This document shows positions 1 to 64,000 of a stretch of 64,000 bases of DNA, piece after piece. A model generated the notes under the pieces. The model searched no databases. It saw only the letters and a list, made by a program, of their open reading frames with translations, and was not told the origin of the DNA. The translations under genes were made by a program, and so were the position numbers. The stretch's first letter is position 1, and every line of letters starts with the position of its first letter. The DNA lies in the NCBI GenBank assembly GCA_030141605.1, contig JAQGDQ010000509.1, positions 95,511-159,510 on the forward strand, written 5' to 3'. This DNA is from Tubiluchus corallicola. Its lineage: Eukaryota; Priapulida; Priapulimorpha; Priapulimorphida; Tubiluchidae.

Positions 1-165
1 GTCTCTCGCGGTATGGCAAACCGCATTTTCTCGTTAATATCGTTCGCCGTACCGATCGATCCGCATTTTCTAGTGAATGCTTTCGAGATACGGATCCGTA
101 TTTTTAGTTATTGCAGTTACAGATACGGATCCGTACCTTTAATCACTGCCTAAATTAATATATGC
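1..165. repeat. Degenerate short tandem repeat, about 36-bp unit
   Basis: About four diverged units of roughly 35-38 bp can be read in succession. Each begins with a GTACCGATC/GATACGGATCCGTA-like block and continues into an AT-rich TTTTCT/TTTTTAG block. The last two units share GATACGGATCCGTA exactly. The array runs off the left edge, so its true length is unknown. It may be the end of a satellite or a subterminal array of a transposon. Confidence 0.5.
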
Positions 166-594
166 CTGGAGTACGGTAAAACATCTATTTTATCTTATCT
201 GTTGTTGACAATTAAAAGTGATTACCAAAAAAGCAAAAATCAATAAAAAATTCAATGAAAGCTACGCACATTACCGAAGTAAAGGACTTACTTGACAGAT
301 GCAACCAACTGTTTAGAGAAACGTCTTTTTCTATTCACTTCACCAACCCGCCTTTCTTGGCTAGCCATGTTGAGAATTTTTGTTCAAATCACTAAAGCAG
401 TAGCGCACCAATCTTTATTCATCAAATTTCAGTATCGTTTTGTTGCCGCGCAAGAGTCGTTGTACCGTCCCTTTGGCCACTGTCAAAGACAAGCAAAATA
501 AATGGCATTGCTGGTTAGACTGTTAATTTCTGATTAGATGAAATGAAGGAAATTATGATTATAAGGCTTAATACAGAAAGCAAATTTTAAAAGC

Positions 595-790
595 TTGTAT
601 AAGAATGATTTTAAGTGTCTGTTGTGTTATAGAGAAGAGGATACTACGAAACACGTATTTTGAATATCAAGAAATACGCGTCAATAAAATGGGGCCTATC
701 AGTGCAAGACATAAACAGTTCAAATATAGATAAGCTAAGAAAATTTATAAAGTATATCACTAAAGTGTTGCAGTTAAAATTGTAATGAAA
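595..790 (+). mobile_element. Possible decayed LINE C-terminal fragment
   Basis: One frame reads a CLLCYREEDTTKHVF-like string. This resembles the C-x2-C-x(n)-H knuckle at the end of many non-LTR reverse transcriptases, and is followed by stops and frameshifts. The similarity is short. The rest of 166-957 shows no gene that I can support. Confidence 0.22.
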
Positions 791-957
791 GATGAGGAAA
801 GTGTAATTCAATTCGGTTTAACTGCTCAAATACGAGAAGAGTAAACACATTGGCAAAATGAACCATGACGTATAACTATTACACAAAGTACTTCAGTAAG
901 TAAACGCATTGTATACATGCAAAAAAGTTTAATTAATAATAACTCAGCATAATAACT

Positions 958-1378
958 AGGAGGTGAACATCGAGCGTTCGATTTCAAATGTTCGAAATCA
1001 AATTCGAACGAGTTTTTCAATTCGAATTCGATTCGAACCGAAAATTATAGATTCTAATAATTCAGCATTTCTTTTGCCATTAATGTTCTTTTGTCATTAA
1101 GGCGTTTTAAACATCAAGCAATTAGCATAATTTAGTAGCGATTTCTGTGCACAATTTTTAAATTAATTATTATTATAGTGGTTTTATTGCAGGACAAAAT
1201 CGAGCAATAGGGCATATGCATGATCTTTATTGATAAGGGTTCGAGTCTGAACCTTTAAAACTGATTTCGAACTTTACTCGAGTCCCAAATCTTGAAATTC
1301 GGTTTGATTCGAGTTTATAAGTCACAAATTCGACTCAGTTCGAATTCGCTTTTTGGTAGAGAATGCTCACCCTCCCCA
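958..1378. mobile_element. Possible hAT-like MITE rich in TTCGAA
   Basis: Two clusters of TTCGAA/TTCGAT words (about 970-1045 and 1240-1350) flank an AT-rich core. The outer edges are imperfect inverted repeats: TAGGAGGTGAACAT on the left and the complement of GGAGGGTGAGCAT on the right. These resemble hAT termini. No convincing 8-bp target duplication is visible, so the boundaries are approximate. Confidence 0.35.
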
Positions 1379-2549
1379 ATTAATATCAAGCAAAACGTCA
1401 ATCATCACCAGTCAAGCTCTGTTGACTGTCCAATCAGCGTGCGTATTTTTAACACACCTGTACAATTAACCTAGATGTTCCTGTTCTTTTGGGCCATTAG
1501 CCGCATGCTGTGTATTGCCAGCATTATGTCATATTGTTGTGAAAAATGCTGAACCTGTCATTAGACACCTGCCTGATTAAATGTTATTATTACAGACAGT
1601 CTGCATTGCCAATTGAAATTGCAAGTGAATTAGTGGAAATATTGTCTAATTTTGTTTTTATAGGAGGAAATGCATAAGATTTACGTTTAAGAGTTGCTGA
1701 TTAAACCGTTTTGCTATCAACAAAATACTCAGTTTAGTATAATTTGACTTTGCAAAATAAATAAAAAACAATCATTTGACTAACTCTAAAAAAAGACAAA
1801 TTTATCTAACGAGGTTAAGCCGGTCATATGACGCTACTTTAATATTGGTAAATGCCTACCTGAACGTAAAGAGGTGAGATGAATTTTTAACTTAAGATTG
1901 AAGTCGGACTTAGTAGGTATAAACGGTTCAAGGTTAACCTGTATGTAAAAATTAGACGGGGAACCTACCAGTTAGTAATAGTTGAGCCTTAGCGGTAGAA
2001 CTGAACTCACCCACGGAAATCTGTGACAACTGTCATGATTATGCGGTAAGCGAGCTCATTCATAGAAATCCCCCGTTTAGGCATTTTTTCAGAAATTCTC
2101 AGGCAAAATGTTTTCTTTTGTTTTTTTTATAAATCTCAGTAAGATCTTCACCGTCCAAATTATTTCAAATGTGATAAAAATTTATATGCACCAACGTAAT
2201 CTTAGTTAATTTTATGCTATTTGTCTGGTTGTAATCATGGTTTAAAGATGCCATTACGATTTATGTAACTCGGGTAGCCAACAAAAGGATCGTCTACGAA
2301 ATGGAACAATAAAATTTATTCCATTTCGGTAGTGTAACAAACAGTTGGGAAAATACAAAAAGTAGATAAAGTTTACAGGCAACCACACGATCAGTTAAAT
2401 GAAGAACAAATACGTAGCAGGTATGATATGTTCGTAAATTCAAAGACAAGAAAAGACATTCGTAAATATTTTTTGTTTCCACTTTGCCTATTTAGATACA
2501 GAACGTTTAGACAATGGACGCAATACAATTGGGCACAGTGGAAGTATAG
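1379..2549. other. Intergenic stretch without a recognised gene
   Basis: AT-rich sequence with only short open frames on both strands. I see no domain, splice-linked exon pair or RNA gene in it. Confidence 0.5.
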
Positions 2550-2557
2550 GTACAGGG

Positions 2558-3088
2558 TAGTGGCGGCTCGTGTATAGGTATCGTGGAACTGCAACACCCC
2601 CTGTTTTCATTCAATATTATTGATAATATTCATTATAATAAGTCTTTTTTAGTTCTTTATACATGTCCGGAAGCTGAGCACGTGAGGGTAGTACTGTTTG
2701 CGTCACAGCCCAACACAGTGGTGTTTGGCTGTTGTGCGCATGCGTACATGTATGAGATAAAACTGTACGCTGCACTGCTAGCGTTTGCTACCAGGTAGAG
2801 ATAGTAGTGTTGCTCGCACAGTTTGTTGTCAGTTGTCATATGTTTAAAAAACACTTATCGGCATATTCTTGAACTGCGGCAATTTAGGCTATTCGTAAGC
2901 AAATTTTTTTTTGTTTAGGATTTTATCAAGTTTATGTATAAATTTACATATGTTTGTTTGTTTAAGATTACACCTACAAATTACAACATTAAAATTATGT
3001 GTTTGTTTCGTTTTACACAGTATTAAAACAATGGCTAAAAATTTTCTGGTGCAGCACCCCGAATAATTTTAACTATGAGCCGACACTG
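2558..3088. mobile_element. hAT-type non-autonomous DNA transposon
   Basis: The left end TAGTGGCGGCTC and the complement of the right end (CAGTGTCGGCTC) form terminal inverted repeats. A CACCCC/GGGGTG motif lies just inside each, as in Charlie-like hAT families. The element is flanked by identical 8-bp direct repeats GTACAGGG (2550-2557 and 3089-3096), the target duplication length expected of hAT transposases. The 531 bp encode no transposase, so it must be moved in trans. The short open frames inside are not genes. Confidence 0.8.
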
Positions 3089-3219
3089 GTACAGGGCATA
3101 ATGGCATAGGGCAAAGATGTACTAGATATTCCTATAACGTGTTTGCATTAATCATTTTAGTGAACTTTATAAGTTAATGTACACTGCAAAGAACTGAATA
3201 TTAGTTGCCAATAAATTAA

Positions 3220-3390
3220 TAAACTCCTCTGCTCCATTACTCTGTGCTGTTCTACTATGGTCTGTTTTTTCTAACCTATTCTATCTTGTCCTGTTCCACG
3301 TAGTTCCCTGTTCTGTTTTGTTCCATTCCGTTCCGTTCCGTTAATCTTTTCATACTCTGTTCTATTCGATAGTATTCTATTTTCGGTTTA
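3220..3390. repeat. Degenerate pentanucleotide repeat (TTCYR)n
   Basis: Runs of TTCTG, TTCTA and TTCCG words, purest as TTCCGTTCCGTTCCG near 3327-3341. It lies just past the 3' end of the LINE in the LINE's own orientation, so it may be an expanded LINE tail or an unrelated microsatellite. Confidence 0.5.
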
Positions 3391-3869
3391 ATGTCATAAA
3401 ATTATATTTTAAAATTATTATAAAACTTTTCTTCTAGCAAAGTTTTGGCCACATTTTCAAATATTTGCCATTTAGAAGATCTTTGGTTTATATTAGTATC
3501 ATTACGTAACGTAAACTGCCCAAATGTATATATATATATTAATTCTTTATTTGTCATAAAAACGGTTCCCTCATTATAATAAAATTGAGTTAGCCTCAGC
3601 GTAATGTTAAAATAACAACACTGTTCAAGACAAATGCGTCCAGTGCATACTAAAAAAACTAAAGTGCAAACTATATACAATATAATGAACATATTTACAA
3701 ATACCATATTAAAATATTTTCACAGACAATTATAGGAAAGTACATTAAATTTTACATTACATAGTGCACACTATTTATACATTTAACATTAAGAAACACG
3801 AAACTAACATAACACGTATTACATTACATAATTTTTTTAAAAAATTTCATTTTTAATCATTATATGGAG

Positions 3870-6800
3870 TCAGGGGCGGGGGTATATGAAAGTGGAGTCC
3901 GTGTAATTAGTATCAGATGCACAATGTGGAAGTTGAAACCTGTTATATTGATATTCTTTTAATTTCTTTTTAAAGTGGTGGAGAGATTCTATTTGTTTTA
4001 TTTCACTGGGTAGTAAGTTCCATAAATGTATGACCTGTTTTGATATAGAGTTATTTCCAAATTTATTGTTTACTGTAATTTGCTTTAAATTGTATGTTCT
4101 AGTGTTCAATGTGGTATCAGGAATAAATGCTAAGGGATTGTTTATAAATGGAATGCTCAGTTTATTTATATATTTATAAAGAAATATCAGTGTTTTGTAA
4201 TCTCGATAGGCTTCTAATATTGGTATTTTTGTGGACGTTCTTAAGCTTGTTGCAGAAGCAGCATGTTGTTTAGCAGTTTTGTTAGAGTAGCCATGAATTA
4301 ATCTAAGTGCGTAGTTTTGCATCGTATTTAGTTTTCTAAAGTTTTCATATTTAACGTTTTGAAATAAAGTGCAACCATGTAGATAATGTGGTAATATTAG
4401 ACTTTTGTAGATGAGAATTTTTGTTTTCTTGGTTAGATGGCCTCTGGTTTGGCGTAAGAATGTCGTGCTTAATGCCATCTTGTTGTGTATTTGATGAAAC
4501 TGTTCATCCCAAGTGAGTTTATTGTCGACAGTAATGCCTAAAAATTTTACAGTTTTTGCTTGTTCTGTGGAACAGTCACCTACTTTTAGTGTTGCATTAG
4601 AAGTAATGTCATTGGATTTGGGTGATATTACCATAAATTCTGTCTTATCATCATTCATTTTTAAACCAAAATAGTTAACTGCTGCATTTATATTTGTTAT
4701 GTCTTTTTCTAGATTATTTTTTGATGTTAGAAAGTCTGCGTGTGCTGTATAGAGTGTTGTATCATCGGCATATTGTGTTAAGTCTGAATTATGTAAAACT
4801 AAATGAATTTTATTAACGTATAAACAAAAGAGTAATGGACCTAATATCGTACCTTGTGGGATGCCTCTCTGTGGTGTGTCCCATGTTGAAAAAGTGTGTT
4901 TGTTCAGTTTGACTCTTTGTTTTCTATTGTGTAGGTAATTATTAATTAGTTTGAGAGAAGTATAATCGAATCCTAGTTGGCGTAAGTTGTCTAGTAGTAA
5001 ATTGTGATCGAGGCTGTCAAAAGCTTTACTTAGATCTAAAAATGCTGCTGTTATATATTTATTTTTATTTAAGTTGTAACGAAACTTTTCAGTGGCATCA
5101 ATTATCGCGTCTATTGTAGAACGTAGTTTTCTAAAACCAAATTGATGATTTGACAGTAACTTATTATTTTCAATGTAATGGTTTATTTGGTTGTAGATAA
5201 CTCTTTCAAATACTTTGGCTAGTACGTGCACTACTGAGATTGGTCTGTAGTTTTTAGCATCATCTTTAGCATCTTTCTTGTGTATTGGAGTTATGTTTGC
5301 TTGTTTACACACTGCTGGAAATTCTGAGCGCATTAAGACTTGGTTTGTGATATATGTTAAATGAGGAGTAATGATGCTGGCACAGTCTTTTAAGATCTTT
5401 ATTGGCATGTCTGAGGGTCCACTTCCTTTATTTATATTTAAACTGTTTAATATTCTAAAGATGTCGTATTCTGTGACGCTAGTAAATGAGAAAGTGGATT
5501 GTATTACTGATTGGTTTTTGTATATATTGTGTATATTTGCATTATGTTGGTGTGGCAAGTTGTCAAATTTTCCGAGATTGATAAATGTGGAATTTAATAT
5601 ATTAGCAATGTCAACTGGATCAGATATTATACTGTCATTTTCTCGTAAACTATTTATTTGTAATTGATCGTTTCTGTATCTGTTAAGTACGTCATTAATT
5701 AAACGCCATTTTTGTTTAGGTGTAGTTGCATCATTGCATTTATTAATATAATATTTATTTTTGAGTTTCCTGTTGTAGCTATTAAATTTATTTCGTGCCT
5801 TTTTGTAATTATTGTAATTGATTTTACCTTTTAAATGTAAATATGTTCTATATAATTCATTTTTATTGTGTCTTAGTTTTGCGAGTTCTGTATCCGCCCA
5901 AGGGCAGGCAGATTTTGCATTAAATTGCTGCTGATGTATTTTTATTTTTTTATACGGTGCATAGATATCCAGGCAGTATTCCATATTATTTATTAATGTG
6001 TTTATTTGCATGTCAATGTCAGTCATTGTGTAAATATTACTCCAGTCCAATTTGGCTAAAGTATCTTGAAATATATCTTTATTATATGTAGAATAATCTC
6101 TGACTGTTTTCCAGACTGTGCCTGTATTGTTTTTGGTTGGTTTTGTTTTGTCTACTATTATTATAAAATCATGATCAGAATAATCACACGAGAAGATTTC
6201 TTGTACTTGGAAATTGTCTTTAGCGTTTGAGATAAAGTGGTCTATGGTAGTAGATGATGTTTTAGTGATTCTTGTGGGTTTATTACTTGCGTTTAGTATT
6301 TGCGTGTTATATTGGTCCAAGACTTCTTTATACTTTTTGCACTGAGCAGTATTTGTTGCATTAATATCGATATTAAAATCCCCCATTAATAAAACTGGTT
6401 GATTTTCAAGTACAGCACGTTCAAGTTCAATTTCAAAATGTTTTAGAAAAGTCTTATATTTTTGATTTGGTGGCTTATAAATGACACCTACAATGTAGTT
6501 TTCGATATTGTACCAAATTGATTCTCTTTTGTTAGTTTTAATTCCTTTGGCTTCGTTAAATGACATGTGTTTTGGGATGTACATTGCAACCCCTCCTCCA
6601 CGTTTATGTGTGGGACGGTCTCGACGTATGAGTGTATGATGAGGCAGTTGTATGGAGGCACTAGGTATTTGCTTGCGTAGCCAAGTTTCGGTTATTCCAA
6701 CGACTAAATTTTCAGATGAACGAACTGTGTCTTTAAGCAATGCATGTTTTTTTGTCAGACTTTGTATATTGATACATAGAAATTTAAAATTCTTTTTATG

Positions 6801-7274
6801 TTTTTGCATAAAATCTGCCAGCTCTAGATCCATGTTGTTTTGTGTGGGGGTTTGATTTAAGGGACCTGGATTAGTTTCAGTACAACCAATTATAAGCAAC
6901 ATTTTCAATACTGTTAGAAAATAATCATGGTTACAATTATTTTTAATTAGGTAGGGGAGTACACGTAATAAAGTAGGAGAGTACTGAAACTTGTAGTATA
7001 AATCTCTAGTATCTGAACGTGTGCACTTTCTCACAGATGAATACTGTAATATAGAAGCAGAATAGCAAAAATTTACGCACGAGTTATTTTCGATCCGATT
7101 TTGAGATATTATTATGCAGCAAGACGTGCATACACGTTTCAGTGTACCAGAGATTGGCACTGGACACATCTGTCTTGAGTTTATACATTCTTTACACAAT
7201 ATTCGTTTATTTTGAGTAAAACTTAAAATTTCTCGTTTAAAATTCATGATTAAAATATATGTATAATATATCAC
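3870..7274 (-). CDS. LINE ORF2: APE endonuclease-reverse transcriptase
   Basis: 1,134-aa open frame without a stop. Residues 1-130 are cysteine-rich (CKEC at 27-30, CTSCC at 49-53) and end in a 2A-like motif, GCTETNPGP (130-138). The APE/EEP endonuclease follows, with CINIQSL (167-173), ITETWL (194-199), GDFN (298-301) and the catalytic SDH (366-368). The reverse transcriptase spans about 655-900: NYRPIS (675-680), FLDLSKAFD (745-753), GIPQGTILGP (804-813) and the polymerase site YADD (835-838). Such proteins nick target DNA and prime reverse transcription of the element RNA on it. All catalytic motifs are present, so the frame could encode active enzyme. The start is uncertain because translation may begin at the first Met or at Met 10, and the N-terminal part may separate at the 2A-like site. 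Confidence 0.9.
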   Translation of the reverse strand: MIYYTYILIMNFKREILSFTQNKRILCKECINSRQMCPVPISGTLKRVCTSCCIIISQNRIENNSCVNFCYSASILQYSSVRKCTRSDTRDLYYKFQYSPTLLRVLPYLIKNNCNHDYFLTVLKMLLIIGCTETNPGPLNQTPTQNNMDLELADFMQKHKKNFKFLCINIQSLTKKHALLKDTVRSSENLVVGITETWLRKQIPSASIQLPHHTLIRRDRPTHKRGGGVAMYIPKHMSFNEAKGIKTNKRESIWYNIENYIVGVIYKPPNQKYKTFLKHFEIELERAVLENQPVLLMGDFNIDINATNTAQCKKYKEVLDQYNTQILNASNKPTRITKTSSTTIDHFISNAKDNFQVQEIFSCDYSDHDFIIIVDKTKPTKNNTGTVWKTVRDYSTYNKDIFQDTLAKLDWSNIYTMTDIDMQINTLINNMEYCLDIYAPYKKIKIHQQQFNAKSACPWADTELAKLRHNKNELYRTYLHLKGKINYNNYKKARNKFNSYNRKLKNKYYINKCNDATTPKQKWRLINDVLNRYRNDQLQINSLRENDSIISDPVDIANILNSTFINLGKFDNLPHQHNANIHNIYKNQSVIQSTFSFTSVTEYDIFRILNSLNINKGSGPSDMPIKILKDCASIITPHLTYITNQVLMRSEFPAVCKQANITPIHKKDAKDDAKNYRPISVVHVLAKVFERVIYNQINHYIENNKLLSNHQFGFRKLRSTIDAIIDATEKFRYNLNKNKYITAAFLDLSKAFDSLDHNLLLDNLRQLGFDYTSLKLINNYLHNRKQRVKLNKHTFSTWDTPQRGIPQGTILGPLLFCLYVNKIHLVLHNSDLTQYADDTTLYTAHADFLTSKNNLEKDITNINAAVNYFGLKMNDDKTEFMVISPKSNDITSNATLKVGDCSTEQAKTVKFLGITVDNKLTWDEQFHQIHNKMALSTTFLRQTRGHLTKKTKILIYKSLILPHYLHGCTLFQNVKYENFRKLNTMQNYALRLIHGYSNKTAKQHAASATSLRTSTKIPILEAYRDYKTLIFLYKYINKLSIPFINNPLAFIPDTTLNTRTYNLKQITVNNKFGNNSISKQVIHLWNLLPSEIKQIESLHHFKKKLKEYQYNRFQLPHCASDTNYTDSTFIYPRP

Positions 7275-7342
7275 GCTTATTACAGTTATTTACAGTTTAG
7301 TTCATTCGTGTCTTTAATAAACTGTTTAATAGTTTTTCAATT

Positions 7343-8029
7343 TTATACAAACTTAGAAATGAATTCTTTTACTAATCCGGTAAACAGATTTTCAATTTCT
7401 GATTTTAATGCCTCTTTTTGAATAGGCTTAGTATCAGCTGAAGGTTTATCAGAGTCATTTGAATAATTTACAGGAGTTGGTAATAATGGTAATCTTTTAA
7501 CTGCATTTGCGTAACTAGTTGGTTTATAATTATATTGACTTTGTGTAAAGCCACGAGTAACTGTATCTTTGTTTTGATTAGTCTTAACCCTATACCATCG
7601 ATTTGGGTCATTAAACAAACATAGTTTAATGCATTCTCGCAGCTTTTGTACACCTAATCTACTCAGGTGTAATCCGTCTCTCGCAATTAAATTATCATCT
7701 TCAAAATGACATTGCAAATTGCACAAAATGGTATTAGTTTTAGTTGTCAGAGTTTCAAGTTCACTGTTAAATAAGCGTAACACTCTATTCACCGAACTTA
7801 TATTCATGGGTTTAGCAGTTGGATGTTTGTTTGTCTTTACGAATGGGATATTGCATACAAAAACATTACAAGGGTTAAACTTATTTTTTACACTTACAAT
7901 GCATTGTTCCATTTGTCTTGTTAGTGACTTGAGTATTTCGTCTAGGTGATCGTTCTGGTCGTTTTCTCGATTCTGTTGAATATGTTGTCTTACGTCATTG
8001 ATTCCACACGTTATGATAACGTTTTCCAA
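7343..8029 (-). CDS. LINE ORF1 remnant with SGNH-hydrolase (esterase) domain
   Basis: The frame reads GINDV near its start (G9-x-N11-D12, the conserved block III of SGNH hydrolases) and RDGLHLSRLG (D118, H121: the catalytic Asp/His block V), followed by a polar tail. Esterase-type ORF1 proteins are known in CR1-clade LINEs and are thought to act in the ribonucleoprotein. The block with the nucleophilic Ser should lie upstream, but an in-frame TGA sits a few codons before the first residue and no ATG follows it. The 8029 boundary is a TTG, not a credible start. The N-terminal third is therefore broken or frameshifted, and this ORF1 copy is probably non-functional. Confidence 0.65.
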   Translation of the reverse strand: MENVIITCGINDVRQHIQQNRENDQNDHLDEILKSLTRQMEQCIVSVKNKFNPCNVFVCNIPFVKTNKHPTAKPMNISSVNRVLRLFNSELETLTTKTNTILCNLQCHFEDDNLIARDGLHLSRLGVQKLRECIKLCLFNDPNRWYRVKTNQNKDTVTRGFTQSQYNYKPTSYANAVKRLPLLPTPVNYSNDSDKPSADTKPIQKEALKSEIENLFTGLVKEFISKFV

Positions 8030-8252
8030 TTTCTTCTCAGGGTATCGGTCTCATACGATGTGCACAACCAAGTGTTAACCAGTTTCTCGGGTTACAATAA
8101 TCTGACATTTGCTGCTCAAGTGTTACATACAGACTGACATTGTTCCCTGCAATGACCCAAATGCCCATTGCCCAAAAGTCCAACTGCCTCATTATACATC
8201 TGCTGCCGATGCAGGTATCCATTAACCAAATGTCTGACGATTTATTGTTCAC

Positions 8253-8819
8253 TATCCCCTACCTAACCAGTATGAGATGTCTACTGTATTCAATGTGAAA
8301 ATAATCTAAATCTATTCAAAATGCAATTAAAACATGTTAATTTCTTAGTTTAGAATTCACATAGGAATTCGAATTAAAATTTCCGTAACAAACAGATTAT
8401 GAAGTGTATTGAAACATAAAAAGTTGTAGACTGTGCAAATAAGGCTAAAACTGCTTCATTTACTGTTCTAGTTGAAAATAATTATTAAATTTTACATGTA
8501 AGCTTTTCTGTTATTATCTGGAGCAAGGTTTCTGGAAAATAGGTTTGATAGAGAAACTACACAGATAAAAATTCAAATTAAAACAGATTTTAATCAAAAT
8601 AGATTACAATAAATTGGTAGTATCATGTTCTGTTAAATAAATAAAGATCTACAATACACATCAATAAACTTAATCAGGTTAACTGAGACAGACAGCTTTA
8701 ACAACGTCCAAGGTATCCGTGCATATACAAAATAAAAGAAATGGTAAAAGCTGCAGACATCAACTTCCGGTTTTGATTTAAATAGTTCTAGAAAATTTGA
8801 AGAGACTCAGATCATCAAA
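8253..8819 (-). other. 3' flank of the integrin gene
   Basis: Contains the 3' UTR of the integrin beta gene next to the stop codon at 8820-8822 and AT-rich sequence up to the LINE. I could not choose a single polyadenylation signal. A variant ATTAAA on the minus strand near 8590 is a candidate. Confidence 0.4.
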
Positions 8820-8882
8820 TTAGTCTCCATAAGTTGGATTCTGAGTTTCTGTTACAGCTTTCTTGTACAGAGGGTTTTCTCC
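8820..8882 (-). CDS. Integrin beta exon 18: NPxY motifs and stop
   Basis: 20 codons and TAA: NPLY (talin PTB site) and NPTY (kindlin site), followed only by GD before the stop. The spacing of the two motifs is the usual one. Confidence 0.95.
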   Translation of the reverse strand, partial: GENPLYKKAVTETQNPTYGD

Positions 8883-11800
8883 CTAAGAGCAAAAATGTGA
8901 AATAAGATTTTTACAAATATGTTAAAATATATTCATACACAAATTTGAAACAATCCTTCGCAGCTGCAATAACTGTATTATTAAAACTCTAAGAAGTATT
9001 AATAATATTAAAACTTCAAATATTATTGCACTAATAAAATTACATTTGTTGCCTTAGGTCTGTGTCACTCTTCTCACCAGTGCATTGAAGGAGAGTTTAT
9101 TAGAACTAACTGTAATAGTAGAGGAATTTTACAATTATAAATATGTTGGATAAAAATTATTAAATTAAAAAATGCAGCAATATTTAATCTCATCACAAAT
9201 ATTATTTTCAGTATTTAATAAAAAGAGTTCATTAGAACTAACTGTAATAGTAGAGGAATTTTACAATTATAAATATGTTGGATAAAAATTATTAAATTAA
9301 AAAATGCAGCAATATTTAATCTCATCACAAATATTATTTTCAGTATTTAATAAAAAGAGTTCATTAGAACTAACTGTAATAGTAGAGGAATTTTACAATT
9401 ATAAATATGTTGGATAAAAATTATTAAATTAAAAAATGCAGCAATATTTAATCTCATCACAAATATTATTTTCAGTATTTAATAAAAAGAGTTCATTAGA
9501 ACTAACTGTAATAGTAGAGGAATTTTACAATTATAAATATGTTGGATAAAAATTATTAAATTAAAAAATGCAGCAATATTTAATCTCATTATAAATTTTA
9601 TTTTCAGTATTTAATAAAAGGAACATTGTTACATTTGGCCTCTTGTTATCCTCAGATGAGAGGCCAGATACAACAACACGGCACTGTTACTTTGTATGGT
9701 ATTTAAAAGTTTTTAAGGGAAAGGCTGTCACTAAGACAACTACAGACAATTATATTAGTGCAAGCTTCTAAAAACTAAGTGTGATTTGAAATACCCATTA
9801 TAAAATACCATGATTATAAATTTGTCTCATGATACTTGCCCATAGTGAACTTTCAATGACCTTTACTCTCAGCTCAGCTATCACAGTTCAACTCTTAGTG
9901 CACTTTGTCTCATATATTACACAAGTTAGCTAGAGCTAAACTACATATTTGATGAATTGTTGGGAAACAGGTAACAAACATAATGTGCAACAGGTCATTG
10001 ATAACCAAACAATATACGTTTCCTTTCTGTTGTTTGTGTGCTATGTTTACTTACCTATGTCAAGCAGTTTTTGAAAGGAAATGTAAATTGTCTGTGAACT
10101 GACAAATACTCCTTCTTTCAAAACCTTGCTTTTGAAATAAATTAATCTGATTCCTAATAAAACAAAATTTATAATATTTGAATGAAATCACAAGCATTGT
10201 TACCTCCTCCCACTTTGCTTTCTGCCGTTCTTGTTCGAATTTTGCATATTCTCGTTTGTCGTGGATAGTTGTTAAAAGTTTCCAGATCAACAAGAGAAGC
10301 AGCCCAATTCCAATGATTCCTCCTATGACACCACCCACAACAAGAAAAGCATTTACTGGTTCTGGACATATCAAGTTCTTTTCCACTCTGAAACAATCAG
10401 AAATATAAGAAAAGTCTTTGTTATAAATTAGTATGACAACAACGACCCCAAATTCACTGTCTCTGAGATTAAAAGAAAAATAAATCATGAAGGTTTTCAA
10501 CAAATCTACTAAATAATGTAAAACCTGAGTAACGCAAATTGGAATCAAAAGGTTTAGATTTTGTGTGAGCAATTGAAGGTTTGCAATTACTCAAAAATTT
10601 ATAGATGCCACTTTAGTAGTCAGATGTCTGGCTTTTCCTTCTTCGACTTTCAATTTGGTTCGAAAGTTTCAACACTTACTTTAATATAACATCATCTGTT
10701 ACATCGAGTTCATAAGCAAAGCGATATGTACAGCCATTTTCATCTCGATACTGACATCTTTGCTGAGTTTCTAAAAAAAAAACAAAGTAAGTTTAGGTGA
10801 AATTCAAATACTTAGTTCATTTTTGTTTTATGTCCTTGCAGTATACAAAAATCTACAGCTAACCTCAAGTACACAATTCTGGATATTTTTCAGAAATTAT
10901 TCAGTCATGCTTCAATGTTTTGATCTCAGTGTAGCATATTCTATCTGTTGTTAGCAAACTAGAAAACTTATAACTGTATAGTTAAATCACTTATTAGTTT
11001 AATAAAGGTTTTTGCTTATACGTATAGTATACGAGCACATTATAGTTTAACAACTGACACGGTCTTAATTTTAATGTCACTTAAAAGACGGAAAGACCAT
11101 GTTGTGCCTGACATGCTTTTAAATTCAACACACAATCAGAAATTTATAATCATTAATGTTATATCAGTAACATACAATTTCCAGCATAATTTTAACATTT
11201 TATGCCTCGCTAAAAACAACTAAAAAACAGAACTTTTTACTATCATGAAATAGTGTTTGAAACCCAAATTTCCATACACTAACACAAAATAATTCTAAAT
11301 TTTAAGCTAAAAATAAATCATTTATTATGTAGACTTTTTGAAATGAAGTACTCTTTATATTATTTCGTATCCAGAGAACTATATATTATTATTAATTTTT
11401 TTATTACTGTGACAACTCATCTGGCAGCAAACATAAAGTACACAAATGTCCACTAAATGTAAGTATAGTCAGAGTTGCTCAAATATCATAATTTAAGACC
11501 CAATAAATACTATACCTGGTAATATATCTATAAGTTCAATTTCTGTAGAATTACACTTTGCATCACATTCATCGATGAAAGGACCAGATTTATGAACTCT
11601 ACATTCTACACAGTATCTATTCTTCTCACAAAATCCTTTACAAGTCTAAACAAAAATAATTATATTTTAACTTGTGTGTTAAGCACCATGTCAATACCTA
11701 CAACAAAAGCATTGTATTATTATCTTTATTAGATTGATACTGAGACAGATTTGAAACTCTGTTAATTTTTTGGGAAACAGTCTTTGTAACAGTTTCATTT

Positions 11801-14800
11801 TTAGCACTCAAGCTGCAAGAATCTTTTCACCATCTTTTAAACTGTTCATATTTCTCTCAAACAAAGTTGACTAACTGAATAAGGCCATTTTGTTGGTAAC
11901 ATAAAATTTGCAGAGCAAATACATGAAGAGGGTTGCCACTGGGCAAGCAATAGAAATCAAAAGGATCAAAAGTAGGGTTAATGCACAGTGATTTTTTACC
12001 TTTGCTGATCAGCTTCCTCTGTTTTTTTGGTTAGGCTTGAATTATTACCTGTTCGGAAAGCAGGTTGGGGCATGGGTACCATTAAGTCACACAACAGGGA
12101 GCAAAATGAGAAAACCGGCTTTGCCATTCAACTGCTTTAATAGATTTGGCCTACGGGTGGTGTTTTTCATGCATTGGACTGGTTGGTATACTGTGCATTA
12201 TAAGAGAGGGCAAGATTGGGTCACACGAGTCAAAATTTAATTATAGCGACAAGCTGTAAAATGACTCCTAATGTCACTCAAAATTTTTGCATGCATTAAC
12301 GCTGGAAACAGCCAATCTCTTTTGCTAGCTTTAATTAACTGTCTTTTACAGTTAACAGTACATAACTTAAAGTTTAGTATGAGTAAGAATTGTGTATTCT
12401 TTTTTCCCCATTTTTAGAAAAAGAAATTTTTACCACACAATCCTCGCATGTCGGTCCATGATACTTGGAATCACTGTTACATTTACATCTCCACTCACCA
12501 GACTCTCCACCACAAATACAAGTACCCAAATCATTACATTCTTTCTAAAAAATAAATAAACAAATTAACTAAAACATTCTTTCTGAACAAAGAATACCTA
12601 ACAAGTAAAACTGTGCAACCTTTCTAAAATAAGTAGAAAATAAACCTTTACTCAATCAGCAAATAAAAAACAAACAAAATGCCATATATTCCAAGAACAA
12701 AAATGTATGCCTTATGAAATTAATATAATAGACTAGTCACTATTGCATTCTTTCAGAAATAAACCAGAAATAAAAAACAGCAACTTCTGCGCAATTAAGA
12801 TCTGCATAATAAAAAGTTAAACCTATTGATAGTTCGATGTCATTATATCATGAAGTAATCATACTGTGACCTGAAGGGCTTTGAAAGTCACCAGGACTGG
12901 CTAGTATCCCTTGTTATACACATCTGTGCACTAACCTTTTACAGTTTTTACTTTCTTATTGTAACCTCTAAAAACTATTTATGGAACAGTATTTATTTTA
13001 GTACCATGCATGTAATACTCTGATGCTTGTATGTGTGCTGCACTCGTCTTAACTTGCATGAATCCAGTTACTACATATATTCTACATTCGGTTTAGTTTT
13101 AATGCATGTTTAGTTTTGTCCTTATCTGTACTCATTTAAGTTTAAAAAACCAACAAGGCAAAATAAATATTATTACGTATGTAAGCTTTCCTGCAGTACA
13201 AGTTGCAGATTTCAGAGATACAATTTTGAATATTATGTAGCAACAGAATTTTTCTTTACTATTATCAGGTACAGGTTGATAATGCTGGGATTGTTATAAT
13301 GCAGGGTTATTAAAATTTCATACATACTCCATTTTCTGCCATGCAAGCAGCTTTAGATGATGGACATTCACATTTAGATCCGGTGTACTGTGGCTGGCAC
13401 ATACACTTCCCACAATCACAAATCCCTCTCTTTGAACCTGAAGAATGTTAAATATGTTTAGGAAAACATCATTTTGCATCTGATGGCAGTTCATAATTAA
13501 AAATTAAAAGTTTTTACACAATAAAATTGTAGTTTATGTTTAAAAGCCACAACAGCTTGTCTGACTTTATTCTAATACAGATCTAGTTTTTGTAAAAGTT
13601 AAAATAAACCCTCTTAATTTGCTTGAGTGGAATAAATTTAATGATGGCAAGCTGTGGCAATAATAATAACAGTAATAATGATAATAAAAAAATCAATTTT
13701 TGCATGGATACCTCCACAAATCTGATTTTTGTATCTCCCGCAACTAAAATTATTGCACTGACACTGAGGACCGTATATTCTTTCTTCTGGGTTCTGCAAG
13801 AAACAGAAATCAAACCTAATGACAGCTAACAGTAAAAAAAACAATAACTTCATACTCATAGAAATATTACAGTGCATCAAAATGCGTGAACGACTTTTCT
13901 CAATAACAGTCATTTCCACATCACTCAGATAAAAACATTTTGCAATTTTTTGTGGGAACATTCCGTACCTCTCTTTCTTGGCAGTAGCACCGGCCACAGA
14001 GACAAGTTCCAAGTCCAGAGCACAGTTGGGTGGAATTAGCCCTGCAAAATAAATTCACTGTAGATTACTAAAATTGAGTGAAACTTACTTACTCATATAA
14101 TTCACAAAATGTACAAGCTGTATTTATGAAATAGCTTTTCCATCTGATGTGTTATAGTTTCAGACTTTTGGAACATAAAAAGATAACATAAACAAAAAAA
14201 TATTATTTTAACTTAAATATGAGAGCTAGTTGAAAACAAAAAACTGTTTGCTTAGCAGATGAAAAAAGCTGAAAATATTTCTGCCTGATGATCATTTGAA
14301 ATGCAAGTGAAGAATTTACTGCTTTATAATCCATTGTATTTTTCATCAAATAACACTGATTTTATTAATGAAATGAATTTATCCGGAATTGATTTTACAT
14401 TCTGAAAATGGCTAGCATGTCAACTATACAGACTAAAAACATAAACAGAGATCGTTTATGTTAGCTTACAATTACACTAACATAAAAATGCAAAGCTTAC
14501 ACACGACAAGCTTCTGTGTCAGTCGGTCCTTCTTCACTAGTTAGCTGACAAGAACAGTTTTGTCCATAAAAAGTTGGATCGCAAGAGCAAATACCACACT
14601 CAAATGTTCCTTGGTGGCTACAACGTGAACTATTTCTTTCCTGGGAAATTAAAACATTGTTCAGTTTGACTCAACTTATTCAATTTTATTTATTTCTGGT
14701 ATTCATGCATTAACTTCTAGTAAACCAAGCTGCAATAAAGCAGTTGAGTATTGTCAATACAAATAGATAGTGTAAGAACAAATTGTATAATTCAAACATG

Positions 14801-17800
14801 CATAATAATTATTAATTAGAACAAAAGATGCTACATTCAAAGCAACAAATAAAAATAATAAAAACACAAACAAGGCTTAGGAAGCAATAACTTTGATTTG
14901 TTGTTACTTGTTTATATTAGCTGAGACCCAAAAGCTTGCACTACTTTGGAATGTGAGTGCAATTGACAATGAATGTAAGTGCTTTTTCGGCATTGCCATC
15001 ATTACTATCACAGCTAGAAATGTTTCAGTTATTTAGATGCTGCTTACGTATCCATACTTCAATACATTTTCTGCTTTTTTATTACATTGTTCACCTCTTG
15101 TTCTGGCATTGCACATTCGCATTCACATAATGGTTCCACAGTGATTTTTAGATCTTCTTGAAAATCCCTGGGTTTAATACTAAATGTGAATGGTTTGCCA
15201 TCTGGTGGGCAATTTACTAGCGTAACACCAATGTCAAAATCGACCTGAAACATAATGTAGCAATTACTTAAAATGCTGAATGTAAATAAATAACAGTAAT
15301 TAAAAACTGCCAACTTTTGATGTGATGTTTATTGCTTCAGCACAGTGTCATGCAAGCCCTAGTGTTTTTTTATATTACCAATAATTTGTTTTTGAAAAAT
15401 ACTTTTAAAACTCATATTGTTTCTTATCAAGTCTTTTTCTGCATTGCGGTACTTAAAATTCGCCCAATAACATTAATGTCACTTAAGAATAAAAATATGT
15501 CATTCTTAAAAATGTGCCACAAAAGGTGCCAGGAACACTGTTAGAAAAATGCTTCTAATTTAGAGACAAAAACTCAGGACTGTCTTAAGAGCATTATAGG
15601 ACCCCGAGCAAAGCAGTCTACTAGGGCACCCTACTTACACAAAAACTAACAAGAATAAAAGTGTATATGGTCGATAAAAATAAACACATATTTATTGTAT
15701 TGGTACTATCAACACAAATGTTTGAGTAAAATAACGAGCCTTGAAAAACAGTATACATAGATTAGCAATAGGCCCCAGGGAGCTTAATTCTTGTGGTTCC
15801 CCCAGGCAACTGCACAGCATGTCCATGAGTTAAGATGGTTCTAGAAAAATTCACATCATATTTTAGGGAGATACATGAAAAGAGTAGCAGAAAAACAAGT
15901 GATTTCATTCATTAATGATACCACATAGCTTAAGAGGCATGCAGTCAATTCTACATTTACCATATAATTAAAAACTGTCTAATTTATTGTATTACAAAGA
16001 GAAATCCAAATTCTGTACCTCATCTCCTACTTTTATTCCAGTGCAAGTTTTGAAGTCTATTTGATCTTTACATGTAACACTGTACTCTAGATTCACATAA
16101 TCACTCAGTGGTGGAGTCAAATCATCACCCATGCTTATAGACGAACTGATTTTCTAAAAAATACTCCAGAATTAGAATAAATGTAGACCATGCGTACAAC
16201 ATACTACATGGCTAGGCAAGTTTACAAACTGTGTGGCCTTTTTGGAAATACATAAGTACCACCTGCAACTAACACATTTAAATTTTATGCTGAACATTAA
16301 TTGTGCCCTCAATAAGTTGGGCTACAATGAAGCTAAAGCACCAAAACTAGTATACAATACTAATGAATAAAAGGATGAAATTTAATAATAACTTTAGTAC
16401 TGAAAATGATGCTGCATCATAAAAATTTGATTACTAAAAGACTAAAATTTTAAAGCTTCCTCCAACTATCATTTGTAAAGTTGGTTGCTCTCCTAATTGT
16501 CCTAAATATGCATACAACATTAAAAAAATCCTGTTGTATCACATAATCGTCCTGTATTTTATATGGTTGATAATGTTAATACAAAATATGTTATATTTCA
16601 TTTGAAGCAACTGCATTAAACTACAGTATTTTTTAGTAAGCACAAATGAACTAAAACACACATAACAATTATTCTGGATGTGACACTTCTATAGATATCT
16701 TTTTAAAAAACTTACACAAAATTACAGTTAGGTTTGCTACTTCCTGGAAAAATGTATTTTTTTTATTTTGATAGAGCAGTTCTTGTTATTCATTTCTTTG
16801 CGTTATACGTAACAGCATCACCCAGCGGAGAAAATAAAGGTTTTAGCTTTGACACAAACAGTCAATAAAAAAGAAATGCTGAAAAACTTCTGCTACTTTA
16901 ATAGCAGACAAATATGGGAATAACTTGCATTGCTAAAAAGAATGTTTTTTAAGATCATCATAGAGTCCAAATCATCTCTGTTAGTTCTATAAAAATTCTT
17001 AGGCAACACTAAACTCAGTGTGAACTGCTGAATTTATGAACTAGTACATAACTTTAAATATACCTCATAGTTTTCTCTGACAAGATCAACAATGTTGGCT
17101 GAGTCATCTGCTAGGACTCCAACAGAAGAACCTTCAAATAGCTTGCTCAGATGTAGATATGTGTTATTGACACGCTCAGTCACAGCAAATATAATGTTCA
17201 CCTTTTCTTCAGAAACTAGATTTATTAGCTGTCCTACCGATGGGTAATCCTAGGAAAAAATTATGCAGTTGCTATTATAACCAGACAACTCTGAGTCCGC
17301 GAAAGCTGGCAGTAGCCAATTCCATATTTGTACTAAACCTTTCTGAACACATGTCTAAAATGATAAATCAGGTAGATACCATATTATATAGTAATGAAAA
17401 AAATCAGTGTATATCCTTCATGCAGTTTCAATTAAGTAAACAGGCTTTATAAAAAGGTAAACCAAACAGTTGAAAAATGAGCAAGTAAACTGCTTCGTTG
17501 TGGCTATGTTGCAAGAATACGTCAATGATATGAAAATAATAACATTCAATTCTTTATAGTGAAAACACAATGGCTGACCATAAGTCAATCTTTGTTTCCA
17601 TCAGAAACAGTGTTGACTATGGCACATCAGTTACAGCTGCTACACAGATACCCGGAATCCTATTATTTCTTTGCAAGCAACATATTTTTTTTAAGTAAAT
17701 CATAATTTACGACGACAAATTATTATACTGGGACTTGCTGCTTAAAACTAGGTAAAAAGGAGGTCATATATTGTAACTAGTCCCTGCAATTGAAAAAAAG

Positions 17801-20800
17801 CTGTCATTTTTCAAATCCCATACAATAGGTTCACAAACAAAGTGTCATTCTTACAAATGGCAACCCTAAATTCCACAAATTTTTTTTTATTCACCTGTTC
17901 CAAGTAAGCAGTATATTCTCCATTCTCCATGTGGCATCTGCCGTCATTTGGTTTAACTATCCCGCCCAGTTTACCATCACCAGCAATATGAAAAGAGGCG
18001 TCTGTAGAAAACACTACTAGGTGGCGAGCATTTGCTCTCCATCCGATCTCACCCTTTGCAAAATAAGTACCATAATGAAAAGCTGATAGTTTTTAATTAG
18101 GTTACAAAATATCTAATTTTTTATGTAAATAATTTTGATATTTTACAGTACAGTAAAATTTGCTTAATAAATCCATAGATAATAAATCGTATTAAGCTGA
18201 TATTAAAGGTATACATTGCATTTAGTCTTGTAAACAGCTTATCACATATAAATGGTAATGGCATCACAGAAAGACAATACATATTATGTCACTTATAAAT
18301 TAATACATTAAACTTTAAAACTTTTGCAAGCAGTTTGCGGAGTATTGGCCTCATAAATAAACAATATACGGTGTGATAACATAGAAAATACTACTACTAA
18401 ATCTATCCGCTTAATAAATCCATTTAGCTTCAGATCAAGGTGGATTTATTGAGCGGAGTATACTGTATCATGTAAAGAGTTATAATATTTTACAACTAGT
18501 GTAGTGCGTTTAACATGCAAAAATTTGCTGTATAACCAAGCAAAAAATATGAAGGGGATATGATTTCAGTTGATTCGTTATTATTTCTACCATTTAAAGC
18601 AAGATTACAATAATTATATTTAAGTACATATGACACCAAGCTTTTAGAAAAATTCAATAAGCCTATGAAAGTAATACTGTAAATATGTTCAAAAAACAAG
18701 GAACAACTTACAATGCATAAAAGCTTTGATTAGCACACTCGTTTTACTAATATACAATTACATCAGACTATATAGTGTTTACTAGTGACGGGAAATTGTT
18801 TTTCTCTCTAAATCAATTAATCAGACGATTTTTTTTACCAATTTGAGAATCGATCTGAAAGTGGATTTTTCAAGATTTATTAATCCAATTAACTAAATGT
18901 AGTTGTTCATACGTGTTAGAGTCAAGTTCATGTGAAAAAACTGTTTTCCAATACAGTAAGACCTCACTTAGCGATGCTAATGCATTCCAGCAAAACATGA
19001 CGTTAAGCGAAACATCGTAAAATGAAGCCAAGGCTTCCATAGAAAGTAATGTAAAAGAATTGAGATACGTTCCAGAGGCAAAAATAAATGATGTTCAGAT
19101 CATATAACTTAAATATTTTATGGGTTTTATCATATCTCTACTGACTAATTTCTTTCTGCTTGTCTGAAACCTATATATCTTACTTACCATCACCAAGCTA
19201 TAGCGGTTTCTCTTTCATTAGTGCTTAAGCATAGACAGCAGTTAAACAATAAACATTGCACAGTCAAAGTAAAGGCCTGGGTGACCTTGGAAATTCTATG
19301 TAGATACTTGGTCTGGTTCTGTAGCAACAGGTTGCAAGCATAAAGTTTGCTCGCAGGTCTTACTTGCTATAAACGGCTAGCATTTAGTCAAACGGAAGCA
19401 AAAACATATATAATAATTACAACTGTTCTGAATAATTTATAGAACAGAATAAAGCAATATGTACTGTTTCAATGCATCAAATTAGATAAAAATGTTGTTG
19501 ATGAAATAAAAAATTGCCTTGAACAAAGTAAAAAAAATCGGCTTTAAAGTGAAACATGCATTGTTAAGTGAAAAAAGGTGTCAAAAAGTCAGCGTCATTA
19601 AAATGAAAAATCCCTGATCGGGGAGTCGTTAAGCGATGACTTACTGTACGAGTGAATTTTGCGCAAAACCAAATTAATCACAGGTACATTTAGGCAAAAA
19701 TCAGAATCATCACCATGCAACTCACATTCTCGGCACACGACACTTAGGTTACGAATTAGAAGGGTGTCATCCATATCAGCCGCACATTCGTCTTCCATAG
19801 AAGCCATGCAGATTGTTTTATCCTACTATTACTAATTTGATGAAGAAGCTAAATTCCTTAAAAAACTTTTCTTGGAATTTTTTGTGCAATATTTATTCGA
19901 TTTCATAATTTCATACTCGTTTCTCGAAATCCTGAGCTTTCATCGAATCGTCTCATCATTTGTGTTTACTAAACTTAACCTCTGAGGCGGTACTTCATCA
20001 TGTAACATTTTCAAACAGAGGTAAATCAGAGCTTAAAAAATTCATAGATCCTATCTACAAATTAGTTGTTACTGACACAAAACTCACAGCTCACAACCAC
20101 TCATAGAAATTTGCATTTTGCAACGTTGTTGTTATAAAGAAATTGGATAGAAACACAGGATTTGAATACTTCCAGGGTGTTTGGAGCACCTTCTTCACTC
20201 CTAAAACAAGCTTCCTGTACACTTACGTGACAAACGATTGTTTGCACTAATGCATCCATACCACCTTCAGGAGAATCCAAGTTACCAGAAGTTTTCGTTT
20301 CGTCCACTTTTTTCTATAAGAGATCAATTACAATTAGTGACACGATTATTCACTCTTAAAAAGAAAAGTGCACAAAACACAAGGCGGAACTAAAACATTG
20401 CTCAAGTTAGTTGCTACAATAATTTTTCCAATACTGTAACTTAACAAGCAATGCAAAAATTTTTAAACCACATTTACACGTTTAAGAATCATTGCAAAGT
20501 TATCAAAAAGTCACTAAATGTACAGTACTTAAGATGCATTATTTTCTATAATTTACAATAGTCATGATTATTTTTATTATTATTATCTATGAGCTGACGA
20601 TGATATCATCTAAAAATAGGCAGCTACCGAAATTCTTTATACATGCATACATGCACACATGATTTAGGGGCTATAGTTTTCTACAAGTGAGTTTGCTAAC
20701 CATAATACCATAATACCAGCAAATAAGAGATTGTATTTAATTAGTTTGTTATGCGTATTCATTGCATACAAGCATTAGACACATTGGGATGGGATCAGCC

Positions 20801-23800
20801 TTGTGCTAATAATAATAAGGCTAGTCTTCTTAGTTTTTTCTTTTTATGTGAACCAGGCTTTGAAATTACCACAGAAGAGTTTTGCAAACTAAAGAAAGTT
20901 ATTTGGAATGTAGATAATGAGTATAGAAAGCTCTGGTATTGCACAGAAAATTAAGTTGACCACCCAGCTTTGCAAACTGCACAAGGGCAAATTATAAAAC
21001 AATCAAAATAAGAAAACACTTTAAAGACATACTTACAGCAAATAGATCAGTTTTATCAGTGAGTGGCAAGTGATTTTTAAATGAATATGGAGGCACACAT
21101 TCTCTGTCATTTGTTGGACAACAAGGGCACTCAAGCTTCTCAGGGACTTCGCTAACGTATGGTGCAGTAACTTTGTCGATAAATGAACCAAATCCAAGCT
21201 TGAAGTTTTTTGTAATCTTGCTCATTGTATCAGCTACATAAAAATGCACTTTTATTAAATGGAAGTAACTAGAAAAATTGCTACTGTAATTTATTCCTTA
21301 CTTGAGTAAATAGATATATTACTTTAATGGTGCATTACAAAAAATGTACAGCTTACTAGTACCATGCTCATTACATAGTAAATTTTCACAACTTACTCTC
21401 AGTTGTCTAACTTTCTGCTCAGGGCATAATCTTACCTTTGACCCCCTCTACATACTGATTAAAAAATCAAACCAAATCAATTTGAGTAAATACGTAAGTT
21501 TTTGAAAATAAATTATACATTAGCCTCTGAATTTATGAAAATGACGATTATATGATAATTGTTAAATTAGGGTTTCGTTCTTAATCTTGTTTATGATTCA
21601 ATTGTAACTTCAGACAAAACTTATGTAATAACAAGTACTGCATTAATTGCTTTGTCAAAGCAAGTTTGACAAACCATTCTTAGAAGTCTGGAAGGACTAA
21701 CTGAACTCGAGGACGTTGGTCAAAAACTTGACTCTGTCAATACATGTGAAAGTGTACATTCGTTTGCAGGTTTATGTTTCAGTTTCTTTTTTTTAGAAAA
21801 TGTCAATGCAGCCATGTTGAATTCACAAACTTGCACAAAAAACCAAATGAGGTATTCAGCTTTGCTAGTTGTACAAAAGCAAATTACAGATAAAATAAAC
21901 AATCTTATAATTCAAGATGGTAGATCAAAAATCCAACTTCACAAGCCGACGCAAAATTTGTTCAGTTTGTCAATTAGCAGAGCCTACAGCCCTTTTCGAA
22001 AATAATTTTAATCCGAAATGATCTGGAGCTCAAAATGGCAGATAGAAAACTCAACTATGTCAATTGATGCAGAATTCATTCGAGTGCATTCTTACAACGT
22101 TTCATAACAATCAACTGTGGATTCACATAACTTTAGATTTTTTTCGAAAATGATATTATCGCTGCCATCTTGAACAACAAGAATAACATCCAGATCAGTA
22201 GCAATTTGGGTCGAGTCCTCGATAAATAGACATCTATGAATATACAGTACATGACCGCTGACACAACAGTAACACCTCAATAAAATGTTATTTGAAAAAC
22301 AGTTACTTAGTGTTCATACTAATATATATATATATTAGTATACATACTAAACATTGTCACTTTTTACGTAAAATAATCACATTTAGATTTAAGATCCATT
22401 TAGAAGGCAAAGCAAAGAACCATCTCTTTTGTTCTAATGCAAGCACTTCTAATTGGCTTCCGAGAAAAATGAAGTGCCCTAAGAGCATTTACCGAGTTGA
22501 CAGTCCCATACAGCCTTGAAAATTACTGCCCCGTGCATAGAAGAAGATTTCTTTTGATTGGGCACTTACAGCAATAAACTCACGCTGGTGCGAAAAGATC
22601 AGCTAGAATGGTTAGGTCTTTAATATTTGCAACTTAAATCTTGTGTGTATAATACTGATTTGCAATTTCATTCAACAAAACACTGTAAAGGAAAGCCCCA
22701 ATACTATAAGTAACAGCCTAAAATATGAATATAATAAAACTACGAAACAGTCATAACATTAAAATCAACAAATCAGCTGATAAAATTTGATAAAACTATC
22801 AAGAAACATAGCTAATTTATTCACCAAGTTTTTGACCTAATGCTCCGAGTTTCTTTTTATCATCATACATCGAATTTGATAAATCCATCAGATAATAAAG
22901 ATCCACAGGATAATCCTCTGCTTGCTTGTACTTCACTTTAACATTTATTGTGTCACCTGAAAATAGTGCCAGCAGTTCTCAGATAAAAATAATGAAAATT
23001 TATACATATTCACTGTACCACACATTGGAAAATGTGTACAAAATCTGCTTTTTATATTAACAAGTAAAAATCAAGCAGAAAGTGACAAATGCGTGAAATT
23101 TATAGAAATATATTTTTAATTATGATCCATACCAGATTTTCACTTTTCCAACAATGAAAAATTTATAGCCGTCATAATGTTGTACTACTAGTTTGCCTAA
23201 TGTTACAAACAAAGAAGCACACAGACACTAATTTATATAAACAGTCCTAAGATAACTAAGACTTAAAAATACATGCAATACCGCATATTGATGAAACTGC
23301 CGTGAAAATATCTTTAAATCCTGGTACCTCTCCGTATTTTCAACAACATCTCTTGCGGATATATTTGTACAGCTTCTTCATTTGGTCCAACTGATCCTTC
23401 AGTGAGGTTTATCGCTTTTGTAACAGTGTTGTTCGATTGAGGAAATATAATATTTGTGTCATTGCAACCATTGCGTTGCAAGTTAATCACAAGGTCACAC
23501 CTACTCCTGCCTTCAACTTCGTAGCCCTGAAACAAACATTTCAATAAACTACATTATGACAAAATGAACACAGTTACTTTATGAAATACGGGTTGAAAAA
23601 CATAAACATTAAGTGAGTGCTCTTGCTAAGAGTTTTTAATACGTTTACTTAATTATCTTTACTTATAAATAACAGCAAAAAATGTCTCTCGGTTTACTTT
23701 CCGAATGTTCCAAGGAGCGGCCTAAATGAATGATCTGAGACATCACGATGTCATGCCATAAGCTATTGAACTTAAAAAAAGTATACAATTAAACATAACT

Positions 23801-24079
23801 GAGAATACAAGGCTGTCTCTTTTATATTCAATTAGTTGTCTGTAATGAATAATTTTAGCTTTATATTTGTATTGGACAAAAAAAAAATTACTTATGCCTT
23901 GACTGCAGCTACATAAGAAGGCAGATGCTTATATTGACAGAAGAGCACTCTGAACGATAACGACACCAAATCATACCTGTACAATAATGTAGGGAGCATA
24001 TTGCAGTTTCTTTGTAGAGAAAGACAGAGGGAGAGAGGGACAGGGACAGGGACAGAGAAGAGAAGAGAGAGAAGAGAGA

Positions 24080-24113
<34 letters not shown>

Positions 24114-24308
24114 TGAGAGAGAAGGAAAGGCAGAATGTCAACAGACACATACTTGTTGCGTACACCAGGCACATGACGGGTAAGTTCCAGAGATGCACTC
24201 TGTGCAACTATTAGATAATGCAGCACAATCTCCAATTACCTCCACTACCTGTTGTGGTTGTGCCAACTTACACAAGCATGACAGCATACAAATTATGAAA
24301 GTCTTTAC
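8820..24308 (-). CDS. Integrin beta subunit (18 resolved exons, 794 aa plus stop)
   Basis: Single-pass adhesion receptor subunit that pairs with an integrin alpha chain, binds matrix ligands through its beta-I domain and links to talin/kindlin through its tail. Domains in order: signal/PSI (exons 1-2), hybrid and beta-I (2-8), hybrid end (8-9), four I-EGF repeats (9-14), beta-tail (14-17), transmembrane helix (17) and cytoplasmic tail with two NPxY motifs (17-18). The MIDAS/ADMIDAS motif is DLSNSMYDD and the NxDxPE metal loop is intact. Exons: 24153-24308, 23328-23526, 22825-22956, 21037-21233, 20227-20313, 17895-18053, 17064-17249, 16019-16153, 15095-15244, 14501-14640, 13969-14041, 13712-13793, 13328-13437, 12434-12544, 11516-11645, 10680-10770, 10204-10387, 8820-8882. 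All phases join and total 2,385 bp. Length matches the family (about 770-800 aa). The orthology class (beta1-like or lineage-specific) cannot be set here. Confidence 0.95.
9092..9622. repeat. Four-copy 132-bp tandem repeat in the last integrin intron
   Basis: The word TAGAACTAAC recurs at 9101, 9233, 9365 and 9497, an exact 132-bp period. The internal copies look identical by eye and the last one diverges near its end. The unit is AT-rich, with no open frame or RNA fold recognised. Confidence 0.92.
10204..10387 (-). CDS. Integrin beta exon 17: transmembrane helix and membrane-proximal tail
   Basis: Reads CPEP, a glycine-rich hydrophobic helix ([20 protein letters not shown]) and the tail [18 protein letters not shown], with the HDxRE salt-bridge motif for alpha-tail pairing and the KFE talin-proximal segment. 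Donor GTAACA, phase 0. Confidence 0.96.
10680..10770 (-). CDS. Integrin beta exon 16: beta-tail domain
   Basis: Reads [19 protein letters not shown], the conserved C-x2-RDExxC-x2-F segment, then [10 protein letters not shown]. Acceptor after an A-rich T tract; ends phase 2. Confidence 0.9.
11516..11645 (-). CDS. Integrin beta exon 15: start of beta-tail domain
   Basis: Reads [22 protein letters not shown] and [12 protein letters not shown], matching the C-x3-C-x4-CVEC segment of the beta-tail domain. Ends phase 1. Confidence 0.9.
12434..12544 (-). CDS. Integrin beta exon 14: I-EGF4
   Basis: 37 codons: [31 protein letters not shown]. Reads WRCKC where many paralogues have CGKC before the last loop. 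Phase 0. Confidence 0.9.
13328..13437 (-). CDS. Integrin beta exon 13: I-EGF3
   Basis: Reads [21 protein letters not shown], then CMAENG. Phase 1 start, phase 0 end. Confidence 0.92.
13712..13793 (-). CDS. Integrin beta exon 12: I-EGF2 end
   Basis: Reads [28 protein letters not shown]. IYGxxCxCxNFSC is diagnostic of integrin beta stalks. Donor GTATCC, phase 1. Confidence 0.92.
13969..14041 (-). CDS. Integrin beta exon 11: I-EGF2
   Basis: Reads [18 protein letters not shown], the CSGxGxCxCGxCxC signature. Starts with one base completing the previous codon; ends phase 0. Confidence 0.92.
14501..14640 (-). CDS. Integrin beta exon 10: I-EGF1 to I-EGF2
   Basis: Reads [25 protein letters not shown], an EGF repeat of the integrin type, then TDTEACR. 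The GTAAGC donor is chosen because its phase 2 end fits the next exon. Confidence 0.92.
15095..15244 (-). CDS. Integrin beta exon 9: hybrid end and I-EGF1 start
   Basis: 50 codons: [31 protein letters not shown], then [12 protein letters not shown], the CxCxC that opens I-EGF1. Phase 0. Confidence 0.92.
15560..15835. mobile_element. Possible short DNA-transposon remnant
   Basis: GC-richer edges (GGACCCCGAGCAAAGCAG on the left; GGCCCCAGGGAGC and CCCCCAGGCAACTGCACAGC on the right) stand out from the intron and are roughly inverted. No clear target duplication. Confidence 0.25.
16019..16153 (-). CDS. Integrin beta exon 8: hybrid domain return
   Basis: 45 codons with [15 protein letters not shown] and TGIKVGDE, matching the strand after beta-I and the TxC...G-x2-VGD segment of the hybrid domain. 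Phase 0 on both sides. Confidence 0.9.
17064..17249 (-). CDS. Integrin beta exon 7: beta-I end
   Basis: 62 codons with [18 protein letters not shown] and [17 protein letters not shown], the last helices and strands of beta-I. Phase 0 on both sides. Confidence 0.94.
17895..18053 (-). CDS. Integrin beta exon 6: beta-I core
   Basis: Reads [26 protein letters not shown] and PNDGRCHM, which align throughout with the beta-I core. The acceptor is CAAAG with a weak pyrimidine tract; the donor GTGAAT is phase 0. Confidence 0.94.
18151..18465. mobile_element. pogo/Tigger-like MITE with TA target sites
   Basis: The left end CAGTAAAATTTGCTTAATAA and the complement of the right end (CAGTATACTCCGCTCAATAA) are inverted repeats continuing into AATCCA. 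TA dinucleotides flank both ends (18149-18150, 18466-18467), the Tc1/mariner superfamily target. 315 bp with no coding capacity, in the intron between integrin exons 5 and 6. Confidence 0.7.
18954..19646. mobile_element. Second pogo/Tigger-like non-autonomous element
   Basis: Left end CAGTAAGACCTCACTTAGCG and complement of right end CAGTAAGTCATCGCTTAACG, with flanking TA (18952-18953, 19647-19648). It contains the AAGCGAAACATCG and CGTTCCAGA words typical of Tigger-type ends. 693 bp with no intact transposase. It shares the integrin intron with the previous element. Confidence 0.65.
20227..20313 (-). CDS. Integrin beta exon 5: NxDxPE metal loop
   Basis: 29 codons including [15 protein letters not shown], where N, D and E match the synergistic metal site next to MIDAS. 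The acceptor chosen is CTTATAG, giving KKVDET at the start; phase 0 on both sides. Confidence 0.92.
21037..21233 (-). CDS. Integrin beta exon 4: beta-I with specificity loop
   Basis: Reads [11 protein letters not shown], then the specificity-determining loop [16 protein letters not shown] and [11 protein letters not shown]. The loop carries four cysteines where the usual pattern has one Cys pair. TAG acceptor, GTAAGT donor, ending phase 0. Confidence 0.94.
22316..22342. repeat. (TA)n palindrome
   Basis: ACTAATATAT...ATATTAGT is a self-complementary TA tract in an integrin intron. Similar TA runs occur at about 30325-30342, 31119-31141 and 35733-35766. Confidence 0.6.
22825..22956 (-). CDS. 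Integrin beta exon 3: MIDAS strand of beta-I
   Basis: Reads [22 protein letters not shown], the most conserved part of the family. D-x-S-x-S coordinates the MIDAS metal and the following DD pair belongs to ADMIDAS. Donor GTGAAT, ending phase 1. Confidence 0.95.
23328..23526 (-). CDS. Integrin beta exon 2: PSI end and hybrid start
   Basis: Reads [12 protein letters not shown] (end of PSI), [12 protein letters not shown], then [15 protein letters not shown], matching the conserved QxxPQxxxLxLRxG strand before the beta-I domain. TTTCAG acceptor and GTACCA donor, ending phase 1. Confidence 0.9.
24015..24130. repeat. (GA)n purine microsatellite
   Basis: About 115 bp of GAGAGA/GGGACA purine repeat just beyond the donor of integrin exon 1. 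The overlapping open frames in several phases are low-complexity artefacts. Confidence 0.9.
24153..24308 (-). CDS. Integrin beta exon 1: signal-like segment and PSI start
   Basis: Reads a hydrophobic run ([10 protein letters not shown]) and then the PSI cysteines in [18 protein letters not shown]; donor GTATGT follows, phase 0. The 24308 edge assumes a CTTGCAG acceptor with the initiator Met in an unseen upstream exon. Alternatively translation starts at the ATG at 24287, giving a short leader. No in-frame ATG lies between 24308 and the nearest upstream stop. Confidence 0.75.
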
Positions 24309-25729
24309 CTGCAAGAACCTTTTTAAATTATGAAAGCATGCTTCTTTCAGACTTTGTCAGATGTTCTAAATAAAGCAACTCTTCAGTACAAACAATGTAT
24401 AATGTACAAAAACACAAATAAGATAACCACCAATACTGAACAACAACTCAATTAATAACAAAATTATATACCATAATTTCACTCGATAATGAGGACCAGT
24501 TTTCTCGTTGCGACACTTTGATTTGCTATTGTAATTGGAAGTCTTCTTGCACCTCAAAGCCGTGCTTCCCGGGATTGATTTTAATTACATTACCTGTTTA
24601 CAGATAACACAAGTACAAAAAGCAAAAACAGTAAAATAATCAAACCAGTTTTACTGCTAACCTTGTAAAATTTTCAAAATTCAAAAAGTGCAGAACATGT
24701 TTGACAACGTATTTTTCAATAAATTCGTGACTTTTGACCAACATCAACATTTTCTATAAGCTATAGTCATATTATAATTTTCTAATATTTTTAATTGCAA
24801 GAATTAATTCCAGTAAAACCATGTACAGGTATACTACTTCATTTGCACCTATTTGCAGACAACTGACGGCACAATAAAGAATTAAAGGTGATAAATTATT
24901 ATGAAATTATGGTATAATGAACAATAAATTGAGACAGATGTATCTTTCTAGTAAGTTTAATTATTCAAGTTATATACGGTAAAAAAATTCAGACTTTTGC
25001 CAAAAAAAGGTTAGCTCACTTGGTATATGCAGCACATCTTTAGAGCTGTTTTTTCATGTCAGCAGCAAAGCCAAAAAGGTAACCGTTGAATATTCTGTAT
25101 ATTCAAATATATTCTGTATTGGTTTTTTATCTGCAAAAATCCCCGATGAAGCAAATTTAACTAAGTAAGAGCGGCAAAAAGCAGACTACAAAAATGTCAG
25201 CGATACCTACCATCAAATACAATAGCCTGTCTTAAAAAGTTGCAATGATTTTAGTACAAGTTTGCCAAGTTTAACCGTATAAACTTAAGTTTTCAAGCTA
25301 TGCAATTAGTGAAAATCAAAGAATAACATACTTTTCCATGTTATCGGTTCACAATAGCAAGTACAAGACACAGCAGCAAATACACACCAGATTAACACAG
25401 GATTTCCTTTTCCTGCCTAATTACTCAGCCAAAAATTTATTAAAAGGGAAAATCAGTTATGTGATATGGCACAAGCAAACAGGAAACAAGCAAAACAGTA
25501 GTAATAAGCTGCCTTACAAGCACAAAATCGAGATGTGATCAATTACAACACTAGAAGAAGAACACTATTGTAACTACATCTTATGAATCATGGAAGTACA
25601 TAAACATAAATAAAATTTAATATCACTTTGTTTCACAGAAATTTTCAAATAAAATTTCTGATGTGCCAATAAATATAATAAAAATTGCATCGCCAGCCAT
25701 CGCCAAGCACCTATTATACATAGTTAATT
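24309..25729. other. Integrin 5' flank without a recognised gene
   Basis: AT-rich. This should hold the integrin first exon and promoter, but I could not identify a signal-peptide exon with a matching phase 0 donor. A hydrophobic minus-strand frame at 24366-24557 is not splice-linked convincingly. Confidence 0.4.
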
Positions 25730-27590
25730 AAAAGCTACTTAGGTCATGATTCCTTGACATGTGTTAAGAAAGCTCATGTAACTCCAGTACACAAAAAAAA
25801 ACGACAAAAAATCCACAAAATTAACGACCAATTTCTATTGTTCATTGTTTTGCCAAAATATTAGAAAAAGTAATGTATGAGCAAGACATTCGACAGCCTT
25901 GACCCTACTTTTTCAAAAGTTAAAACAAATTGGATTTGACAACTGTGGAGAAACTTAATAAATAACTATCTAACAAACCACTCTCAACAAGTAAAGTTAA
26001 ATCACAAATGGGGTAGCTGATTCGGTAACATCATGTTTTTTGTCACCCCCTCCCATTTTGATGGTTTATACTTGTATACAGACATGTTTGTTTTTATATC
26101 AGGGTTAAATAAATTTGATCTGATTTGACAAATATTTATCCACATGGGGTACCATAAAAAGAGCAGTACCTTCAAGGTACAACATTAGGGCCACTGTTAT
26201 TTATGATATAATGCTAATGATATGGATAAAGCTTAATAAAAAAGTAATATAATACAGTATGCAGATGATACAAGTCTGTGCATCTCTAATATAAAATTAG
26301 ATGATGCTGTTTCAAATTTAGAATATGATCTTGTGAGAATCAAATTAGCATTTAATTATCACAAACCAACAATGAATGAGACAAAAACAGAATTTACGGT
26401 AATTACATCCCAGTGATATTACCACATCCCAGTGATAATAACACATCTACAAAGGCAATCCATATAAATGGACACATAATAAAACAGTCAAAGTAAACAA
26501 AACAAAATTTCTAGGGATAATTGTAGATAATAACTTAAAATGGGACAAACAGACAAAACAGTTAGATAATGGGCATCAAAAATGTCAGCCGGCATAAGTT
26601 TCTTCAGACAGATTAGAGGACAGCTCAAAGAAAAAAATTAAATTATTAATCTATAAAACAATTGTTTTACCTCATTACACATATGGATGCTTGCTTTACA
26701 ACTACGCTTATTGTAGTTGGCCTATTCTATAGACAAAATCAACATCTTACAAAACTATGCTTTCCGTTTAGTCAGAGGATTCCACTCTAGAAAAGCACAT
26801 GAAAAACCAAAGCCTGAACATTCCAACAAATCAATTAAAACATTATTAAACATGCCTGTAATTGAGTCACACACTTAATATACTTCTATAAATATATAAT
26901 TAATATAAGTGTGTTATTCAAAAATCAAAATTTACCTTTAATGCCCAAACTTAACAAGAACAGCAGAACATTCAAATAAGAAAACAAATGTGGACATGAA
27001 AGCATTGCAACAGCAATTAACCTATGGAACAAACAAGACATAAATACTAAATCTGCTCCCACATTATATAATTATAAAAGAGCATTAAAACAAACTGTCA
27101 TGACCAAATATGAAAAAAACTATTAAACAAGATCAGTTAGTTCAAAGCAACCAACTCTACATTTATTCAAAACCGTGAAAAACTAATGTCAGTACTGGCA
27201 ATTATAAAATAGCATTGATGATTGTTAATAAAGATTATACTGATGATTGACTGTCTTATATGAACTGCATTGTTTGTAAGCCTATAGTATTCAACTATAT
27301 TGTATTATAATGTATTATTTTAACTTATTGCTTTGTATTGAATAGAAAAACGACCACACAAAATGATTGTGATTCTCATGTTTTCTCTATTGTAAAAAAC
27401 TCCCAAAAGCAGCTTATGATTGTGAATCTCATGTTTTCTCCATTGTAAAAAAAAACTCCCGAAAGCAGCTTATGATTGTGATTCTCATGTTTTCTCTATT
27501 GTAAAAAAACTCCTGAAAGCAGCTTATGATTGTGATTCTAATGTTTTCTATATTGTAAAAAGCTCCCAAAAGGAGCTCAATCAATCAATG
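25730..27590 (+). pseudogene. Decayed LINE reverse transcriptase
   Basis: With frameshifts and stops, the plus strand still reads RT landmarks in order: VTPVHKK and RPISIVHCFAKILEKVM (25778-25880), FDSLDPTF (25890-25915), a degraded GTxLGPLLF block (26175-26210), QYADDTSLCIS (26259-26290), KFLGIIVDNNLKWDKQ (26505-26555), SFFRQIRGQLK (26599-26630) and YKTIVLPHYTYGCLLYN (26650-26702). The wording is close to the intact LINE at 3870-7274, so it belongs to the same or a sister family in the opposite orientation. The endonuclease half is missing or unrecognisable, consistent with 5' truncation. The 3' end carries the tandem array at 27363-27578 and finishes in CAATCAATCAATG. Confidence 0.8.
27363..27578 (+). 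repeat. 3' UTR tandem repeat of the decayed LINE, 53-56 bp x 4
   Basis: ATGATTGTGATTCTCATG-type starts recur at 27363, 27416, 27472 and 27526. Each unit holds TTTTCTCTATTGTAAAAAA and CTCCCAAAAGCAGCTT. Length variation comes mainly from the A run. Confidence 0.9.
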
Positions 27591-28072
27591 ATTTTTATTT
27601 GTATTGTGATGATTTAATTAGTTAGCTTTTTAGTCTCAAATGATTAGTTTTTGTTTGATTTGTTCTAAGGTACTATCAAAACCTTTGCTTAGTAACTTTA
27701 CATGCTACTTTAAAACGCTATTGCCAAATAACAGTTTTTTACATGTGGTAAATTACTGGCATGTTAACTGGCAAGATCACTGCTTTATCAGAGGGAAAAA
27801 TTTTGTAAAAAGTGGATGTTTGACTGAGATCCCTCAGAATTAATAATTTAACAAACAAAGTGAAAAAAACAAAAAAAGCAAAGGAGAACACCAAAAAATT
27901 TATTTGCACTGTTTCTGTAAAACATTAGAGACATTACAGAATTTAAAAATGCTAATTTATTATTTTTCATTGATCAATATTACTTAATAATTGAGTTAAT
28001 CCTTTATTATAACTGACAAAATAGTTTTACACAGGTAACAGAGGGAATCCATATTATAACATATAAATGTCC

Positions 28073-28078
28073 TTTATT
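28073..28078 (-). promoter_or_regulatory. Candidate polyadenylation signal of the zinc-finger gene
   Basis: Complement reads AATAAA, about 245 bp downstream of the zinc-finger stop codon. No other canonical signal lies nearer on that strand that I noticed. Confidence 0.45.
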
Positions 28079-28175
28079 CACTCAGACATGAACAATAATC
28101 TATTTTGTTTGAAATAGCAGACTTTTTAACTCGTGGAGGTGCTAGTTTAGAAAATTTTTTAAAATGTTTTTATAT

Positions 28176-28232
28176 TGTGTAACACACACACACGCACACA
28201 CACGCGCACACACACACACATAGATATATATA
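28176..28232. repeat. (CA)n microsatellite
   Basis: ACACACACACACGCACACACACGCGCACACACACACACA followed by a TAGATATATATA run, in the 3' UTR region of the zinc-finger gene. Confidence 0.9.
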
Positions 28233-28322
28233 CTAGTCAATAAATGTTTTAAGAAGATTTTCCTCACTTTCTTAATTTCACCTTAATTTTATGTGCGTGA
28301 AAACCAATGCTCATTGCAAAAT

Positions 28323-29315
28323 TCAGGTCTTTGTAAATAAACCACAACTCGCTTTGTGCATATTAAGATTAGCCTGCTGTCTGAAAGCCTTGCGACAGAT
28401 ATCACAATGGAACGGCTTTTCGCCTGTATGAATCCTTATATGGTTTATCAGATGATCTTTGCGATGAAAAGATCTGCCACAGAAGCTACAGGTATACGGT
28501 TTGATTCCAGTGTGAGTTTTCTCATGCATGTTGACATGTGACTTTGTGCCGAATGTTTTGCTGCAAACTTTGCACTGATATCGGAGTTTCTGTATGCCTT
28601 GTTTCATTTCACTTGCTTTAGCTGGTCTAGAAGGACTAAAATGTTTGTCAGGTAAAGCAAATGCAGTTGTAACTGAACAAAGCACTGGTTGAGACATAAC
28701 AATACGTTCTGGTGATTTGGAATATTTGGTTAAGCTGCCAGTTACATTTATATGCTTATTCATTAGATGCTCACTTTCAACAAAACTTTTTTGAAAAGTT
28801 TTAGGTGGTGACTCCTCAATTACATAAAAATTAATTTTTTCATCATCTGACAATTGGCTAACTCGTACTACTTGACTGCCACCAAGTTCTGATGTATTAT
28901 TAGTACTACAACTGCTTATATTTGTACCAGCTTCACAAATTTCTGAGACCACTTCTTGGAGCAGAATCAAAGAAGACTCCTTGTTGGCACCTGTATCCGA
29001 TTCTTCAGTATCACAGGCATCTGATGATAGTTTTTCCACTTTTGTAATGTCTGCATGACTGCCTGCACATAACAGCAGTTTACAATGATGTTGTCTTATG
29101 TGCACTAAAAACCCTTCTAAGCAAGAAAAACATGCACAACAGCTTGTGCACCTATAATTTACTTCTGTTGTCTCAGCCTCTTCAGCAGTATTAAATCCTT
29201 CTGTGAGAAGCACCGTGTGATGATAAGTATGTGCATGCTCAAAAAAGGTATTTTCTTCCATAAATGACTGGCTGCAGGTGGTGCACTTATAGTAAACAAC
29301 CTGGTCAAATTCCAT
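28323..29315 (-). CDS. C2H2 zinc-finger protein, 330 aa
   Basis: Coding part is one exon. Two N-terminal finger-like units (C11-x2-C14 with H27; C56-x2-C59 with HIRQHH) are followed by an acidic, Ser/Thr-rich linker (about 95-240). Three C-terminal fingers (about 245-324) are joined by the classic TGIKPY/TGEKPF linkers: YQCKVCSKTF...HEKTH, YTCSFCGRSF...HIRIH and FHCDICRKAF...HKASC. The last finger ends in Cys, making it C2HC. Linked arrays like this bind DNA in the nucleus. The start is set at the ATG at 29315 because a good acceptor (TTTATGTTTAG) lies 8 bp upstream, so longer open sequence is probably intron. Upstream 5' UTR exons were not found. Family unknown beyond C2H2. Confidence 0.85.
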   Translation of the reverse strand: MEFDQVVYYKCTTCSQSFMEENTFFEHAHTYHHTVLLTEGFNTAEEAETTEVNYRCTSCCACFSCLEGFLVHIRQHHCKLLLCAGSHADITKVEKLSSDACDTEESDTGANKESSLILLQEVVSEICEAGTNISSCSTNNTSELGGSQVVRVSQLSDDEKINFYVIEESPPKTFQKSFVESEHLMNKHINVTGSLTKYSKSPERIVMSQPVLCSVTTAFALPDKHFSPSRPAKASEMKQGIQKLRYQCKVCSKTFGTKSHVNMHEKTHTGIKPYTCSFCGRSFHRKDHLINHIRIHTGEKPFHCDICRKAFRQQANLNMHKASCGLFTKT

Positions 29316-30340
29316 TACTGAAGACCTAAACATAAACAGCACGTAATAAAGTGTCAAAGGGCTTTAATAGATCCTTGAGCTTTACAAACAAACCAAAAAC
29401 AAATAGAATATATTTTAAGTATAATCAAAATAAAAAAAGTAAAAAAATTATAAATACGTATAAAGAGTTCACAGCAAACAAATAAATAAACAAATAGAAA
29501 TAGCCTAACAGTTATTTATAGTGATGATCTTTTACTTTTGTTCCATGCTTGAAACTTTGGGTCATAGGCAGGGCTCGATTATCCTATAGACTATTACCTA
29601 GGACAACTCAAGCTTTGGTAATAATTGGTAAAAAATCTGTTTTCACTATGGCTGTGTTGAAATATGTGCTGGTTTGCAATAAATAGTAAAATAGCAGCAT
29701 TTCTTAAAGAATACTTTTTATTGACAAACAAGATATAGCTATTCTAGTTTATTTAAATAATTTGCAATAAGATTACTTCAAGCTATATAAATGTGGCTTA
29801 AATATTCCACGAGTAAAAAATATGCAAGACGAGTGAGTTAAATGGTGGCTCCGTTTTGAAGGGTGACCCACAATTTCATTAGCCTAGAGGTCCGAAAAGA
29901 TCACAAGTCAGCCCTGGTCATAGGCAAAAGTAAGCAACCAAAATGTTTCAAAAACATTATAAAGTGAGTTTGCTTTGTTTATTTTTTCAACACACTTGAC
30001 CTAACTTGTTTTTCTGGAGTAGTTGAAAAACTTTAACAACTTTTATTTTATTTTTTGTTCGTTTTTCACTTATGTCTTATGATTTTGAGTGTGTTCAAAA
30101 TGATAGCAAACTACTGATTAAATTACTTCCAGTTATTCTGGTAATACTAATGCAATGGTGCTTTTTCATAAATAGGAGAGAGAAATTTGAGACATTTCAA
30201 TAAAACAAAATTAAACCAAATTTATTTTTCTCTTTGATAATTTATAATTATTAAAAAGCAACTAAAAATAGTTAGTGCATAGCTGCTCAAACAGATCTCG
30301 TGTGAGCGCACCTGTGAAATATGCTATATATATATATATA

Positions 30341-30747
30341 TAATTTAATGCAGTTAAATAAAAAACTCAGATTAAAAATATCTGCATATCAGCATTTTGG
30401 ACCAGGACGAACCCTTTACAATTTGTAAAGAATTTTGCACACTTTCCAATGTCTCAAAAATATGAATTTATTTCCAATCAGCTATTCGGTGAAAAAGATT
30501 TTTAAAACTGGATGATCAAAATTAATTATATTCAGTAATTTAGGCAAAGTACCAAAATTTGATATACAACATTTCTTAAATTTTCTTAGCATGTAAACGT
30601 GTATTGCATGAGGCATCTGGTATATTCGGCATATGATTAAATAAAACCAGTTCTATTACAGGCATACCAATCATCATTTTAGTTGTTAAAGAAAAGAACA
30701 AGTCACTCAGTACGTAGGGTTTATTTTATTGCTATCACATAAACTTA
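30341..30747 (+). repeat. Dispersed direct repeat, copy 1
   Basis: Begins TAATTTAATGCAGTTA, contains CTTTACAATTTGTAAAGAAT and GCATGAGGCATCTGGTATAT, and ends GCTATCACATAAACTTAA. It matches 32180-32567 in the same orientation with scattered substitutions and small deletions. Confidence 0.88.
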
Positions 30748-32179
30748 ATATATATATATTAATTATTATTAAGGTATAGTAATATATACTTTATAATAAC
30801 TTTTTCAAAAGGTTTTTTACTAGAATGACAAACTCTCAACGACTTGAAACCAACAGTTACGAAACTTCTTGCTGTGTCCCGAAACGTCTAAATTCCAATT
30901 TTTCACACTTTTACTAGAAACGGACGCAGCAACCTTTGTATGCGAAAAATGGTGATTGCTCAGAGCCTTCTCGACCATAACATAGCAAGCCAGGTGGGAA
31001 CATCCCTGCATTACAAGTAATTGGTGAATGGTTATTGATTATTGGTAAATGCTGATTGATTATCTCTATAAAGTTTTTATCAGTGATTATCAATGTTTTT
31101 AATGGCAAATAAAGATTATTATATATATATATATATATATATGGTGAAAGGTACAAAACACCAATTCTTTTCTTGGCGCTTATTATTGCTGCTTTTTTTA
31201 AAGTTGCCACAACATTTTTTACTCTTCCTGGTATATGTAAAATGCCTTTCTTTAGATAACCATAATTTTATTATCATACCATAAGGTAATCAAATGTATA
31301 AAAGCACAAAGCAAAAGCCCCTGTTGACTGTTGAGGCAGTTATGGCAATTTCAGGGTCATTAAGTTTAACAGAGTTGTACTTTTGTAGTCATTTTTAAAT
31401 CAAGTATATTTATTGTACTTTTCGAAACTCTGTTGGCCTCATAATTAATTTCAGCCAGCTGGAGCCAGCCAATCAGTCAAAGGACTGGCCAAATGAAACA
31501 AACTCATGAACCAAATACTTGGGAGATTGGTTCAATGGCAAAAGTAATGATCAACTTGTTTGAAAAAACTAAAAACGAAAATGAAATTTATGGTCTCAGA
31601 GGTAATGAATATTGCTAACAAATCAAAAAAACTGGAACCAGGCCTACTGTCATAGCTATCACTTAATGCTGTATGAAAGGTATTTAAAAATGAAATTCAT
31701 TTATTTATAGAAAAACCATTAACACTAAAAAAAGAAACTATGGCAAAATTGTGATTAAAAAAAACTTACCAAAGACAAATGTGTGTTTAAAAATGCAGAA
31801 TAGTTGAAATGAAAGATATTATGGCCATCAGGCTCAACATGATAGATTTCAAAAGTTTATATAAGGGGAATCTGCAATACTACTGAACACATTTTTAAAT
31901 GCAAGGCCGTGTGTCAACAAATGACATCTCTAACACTGCAAGGTACAAGCGAGTATCTCATAAAATTACCAATGATTAACATGTACGTTAACGAACTGTT
32001 GAAACGAAAAAATGTAATTAAAGACGGATGAACAGTAAATGCAAATATGATATAAAAGATATAGCCCATGATTCTGAAGCTGAGTCAGCTATGTCGCCTG
32101 TCTTGCAAACACTGCCACTGATGATGAAGCAGACCGAGTGTGTCCATGATAACGGATGTATCCACGAAATCAAGGTTTA

Positions 32180-32567
32180 TATAATTTAATGCAGTTAGAT
32201 AAAAAACTCAGATTAAAAATATCTGCACATCAGCATTTTTGAGCAGAAGAACCCTTTACAATTTGTAAAGAATTTTGCACACTTTCCAGTGTCTCAAAAA
32301 TATGAATTCATTTCCAATCAACAATTCGGTGAATAAGATTTTTAAAACTGCATGATCAAAATTAATATTCAGTAATTTAGGCAAAATTTTATATTCAACA
32401 TTTCTTAGTACGTAAATATGTATTGCATGAGGCATCTGGTATATTCGGCATCTGATTAAATAAAACCAGTTCTATTACAGGCATACTAATCATCATTTTA
32501 GTTGTTAAAGGAAAGAACAAGTCACTCAGTACGTAGGGCTCATTTTATTGCTATCACATAAACTTAA
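32180..32567 (+). repeat. Dispersed direct repeat, copy 2
   Basis: Second copy of the repeat at 30341-30747, about 1.85 kb away, missing a few short blocks (for example near 32370-32395). The two could be relics of a terminal-repeat element or copies of one dispersed element. Confidence 0.88.
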
Positions 32568-33752
32568 AAATACAACAAAAATAGCAAAGAACTGCCTATA
32601 AAGCATAAATTTAAAATATACTACCTTTGAATAAAAATTTTCAGGCGTGGTGTTGCCTCCATTCACTTAAAAGTCATGACGTAACTTTGTGTCTTTTCGT
32701 ACGCGAGTTGTGTGCCTGTAAGCACTAAACCAATTCAACCTTCTGCAGCTTACCTAATGTTCACGGAGAAATATTACAAAATTAGCGATATAATTTTTTG
32801 CAAGAACTTATTATATTTTTGGTAAAGATAGATACTGCGCGTCATGGTAAAGACAAATGACATCATAGGAAGAAGAAAGGGTTCTGAAAATGGGACCGTG
32901 CAAGCATGAAGTGAATGCGACTTTAAAGTGATTTACCGAGTACACGATGTACTTATTGTAGTTTTATTACCAAATCCTTCTAACTTTTTTTGCAAAAACT
33001 GAAATAAGCCTAACCTCCTAGAAGGTTGGCCTTTCCTTTAACAACATAAAATGTGCACATATTTTAAGTCATAACCATGATTAGTATCATTAAACGACTA
33101 AAAAACACAGGTACAGTACATATATGGTACTTAAATTACCGTAAAATGACTGTTCTTTCAATTTCTAATTACCATAAACAAATTACACCAAGTAACATGT
33201 CTTGAACAAAAAGTATGTTACATCCAATGGATCTCTAGTATAAATTACTAAGTTATCATTGCACATAAAATAAATAATTATTATCTCCAATATGACTGTA
33301 ATTTTTTTAAACTTTTAAAAAGATACATTAGTATGTGTTTTTTAAAAGCACAAAAACTGGACTGTCTTTAACAAACTACATCATTTTTCATTGAAGATGC
33401 AAAGACAAATTTAATATACATATATTACCAAATCAAGGAATGCTTACTACAACTTGAAGGCCTTGAGGAGGCAGAATTCCAAAATACAAAAAACTGCCCT
33501 CACAACTTGTAAACGCAGTTGTTAATCCAGGAAACACAAGACAGTGGCTTGTCAAAACCACTTTCGAGCAAAATTATGAATAACTATGGCCATGGCCAAG
33601 ATTTCTTTCATAAAATTTGCAAAGAAAAACAAAAGTTATATACTTGCCTTATCACAGTCCATTTCTAAAATGAAACAAATGACATTCATAAGCAACAATA
33701 CAAATAATAGACAAATATTAATGATATGGAACCTCTAATTTTTGGCGACATC

Positions 33753-33758
33753 TTTATT
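33753..33758 (-). promoter_or_regulatory. Polyadenylation signal of EDEM3
   Basis: Complement reads AATAAA, about 67 bp past the EDEM3 stop codon at 33825-33827. It is the nearest canonical signal and would give a short 3' UTR. Confidence 0.6.
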
Positions 33759-33824
33759 AAAGACTAAACTTGTTTTCGATATGCAAAATAACTAAAATCA
33801 TAAAACAATAATCACATGTCGTCA

Positions 33825-34616
33825 TCATAATTCATCTTTTTGATTTGAACTATCAGTTTGCTGGTGATCGTTAGGCTGATCATCACTTACAGAGTTTTCG
33901 TTCTCATTCACAACATCACTCAATTTTTCAAGAACAGCATCTTTCATTTCATCAAAGACCTTATTCATATCTTTGCCTAGTTTAACTGAAACTGTCTCTT
34001 CAACTCCAGGCTGCACCATAATCTTAAAATGTATTTTGCCATCCTGATCTGATGGCAAATCATCTTTGTGAGTTTTAAGTATTGTCTCTATGTCTTGATG
34101 CACAGTATCATATGTGACTTCACTTTCATGTTCAGTACTGCCGACATTTTGAACTAAGCCATTGCCTTTACCACTAGTTTTAACTTTTGACAGTTCAGAG
34201 TCTGACTGTTGTTCTTTCAAATGGGCTGGAACATCTGGATAAACACCCATTGGTTTAGCATTTTTTATAAAATCAATAATACTTTCCTGATGTGTGTGCG
34301 TTAATACTTTATCACCACCAAGTATAACGTCAAACAAGCGTATTAAGGCTACTAAGTGATCTCTTTGATCAGGCAGGTTTGCGATATTCGTGTAAGTTTC
34401 AACCTTATCCTGCATTTCAAGGATAAGCTGGAATTTCTCCAAAGTTTGCATTTCTTCTTTTTCTTTGCCTTGTTTTTCATTTTGAAACAAGTTAGACTTT
34501 ACAAACTTTCGAGTAACATCAAACATTTTGAAGTGAATGCGGCGTACATTATCAGCATTTCTCTCTATATTGATGATGCTCTGAATTTTACCACTTTGCT
34601 CAATGTTTGTCCGTAC
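33825..34616 (-). CDS. EDEM3: EDEM3 last exon: polar tail and KDEL
   Basis: 263 codons. A helical segment ([40 protein letters not shown]) leads into an acidic, Ser/Asn-rich stretch and ends [12 protein letters not shown] retains soluble proteins in the ER and matches known EDEM3. Acceptor TTTTTATAG at 34617-34625. Confidence 0.93.
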   Translation of the reverse strand, partial: VRTNIEQSGKIQSIINIERNADNVRRIHFKMFDVTRKFVKSNLFQNEKQGKEKEEMQTLEKFQLILEMQDKVETYTNIANLPDQRDHLVALIRLFDVILGGDKVLTHTHQESIIDFIKNAKPMGVYPDVPAHLKEQQSDSELSKVKTSGKGNGLVQNVGSTEHESEVTYDTVHQDIETILKTHKDDLPSDQDGKIHFKIMVQPGVEETVSVKLGKDMNKVFDEMKDAVLEKLSDVVNENENSVSDDQPNDHQQTDSSNQKDEL

Positions 34617-35731
34617 CTATAAAAAGTACAAAAAAAGTAATTATGGTAACTGTGTAAGAAATGGACTGGAATGAAAAAGCATATTACTCGTAGTAATAAC
34701 AATAATAATAAGTAGCCAAACCCCGCAAAAAGAATATTGTGCATACATGAACACACCACACCAACCACACCACAACACCAACACCATACAACCAAACCAC
34801 AACATCCACACACCACACCATACCACACAATCTACAACACACCACACCACACCACCCACACCATACCACACTATCTACAACACAACAAACTACACATACT
34901 ACCCCAAACCCACCACATCACATGGTGATTATAATGATGATGCCGATAACATCAATAACCAACAACACAGCAGCATAGCGAAACCATGGTAACATCATGC
35001 ACAAAGTTGAAATTGAATATGATAAATGCTATTAGACCCATCCACAAATGAGCAATAATGCAGGCACATTCTACGTAGTGTTTGCAAACTGCTCCTTTTG
35101 ATCGCAACAGACTATTATTATAATGCTTATATTATAACAGCCAGCAGCAGCTTTTACTGAACAAAATTATAGGCAGAGTATAATGGATGACGTCACAACA
35201 ATGGCTTTGCGCCAGAAGTTTTTCAAGCGGAAATTACTTGAAATGGAACCTCTAATCAACTTGTCACAGCTCCTCATGGTGGACGTGTCCTAAGATGCAG
35301 CCCGCATCATCTTATAGCCCCAATCTCCCTCTTTCTAAAGAGCTATATATCTCTTTCCAGGGGTCCCACCAGATGCCGCTAGGACGTTTTTTCTACAGGC
35401 TGTTTGGTCGAATTTGGAAAAACACGGGATTTAGGTCCGGGAAAAAGCCCGTTACGGGATGCCACGGCCCTCCCGCAAATTCTAAACATGCCCACTACAC
35501 CCACCGTTGAACGGGCTTTCTATCCATGGCTGGCACCACCCATGGCCTGTTCCCGTTCTCCAGAACTAAGAGGTATAAATTTTGCAAAAACCGGCCAGAA
35601 AACTCAATCAAACTCCAGTTTCACTCGGTGGGCCCGATTTGAAAAATAAACCCTCAGCGAGAAGGTACTAGATCGAGACCTCTTGTTTGACATACAGATC
35701 GCCGAAAATGGTATCATCTGTAGCCTCGAAT

Positions 35732-35770
<39 letters not shown>

Positions 35771-38700
35771 CCCATACCACTAAAATTAATGTATATACGA
35801 CCAGCAAAGGCCAGGCAAATAAATACACGTATAAAAAATACGAGAACATCCTACATAGTCCTCATTTACAAGGCAAAGCCAGCAGCGGTTTTCACTGAGT
35901 AAAAGTTATAAAGTTATAGACAAGTACAAAGGAATGATGTCTGAACGAAATGTCAGCAGTTTTATAAGCGACAATTGCCAAAAATGGAACTTCTAATTAA
36001 CTCGTCGCCACTCCTCTTGCTTGAGGTGTCCTAAAAAGAGCCATATATCGCCTTCCGTTAGTCCCACCAGGTGCCGCTAGGATGTTTTTTCTGCACGCTG
36101 TTTGGTCAAAATTTCGAAAAAATCGGGAGTTGGGTCCGAGAAAACGCCTGTTACGGGATGCCGTGCCTCTCCCGCGAATTCCAAATATGCCTACTACACC
36201 TACCGTTGATGGGGCGATGCAACCATTATCAGTATCACTCCAGGCCCATTCCCGTTCTCCAGAAATAAGAGAAATAAGTCTGGCAAAAAAACAGCCGAAA
36301 AAGAGCCATTTTTGGAGGGGTTTTCGCCCCCCCCCATTTCACCCAGTGGGCCTGAATTGAAAAATAAGCCCCCAATGAGAAGACACTAGATCAAGACTTT
36401 TCGTTTGATATACAGATCGCCGCAAATGGGCAGATAGTGCCGTTGTCAGATTGTACGATATCTTGACAACGATTTCATAGTAATTGTGACCATTTTGTCA
36501 TTATACAATTATTTTTGCCAGAAAGGAATATTTTGACTATGAAACAAATCAGTTAAATGCGTGTCTGTAGTTGTAAAAGGTATCTTTCAAAACTGCACAT
36601 TAAGACTCAAGAATAAAGACTCGCTTTTGCTTATTTTGACAAAGATATTGTTCAAAGTACCAGAAAGTTATAATTCAAGCATTATCATAATTTAAATAAA
36701 ATACTTCATGAGATATGTGGAATATACAATTTAAAAATTTAAAATTAAAAATGGTAGAAACTCATTTGATCCACTAAACAATTTCAAAAAAATAAGTTGT
36801 CTAAGTAACAGTAAGCCAGTTTAAGTCACAAATATATTATTTATAAGTTGTATAATCATTGCAGTCAAATATATTTTTTACACACCATTACGTTCAAGAA
36901 TTATATACAGTTGTATGTAATGAAAAATTTCTACAAAAAATTCAGCAGGGCAGAACATGGGTGTTGAATACGAAAATTGTATTGCGATATTTTTCTTCAA
37001 TTTGCCATATGTAATGCGATATATTGATGTAAAATGAATTAAATAAAATCATGGTAAGATCGCTGTAGCACCTTACTTAAGTGAATAGGACTGACTTTAA
37101 ACTACTAAATTTTTCTTTAGTAAGTAGAGGATGTATTAAATTAGATTGCAACTCCCATGTATTGTCAGTTTGTTATTCTATATGAAATGCTACATGAAAA
37201 TTAAACTTAAAGAGCAAATAATTAGGTGATGTATTAATATTGCTGTACTAGTGCATTTATTATTATGTTGTATTTCATTGTACTATGGTACGTAGCAATA
37301 TGATCTTAATTATGTCTTTAGACGAGGAATTGTGAATTATGGAATTATAAGCACTTTTTCATCTAAATCTAGCAATAGACACTTTTTAATACCTTTGATA
37401 CCTGATGACTTTGACCTACAAAAATTAAATTTCTGTGGCACCAGTATGTAACATTTTCCATGCTAACGAATTTTTTTGTCAAATTAGTTACAAATGAATT
37501 AGTTGAGTATTAAGGGCTGTTCATCTTTAGACGTATAAATAGGAATGTTTAGTTTAGTCACTTTAAATAAGATTAATTTTTGTTTACAATATTGCTAATA
37601 TGTTAGTGAGATACATGAATATTTGTTTACTTAACTCTGGAAGTCAAGGGTTAAACTACAGAATTTAATGATAAGCACCTAGTGTCTGACAGCTTGCTTG
37701 CTGGAGTATGCTTCTGCTGTTTGCTACTCAAAGAGTGTCACAGCATAATTAATGACCACTGAGTCATCTGGCTCTTGCTAACCTTTCACCTGGGTTATGC
37801 ATACAAAATTTTATGCGTAATTTGCATAAATGGCTCATAAGTTTCATGTAATAAATGCTAAACAGTCAAAGACAAACTAGAACATGTGAGAATATGACAA
37901 AACAGCAGCTTTTCAATCTGACTTTAATTATCTTATTGCAAGGGTAAATTTAATAAATGAGGCAGCCTTATAACTATTACAGAATATCTGTTTGTTTAGT
38001 AGCATATTGACTAATGATAGCCTAAAGGAAGCATTATGACTTCTATCTAGTATGCTATCTAGTAACTTCTTCCTGGACTTCTTTAACACAATATTTCTGA
38101 GTCAGCAAAAGTTCAGCAAAAAAGGATGGCATTATGTAGCAACAACCTAATGACTGCACTAAGTCTTTGAATTCAGGTGAATCCACAACACTAAAGGGCT
38201 CATACAATTTATGAGAAAGCAGGCGACTGTTTCAGTTATAGTAATTTACTTTGCTGAATCTTTTGAATACTTGTTTGAAAAGTGAGTTCTACTAGCAGAT
38301 GTTTACTTTTATGTGTAACAGCGATCTGTGTGTCTGTTATAGCAGCTGCAGTTTTGGTTTCCGTACCAATACCAATCCGAGTGATGGGATGATGGCGGCG
38401 TATCTTTTTAGCTGGGTATTGGCCAATAATAAATCACTTTACAAGTGGGGCACAAATGATCATGATACTGCATCATATATATATGGCAGCTCTGTTGTAC
38501 TGATCATTATGATAATAGGCAAAAAATTAACTGCTGTTTAGATTTACACTTTATCGAGCCGAGTTTTTTCGAAGGTAATCTACCTAATAGTTCAATTAGG
38601 TTATTTACCGATTAGTTTCATTACCAATGTAGTGGCTTTAATTAGCCACACGATATACTGATAATCCAAAAAAACAATACACAAAAAATTCTGAGATATC

Positions 38701-41700
38701 ACGTATTGCAATATATCGCCAAACCCTAGTAAATATTCAGTAATTTTTCTTTTAAAGGTAACCTATCTCATAAAATGATGTAGTACAATGTTGTTCTACC
38801 CATGTTATATAAATCTACAAGATGTCAGTCAAAAACAGATTGGATAAAAAAAATCCACTATTCTCAAACAGTAAGAATTTTCGCAGTGAAAAAATAAAAC
38901 TAATTTGCATTGGTACCTGCTGAGTTACGGTATTAGTCATGCAATTGTCAGTGTATGCTTCCTCGACGTGGATATGCATAAACCTAATATCGGTAGACAA
39001 GTCTGTGTGTCGAACGTGAATGTGTATATTGTCCTCTGGTATATAATCCTTTATGGCATCCTAAAACACAATGAAGACATAATGTATGCACTTTTAAGAA
39101 TGGCACATTAGACAGCGCTCAAATGTTCTACTCCGATGTTTAAAGATCATCCTCAGTACTAATATAGATCACGTTATTAATGATGACATATTCCAAATAC
39201 TCCATACAGTTCTACTAATTCTTTGAAGGTGTACATTAGATTTTATGTTCAGATATTATTTGACAATTGCACCACAGGAATGCAGAATACAGAAGCTTAG
39301 ATGCAAAGATACTCAGTAGAAGTGTTTGCTAACTGGCAGCTGTTGGATGTTTCTTTGGCCATCACCAAACTTACCATTTCTTTGCCACTTTACGTAGGTG
39401 ATTTTACAACTTTATATTAAATGAAATCATTGTCAAAGTTTTACTGGCTTTACCTAATATATGTCGAACAAAAATTTCACTTCTTCCGTTAACAACTCAA
39501 TAAACAAGATGAAGAAAATATATATTTCACTGCAGATACATAACAAAAAGATTAAACATTAAGCAGTTAAACAATAACAGTGGGCATTCAGAGGTTGACT
39601 TACACAATGAGCTAGTAGGGTTTATTTGTTCTAATTATCTATTAATTTATGATGATTTTCCTAACGTATACCTTTCCAAATAATTTTTACTCTGCCCCCA
39701 AAAATTAAGCCCCGACATTACTTTTGTACCGAGTTAAAATTTTAAGAAAGCTTACGTTATCAGGAAATAATTTGTATGTCTTCTCAGTGTGAATAAATCT
39801 ACTGCCTTCCTCATTCAAGTCGATCATTTGCACGGTCACACCATCTGCTTCACTGGAGACATCATTATTCTCAGATTCTTGAGCTCGAGCTAAACAAAAA
39901 AGTTTATTTCAGACTGTACAGGGTACATTAAGTACATATGAACTACCAGCTGTCACACGTTGCTTTATACAAGGTGGTACAACAGGCCATCTGGCTCAAG
40001 TCTTTAATAGTATTCTGAAAATCATTTTATGCCTGTAAAACGAAAACCTACAAGCAAATCGGATCACACATCATTGACATCAGATGTCAATGAATGAACT
40101 TAATGCACTGTTTCAACCCTTTATCTATTTACCAAAATAGGAAACAAAAGAAGTAGATTTATCGTGTCAAATTTTTCAAATTTCTAATGTAAAAATTATA
40201 CCGAGATAGCCAGATAAGGCGTCAATCAAAAACACTAAATTTAGTAACCATTAAATTACACATAAAGACAAAATTATTTGATCTCTTATAACATTTTACA
40301 AATTTAATAATCAATGTCTAACATTGTTGGACACAAAACATGATGGTTGACCTACATTTAGTAGACTGCAGGCTATCTGTCATATAAACCTCTAAGTGCG
40401 AATGAGTTTGTAGAGAATGTAGCAGTATTTGACCCTCTGCATGAAACAGGAATACTAAAGGAATGTTAACATCTTTACTGCCATCACCAGACATTGCAAA
40501 CATCGGGGATGTGCTACTACTCGTGCCTTCATTACTATCTGAAACATAATTATGATGTTACTTAGTTGCGAGTCATAAAGTCATACTGTATAAGTTACTT
40601 TTTTTAATAACTTGTTACCTATTTTTTCAAAAAACCTATTTAAACTATAAAGAAAAAGTAGCTAAACAAATCAGTTACTTTGTTAGAGCATCTAAGCAGG
40701 AAAATTAGTGCATATATTGGATAACTTTATTTTTCATAATTCATCTGACGGTTAGTTTAGCAACTCGAAAGATGTTACCTTTTTAAATTTTTTAACTAAT
40801 ATTTTTATGTAATAAGCACTGTCAGTTATAAAAATTAATCAGTTACTTTTGCAAATTAGTTACCACTATTAATTTGGTTTTGGGACAGTAAATTGCAACT
40901 GTAAGTGTTTGCTAACTGTAATTTCTAACTATAAATAATAAGTTTTCTAAAGTACCTCGCACAACGAATTGCTTCTTATTTCTTCGAGGATTGGTGTTAA
41001 TGTATTAGAGAGTTTCCACTGCAAATCTTTTTTATTGATACTAGTCAGAACGATTCAGGGGCAATGCATTTACGAAAAGTTTAGGTGGATGAAATCCAAT
41101 CCGTTTCTCAAATAAATTACATTTGCCTCAACAGGTGCAAACCCAAGTAAATTAACATATAAATCTTGAAAATGCTGCTTTTTGAAGCAGTAATCGGGGA
41201 GTAATTTATAGATTTGTCAGGATCCATTCTACAGCTGTACAATTCAACTTGTTTTTGTACAGATATTATATATTACACAGTGCACTACGTCAGAAATTTA
41301 GGGCTAGCTCAATTTTTGTGCTAAAATCGTTATTTTTGTAGCTAGTTAAGTCAATTTGGGGGTGCTGAATTCAAAAATGATGCGTACCATTTTTTTGCTG
41401 CACATCTTCGGCCTCCATTTTGGATTTCAAAGTGGCCGTCACTAACATTTAAAAATTAAGCTAGTTGCCAAGTCCCTCATTGGACTCATAGGAAGTATGA
41501 GGGCTTGATGTGCATTAAATACTTTAAAAAAGTGAGCGTGGCTAAGTCACGTGACAGGGGCTAGAATATCCAAATTGATGCAAATGTTTTTGTCCCTCAA
41601 TTGCTATTATAGTTACTTTGCTAGGATCCCACGTTTCTGAATTCGTACGCAGCTGCGTAGGTCACGTGACACAGACGAAAGTGTAAAAATATGTCAATAT

Positions 41701-44700
41701 CAATAACCGAGTATGAACTGCAGCTCGAATCATTAAAACTGGTCTTGCAAGAACCTGGAATAGCTCTAGGACTGATGTATCTTGCAGTGACCTTAAACAA
41801 AAGTATCAAGGTCAATGGACATCGATCAGTTTTTGCTATTATATCTAATAACTCAAAAATTACAGTACTAAGTGCTTGCACAACAGTGCACAAAGACAAG
41901 GGTTGTCCTTTGAATAAATCTTATATATTTCAATCAAATTTTTTAGTTTATTATCTTTCTGTTTTGGCTAACCACAATTTTAGTTTTAAAAATGGCTGAC
42001 ATTTTCAGTTTCTTTTTTAGTATGAAGGTAACACACTGTGTAAACTTACTATTAAATTACATATAGTAGTTACATTGTAAAAAGCTTATTTTGAAATTAT
42101 TCAGAGTTTAACCAGAGTTTAACTGTCGTCTATGGATCTATTTTGATGTTTTAGCCCCTGTCACGTGACTTAGTCACACCCACTTTTTTAAAGCGTGTAC
42201 ATCAAGCTCACTTCACACTTCCTTATTTGTAGACAAACCTAGCTCAAAGTCCTATGAGGAACTTAGCAACAAGCCTAATCTTTAAATGTTAATGTTTCTA
42301 AATTTTGACATCCAAAATGGAACCGGCCACAACTAGCCACAAAAATCAATTTTGGCACTAAAATCGAGCTGAAATACATAAGAGCCTGTACTAGTATGCT
42401 TAATTACTCTGTAATAGTGCATATAAGTTTAACAAGCATTTTCTTGAGCTTTTTATATAAAATGCTGAGGTTCATCAACCTTCGTAATGTCACATACCAG
42501 GCAATGCATTTTTCGTTATGCAACATAATTTAATATGAAGCAGCTCTGGTGTGACACGACCAAATATATAGAAAAGTATTAACAGGTTGTAAATAAACTT
42601 GCGTGTACAATATAATTATGTCCCAATTTAACTTATTTTTCACCAGTAACAAATAAGAATATTAAACTTTTTGTAATACCCTTCATATTTTTGACTAGGG
42701 TAGATTCACTAACAATGATTAAATAAATGAGGTTCCATTAGTACCATTTTCATCTGCATTCTTTGCATTTTAAATGTACCAAACTGTAAACAGTGCTAAT
42801 AATACTATGTAAGACATAAGTGGCACTTACTATTGACTAAAAATGAATACACGTTGGAAAGCGTTATCTATTTTCATCACAAATTGTACAGTACAAAACA
42901 AAACATCTCAAATTAAACAGTGTTCTCCATAATATTATCACAACTAAAACATAGTATGTTGCTTCAAGAATGGTTCTCTCATACCTTAAGGGTATATTTG
43001 GCATCTGTTATGGGAATATTTATTTTAAATACTTCATATAGATGAAGTGACTATAAATACCTATGACTATTCCTCCAATAGCCCCAGCGTGCATCAAATT
43101 GCGTGCTTTTTCAATGAACATGCAATCTCCACGTTCCACTACGGCAATTGTTCCAGACAACTCTGGTATATTTTTTATAGGAGTGCAAGCTTTAAAAGGC
43201 TCTGCCACAACAACAGCACCTTTCAGCTGAAATAGAAAACCACTGATATCACTCATGCATCTGTTAGCTGCTTATTTTTTATACAGACTAGCTTAAACAA
43301 GCCCATTGGTTACACAAAGTAAGGCATTACAACATCACAGTACAGGAATCACAAAACATCAATCAACCAGCAAGAGCACACCTTACAATGGCCATTCAGG
43401 CACTTTACCTGGCTAGCTGCTCCACAGCACCATAACTTTACTCACAAACACCACGGTAAATGTACGTGCAGAATATACTTAAACATACCAAATATACTGA
43501 AAAAGTGTGAGTATACACGATTGGATTATACAAAAAGGACAGACAAGGGTTGCTGATTGAACAAAGATGTGGAAGACCTCATGAAAAACTGAACACTTTA
43601 AAACTTAATAAAACCTTGCCGTGTTTTCCAAGGTAGTTAGCTTTCTATTTTTCCAAATTTGGAAATTGACATTGTTCTATAATGTAAGGGTATAATATAC
43701 TAGCTTACTTCAGAACTTATACATGTACAGCAGGAAGTTGCCAGATACTACTGCACAGAATAAAATAGTATTTATTAAAGTTGATAGTTACTAGGCCCTC
43801 TTAATTATTATATTCACAAAGTTCAGCCTGGGCAGCTTAGGCTGTCTAAATTGGTCTTGAATAAATCGTTTTACATGTATTTTTGTGCCCATAAATAGAT
43901 ATAACTGGAATATCCATCTGAGTAGCTAAGATTCACATTTTCCTTACATTATGCAAAAAAGTATTCGTAGAAGAATTCAGATAGCATAAGACAGTTTTAA
44001 TTTTTACACTGAGCTTTAATGCCAAGATACTGGAAAACAATTTTATAGCAAATGTAAGTAAAAATATCTATAATTTTATTTCTCGTGCAGCGGTAGGCTT
44101 TTTTCATTGAAGACCAGCATTCTGGTCATCAGGTAACAACAATTAGTTTTTCACATAAAACCTTGATATTACATGGATTTCCTTGATCGAAATGATTAAA
44201 TACACCTTGTGGTTAGGTAAGTATAACATTTCTGAAATAGGTGACAAATTGTTACAAAATGTCTATTCACTTTCGTGTTTTTCCCGTATGTTTATAGTTA
44301 TTCTGTACGGTAGTGGCTCCTGTCAGCCAGCAAGTTTGTGAAGCTTAGCCAGGGCGGCATGGCTTAGTGCTGACTGTGATCTGTGTTTTAGAATAAGAAA
44401 ATAGAAATAGAGAATTCTTAAAAATAACTGAACTGCTAATCAGCTGTGTTTTTGTTGTAGCCTGTAAGATCGAAGTTGGTATAGAAATTCATAAATCAAA
44501 GACCAGAACGAAAAATTTGATTTATAAGCACTTATTTCATATTTTGGAGTGTTCAGGATAAAAAAATTGGAAAGCAGCAGCTAAAGTGCTTGGTGCTTAG
44601 GAACCAATGGTAAGAGATACTGTGAGCAGCTTCCATAACAGTGGAGATAAAGAAAGGCTAGTGAAGCAAGAAGCTTTAAGTGAATACGAGATTACAAGGT

Positions 44701-47700
44701 TAATCCACAAATACATGTAAAACTGCACCAGAAGACTCCACGAGACCTGCACTTGCCAATACAATTTTGAAGGTTGCCAAGTAGGTAACAGGCTGAAACC
44801 AACACAGATGGGGTTGCAGTAGAGTTGGGAATTGGTCTGAACCTTCAAAAATGATCGATGATCGACTAGTGATCGAGAGTAATATTTGGTAGTATTGGGT
44901 CAGTATGAAATCAGAACATAAAAATTTCAACATTTATTTTATTATTTGCGTTGTTTTACCTCTAAAAGACACTGTAGTTGTTTTCCACAATAATTAAATA
45001 GCAAAAACGAGTGGCAAAATGTTGTTAGCACTTATTATAACAAGCCAGTATTAGAAATTACCACAATTTTTACCAGCCGAAAGGACTATATATTTTTTGT
45101 AATCCTGACATAAAATAAAGAAATGAAATTTGTAAAAAATTTCCATTCTTTCAAATAAATTACTGAAATGCCCAGTACTGTGGTAAATTACCTATTAGTT
45201 TAATAATTATGACATCGTGTTGACATTAAAGTCCGGAAAAATCCCACAAACAAAAGTAAATCATCTGAAAGAAAACCGCAATTTTATTTTCCAAGTTTTT
45301 TTATTAACTAACTAAGAACCAAATAAAATAACTTGGAAAATAAAATTACGGTTTTCTTTCAGATTATTTACTAAGTCATTCATAGGTTAGGGCTTTTACT
45401 TATTTACTTTCTGAACAGTAAATTGTTAGTGTTATTGGCGGGCCAGTGGTAATTTCTAACCCTGGATCATCGATCATTGGTTGAACGTTAGTTGAACGTC
45501 ACAGTTGACTAGCTTCTCAATAAAATCGATTAATCAGAACAGCAATAGGTTGCAGCACTTCACACAAGGCGGAATAATTAACTTATTAAGAGAGTATGGC
45601 AACAGGCATTAGACATTTTGCTGCACGTTTCACATTCCCATATATGATAATATTGATTCCACTTTCTCTCAGTTATTTAATTAAGAAAACAGACCAGAAA
45701 TTATATGACATAGGATAGAGGCATACATTACAAGTGATGGTAAAGAATATAATATATAAGTTCATAAAAAACACAAATATATATACAACCATAATTGGTA
45801 TGATATACATAAATCTGTAGATGCTGTAATATGTAATATTGTAAGTTCTCAAACAAAGAAGTACATTCTTATAGTGTTTGCTACACATTCAGAAAAGTGA
45901 TTTAAGGTTTTACTAAGAGGCAACAAGAGTACCTACCCCTTTAGTTCCTTGTAAGTCAAAGCCAAATTGTGCAGGTCCAGCAGTTAGTACCACACGTCCT
46001 TCATATGGCGGGGAAATAAACTGAACAATTCTTGGCTGCTGATCAATTTGCTGATTTTGACTGTTTGACAATTCTATCATCTCTTGCATAAACAACAAAC
46101 CCTCTTCTGCTTCTTCTGAGCTAGCTGCCTGTGAAAAAAAACAATGAACAAAAAATTACAAAACACATGGAACGAAATGCCAAGAACTTATACAACTCTT
46201 GGTTTTAACTTGATTTCTAAAAATTTTGATCACTAAAATAAAATTGTATAGAAGTTTTATAAAGACGCGAATAAGAATCCCTTAAAAATTTGCAAAAAAA
46301 AACAACTAGTGTCTGACAACACATGACGAAAAAACTTTGGAGACATAATCTATTAACTCGTGAATGTAAAAAAACCAAGACAACAAGATTAGATTAAATT
46401 ACCATTGGTACAAACTATAGTGTTTAACAATATTGTCCATAAATATGCAAGGCTGCTTGTAAGAAAAAGATTGATAAACATAAAGTTTACCCTTCAATAT
46501 TTACTGAAATTAAAAAAAACGCAGACGTCATCCACAAAAAGGGAGGGCGTTATCAAGAAATATCAGAATGTTGATATTAAGGAATTCTAAACTATAATAC
46601 AACAAGAATTGAGAACATTTGCCGCATCCTATTAACCAATTTCATCAAACATTTTTAAGCGATATGCTTCACGAACTCCTAAAGACAAATTTCTCTATTC
46701 AAAAATTCCCACTTCTGCCCTGTGATCGCCTTGTGCAAGTGCTATACCATCAATGGCACATTTCATCCCATTATGCATCACCTGTGATGACATCTCATGT
46801 TCACATACTATTAAACACTAGGATACGCAGAGAAGTAGAACAGTACACATATTGTTTTAAGGGAACAATGTGTAAGCTGAGTGTCAAAAATAGATACATG
46901 CAGAGAAAAGTAGCAAAATGGAAAGAAATAGGATAATTTTACTTGTTTACAAGAACTTTTAAACTTGTAAATGGTAGGGCGAAGTTTTAATTTTCTCTGC
47001 TGGAATTCACCTTTCGCATACTTTCCCATCTCAACTATTAACATTTGGGCTCCAAGTACATTCATACAAGGTTTTTGTTAGGTAACTACATCTAAACAAA
47101 TTGCTCCTGCTATGTCAGACTCCATGTTTCTATGTTACTTTTGATCTAACTTAAAACACATCCTCGAGTCTATATGTGTCATTAATTACAGAACCTTGTC
47201 TCTGAAAATTACCACAGTTAATTGGAATGAACTTCCAATTATATGCCTCATTCTTTTGATAATGGCAAGTAAATTTTAGGCCTACTTCAGCTAAGATAAA
47301 ATCCTGTGTAGCAGTATTTTTAGATATTTTTATATTCCTTATTAACTTGTTTGCTTATTAATATTAGCTAACCTAGAACTCTTTATTATTCAAAAATTCC
47401 TTCTTATGCCTGTATCACACATAAGGCATAAGGAACAAGCCATAATTCTTAATCCATAAGGCGTATTCCATCTTCCGTAAGGCATATATCATCATCTGAG
47501 GTATGCTCCTTACTCTGTGTAAATAGTAAGGCATTTTGCCATAATTCGATTTGGCAATGCACATACCTCTAGTATTAGTGACGTATTGTGTTTAAAAATT
47601 GCTTTTTAATGTTTATGAGATCATTCTGCTATGAATTCTTATGATATCAATGAATTGTGCACTGTTAAAACCACAAACATACTATTTACTGCGTTAGCGA

Positions 47701-50700
47701 TTACCAAAAATGCCTTATCGCAAATGAAATTAATGGTCTAATTCATTTTGCAATAGGGCGTCTTATGAACTTCTTCAGATGGCTCTTAAGGAGCCTACTG
47801 CGGATTGTGGCTGACATCTAATGGAAGGCAGACGACGGCAGGAAAATGGCAAATGGATTATTTGTGTGACAGCACCGCTGGTTAGCATACGTCCACTTTT
47901 CATGAGGCGGCTTTTTCTCTTCAGGCCTTAATGTCATCATACTCAAGAGAGTTCCGCTAGAGACTGAAATAAACAGGGTTTCACATAGTTCATACACAAC
48001 GTAAATAACCCAGCCTAAACAATTTCATTTAACTAAAATTTAAGTCCCCTACTTGTGAAGCAGTGTGCATAAGTTGAACTCTTCCATCTTTTAGTGCTAC
48101 CATGTGTATTCCCATGCGCTGTAACAACAACATGTGATTTTCATTACCAGCCTCAAATTCGCTTGCTCTCAGCTTCCTCTTCCTACATAACAACAAAAAC
48201 AAAAAAGGAATTTCAAATTAATAAATTAAGAAACTGACAAACAGCTAAGTATTGTTCACATAAATCCCTCATTTAGGCAACACCTGAAACTATTAGTTCT
48301 GTTTAGACAATCTTGTTGCCTTGTTGATTTTTGACATGAAAATAAATGTTAACAAGGATTATATGACTAACTGCTAGTACTTATATACACAAAGTCAAGT
48401 ATGCATATTTAGAAAAAAAACTTTGCCCACAAATTAAGCAAAAATGCTAATCAAGGTTTTAGTTCCATCTCTAACCGGTCTAATTAAATATAGATAACAT
48501 GAAAACGAATTCCTTCCAAAATGCAAATGTCGGAGCAAAGACACAATCAAATGTGGAATGCTTTTTTAAATTAAAGCTCAGCAGTGAAATGTGGTAAAAT
48601 TATAAGCCACACAGCACACATCAACAGGAAAGTGACACATGCAGTACACTCAAAGGAAAAGGAAAATTTTTATTTTTTAGCTATGTCCCAACTACAGTAA
48701 CCAACCATAGATCATTGGTCATTTAAGTATAATATATATTCCGGATTGCCATTACATAAAAGTTAAAAAAATAAATAACAGTAATAAAATTTACATTTGT
48801 TTTGGTTTTGGACACTGGTTTTCTACCATGTCCTTCAAAGGTTCTCTGACTTGATGTGCGTAATTAACATTTCCCGAGAAAACATTTCTGGTATTCGGAC
48901 ACGTTCGTCTGTACATTTGGTGAGAGTACTTATTTGTTTCTTCAAAGTCGTCTAATTCTTCTTCTTGAAAAGTATCATATTCACCAGGCTAAAGTAAACA
49001 AATTCGACATTCAGTGACTGAAAAGTAATCAAGAGATGAGCAGTAATTGATTGTGAATAGTGAACACCTTTAGCCATGTTCTACGATAAATGCTAAATTT
49101 GAATTTCATTTATTTTATCTTTTAAGTGGACAAGTCATCTGTTGATTGATAAAGGAATAGTCAAGCAATTACAAGCAACTACTTTTATTACTCACCACGA
49201 TGAAGGAAGCATTTAGCATGCTTTTCGGAAGATTTAGAGGAATGAGATGAGCTTCAGTTGTAAAAATGTAATTATCAACATCAATTAGCAAATCATCTTT
49301 TTCAGCAAACAAGAGATAAAGATATTTGAATAGTTCAGCAAGCACAAATGAATCCATTCTAAAAAATAATGAAAAGAAAACTGTTGTTATTTGCAGTACA
49401 GAATAGAACATAAGCCAGATGTTCGTTACTTCTAGAAAGAGTGTTAATTTATAACATAATGGGTTTTCAGTTATTTCATTTGAAAATAATAAAAACTCTT
49501 CTGAAGTAAGGGAGCAAAATTAGTTTAGAATCACTAACTAACAAGTTAAAAACGTTCATAATTTGCATGGTATTAAACTCTTTATGTCGTCAGACTTTTT
49601 AGTTTAGATGTCTAGGAACACTTGAAACTGAGGAAAGCACTACCAAAAACTTTAAACCACTGGTCATGCCTTTACACCACTGGTCAGATTTCAAAGAATT
49701 TCAGTATGACACATTCTGATGGTAACAGTTTGATATTTTATTTGCACGGCACTTAAATTTTGAGCAAATTGTTATAATCAAGTTGTTTGCTTCATGAACA
49801 AGTGCTGCAGTTCTACTGCGTCGATCTAGTTGTATTCTGGGCTGGTGATATGAAGTGAGTTCAATAAATATGTCGGCTTTGAATGTCTCTCAGACAGGCA
49901 GGCAGGCAGACAGACAGACAGACAGACAATAATTTAGTAATGAAAGTGTGATAAGCGCCTCGTGTAATTGGTGAAATCACTTTAAAGTTGCAATCATTTC
50001 ACGTTTGGGTGCTCACATTTTGAACGCCTATTCGGCTTCAAGTTTATGAGCCAGCTTGCCTTTTCATGCTGTTTTCAAGTATACTTGTGCAAAATATTTG
50101 TACCTTTGTTAAACAATACTAAATCAGAGTTTTTGTCCAACATTAAAGGCAAATTGGACAAGTGCGATAATAGTAAGACAAATACAAAAATCTGGTAAGG
50201 TCTGCAAAAAAATAAGGACCTTTTTGATGATATGTAAGAGAAAACCAGAACCCAAGTCGTGACTCAGAATGGTAATTAATTACCAATCTGGAACATTCCT
50301 ATGTTAAGTGCAAGCTAATCAAATAAGGTTATACAAATGGTACCTGTCTTCGTGACTGCCAGTTCGGACATCTTTCACGCCTGCGAAACCACATGGAACT
50401 CTAGCATAATTTTCAAGATGATCCAACACGTCTTTGCCAACATCTAAATAGTAAGGATCACCAGTGGCCTGAAATAAATCAAAATCAGAGATAACACTAG
50501 TATTTTGTGTAATAAAAAACGAAACTGCATTTACATATGGACTACATTTCTATGTAATTACTGTTTGCTAGTCAATTAGTAAGGAAGCAATATTACTATT
50601 TGCAATAATCCTTATTAAAGTTCCAGTGGGTAAATGAAAAAATGCACAGTTTATAACACTGCTTACAAACAGTTCTCTACCTGCCTTAGCACGCCTACAA

Positions 50701-53700
50701 GATATTCCATTAACTTGCACAAAAAAACAAAGCATTAGTCTAATGCCTTACATTAGGATAATTTTATTTGTTTTGCTAAAGCGTTTTCATAAAATTTTGG
50801 TTTCTTTGTGTCATACCTTGCATTGTTGTAATCAGTTTTTCAGCTCACCATAACAGCGGGTTAACAATGACACTATCAACCAAAGGGGAGTATTTGCGTA
50901 TGTTAGACCGCTTACACATCACTCAAGAGATTACCCGCTTTTTGAGTTTAATATCAAAATTTAATTAATTGTGGGTTTATAACATTATGGATGTCAATGT
51001 TAATGCTAAGGCTACAGAAGAAGATTTAAAATTATATAGTACAGAGACTGAAATATGCATCATGTTCAACAGAGCATAAGAAATATAGGCAAACTTTTCT
51101 GAAAAAGCAAAATTATATACTCGCAATAAATTTTACCTTATAAATAAAATATGTGCTTTCAATGAACTCAGGTCGAAGTGGATGCTGTCCCCAATACACC
51201 TTGAACTCTGTTGTAAAAGCCTCTGGTAGGAATTTGTGCCTTCGCATTACCTGGTATAACATTTCATGTGTTTCAATTGCTGGCTTTATGTCACCAAATA
51301 ATACCTGCAACAAGGAATCAAACTCTAATTAAAATGAACAATAAGTAACAATTTTGTGTAGAAAAATAAAAAAAGAGACTCATATGTGCAACATCTAGCC
51401 ATGATCCGTTTATGTTAATAAATTCATAAGTAAGCGAACTTATTTGATATAAATCACATTATGTAATCACACAAAGATGCACACGAATTTTGCAAGAAAA
51501 TGATTGCATGACAGAAGAGTGAGGTCGTTCCATCTGTTTGTTTGTCCTGTCTATCAGTTTGCTGGGGTAGCAGTTAGCAAAAGGTAGAGCAAATGCCATA
51601 AACATTGAGAAACTGAGATAAAAAGAAGTTGGAAGTTTTGGTAATCATACGATCAACCCATCCGTCTGCAAATACACAGATAAAAGGTCTAGAGTTAAAG
51701 TCACAGAGTTATTTTTGCTCATTAGTCCATCTGAAGAAGCTATATTTTGGAAACTGATAGTTGCTATACTATCTTAATGTGAATATTGCTTAAGATTTTC
51801 TGTACTTTACGTAAAAGCTTTGAGGCCACTGGTCAAGATAATAGTGAAAAAAAGAATACACTATTATATTACTAAAAAAATGTATAGATTGGTAAGACTG
51901 TTAACCTTAAATGTCTCCCTACTTGTCACAAATGTACAAAAATGACAGGGCAGACTCAGAGGAGTCAAGAATACTGAGGTGCAGAACTGCATCTGTAGAA
52001 ACATAATCTGTCACATTCTTTCACTTCAATATAAATTTGTCCATATGAGATTTCTACATTGCAAGAGATAACACCACTTCCCATACTGTATGCTAAATAA
52101 ACTACCTTAACAGGATGTTGCCTTGCGTTGTCATGAACAAATGTTTGACAGTACTACCATTTTAGTAAACTGATATTAAGTTCTAAGAATGAACACTTTT
52201 GAACTACGGTGTAGGTAAGTGAACAGTAAAACTGCCTTTTAATACATGTAGATAACTTATATAGAAAATTAATTTGCAATTAAAAATTGTTGTTAAGCAA
52301 ATATGTCCTACTTCATTTGACAAGGAATTCAAAATGCACTTAGCCAGGGAAGGGAAAATAAATAGATAAAAATTTGTAAGCAGAAAATGAGTGGTTCAAA
52401 TTGTAGAAAAGTTTCAATGCATTTTTTATTTACCCATTTAAAAGCTTCTTAAATAATCTATAGTGCCAAACGTGTATTGATCATCAGTTTTATTTACAAA
52501 CATATAAAAGTTTCTCTTCGGTTATATAAAACACTGTATCATATGAAATTAACTTCAAGAATGTAGATCCTAATGTACCTAATGACAAAAACTGAAAATA
52601 CATAATGCAACTCAGACAGCTAATTTTGCTGTGTAGGAGAGCATTGCCAGAGGATCATGAAGCCGTATATAACATCAATCCCATGGTGCACAATGGAGTT
52701 GATTGTCTCATTAACGAGAGGACATATCGACATATAGTTACACGTCCATATAATTATCCGTATGTGATGCAAATTAATGACAAGATAGTAAGTGATTTTG
52801 TCTGTGTATGGCATAAATATCAATTGCGGCATTATGTTTCAAAAACGTATGTTAATGATTAAATGTCCTTCAAAGAAATAATGATTATGTAAGGTCAGCG
52901 ATTCGCACTGAATTTGACTCACAAAATTGACTTAATAGTTGAGATGAGTAATCATAATTTATTCATTTTTTATGCACTGAGAAATCATGAATTAGGTGTA
53001 ATTCAGATCTTCTAGCAAAGTGAAGTTTGAGATGGGAGTTCAAGGTTGGTACAAAAATTTAACATGCTATATAGTACAACTAAAGCTAGCTTTTAAAATG
53101 AAGCTACAATGAACAACTAACACAGGTGAACAATTCTGAAAAATTTTGACAGGCATCCTTTCTAATGATTACAATCCTAGATGGAAGACAAACAGCTCTT
53201 GGCAGATTTGGTCGCATACACGTTGACCATCAAAACTTAAACCTCTTTACTGACATGCGCAACCACATGAAGAAAGAAATCCTGCCTGAAGAAAGGAATA
53301 TAACTCAGTGCATTGGACTGACCAGGCACGAAGGCCCGAATCCAATACTTCCTAAACATTATAAGCTATTGGACATAAAGGTTAGAAACATTCATGACAT
53401 GTAAATAGTTAAGTAATTATTGGTCTTAATCTGAACTGTGCAAGAAAGTATAGGGTTATAAAAGATTTTTTGTGTATTTAGGTAATACTTAGATTTAGAT
53501 GTTGGTCACCCAAACAAGTACTGTTTGAAACTGAACAATGTGCAGGCAATGTTTCACAGCTGAGCAGAGATGAAGTAAAAGAGTTGCTGACTGCACCAAC
53601 ACTGGCACAACGTTGTTTGTTCGGTGACAGGGTGCTGATTGATTACATTCCATATAAGACTATTCCAGAAAACTATGCCATGATTATGGAAAACGAAAAT

Positions 53701-56700
53701 CCAGTAGCATTTAGTAATTCTTCGAGAACATCCATAAGCTTTGGAACTTCTTATGAGTTAACGATAGGCACAATCAGATATAAGGTAGACATTTATGCCA
53801 AAAACGACACAGAGTCAGTGGCTCATTTACTAGCACAAGTAAAATACGCAGCAGAAATGTATTCAGATAAAATAATTATATTTCTTCCATGTTTCACAGC
53901 AAAATATACTTATGATTCAACAGAAAGAAACAGAATAGAATCAATGGCAACCAAAATTGGTCTTGTTAAAGAAAATGTATCTGGATTAAAAGATCCACAC
54001 ATCATGACACTAGAAATGCTAATAGATCATCTACAGAATTTCACTGATTAAAAACATATGAGTTATACTGAATCAAAAACAGGTAATTAAACAGTAAATT
54101 AAAATCGTAAAACTTTTACATAATTTTCCCACATTACATACGATTGCTGTTTATATAGTTTTAAAAATTAACACAAAATTTTCGCATATTAGATAAATTT
54201 CCATCCATGTATAAGTGTAAATTTAACCTCACTATGCAAGAGAGTCATGTGTGGAAAGATACGAGGGCATGTTTCTAAGAATGCTACATGTGTTGAGAAA
54301 GGTCGTAACATAGAACTAATATAGCTCATTTTGACTAGCGTTTTTCTCAGTGCTATAATAAGTGCATTTTTAATGTTCAGTGAAAATGGATTTTGTCTTC
54401 TAAATCATTCAAGTGTTTTCACTGGTGACTACGGAGTAGAAAGAAAAAAACCTCTATTGCAAAAAGTTTTTTATCGCTGTAGTGAGAGGAATTGTTGGTG
54501 GCATTTTTGTCATTTTCATGAGTGATTAGAAGAGCGATATTGCTCCTCAAAGTGATTAATATTTTTAAAGGCGGTTTTTCCGCACCATCGTTGCAGCGAT
54601 CTCTTGCCAGTGCAATTTACAAAAGTTTTTTCTCACTGTGGTAATAGACGTTTTCACAGGCGTTTTTGTTGTGATATTGCCAACAGCAATAAACTCGCTG
54701 CTTTTAGAAAATCGCTAGTCAGAATAGGCCTTAAACATTTGATCTAGTCTGTGTGTATACTATACCTGCAGACCTGGCCAAAAAGCAAGAAGAGAGTTCA
54801 TGAAATTCTTAGCAGCAGTATTTGGGCGATGCATATGCACATCCAGTAACATGGGTCCTTGACTTACATACTTCATTATGGCATTGTAATGCTGCAGAAT
54901 AAAACTAGAAAAGTTAGTAATATGAAAGGTAATAAATGCTTCATCTGATAAAATTTGTTTTATCTAGGTATGTTCTACTCTGTTTCAGGTATACTGAAAA
55001 TGTGCTACAGCTAAGTATGTATTATAATTGTTATGTCAACTTTCTAGATTCCTTGTTATAGGTCACAACTGTGCCAAGTCTGCCCCAGCACCACCACAAA
55101 ATTCCAAAATTATCACTGTTTAACTTGTCTCATGACAAGTTTTGAAACAATGTACTACACTGAGTAGTTGCATTCTTTCTTACCAAAAATCACACTTTTT
55201 TGAGCCCCACCCACAGAGGTTGCTGAACTAGAACTCTACACCAGTTATCACTTTACCTATGTTTAGGCAACCAAGTGTAGGAGACAGCTTCCAAAACTTA
55301 TTGCAAAAAATGACCTTTGACCTTGAAGCACCCACCCAAGGTCACGGATAAACCAACAGAAATCATTCCCGTGTTTGGGCCAATAAGCTGTCAAAGTTTC
55401 TTTTTCCAGCTCTTCATAGTCTACCAAGTTATTAACTGATACCAAAGTCGTAACAGAAATAAATAAATGATAAAAAACGAAAGCAAAAGCATTCACTGTA
55501 CATTGAAATACCAACAAGCAAATCTGCTGTTATAATAGGGTCACTTACTTACTTGGATATGTAGTGCTATTGACCAGTGCTATATCACAGAAGCCAAGTT
55601 TTTATTTTTGTTAATGGTAAGTAGCCTGTAATAGATGCTCTTAAAATGCATACATGTGACTGTTTGTCTGCAAATGAAATTACACTAATAGATATTAATA
55701 CATGTAATCAAATTCTGTGTCTTGCTGTAATGTATTAAATTAGAGGAACATTTAAAAATCAAACTGTAGTAAGTCAACATAATTAAAAAGTTGATACAGC
55801 ATTTTAGTGTGGTATAACTTAAATGAAATGAAAATAAGAAAAAGGAAATAACATTACTGTTATTGTGGTGGCCATATTTTATTGTATTTTGTTTAAATTG
55901 CTAACTGATGTTATTTTGATTAATGTATTTTTAATCAGAAAGCAGATAAGAACAACTGCAGTCAGGCACACAAAATATTAAGTGTTAGATATAGCTAGGT
56001 AAATAGCATACATTCTTTTCCTACAATTTTAAAGAATGACATCTCTGTTTTTAACAGTTGAGAAACTACTTCTGTACTTCTGGTCTATTTCAATGGTCTG
56101 CTCCAACTAGTTTCTTTTGTTAGAGAGTGGCAAGTTCTGACTTTTCTCATAGTACTATCCTTGACTATGAGTCAGGTTCAGGTCTTACCACAATCATCAA
56201 TATCAGTAAATTTAGCATAAGGTCCCAGATACCTGCAAGCAGTATGTTGGACAGTTAAAATTGTTTACTGAATAGCACAAATAATATTGCTTTCATTTTA
56301 TCTCCATTCAGAAACTTTTGCAAATAGATTTATCAACACCTACGAACTTTGTATATTAACTGTATTAAAATGTACATGTACAAAATGCACTGTATTAAAT
56401 TGTATATTAACTGTATTAAAATGTACATGTACAAAATGCACTGTATTAAATTGTATATTAACTGTATTTGTGTATTAAAATATACAAAACTAGGTCGCAT
56501 CCACACCATACCCAAATTTAATACGTATGTCTTAAGAATTGCAGAATAATGGAACATAACTTTACGTCATCTTGCCAGAGCTCGAAAGTCATTCTCTAGT
56601 GGCCAATACCAGATCATATACACAAAGTCTAATTTGATAATGTCAGTGACTTGAAGAACACACACGTTATATGACAGAAGGGAAGTAACATTTTTTGAAC

Positions 56701-59700
56701 AGAAAGGACTGTGAAATATACTAGTGAAACTCTTACCATATTTATGTCTAATTTGAGAGTCTTCTCAAACCTTACTTTGTGGTGTCATTACAGTTAGTAT
56801 CTCTGGGATTTATTATATTCGACGGTTATTATAACAAAAATAAGAACTTCTGTGTAATGAATGCATGTCCACTGGGGAGTGAATTCTAGATTGGCGTATT
56901 TTGCTACAAGTTTGTGCTTCATATCTAATACGATCCAATACTGATTACAGGTATGTTGCTATTACTTTCTTATGGTAATTTTAAGAACAAAAATACTCAA
57001 CTTCTCACCTATCACATTTATCATACTATAATTTAGTTCTGCATGTTCTTTTTTTTAATTTAAAATACAAACCTTATCAAATCTTTCAAGATAGGTTTCA
57101 TCTCCTAGCAGAATGTAAGCTTTCAGCAGATATTCATAGTAAGAATCGATACCTGCTCCCACACCACTGTCTATGATGAAAACAGAAGTTCAAAAATTTA
57201 AATAACAACTGATTATTATGTATCCAAGAACGAGCAAATCTATTAGACTTTTTAAAGAAGACATCAGCGCTAGAACAATCTATAAGTTGCATTATTCAAC
57301 AGAACAAAAAACTAATACGATATACAATTATTGTAACATCAATAATTCTTATTAAATATTTACCTCGCCTAACCCACTCCCCATTATGAACATTAAAAAC
57401 TGTGCCCATGAGATGACTAGTTCTGTGTCTTTGCTGCCAGAGAAACTCCATTGCTTTGTGAGCCTTTTCTTCATAGATAGGATTTCCTGAAAACACAGAT
57501 ACATGCTAAAGCAAGAACTTTCTTATTGTTAGTAAATACATTTCAAAACTAAAAAAGGTAACCAGTTTCCTGTGAATCTGACGGTGATCAATTTACTGCA
57601 CAACAAGCAGACACAGCATTGACGGTTTGGATACCCAGATACATACATGTATAGAGAAATAATCTTCAAATCTTCAAATAATGTTTCAAGTGAGTTTTAT
57701 AATATTAGAAGTTGATATTAATTATGTGTTGGCACTCTTGGCATCATATATATTGCGGATGCTTACACAAAATGATCCTTGTGTGCTCAAATACTTGCGC
57801 TAATAAAACCACTTGCGGACTTGCGAGCAGTAGAATGAATGTCTAAGCATTTCTGCAGAATTATGCAGTTACTGTGGTCGATTTCGTTCTATAAATAGAT
57901 GTAATGCTATGAAGATAAGAACTACTGGTTTTCGAGAAGTATTACTCACTGCTCTGTAGACTCTCAGTCTCAGCCTGGACTACGCCACTTAATAGTTTAA
58001 ATGTGTTACCAATGCTGACAAACGAGTTCAGAATTTGGCTTCAAATTAATAATTACTCTGGCAAGAGGTTTTGCCCCTTAGGCTAGTCACCAACAGTACA
58101 GGTCCTAATATCTCATAAATTTCAAGGTTTAATTATATTATAGCATTCATAAATACTTATAAGTAGTTAAGCGATATGGAACGCAAGAAGTGGCTAGATG
58201 AGTGAGACATTTTTTGCAAAATGATAGCATCTATTTTTAATATTGTAACAAAGAAAAATGACAATGAGTTTTTTGTGGTTTAAATGAGCCAAACAAAATT
58301 AAGAGCTCCTTTTAGCATATGTAGCCAACAAATTTCAAGGAATTGAAGTGGCTAGATGATTAAGACATTTTTTGCAAAATGATAGCATTTATTTTTAATA
58401 TTGTAACAAAGAAAAATGACAGTAAGTTTTTTGTGGTTTAAATGAGCCAAACAAAATAAAGAGCCCCTTTTAGTATAGGTAACTAATAAATTTCAAGGAA
58501 TGGCATCTATCTTATCGTGCTAAGCATCACAGTTTTAAATCAAATAAATGCATTTTTAAAATTAATTAATATTTGTGAGGATAGTGGCTATATTGCCAAT
58601 CAAAATACATGTAAGATATTAATAAACTTTTAGAAGTCCAGCCTTAGAAATTTCAAAAAGCTTTTCCTTTCAAACATCCAGACCTTTGCAGCAACCCAGT
58701 TCTCTGCCCAATTCTCTTACAGAGCAATCCAACTCTCTTAGACCATCACCGGGATGCCAACTTATAGTTCTTGGGACATTTGTAAGATAACCATCTGACA
58801 TAAACTAAGTTATTTAAATATGTTCCCCAGACCATTGTTGCACATAGGTTTTAATTATAATATTTGCATTAACTTCTCTTTTTCTTCACAACTACATCAT
58901 TTGTTAAGTGCAAGTCAAATTTAACAAAATGTAACAATTCTATCAAAAGTAATACTAAGAAGTAATACCTGTGAGTCTACTCAAAGCAGCAAACTCGAGC
59001 ACCATTGTTCCAGCACAAGCTGTACATGTCTCTCGGTCAACTTTGGGCAAATTCTTTAATCCCGTCTTTAAATTTATCTAAGCAAGATAACAAAACTACA
59101 TTGTACTTCATAGCAGAAAACAGTACTTTTAAGAGGCATCCATCGCACCAGCTATTTTGAGCTTAGAAGCGCCTTTCATTGTACTTCCCACTTGCCAAAA
59201 TCATTATTCGTGAAATGGTTAGTTCCTTGAGAGTAAAAATTCACTGTTCGGAAAGCAAGTAAAAAAGTCCTTAAGTAACGAACGACTAGTAAACGAATAA
59301 AGTAATTTAGAAAGTAAAAATAGAGTTTTTCTTTCAAATTCTCGATTTTGCTTTCCAAAATTTCTTCCAGGCTCTAATGCCAGGCAGATGCCAGTATTAG
59401 TAACATAATCACATGTGCTCTCTTACTGGATGATCAGTAGTGTTCTTAACCAACCAACTTGCTAGTCACACTTAGCTGTTACTGATCCCACGATATTTGT
59501 TTTCAGCGTTGGCGTTTATACGATTATTAATGGAACATATGGATAAATTGAGGATTCATAATGTACAAAAAACAACTATACAATAATAGTTAACTATATG
59601 ATAATTTAGTAAATCAAAACAAAAAACTAAAAAAACAAAGTGAAAATGTTAAAAAATTGCACACTGAAAAAAATTAGCACATTACTGCTAACCAGTGGGA

Positions 59701-62700
59701 AGTAAGCACACAATGAATTCACAATACAGGTCGAAGTGTGCTGGTCGCAGTCCCCTGCAAAAGCAGCAATTTCCAAAAAAACACTCATGATGACTTGATG
59801 GCAATAAGGTTTGATTCTGCACATGCAGAAAATAGTGACATTTCACTGTGTTTTAATAAATTTAATTTTCCACTTTTGCTGATATAGATACTTAATAAGT
59901 GCAATATTATACAATAATTTGCTGCAGTGTACAGTAACTTTGTGCTTTGGACGATTTGGCGAAAAAAATAATTTGGCAGAAAATACTGCACTTTTAGCCT
60001 CGAATATGATAATCAGCATCATTCAAAATAGCAAAACTGCTTGTTTCAGTTATGCTTGGTCACAACAGAATACAAGATCCACAAATATCCAAAAATCTCT
60101 GGCCATTGATCAGCACTGCATAGTTTGCGAAATTATAAAAGGACTCATCCGTACCTACTACCTATTAAGTAATACTTAAAGTTTAGTGCTTAAAGCCTTA
60201 CAGGTAATATAATTATATAGAGCTACATAATTTCTTACTGTCCGAATTTTAGCATAATCTACTGTATTTACATTGAAACTGGTCAAACAGTAATTAAACT
60301 AGGAATTGTAATGTCAGTCTACACACAACAAAAATGTATGAAAATTAACACTTTAATATTACAACAATTGCTATGTTTTTATTGCTCTTCTGGATAATTG
60401 AAACATAGGTATTGATAAAAACATATTGTTACTTAATAATGCAACTCAACTGCCTGTCTTCATCATCACTGTGTTCACCTCATCATCACTAATATAAGTA
60501 ATACCAGTGATTCACAGGGTTTGATATTGTGAATAGCTTTTCTTTATTCAAATGTAAAACAATGGAAAATAAACTCGAGATAATTACAAAGTTTTGTAAT
60601 TACAATGCAAAGGCAGGATGATTATAATTATTCCGAAAACACTAACATAAGTGCACACCTTACTACTCAATTTCAAGACAACATTTAGACATTCCATCAG
60701 ATTCCACTAATACCAATAGATATGATTTATTATCACATGATAAATAAATTCTAAAATGATGAATTGAAGTTTACACATACCCTAGGGTACGGCACACCTG
60801 AGGTGGTGTTAAATGCTGGTAAAAGACGATCACCTATGTCCTTGGCCATAGTCAGCAGTTCGTCACTGTACCATTTCATTCTTCCATAAGAGTCCCGTAA
60901 CCATTCGCTAAACACGTGACCACCAATAAGCCCTCTATGAATGATAATTATCACGTTTCAGTTATCATTATTATTGATTCAAAGTCACACAAGGAACACT
61001 GTATCATATATTATTACTACAAATGCTTTCCTACAATCAACTACGAAAAAGGACTTTTAAATATTTTTACCACTTTGAATTTTGGTTAGCTACGCAACAA
61101 TTTGAAGATATTCAACAGTTCGTATCCCAGATATGTTGACTTATCAGTAATAGAGCAATAGCAACCAATAACTGTTCAGTAATAGAACTGTTGTTCCTAA
61201 TAAAACAGGTACAACTTTACATGCAAATTCTAATTATATTTTAAAAACAAATTGAAACGTTAATTCGGATAGAATAGAAATCCATTAAAAAATTATTGTC
61301 TTAATGCATACTTATTTAACTTGATGATTGCAACTTTATTTGTTTTAATTCCATAAATATCATTGTTAAAACTGTACATAATAAACTAGCAGTGGTCTAT
61401 TAATTAGTTACCCAAGGATTCTTATGTTAGTCTCAAACACTGATACGATCACGTCAGTATCAAAAGCAACATCTTTGATGACCAACTTTACCGCTTTCTC
61501 AAATTCTGCAAAATTTCCCAGCACCTGTAACACAATAGTGAAAAATTAAACAAAGGTTACTTTTTAAACAAAAAAGTTAGGGCAAATTGCAAATTATAAC
61601 AAAAAATGAAGCAAAAGTTTTGTTTAATTACTATCTGAAAAACATAAACATGGACTTACAGTAGCCAAATATAAAGACAAATAAACTCCTTTCACAGTAC
61701 AGCGACAGGCCAAATTAGTACTTATGCATTACAAACAGAAGTTTTAAATGTTACAGAATGTGATTTATTTTGCTTTTGTAATCTGTTTGTTTTGCAATCA
61801 ACCTTAATTCTAGCCCCAGTGGCTCAATACTGTCCAATTCAGACAGCCAGAGTACCAACGCCTCTCTTTGCTAAATTTTGAAGTTTTGCTAAGTTAATGT
61901 CTTCTTTTAATTTTGGCAATTAAACTTCATAAACTTTATGACCAAATTTTAATACTGGTTGAAAACAGATGAGAGAATTTTTATGTTCTAAAGAAATTTC
62001 CCTTAAACACGGTACATTAAAATACTGGATCTGGAAATTGAAAATTTAACTAATAGAATTTAGACTGTGTTTAGCTAATGGATAATGGATACGTCACTAA
62101 TTACATCATGAAAACAATTCGATTAATTTGTTTACATTACGAGAGTGAAAAAGCACAACAGCTTTGAAACAGAGCAGCGACAGACCTCTATGTTACCAAG
62201 ATTACTGTTCATTGTTTAATATCATTTGCAGGCAAATGACAGCATAGCTATTCTAGCACAAACTGAAATACAAATGGATTTTTTTTGAAAATTAATGAAA
62301 CAATTTTATATATTAATCATTGGCATAAGTACTTACAATCAACGTGTCCAGAGAATCAACCAGCGAAAGGGAAAAGCTGTAAAATTAACAAAATGTTGAA
62401 TACAAGTATGTGATTCTGACAGACTACTAAGATTCGTGTTGACTAAAGTCCGTTGCTTTTTCAATGAAAACATGACAATCACCAAATTATTGAAATCAGT
62501 GACAAAAATAGTCAAATCTCAGTATCTCAGTTTATTAAAAGCACTTTTTCTCATGTAACACTACTAACATAGCAACATCAACCTTTTTTCTGTTCATCTT
62601 ACAATGAAACAAAATGATACTGAATTTGACTTACTTTCCAAGGGATTCGTCAACATCTCCTCTACTGGGTTCAGAACCACGATACCGCCCTTTACAGCTA

Positions 62701-63954
62701 AGAGGCATTAATTCGTCTGCAGGATAGGCATGGTCCTACAAAACACAGTAATATTATTTAGTTAAAGCTAATAAAGTTAATCTACATTAATTTTCGAACT
62801 AGAAACCCCAACCTTCGCAGCATTTTAGTAAATGGATGAATGTACAAATTAATAACTGCGACTAATGTAGTAAGCTGGTATGACTTCTACAACACAGCAT
62901 TTCCAAATAGAGCCATTAAGTTAAATCTACATGATCAAGTTTTTCACGCCGTTTTTGTCAGGTCAAGCTCTATATGTCACATAATGTATAGACAGGCAAC
63001 TTGCTATTATTGCAGGAATTGTATTGGCAAATTTTTCTGAGTAAACTTACTGTAGAATTATGCAAAAGCGATAATATGGCAGAAAATTGCAAAAGTTTGT
63101 GCCTCGCTTATTACACACAAAAGGAATAAAAAATAAAATTACCTTATAGTAATAATGCATAACAGTAGCAGAATGACCCAGGATGACTAGTACACATTAT
63201 ACTGATTTTTAAGCTCTGCGTAGCAATACAAAATTATGTAGGACTATTACTGTGGCTATCACAAAAAAGGTTAGTGTTATGTTTGCCTAATTCAATACTT
63301 ACTGCAGGCAATACACTTTAATGATTAATGTGAAAGGTTATTGTTGTTAAAATAATGCATTTTAATAGGTTGTGTAAGACAGCCAAATACTGCAAAGTAG
63401 ACACATCATTTGCCTACTCACACACACAAGATATTACATAGGTTACTCAAGCATTATGTTTTAAAATATAAAAACATGTGACCAATGGCCTAAAACTATG
63501 CAAAGGAAACCATCAAAATAAGTTGCAAGTTCATCCAAAAAAAGATCACACAGCTTGTAAGACACAAAATGTTTGTAATTTGCACATATAATTTGTGATG
63601 TGGAAAACTTTATCATATTTTCCAATCTACACAGGTATTCTGTTTGTGACTGTGTGGGAATTGACGCAAAAAGTTTGCACACGTAGATCTGTCTTTACAG
63701 TACGTGTCGCATCTTATTTCTACATTTATGCAATTTTTTTTCCGTTTCATTTGTAATTTCAAAACTGCTGACTTAGTAGGCCCACGTGCACAGAAAACAA
63801 CAGTTAACAGCATGATACAAACTGTAAGAAATATTTTGGCAGAAGTTTGGTTTGCTTAAATACATATAAGGACATGCTTTAAAAAAATTTATATTTGAAA
63901 AATATTACCATATAAGATTTATAAGCATGGTTGAACATCTCTAACGTTCTTTCC
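33825..63954 (-). CDS. EDEM3: ER degradation-enhancing alpha-mannosidase-like protein 3 (20 exons, 5' end outside window)
   Basis: ER-luminal GH47-family protein that trims mannose from misfolded glycoproteins and promotes their ERAD. Order: GH47 domain (exons 1-13), protease-associated domain (15-17), long polar tail, C-terminal KDEL retrieval signal. GH47 catalytic segments are all present: [11 protein letters not shown] (acid Glu), [21 protein letters not shown] and the FTTEAH calcium loop. PA domain plus KDEL separates EDEM3 from EDEM1/2. Exons: 63909-63954, 62635-62735, 62337-62376, 61412-61524, 60781-60934, 58969-59077, 57364-57486, 57073-57170, 54766-54891, 51137-51304, 50344-50468, 49196-49358, 48795-48988, 48053-48182, 45937-46128, 43061-43226, 40356-40538, 39756-39889, 38917-39060, 33825-34616. 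They join to 1,099 residues. Human EDEM3 is about 930 aa, so the tail here is longer. The signal-peptide exon lies past 64000. Confidence 0.95.
34745..34912. repeat. CCACA-rich minisatellite
   Basis: About 170 bp of CACCACACCA/CATACCACA words on the plus strand (complement GTGTGGT), just upstream of the last EDEM3 exon. Several overlapping open frames here are low-complexity artefacts. Confidence 0.9.
35140..35740. repeat. GC-richer 0.6-kb repeat, copy 1
   Basis: Shares blocks with copy 2: GCCAGCAGC, AATGGAAC.TCTAAT, GGTGTCCTAA-like, TCCCACCAG.TGCCGCTAGG, TGTTTGGTC, GTTACGGGATGCC and, at the end, GTTTGA.ATACAGATCGCCG. GC content is clearly above the surrounding intron. Copies are about 725 bp apart. 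No coding motif. Confidence 0.8.
35870..36432. repeat. GC-richer 0.6-kb repeat, copy 2
   Basis: Diverged second copy of the repeat at 35140-35740, same orientation, with a poly-C run near 36327-36337. A (TA)n tract and short unique sequence separate the copies. Confidence 0.8.
38917..39060 (-). CDS. EDEM3: EDEM3 exon: tail
   Basis: 48 codons with [20 protein letters not shown] and YTDNCMTN, no named domain; phase 0 on both sides. Confidence 0.85.
39756..39889 (-). CDS. EDEM3: EDEM3 exon: tail
   Basis: Reads [20 protein letters not shown] and [17 protein letters not shown], no named domain; ends phase 0. Confidence 0.85.
40356..40538 (-). CDS. EDEM3: EDEM3 exon: PA domain end
   Basis: Reads [30 protein letters not shown]. 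The donor is set at GTAGGT, because this alone keeps frame with the next exon; the neighbouring AG|GTCAAC would shift it. Confidence 0.88.
41301..42372. mobile_element. Foldback-type element with long inverted arms
   Basis: Left arm about 41301-41575 and right arm about 42140-42372 are reverse complements with mismatches and small gaps. They share AGCCCCTGTCACGTGACTTA, CACTTTTTTAAAG, ACATCAAGC and ATCCAAAATGG. The loop of about 565 bp holds a 102-codon plus-strand frame. It sits in an EDEM3 intron. No clear target duplication; GAAAT near both edges is a weak candidate. Confidence 0.75.
41691..41999 (+). CDS. Small unclassified open frame in the foldback loop
   Basis: 102 codons starting [14 protein letters not shown] and ending in TGA at 41997-41999, occupying most of the loop. 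ATG context AAATATGT. No family recognised. A minus-strand frame overlaps it, so coding is not established. It may be captured host sequence or chance. Confidence 0.2.
   Translation: MSISITEYELQLESLKLVLQEPGIALGLMYLAVTLNKSIKVNGHRSVFAIISNNSKITVLSACTTVHKDKGCPLNKSYIFQSNFLVYYLSVLANHNFSFKNG
43061..43226 (-). CDS. EDEM3: EDEM3 exon: PA domain core
   Basis: Reads [14 protein letters not shown] and [19 protein letters not shown], then [10 protein letters not shown], the diagnostic PA motif (RGxCxFxxKxxxAxxAGA). Ends phase 1. Confidence 0.95.
45256..45371. repeat. 42-bp near-perfect inverted repeat
   Basis: Arms 45256-45297 and 45330-45371 are reverse complements at 40 of 42 positions, with a 32-bp loop. 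Begins GTAAAT and ends ATTTAC. Could be a tiny MITE or a hairpin-forming site in an EDEM3 intron. Confidence 0.92.
45937..46128 (-). CDS. EDEM3: EDEM3 exon: PA domain entry
   Basis: 64 codons: acidic [15 protein letters not shown], then [20 protein letters not shown], the PA-domain entry of EDEM3. Confidence 0.92.
47408..47882. mobile_element. Possible PIF/Harbinger-like MITE
   Basis: Left edge CTGTATCACACATAAGGCAT and complement of right edge CTGTCACACAAATAATCCAT are similar inverted ends, with TTA near each outer edge. The interior has repeated TAAGGCATA-like words. No transposase. Class is uncertain. Confidence 0.35.
48053..48182 (-). CDS. EDEM3: EDEM3 exon: linker to PA domain
   Basis: Reads [42 protein letters not shown]. 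Joins the previous exon in frame to give CPKPKQMKRKL. Confidence 0.9.
48795..48988 (-). CDS. EDEM3: EDEM3 exon: post-GH47 segment
   Basis: Acidic [17 protein letters not shown], then [13 protein letters not shown] and ENQCPKPKQ. The CPN cysteine is the likely partner of the N-terminal GH47 cysteine. Confidence 0.9.
49196..49358 (-). CDS. EDEM3: EDEM3 exon: calcium-site end of GH47
   Basis: Reads [19 protein letters not shown] and [15 protein letters not shown]; the Thr of FTTEAH belongs to the GH47 calcium site. Confidence 0.95.
49890..49929. repeat. (CAGG/CAGA)n tetranucleotide microsatellite
   Basis: Three CAGG units grading into five or six CAGA units in an EDEM3 intron. Confidence 0.9.
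50344..50468 (-). CDS. EDEM3: EDEM3 exon: GH47
   Basis: Reads [38 protein letters not shown]; phase 2 end completes HEDR. Confidence 0.94.
51137..51304 (-). CDS. EDEM3: EDEM3 exon: RPE catalytic segment
   Basis: 56 codons: [42 protein letters not shown]. The Glu of RPE is the third acidic active-site position. Confidence 0.95.
52605..52787 (+). CDS. Nested gene exon 1
   Basis: 61 codons from ATG, containing [17 protein letters not shown] and [15 protein letters not shown]. The GTAAGT donor is strong. Confidence 0.6.
52605..54051 (+). CDS. Nested three-exon gene of unknown function, 326 aa
   Basis: Three plus-strand open frames join with perfect splice phases inside the EDEM3 intron 51305-54765, antisense to EDEM3. 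Exons: 52605-52787 (61 codons, donor ATA|GTAAGT), 53153-53380 (76 codons, acceptor TTGACAG, donor AAG|GTTAGA), 53482-54051 (189 codons and TAA, acceptor TATTTAG). All borders are phase 0. The ATG at 52605 follows an in-frame TGA, so it is the first possible start in this exon. Visible features: basic N-terminus [15 protein letters not shown], a mixed alpha/beta middle, and a C-terminal part with hydrophobic strands (KIIIFLPCF) followed by an amphipathic helix. There is no signal peptide or membrane helix. I do not recognise the family. An ATTAAA at 54086-54091 may serve polyadenylation. Confidence 0.65.
53153..53380 (+). CDS. Nested gene exon 2
   Basis: 76 codons, including [20 protein letters not shown] and [17 protein letters not shown]; in phase with both neighbours. 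Confidence 0.65.
53482..54051 (+). CDS. Nested gene exon 3
   Basis: 189 codons plus stop. Opens [16 protein letters not shown], continues through [16 protein letters not shown] and [17 protein letters not shown] to [20 protein letters not shown]. The longest uninterrupted exon, and well balanced in composition compared with the surrounding AT-rich intron. Confidence 0.7.
   Translation, partial: VILRFRCWSPKQVLFETEQCAGNVSQLSRDEVKELLTAPTLAQRCLFGDRVLIDYIPYKTIPENYAMIMENENPVAFSNSSRTSISFGTSYELTIGTIRYKVDIYAKNDTESVAHLLAQVKYAAEMYSDKIIIFLPCFTAKYTYDSTERNRIESMATKIGLVKENVSGLKDPHIMTLEMLIDHLQNFTD
54766..54891 (-). CDS. EDEM3: EDEM3 exon: GH47
   Basis: 42 codons: [31 protein letters not shown]. Its downstream intron (51305-54765) holds the nested plus-strand gene. 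Confidence 0.93.
56351..56472. repeat. 51-bp tandem repeat, about 2.4 copies
   Basis: GTATATTAACTGTATTAAAA recurs at 56351, 56402 and (partly) 56453. Because 51 is divisible by three, open frames persist through it on both strands; these are not genes. Confidence 0.92.
57073..57170 (-). CDS. EDEM3: EDEM3 exon: catalytic Asp segment
   Basis: Reads [20 protein letters not shown]; the Asp of GIDS is a GH47 active-site position. Donor is GTTTGT. Confidence 0.94.
57364..57486 (-). CDS. EDEM3: EDEM3 exon: GH47
   Basis: Reads [34 protein letters not shown], ending phase 1. Confidence 0.93.
58187..58502. repeat. 158-bp direct tandem duplication
   Basis: GAAGTGGCTAGATGA starts at 58187 and again at 58345. 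The two copies match over their whole length with scattered substitutions. In the intron between EDEM3 exons 57364-57486 and 58969-59077. Confidence 0.92.
58969..59077 (-). CDS. EDEM3: EDEM3 exon: GH47
   Basis: Reads INLKTGL and [21 protein letters not shown], ending phase 1. Confidence 0.93.
60781..60934 (-). CDS. EDEM3: EDEM3 exon: GH47
   Basis: Reads [37 protein letters not shown], a highly conserved GH47 stretch. Phase 0 end. Confidence 0.94.
61412..61524 (-). CDS. EDEM3: EDEM3 exon: catalytic acid segment
   Basis: Reads [12 protein letters not shown] and [12 protein letters not shown]; the Glu of FETNIR is the GH47 general acid position. Ends phase 2. Confidence 0.94.
62337..62376 (-). 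CDS. EDEM3: EDEM3 micro-exon: GH47
   Basis: 40 bp, reading [13 protein letters not shown], the conserved LxDSLDTL helix. Recognised from motif and phase fit only. Confidence 0.92.
62635..62735 (-). CDS. EDEM3: EDEM3 exon: GH47
   Basis: Reads [20 protein letters not shown]. The Cys aligns with the EDEM3 cysteine known to pair with a second one near the end of the mannosidase domain. Ends phase 2. Confidence 0.93.
63909..63954 (-). CDS. EDEM3: EDEM3 first visible exon: GH47 start
   Basis: Reads [15 protein letters not shown], the opening helix of GH47. One leading base completes a codon from an exon to the right of the window. Confidence 0.9.
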
Positions 63955-64000
63955 CTATAAACAGAGGATAGAAATTTAGTACTCTAATGAAATAACTTAA

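Follow-up and report, generated by a model that had tools for sequence, protein, structure and literature searches.

Human histidine N-acetyltransferase (HisAT, NAT16) is the closest described relative of the locus reported here. Eight of its residues, Tyr74, Tyr79, Gly123, Leu124, Arg131, Gly134, Ala136 and Trp246, contribute to substrate binding, cofactor binding or the oxyanion hole, as set out in the account of its crystal structure (PMC12219266). Specifically, that account has acetyl-CoA bound by the N-terminal half via the beta4-alpha3 loop, histidine clamped between Tyr74 and Trp246, and the oxyanion hole formed via backbone amides of the Gly123-Leu124 beta-bulge. When HisAT-type structures from bacteria, archaea and mammals were compared, several active-site features appeared to be shared; non-vertebrate eukaryotic sequences are described there as more divergent, and in some features as less vertebrate-like than archaeal ones (PMC12219266).

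The window analysed here is a stretch of 64,000 nucleotides of DNA from Tubiluchus corallicola. On its plus strand, positions 52189-54051 look like an intact four-exon gene for a double-GNAT protein of the HisAT/NAT16 type, 324 aa in length. Judged from its sequence, the locus has the appearance of a real gene with a corrected start, a known family and an altered variant of that family's protein. We consider it quite likely that this gene is a retained HisAT-type paralogue with intact exons, one of about 20 Hisat_C copies in the genome, which lies nested antisense in its host and has an altered function.

Gene model and host intron

The corrected model joins four exons (52189-52214, 52637-52787, 53153-53380 and 53482-54051) into an open translation of 324 aa, and all four fall within a single intron (51305-54765) of a host gene on the opposite strand:

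51305..54765, minus strand: host intron of 3461 bp in a GH47/EDEM-type gene (GH47 exons, tblastn, motif scan, splice borders)
51137-51304, minus strand: flanking host exon; another has its low-coordinate end at 54766 (splice borders)
52189..52214, plus strand: proposed start exon, eight codons beginning with ATG (MNTFELRC), followed by two bases of an Arg codon that the splice divides
52605..52636, plus strand: probable 3' end of intron 1, including the splice acceptor, originally the start of exon 1 (AG acceptor before the Arg codon)
52637..52787, plus strand: exon 2, which opens the N-terminal GNAT domain (acceptor TGTAG/G, donor GTAAGT; matches paralogue exons)
53153..53380, plus strand: exon 3, N-terminal GNAT domain continued, with its acetyl-CoA-binding part (profile alignment to 9EMO/9EMD)
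53482..54051, plus strand: exon 4 with the stop codon, second GNAT domain, Pfam PF24066 Hisat_C (hmmscan; acceptor ATTTAG, phase 0)

GH47 exons stand on the minus strand at both sides of the nested gene. The original prediction had placed the gene antisense in an EDEM3 intron, and the minus-strand intron between two exons of a GH47/EDEM-type host bears out the nesting. Its borders were established by tblastn queries made of EDEM-like exons from this genome, by a scan for EDEM motifs, and by direct reading of the splice borders.

The three open frames on which the gene was first proposed (52605-52787, 53153-53380 and 53482-54051) do have GT..AG borders, and they join in frame to 326 codons plus a stop. 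The accompanying argument from three consecutive phase-matched junctions has to be amended, as that model holds two phase-0 junctions. The longest frame is 189 codons, compared with a maximum of 155 in 1000 mononucleotide shuffles of 51330-54760. A composition unlike that of the surrounding intron, also put forward as evidence, is found in the first two exons (GC 0.386 and 0.412), but the last exon (0.353) is only slightly above the introns and flanks (0.267-0.331). Paralogues with an identical layout provide stronger proof than the phase argument, and with them a spliced protein-coding gene looks real.

It is the start of the gene that changes. The ATG at 52605 had been taken as the start codon; the first 10 codons of that frame are most likely intron. 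Exon 2 probably opens at a splice acceptor and this ATG is probably intronic, because an AG acceptor precedes the exon in paralogues and because 9 of 19 frames in the paralogue models lack an in-frame ATG between the preceding stop and the conserved motif. In the paralogues this AG directly precedes the exon's opening Arg codon, with a likelier acceptor two codons earlier in C1024c. Counter-evidence comes from C1024c, C1820 and C1024d, which resemble the window copy in having an upstream ATG at a distance of 9-12 codons.

The likely start exon is 52189-52214. Its donor (AG/GTAAGT) agrees with the consensus at 8/8 positions, has the right phase and stands behind an ATG, and it is the sole 8/8 donor among those listed from a scan of 50500-52634. 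When 3000 Markov-1 sequences were generated from a model of 51305-52634, 27 of them contained an 8/8 donor in phase with an ATG. Some paralogues have comparable short start exons, which supports the proposal. Among 17 rows of paralogue models, five (C1820, C1795a, C1795b, C1795d and C174) carry M-x-[STN]-F-R followed by a donor with 7/8 or more consensus positions, a combination that appeared in none of 100 shuffle rounds of these rows; the pattern was picked post hoc, after the start-exon scan had been viewed, and two of the five candidates lie at a long distance (1375 and 2495 bases) from the acceptor. The candidate start exons of C2339 and C1024b have MDGKRI[DN]P in common, and the intronless C2307 reads MISFRRATVDDY, as though its start exon were already joined. 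The window start exon differs from the five-residue paralogue type in being longer, and its sequence is not identical. The scan yielded no convincing start exon for C36, C1795c, C1477, C1024a and C1024d, and no candidate in the upstream DNA of C1307 and C1480 (about 600 and 530 bases, respectively). The TTTTAG of C2307 can alternatively be read as an unspliced acceptor. The corrected start illustrates how an in-frame ATG within an intron can mislead gene models.

Family assignment and paralogues

The original prediction knew no family with the motifs of this protein. A profile search finds one in the last exon, 53482-54051, which scores 52.2 bits with Pfam PF24066 Hisat_C (Histidine N-acetyltransferase, C-terminal; E 7.1e-14, cut-off 27). 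The window copy is thus over the curated cut-off, and the domain by itself does not establish enzyme activity. A profile of 11 paralogue rows ranks crystal structures of human NAT16/HisAT first (9EMO, E 5.9e-16), and an eight-row profile of the window copy's own clade also ranks NAT16 first (E 5.4e-5). The 11-row alignment reaches the Trp246 region of the second NAT16 domain. An N-terminal GNAT domain lies ahead of Hisat_C, as exons 2-3 align to the N-terminal domain of NAT16 in profiles that include the window copy, and in these only. Human HisAT/NAT16 (9EMD, 9EMO) is the best solved relative of the paralogue profiles, and both have the order N-terminal GNAT then Hisat_C. Ahead of the GNAT fold, the human protein has about 50 residues, whereas 8 are proposed before the split Arg codon in the window copy. 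Together, the Hisat_C domain and the paralogue profiles place the gene in the HisAT/NAT16 double-GNAT family. Human NAT16 is a homologue by profile, and homology therefore extends beyond close relatives. The claim of an undescribed gene falls away, and its place is taken by membership in a family of which the human representative was described in 2025.

Single-sequence searches return less. No GNAT Pfam model scores in the N-terminal half of the window protein alone, and exons 1 and 2 of the original model match no Pfam family by themselves. Acetyltransf_1 gives weak scores in 6 of 11 paralogue rows (best E 0.0029), and Hisat_C matches in all 11 rows scanned of the 21 modelled. Queried singly against the PDB at E up to 10, the 326-aa protein has no match; exon 4 alone has one match there, at E 1.2, and nothing relevant. 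Neither NCBIfam (E up to 1) nor PADLOC (E up to 0.01) has a match to the window protein, and tblastn with exon 4 found none in the phage collection. A RhoGAP Pfam match was rejected at 13.9 bits, below its cut-off of 24.5. Because single-sequence structure prediction of exon 4 only is poor (mean pLDDT 43), we take the fold from homology and infer that the double-GNAT architecture is kept.

The genome assembly (343.5 Mb) holds at least 21 Hisat_C places, at least 19 of them over the cut-off. With the originally predicted protein as query and E up to 1, this genome gives 43 exon matches, among them the window's own three, and matches to the first and second exons lie close to many of the Hisat_C places. 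We excised the 20 other places and modelled 21 rows, including the window. The first core exon is present in 18 rows, the second in 19 and the last in 20, and C2307 is intronless. Core exon lengths are kept across rows, at 49-52 and 76-81 codons. The exon borders were placed by hand with donors set at Val codons, hence the GT is given by choice; the fuller GTRAG stands at the first donor in 11/18 models and at the second in 9/19. An AG precedes the second core exon in all 19 models and the last exon in 18 of 20, C1795c and C1048 being the exceptions.

A tree built from all 21 rows places the window copy in a clade of 11 with support of 100/99. Among its rows, C2018 is without the first core exon and C2102 consists of just the last one. 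C1307 and C1480 score under the Pfam cut-off; an early stop interrupts the last exon in both, and they look damaged. Paralogues in the clade (C1024c, C36, C1820, the C1795 cluster, C2307, C1307 and C1480) have the exon layout of the window copy, except for the intronless C2307. Two alignments were made, A1 with 11 of the 21 rows and A2 with 8 of the 11 rows of the clade. The window copy is 23-33% identical to the seven clade members aligned with it, and the highest value in the tree is 31%.

Ligand-site positions and constraint

Human numbering was obtained by adding 41 to the chain index of 9EMO, which puts all eight positions on the right letters. The residue table covers these eight; Val126, Thr160 and Phe63, which are also named in PMC12219266, are outside it. 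In the profile alignment and residue table, the window copy differs from human HisAT at every one of the eight ligand-site positions compared:

Tyr74 to His, exon 2: histidine-binding position
Tyr79 to Cys, exon 2: histidine-binding position
Trp246 to Tyr, exon 4: histidine-binding position, side chain still aromatic
Arg131 to Gln, exon 3: acyl-CoA-binding position
Gly134 to Asn, exon 3: acyl-CoA-binding position, loop glycine
Ala136 to Phe, exon 3: acyl-CoA-binding position
Gly123-Leu124 to Phe-Gly: beta-bulge, contacts through the backbone

Thus, the window copy matches neither the histidine-binding set of HisAT (Tyr74/Tyr79/Trp246) nor its acyl-CoA-binding set (Arg131/Gly134/Ala136), and the loop RGKGVA of the human enzyme reads QNLNLF in exon 3. 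Several of the HisAT contacts compared are mediated by the backbone.

The most HisAT-like rows, C1048 and C1024a, alone retain Tyr74, Tyr79, Trp246 and the loop glycine (Gly134), among the rows in which each of these four positions has a letter. C1048 alone finds NAT16 in the PDB (E 8.1e-11), and it is a candidate for the true HisAT of this genome. Gly123, Leu124, Arg131 and Ala136 differ from human in both of these rows as well, with Ala-Arg (C1048) or Ala-Ala (C1024a) at the place of Gly123-Leu124 and Gln at that of Arg131. Gln in place of Arg131 is a usual GNAT variant. Because C1048 and C1024a are changed at these four positions too, the corresponding changes in the window copy tell little; among the acyl-CoA-binding positions, the telling change is the lost Gly134.

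Across the family, counting rows with a letter at the position, 15 of 19 retain Tyr74 and 8 of 19 Tyr79; Trp246 is retained by 5 of 21 and the loop glycine by 11 of 20. Within the clade of the window copy, neither Tyr79 nor Trp246 is kept in any of the 11 rows, and the loop glycine is kept in four (C36, C1820, C1795a and C2307), such that the clade has lost this part of the histidine clamp in 11/11 rows and the acetyl-CoA loop glycine in 7/11. Among these 11 rows, Tyr74 is lost in the window copy only, which is the most altered member of its clade at the positions compared.

Despite these changes the frame is intact, on an end branch of 0.92 changes per column in the 21-row tree. Agreement between the window copy and C1024c at codon positions 1, 2 and 3 is 0.46, 0.54 and 0.35, respectively, against 0.27-0.28 for shuffled codons. 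When random change was simulated at 10% of sites, an open frame was left in 1.55% of copies, and at 20% of sites in 0 of 2000. The agreement by codon position, taken with how rarely an open frame survives simulated change, argues for protein-level constraint during most of the history of this copy. The intact frame and the paralogue comparison further suggest selection on its own branch.

Alternative readings and a proposed altered function

Could the gene belong to an undescribed family that matches Hisat_C by chance? The lack of a Pfam match for exons 1 and 2 of the original model would fit, but the Hisat_C score is almost twice the curated cut-off, all 11 scanned rows match the domain and both profiles rank NAT16 first, which leaves practically no room for this explanation. 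We also find it very improbable that the locus is a decaying duplicate, a pseudogene whose frame is open by chance. Its 316 core codons remain open with fitting splice sites after a long branch, change at only a tenth of sites would keep the frame open in few simulated copies, and conservation by codon position follows the order 2 > 1 > 3. These observations weigh against decay even though active-site positions are eroded and two relatives, C1307 and C1480, carry the early stops noted above.

An ordinary, active histidine N-acetyltransferase is likewise an unlikely identity for the product. The Hisat_C domain is present, profile homology to human HisAT spans the N-terminal domain and enters the second, and half of the altered positions differ from human in C1048 and C1024a, the paralogues most like HisAT, as well. 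Since four of the eight changes recur in these two, we hold the altered-function explanation with less confidence, and the ordinary enzyme with more, than the full set of changes would suggest. Nevertheless, Tyr74, Tyr79, Trp246 and Gly134 are changed here while both of these paralogues keep all four, and the PDB search that finds NAT16 with C1048 alone does not find it with the window protein.

The best reading is that the window copy has become neofunctionalised or catalytically dead. By homology, a single cleft is expected between its two GNAT halves. What is seen directly are the residue changes; since they affect both the loop glycine and the histidine clamp, synthesis of N-acetylhistidine would be expected to be lost. 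The cleft between the GNAT domains would now serve another ligand, or the scaffold would be kept for a non-catalytic role. It may well be a different small amine or acyl donor that the cleft accommodates. A sensing or scaffold role without catalysis is conceivable, if somewhat doubtful, and there is a small chance that HisAT activity is retained, whether weak or full.

The same reasoning may extend to the clade of 11 rows, most of whose copies are open. Tentatively, its members could be HisAT-derived pseudoenzymes, or acyltransferases with new substrates, within an expanded family. We found no report of a NAT16-like expansion in invertebrates in the open-licence literature; print beyond that may differ. 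If the altered clade is functional, then the double-GNAT scaffold of HisAT has been reshaped in one animal lineage, although its active-site features are reported to appear conserved among the bacterial, archaeal and mammalian structures examined, and C1048 would provide a natural active control.

Gene structure and C-terminal ends of the paralogues

One Hisat_C paralogue in the same genome (G000) lacks introns:
G000:C2307:263000-266500 (L019), intronless Hisat_C copy with an open frame of 366 aa

It reads MISFRRATVDDY, as though the start exon had already been joined. This gene would be a retrocopy or a copy that has lost its introns.

The C-terminal end is SKL, AKL or SKM in 5 of the 21 Hisat_C rows (the 20 other places plus the window copy), namely:
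C36 (L014)
C1048 (L015)
C1024d (L018)
C174 (L009)
C2102 (L012)

These ends resemble the peroxisomal targeting signal type 1. In the window copy the last three residues are FTD. Human HisAT has been described as a cytosolic protein.

A repeat-like stretch and tandem copies

Two further features accompany paralogues:
L012 (G000:C2102:400-3900), at roughly 670-1550 of the locus, a long stretch that resembles a tandem repeat and lies upstream of the Hisat_C exon
G000:C1795, between about 10 and 56 kb, a cluster of four or more Hisat_C genes in tandem

The C2102 stretch is open in several frames, with units like LREKLQNRSHVATSCERSCKTVHTLQQVA. On C1795, additional first-exon matches lie at 26.8, 34.3 and 41.7 kb. 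All three contain a TAA in the part that matches; this TAA may fall past the exon.

A near-identical pair

The Hisat_C copies on C1307 (L027) and C1480 (L028) are almost identical, with 99% identity in the upstream DNA common to both. The last exon of each ends prematurely and then continues in a different frame; the two may be damaged duplicates, or else an assembly duplicate or error.
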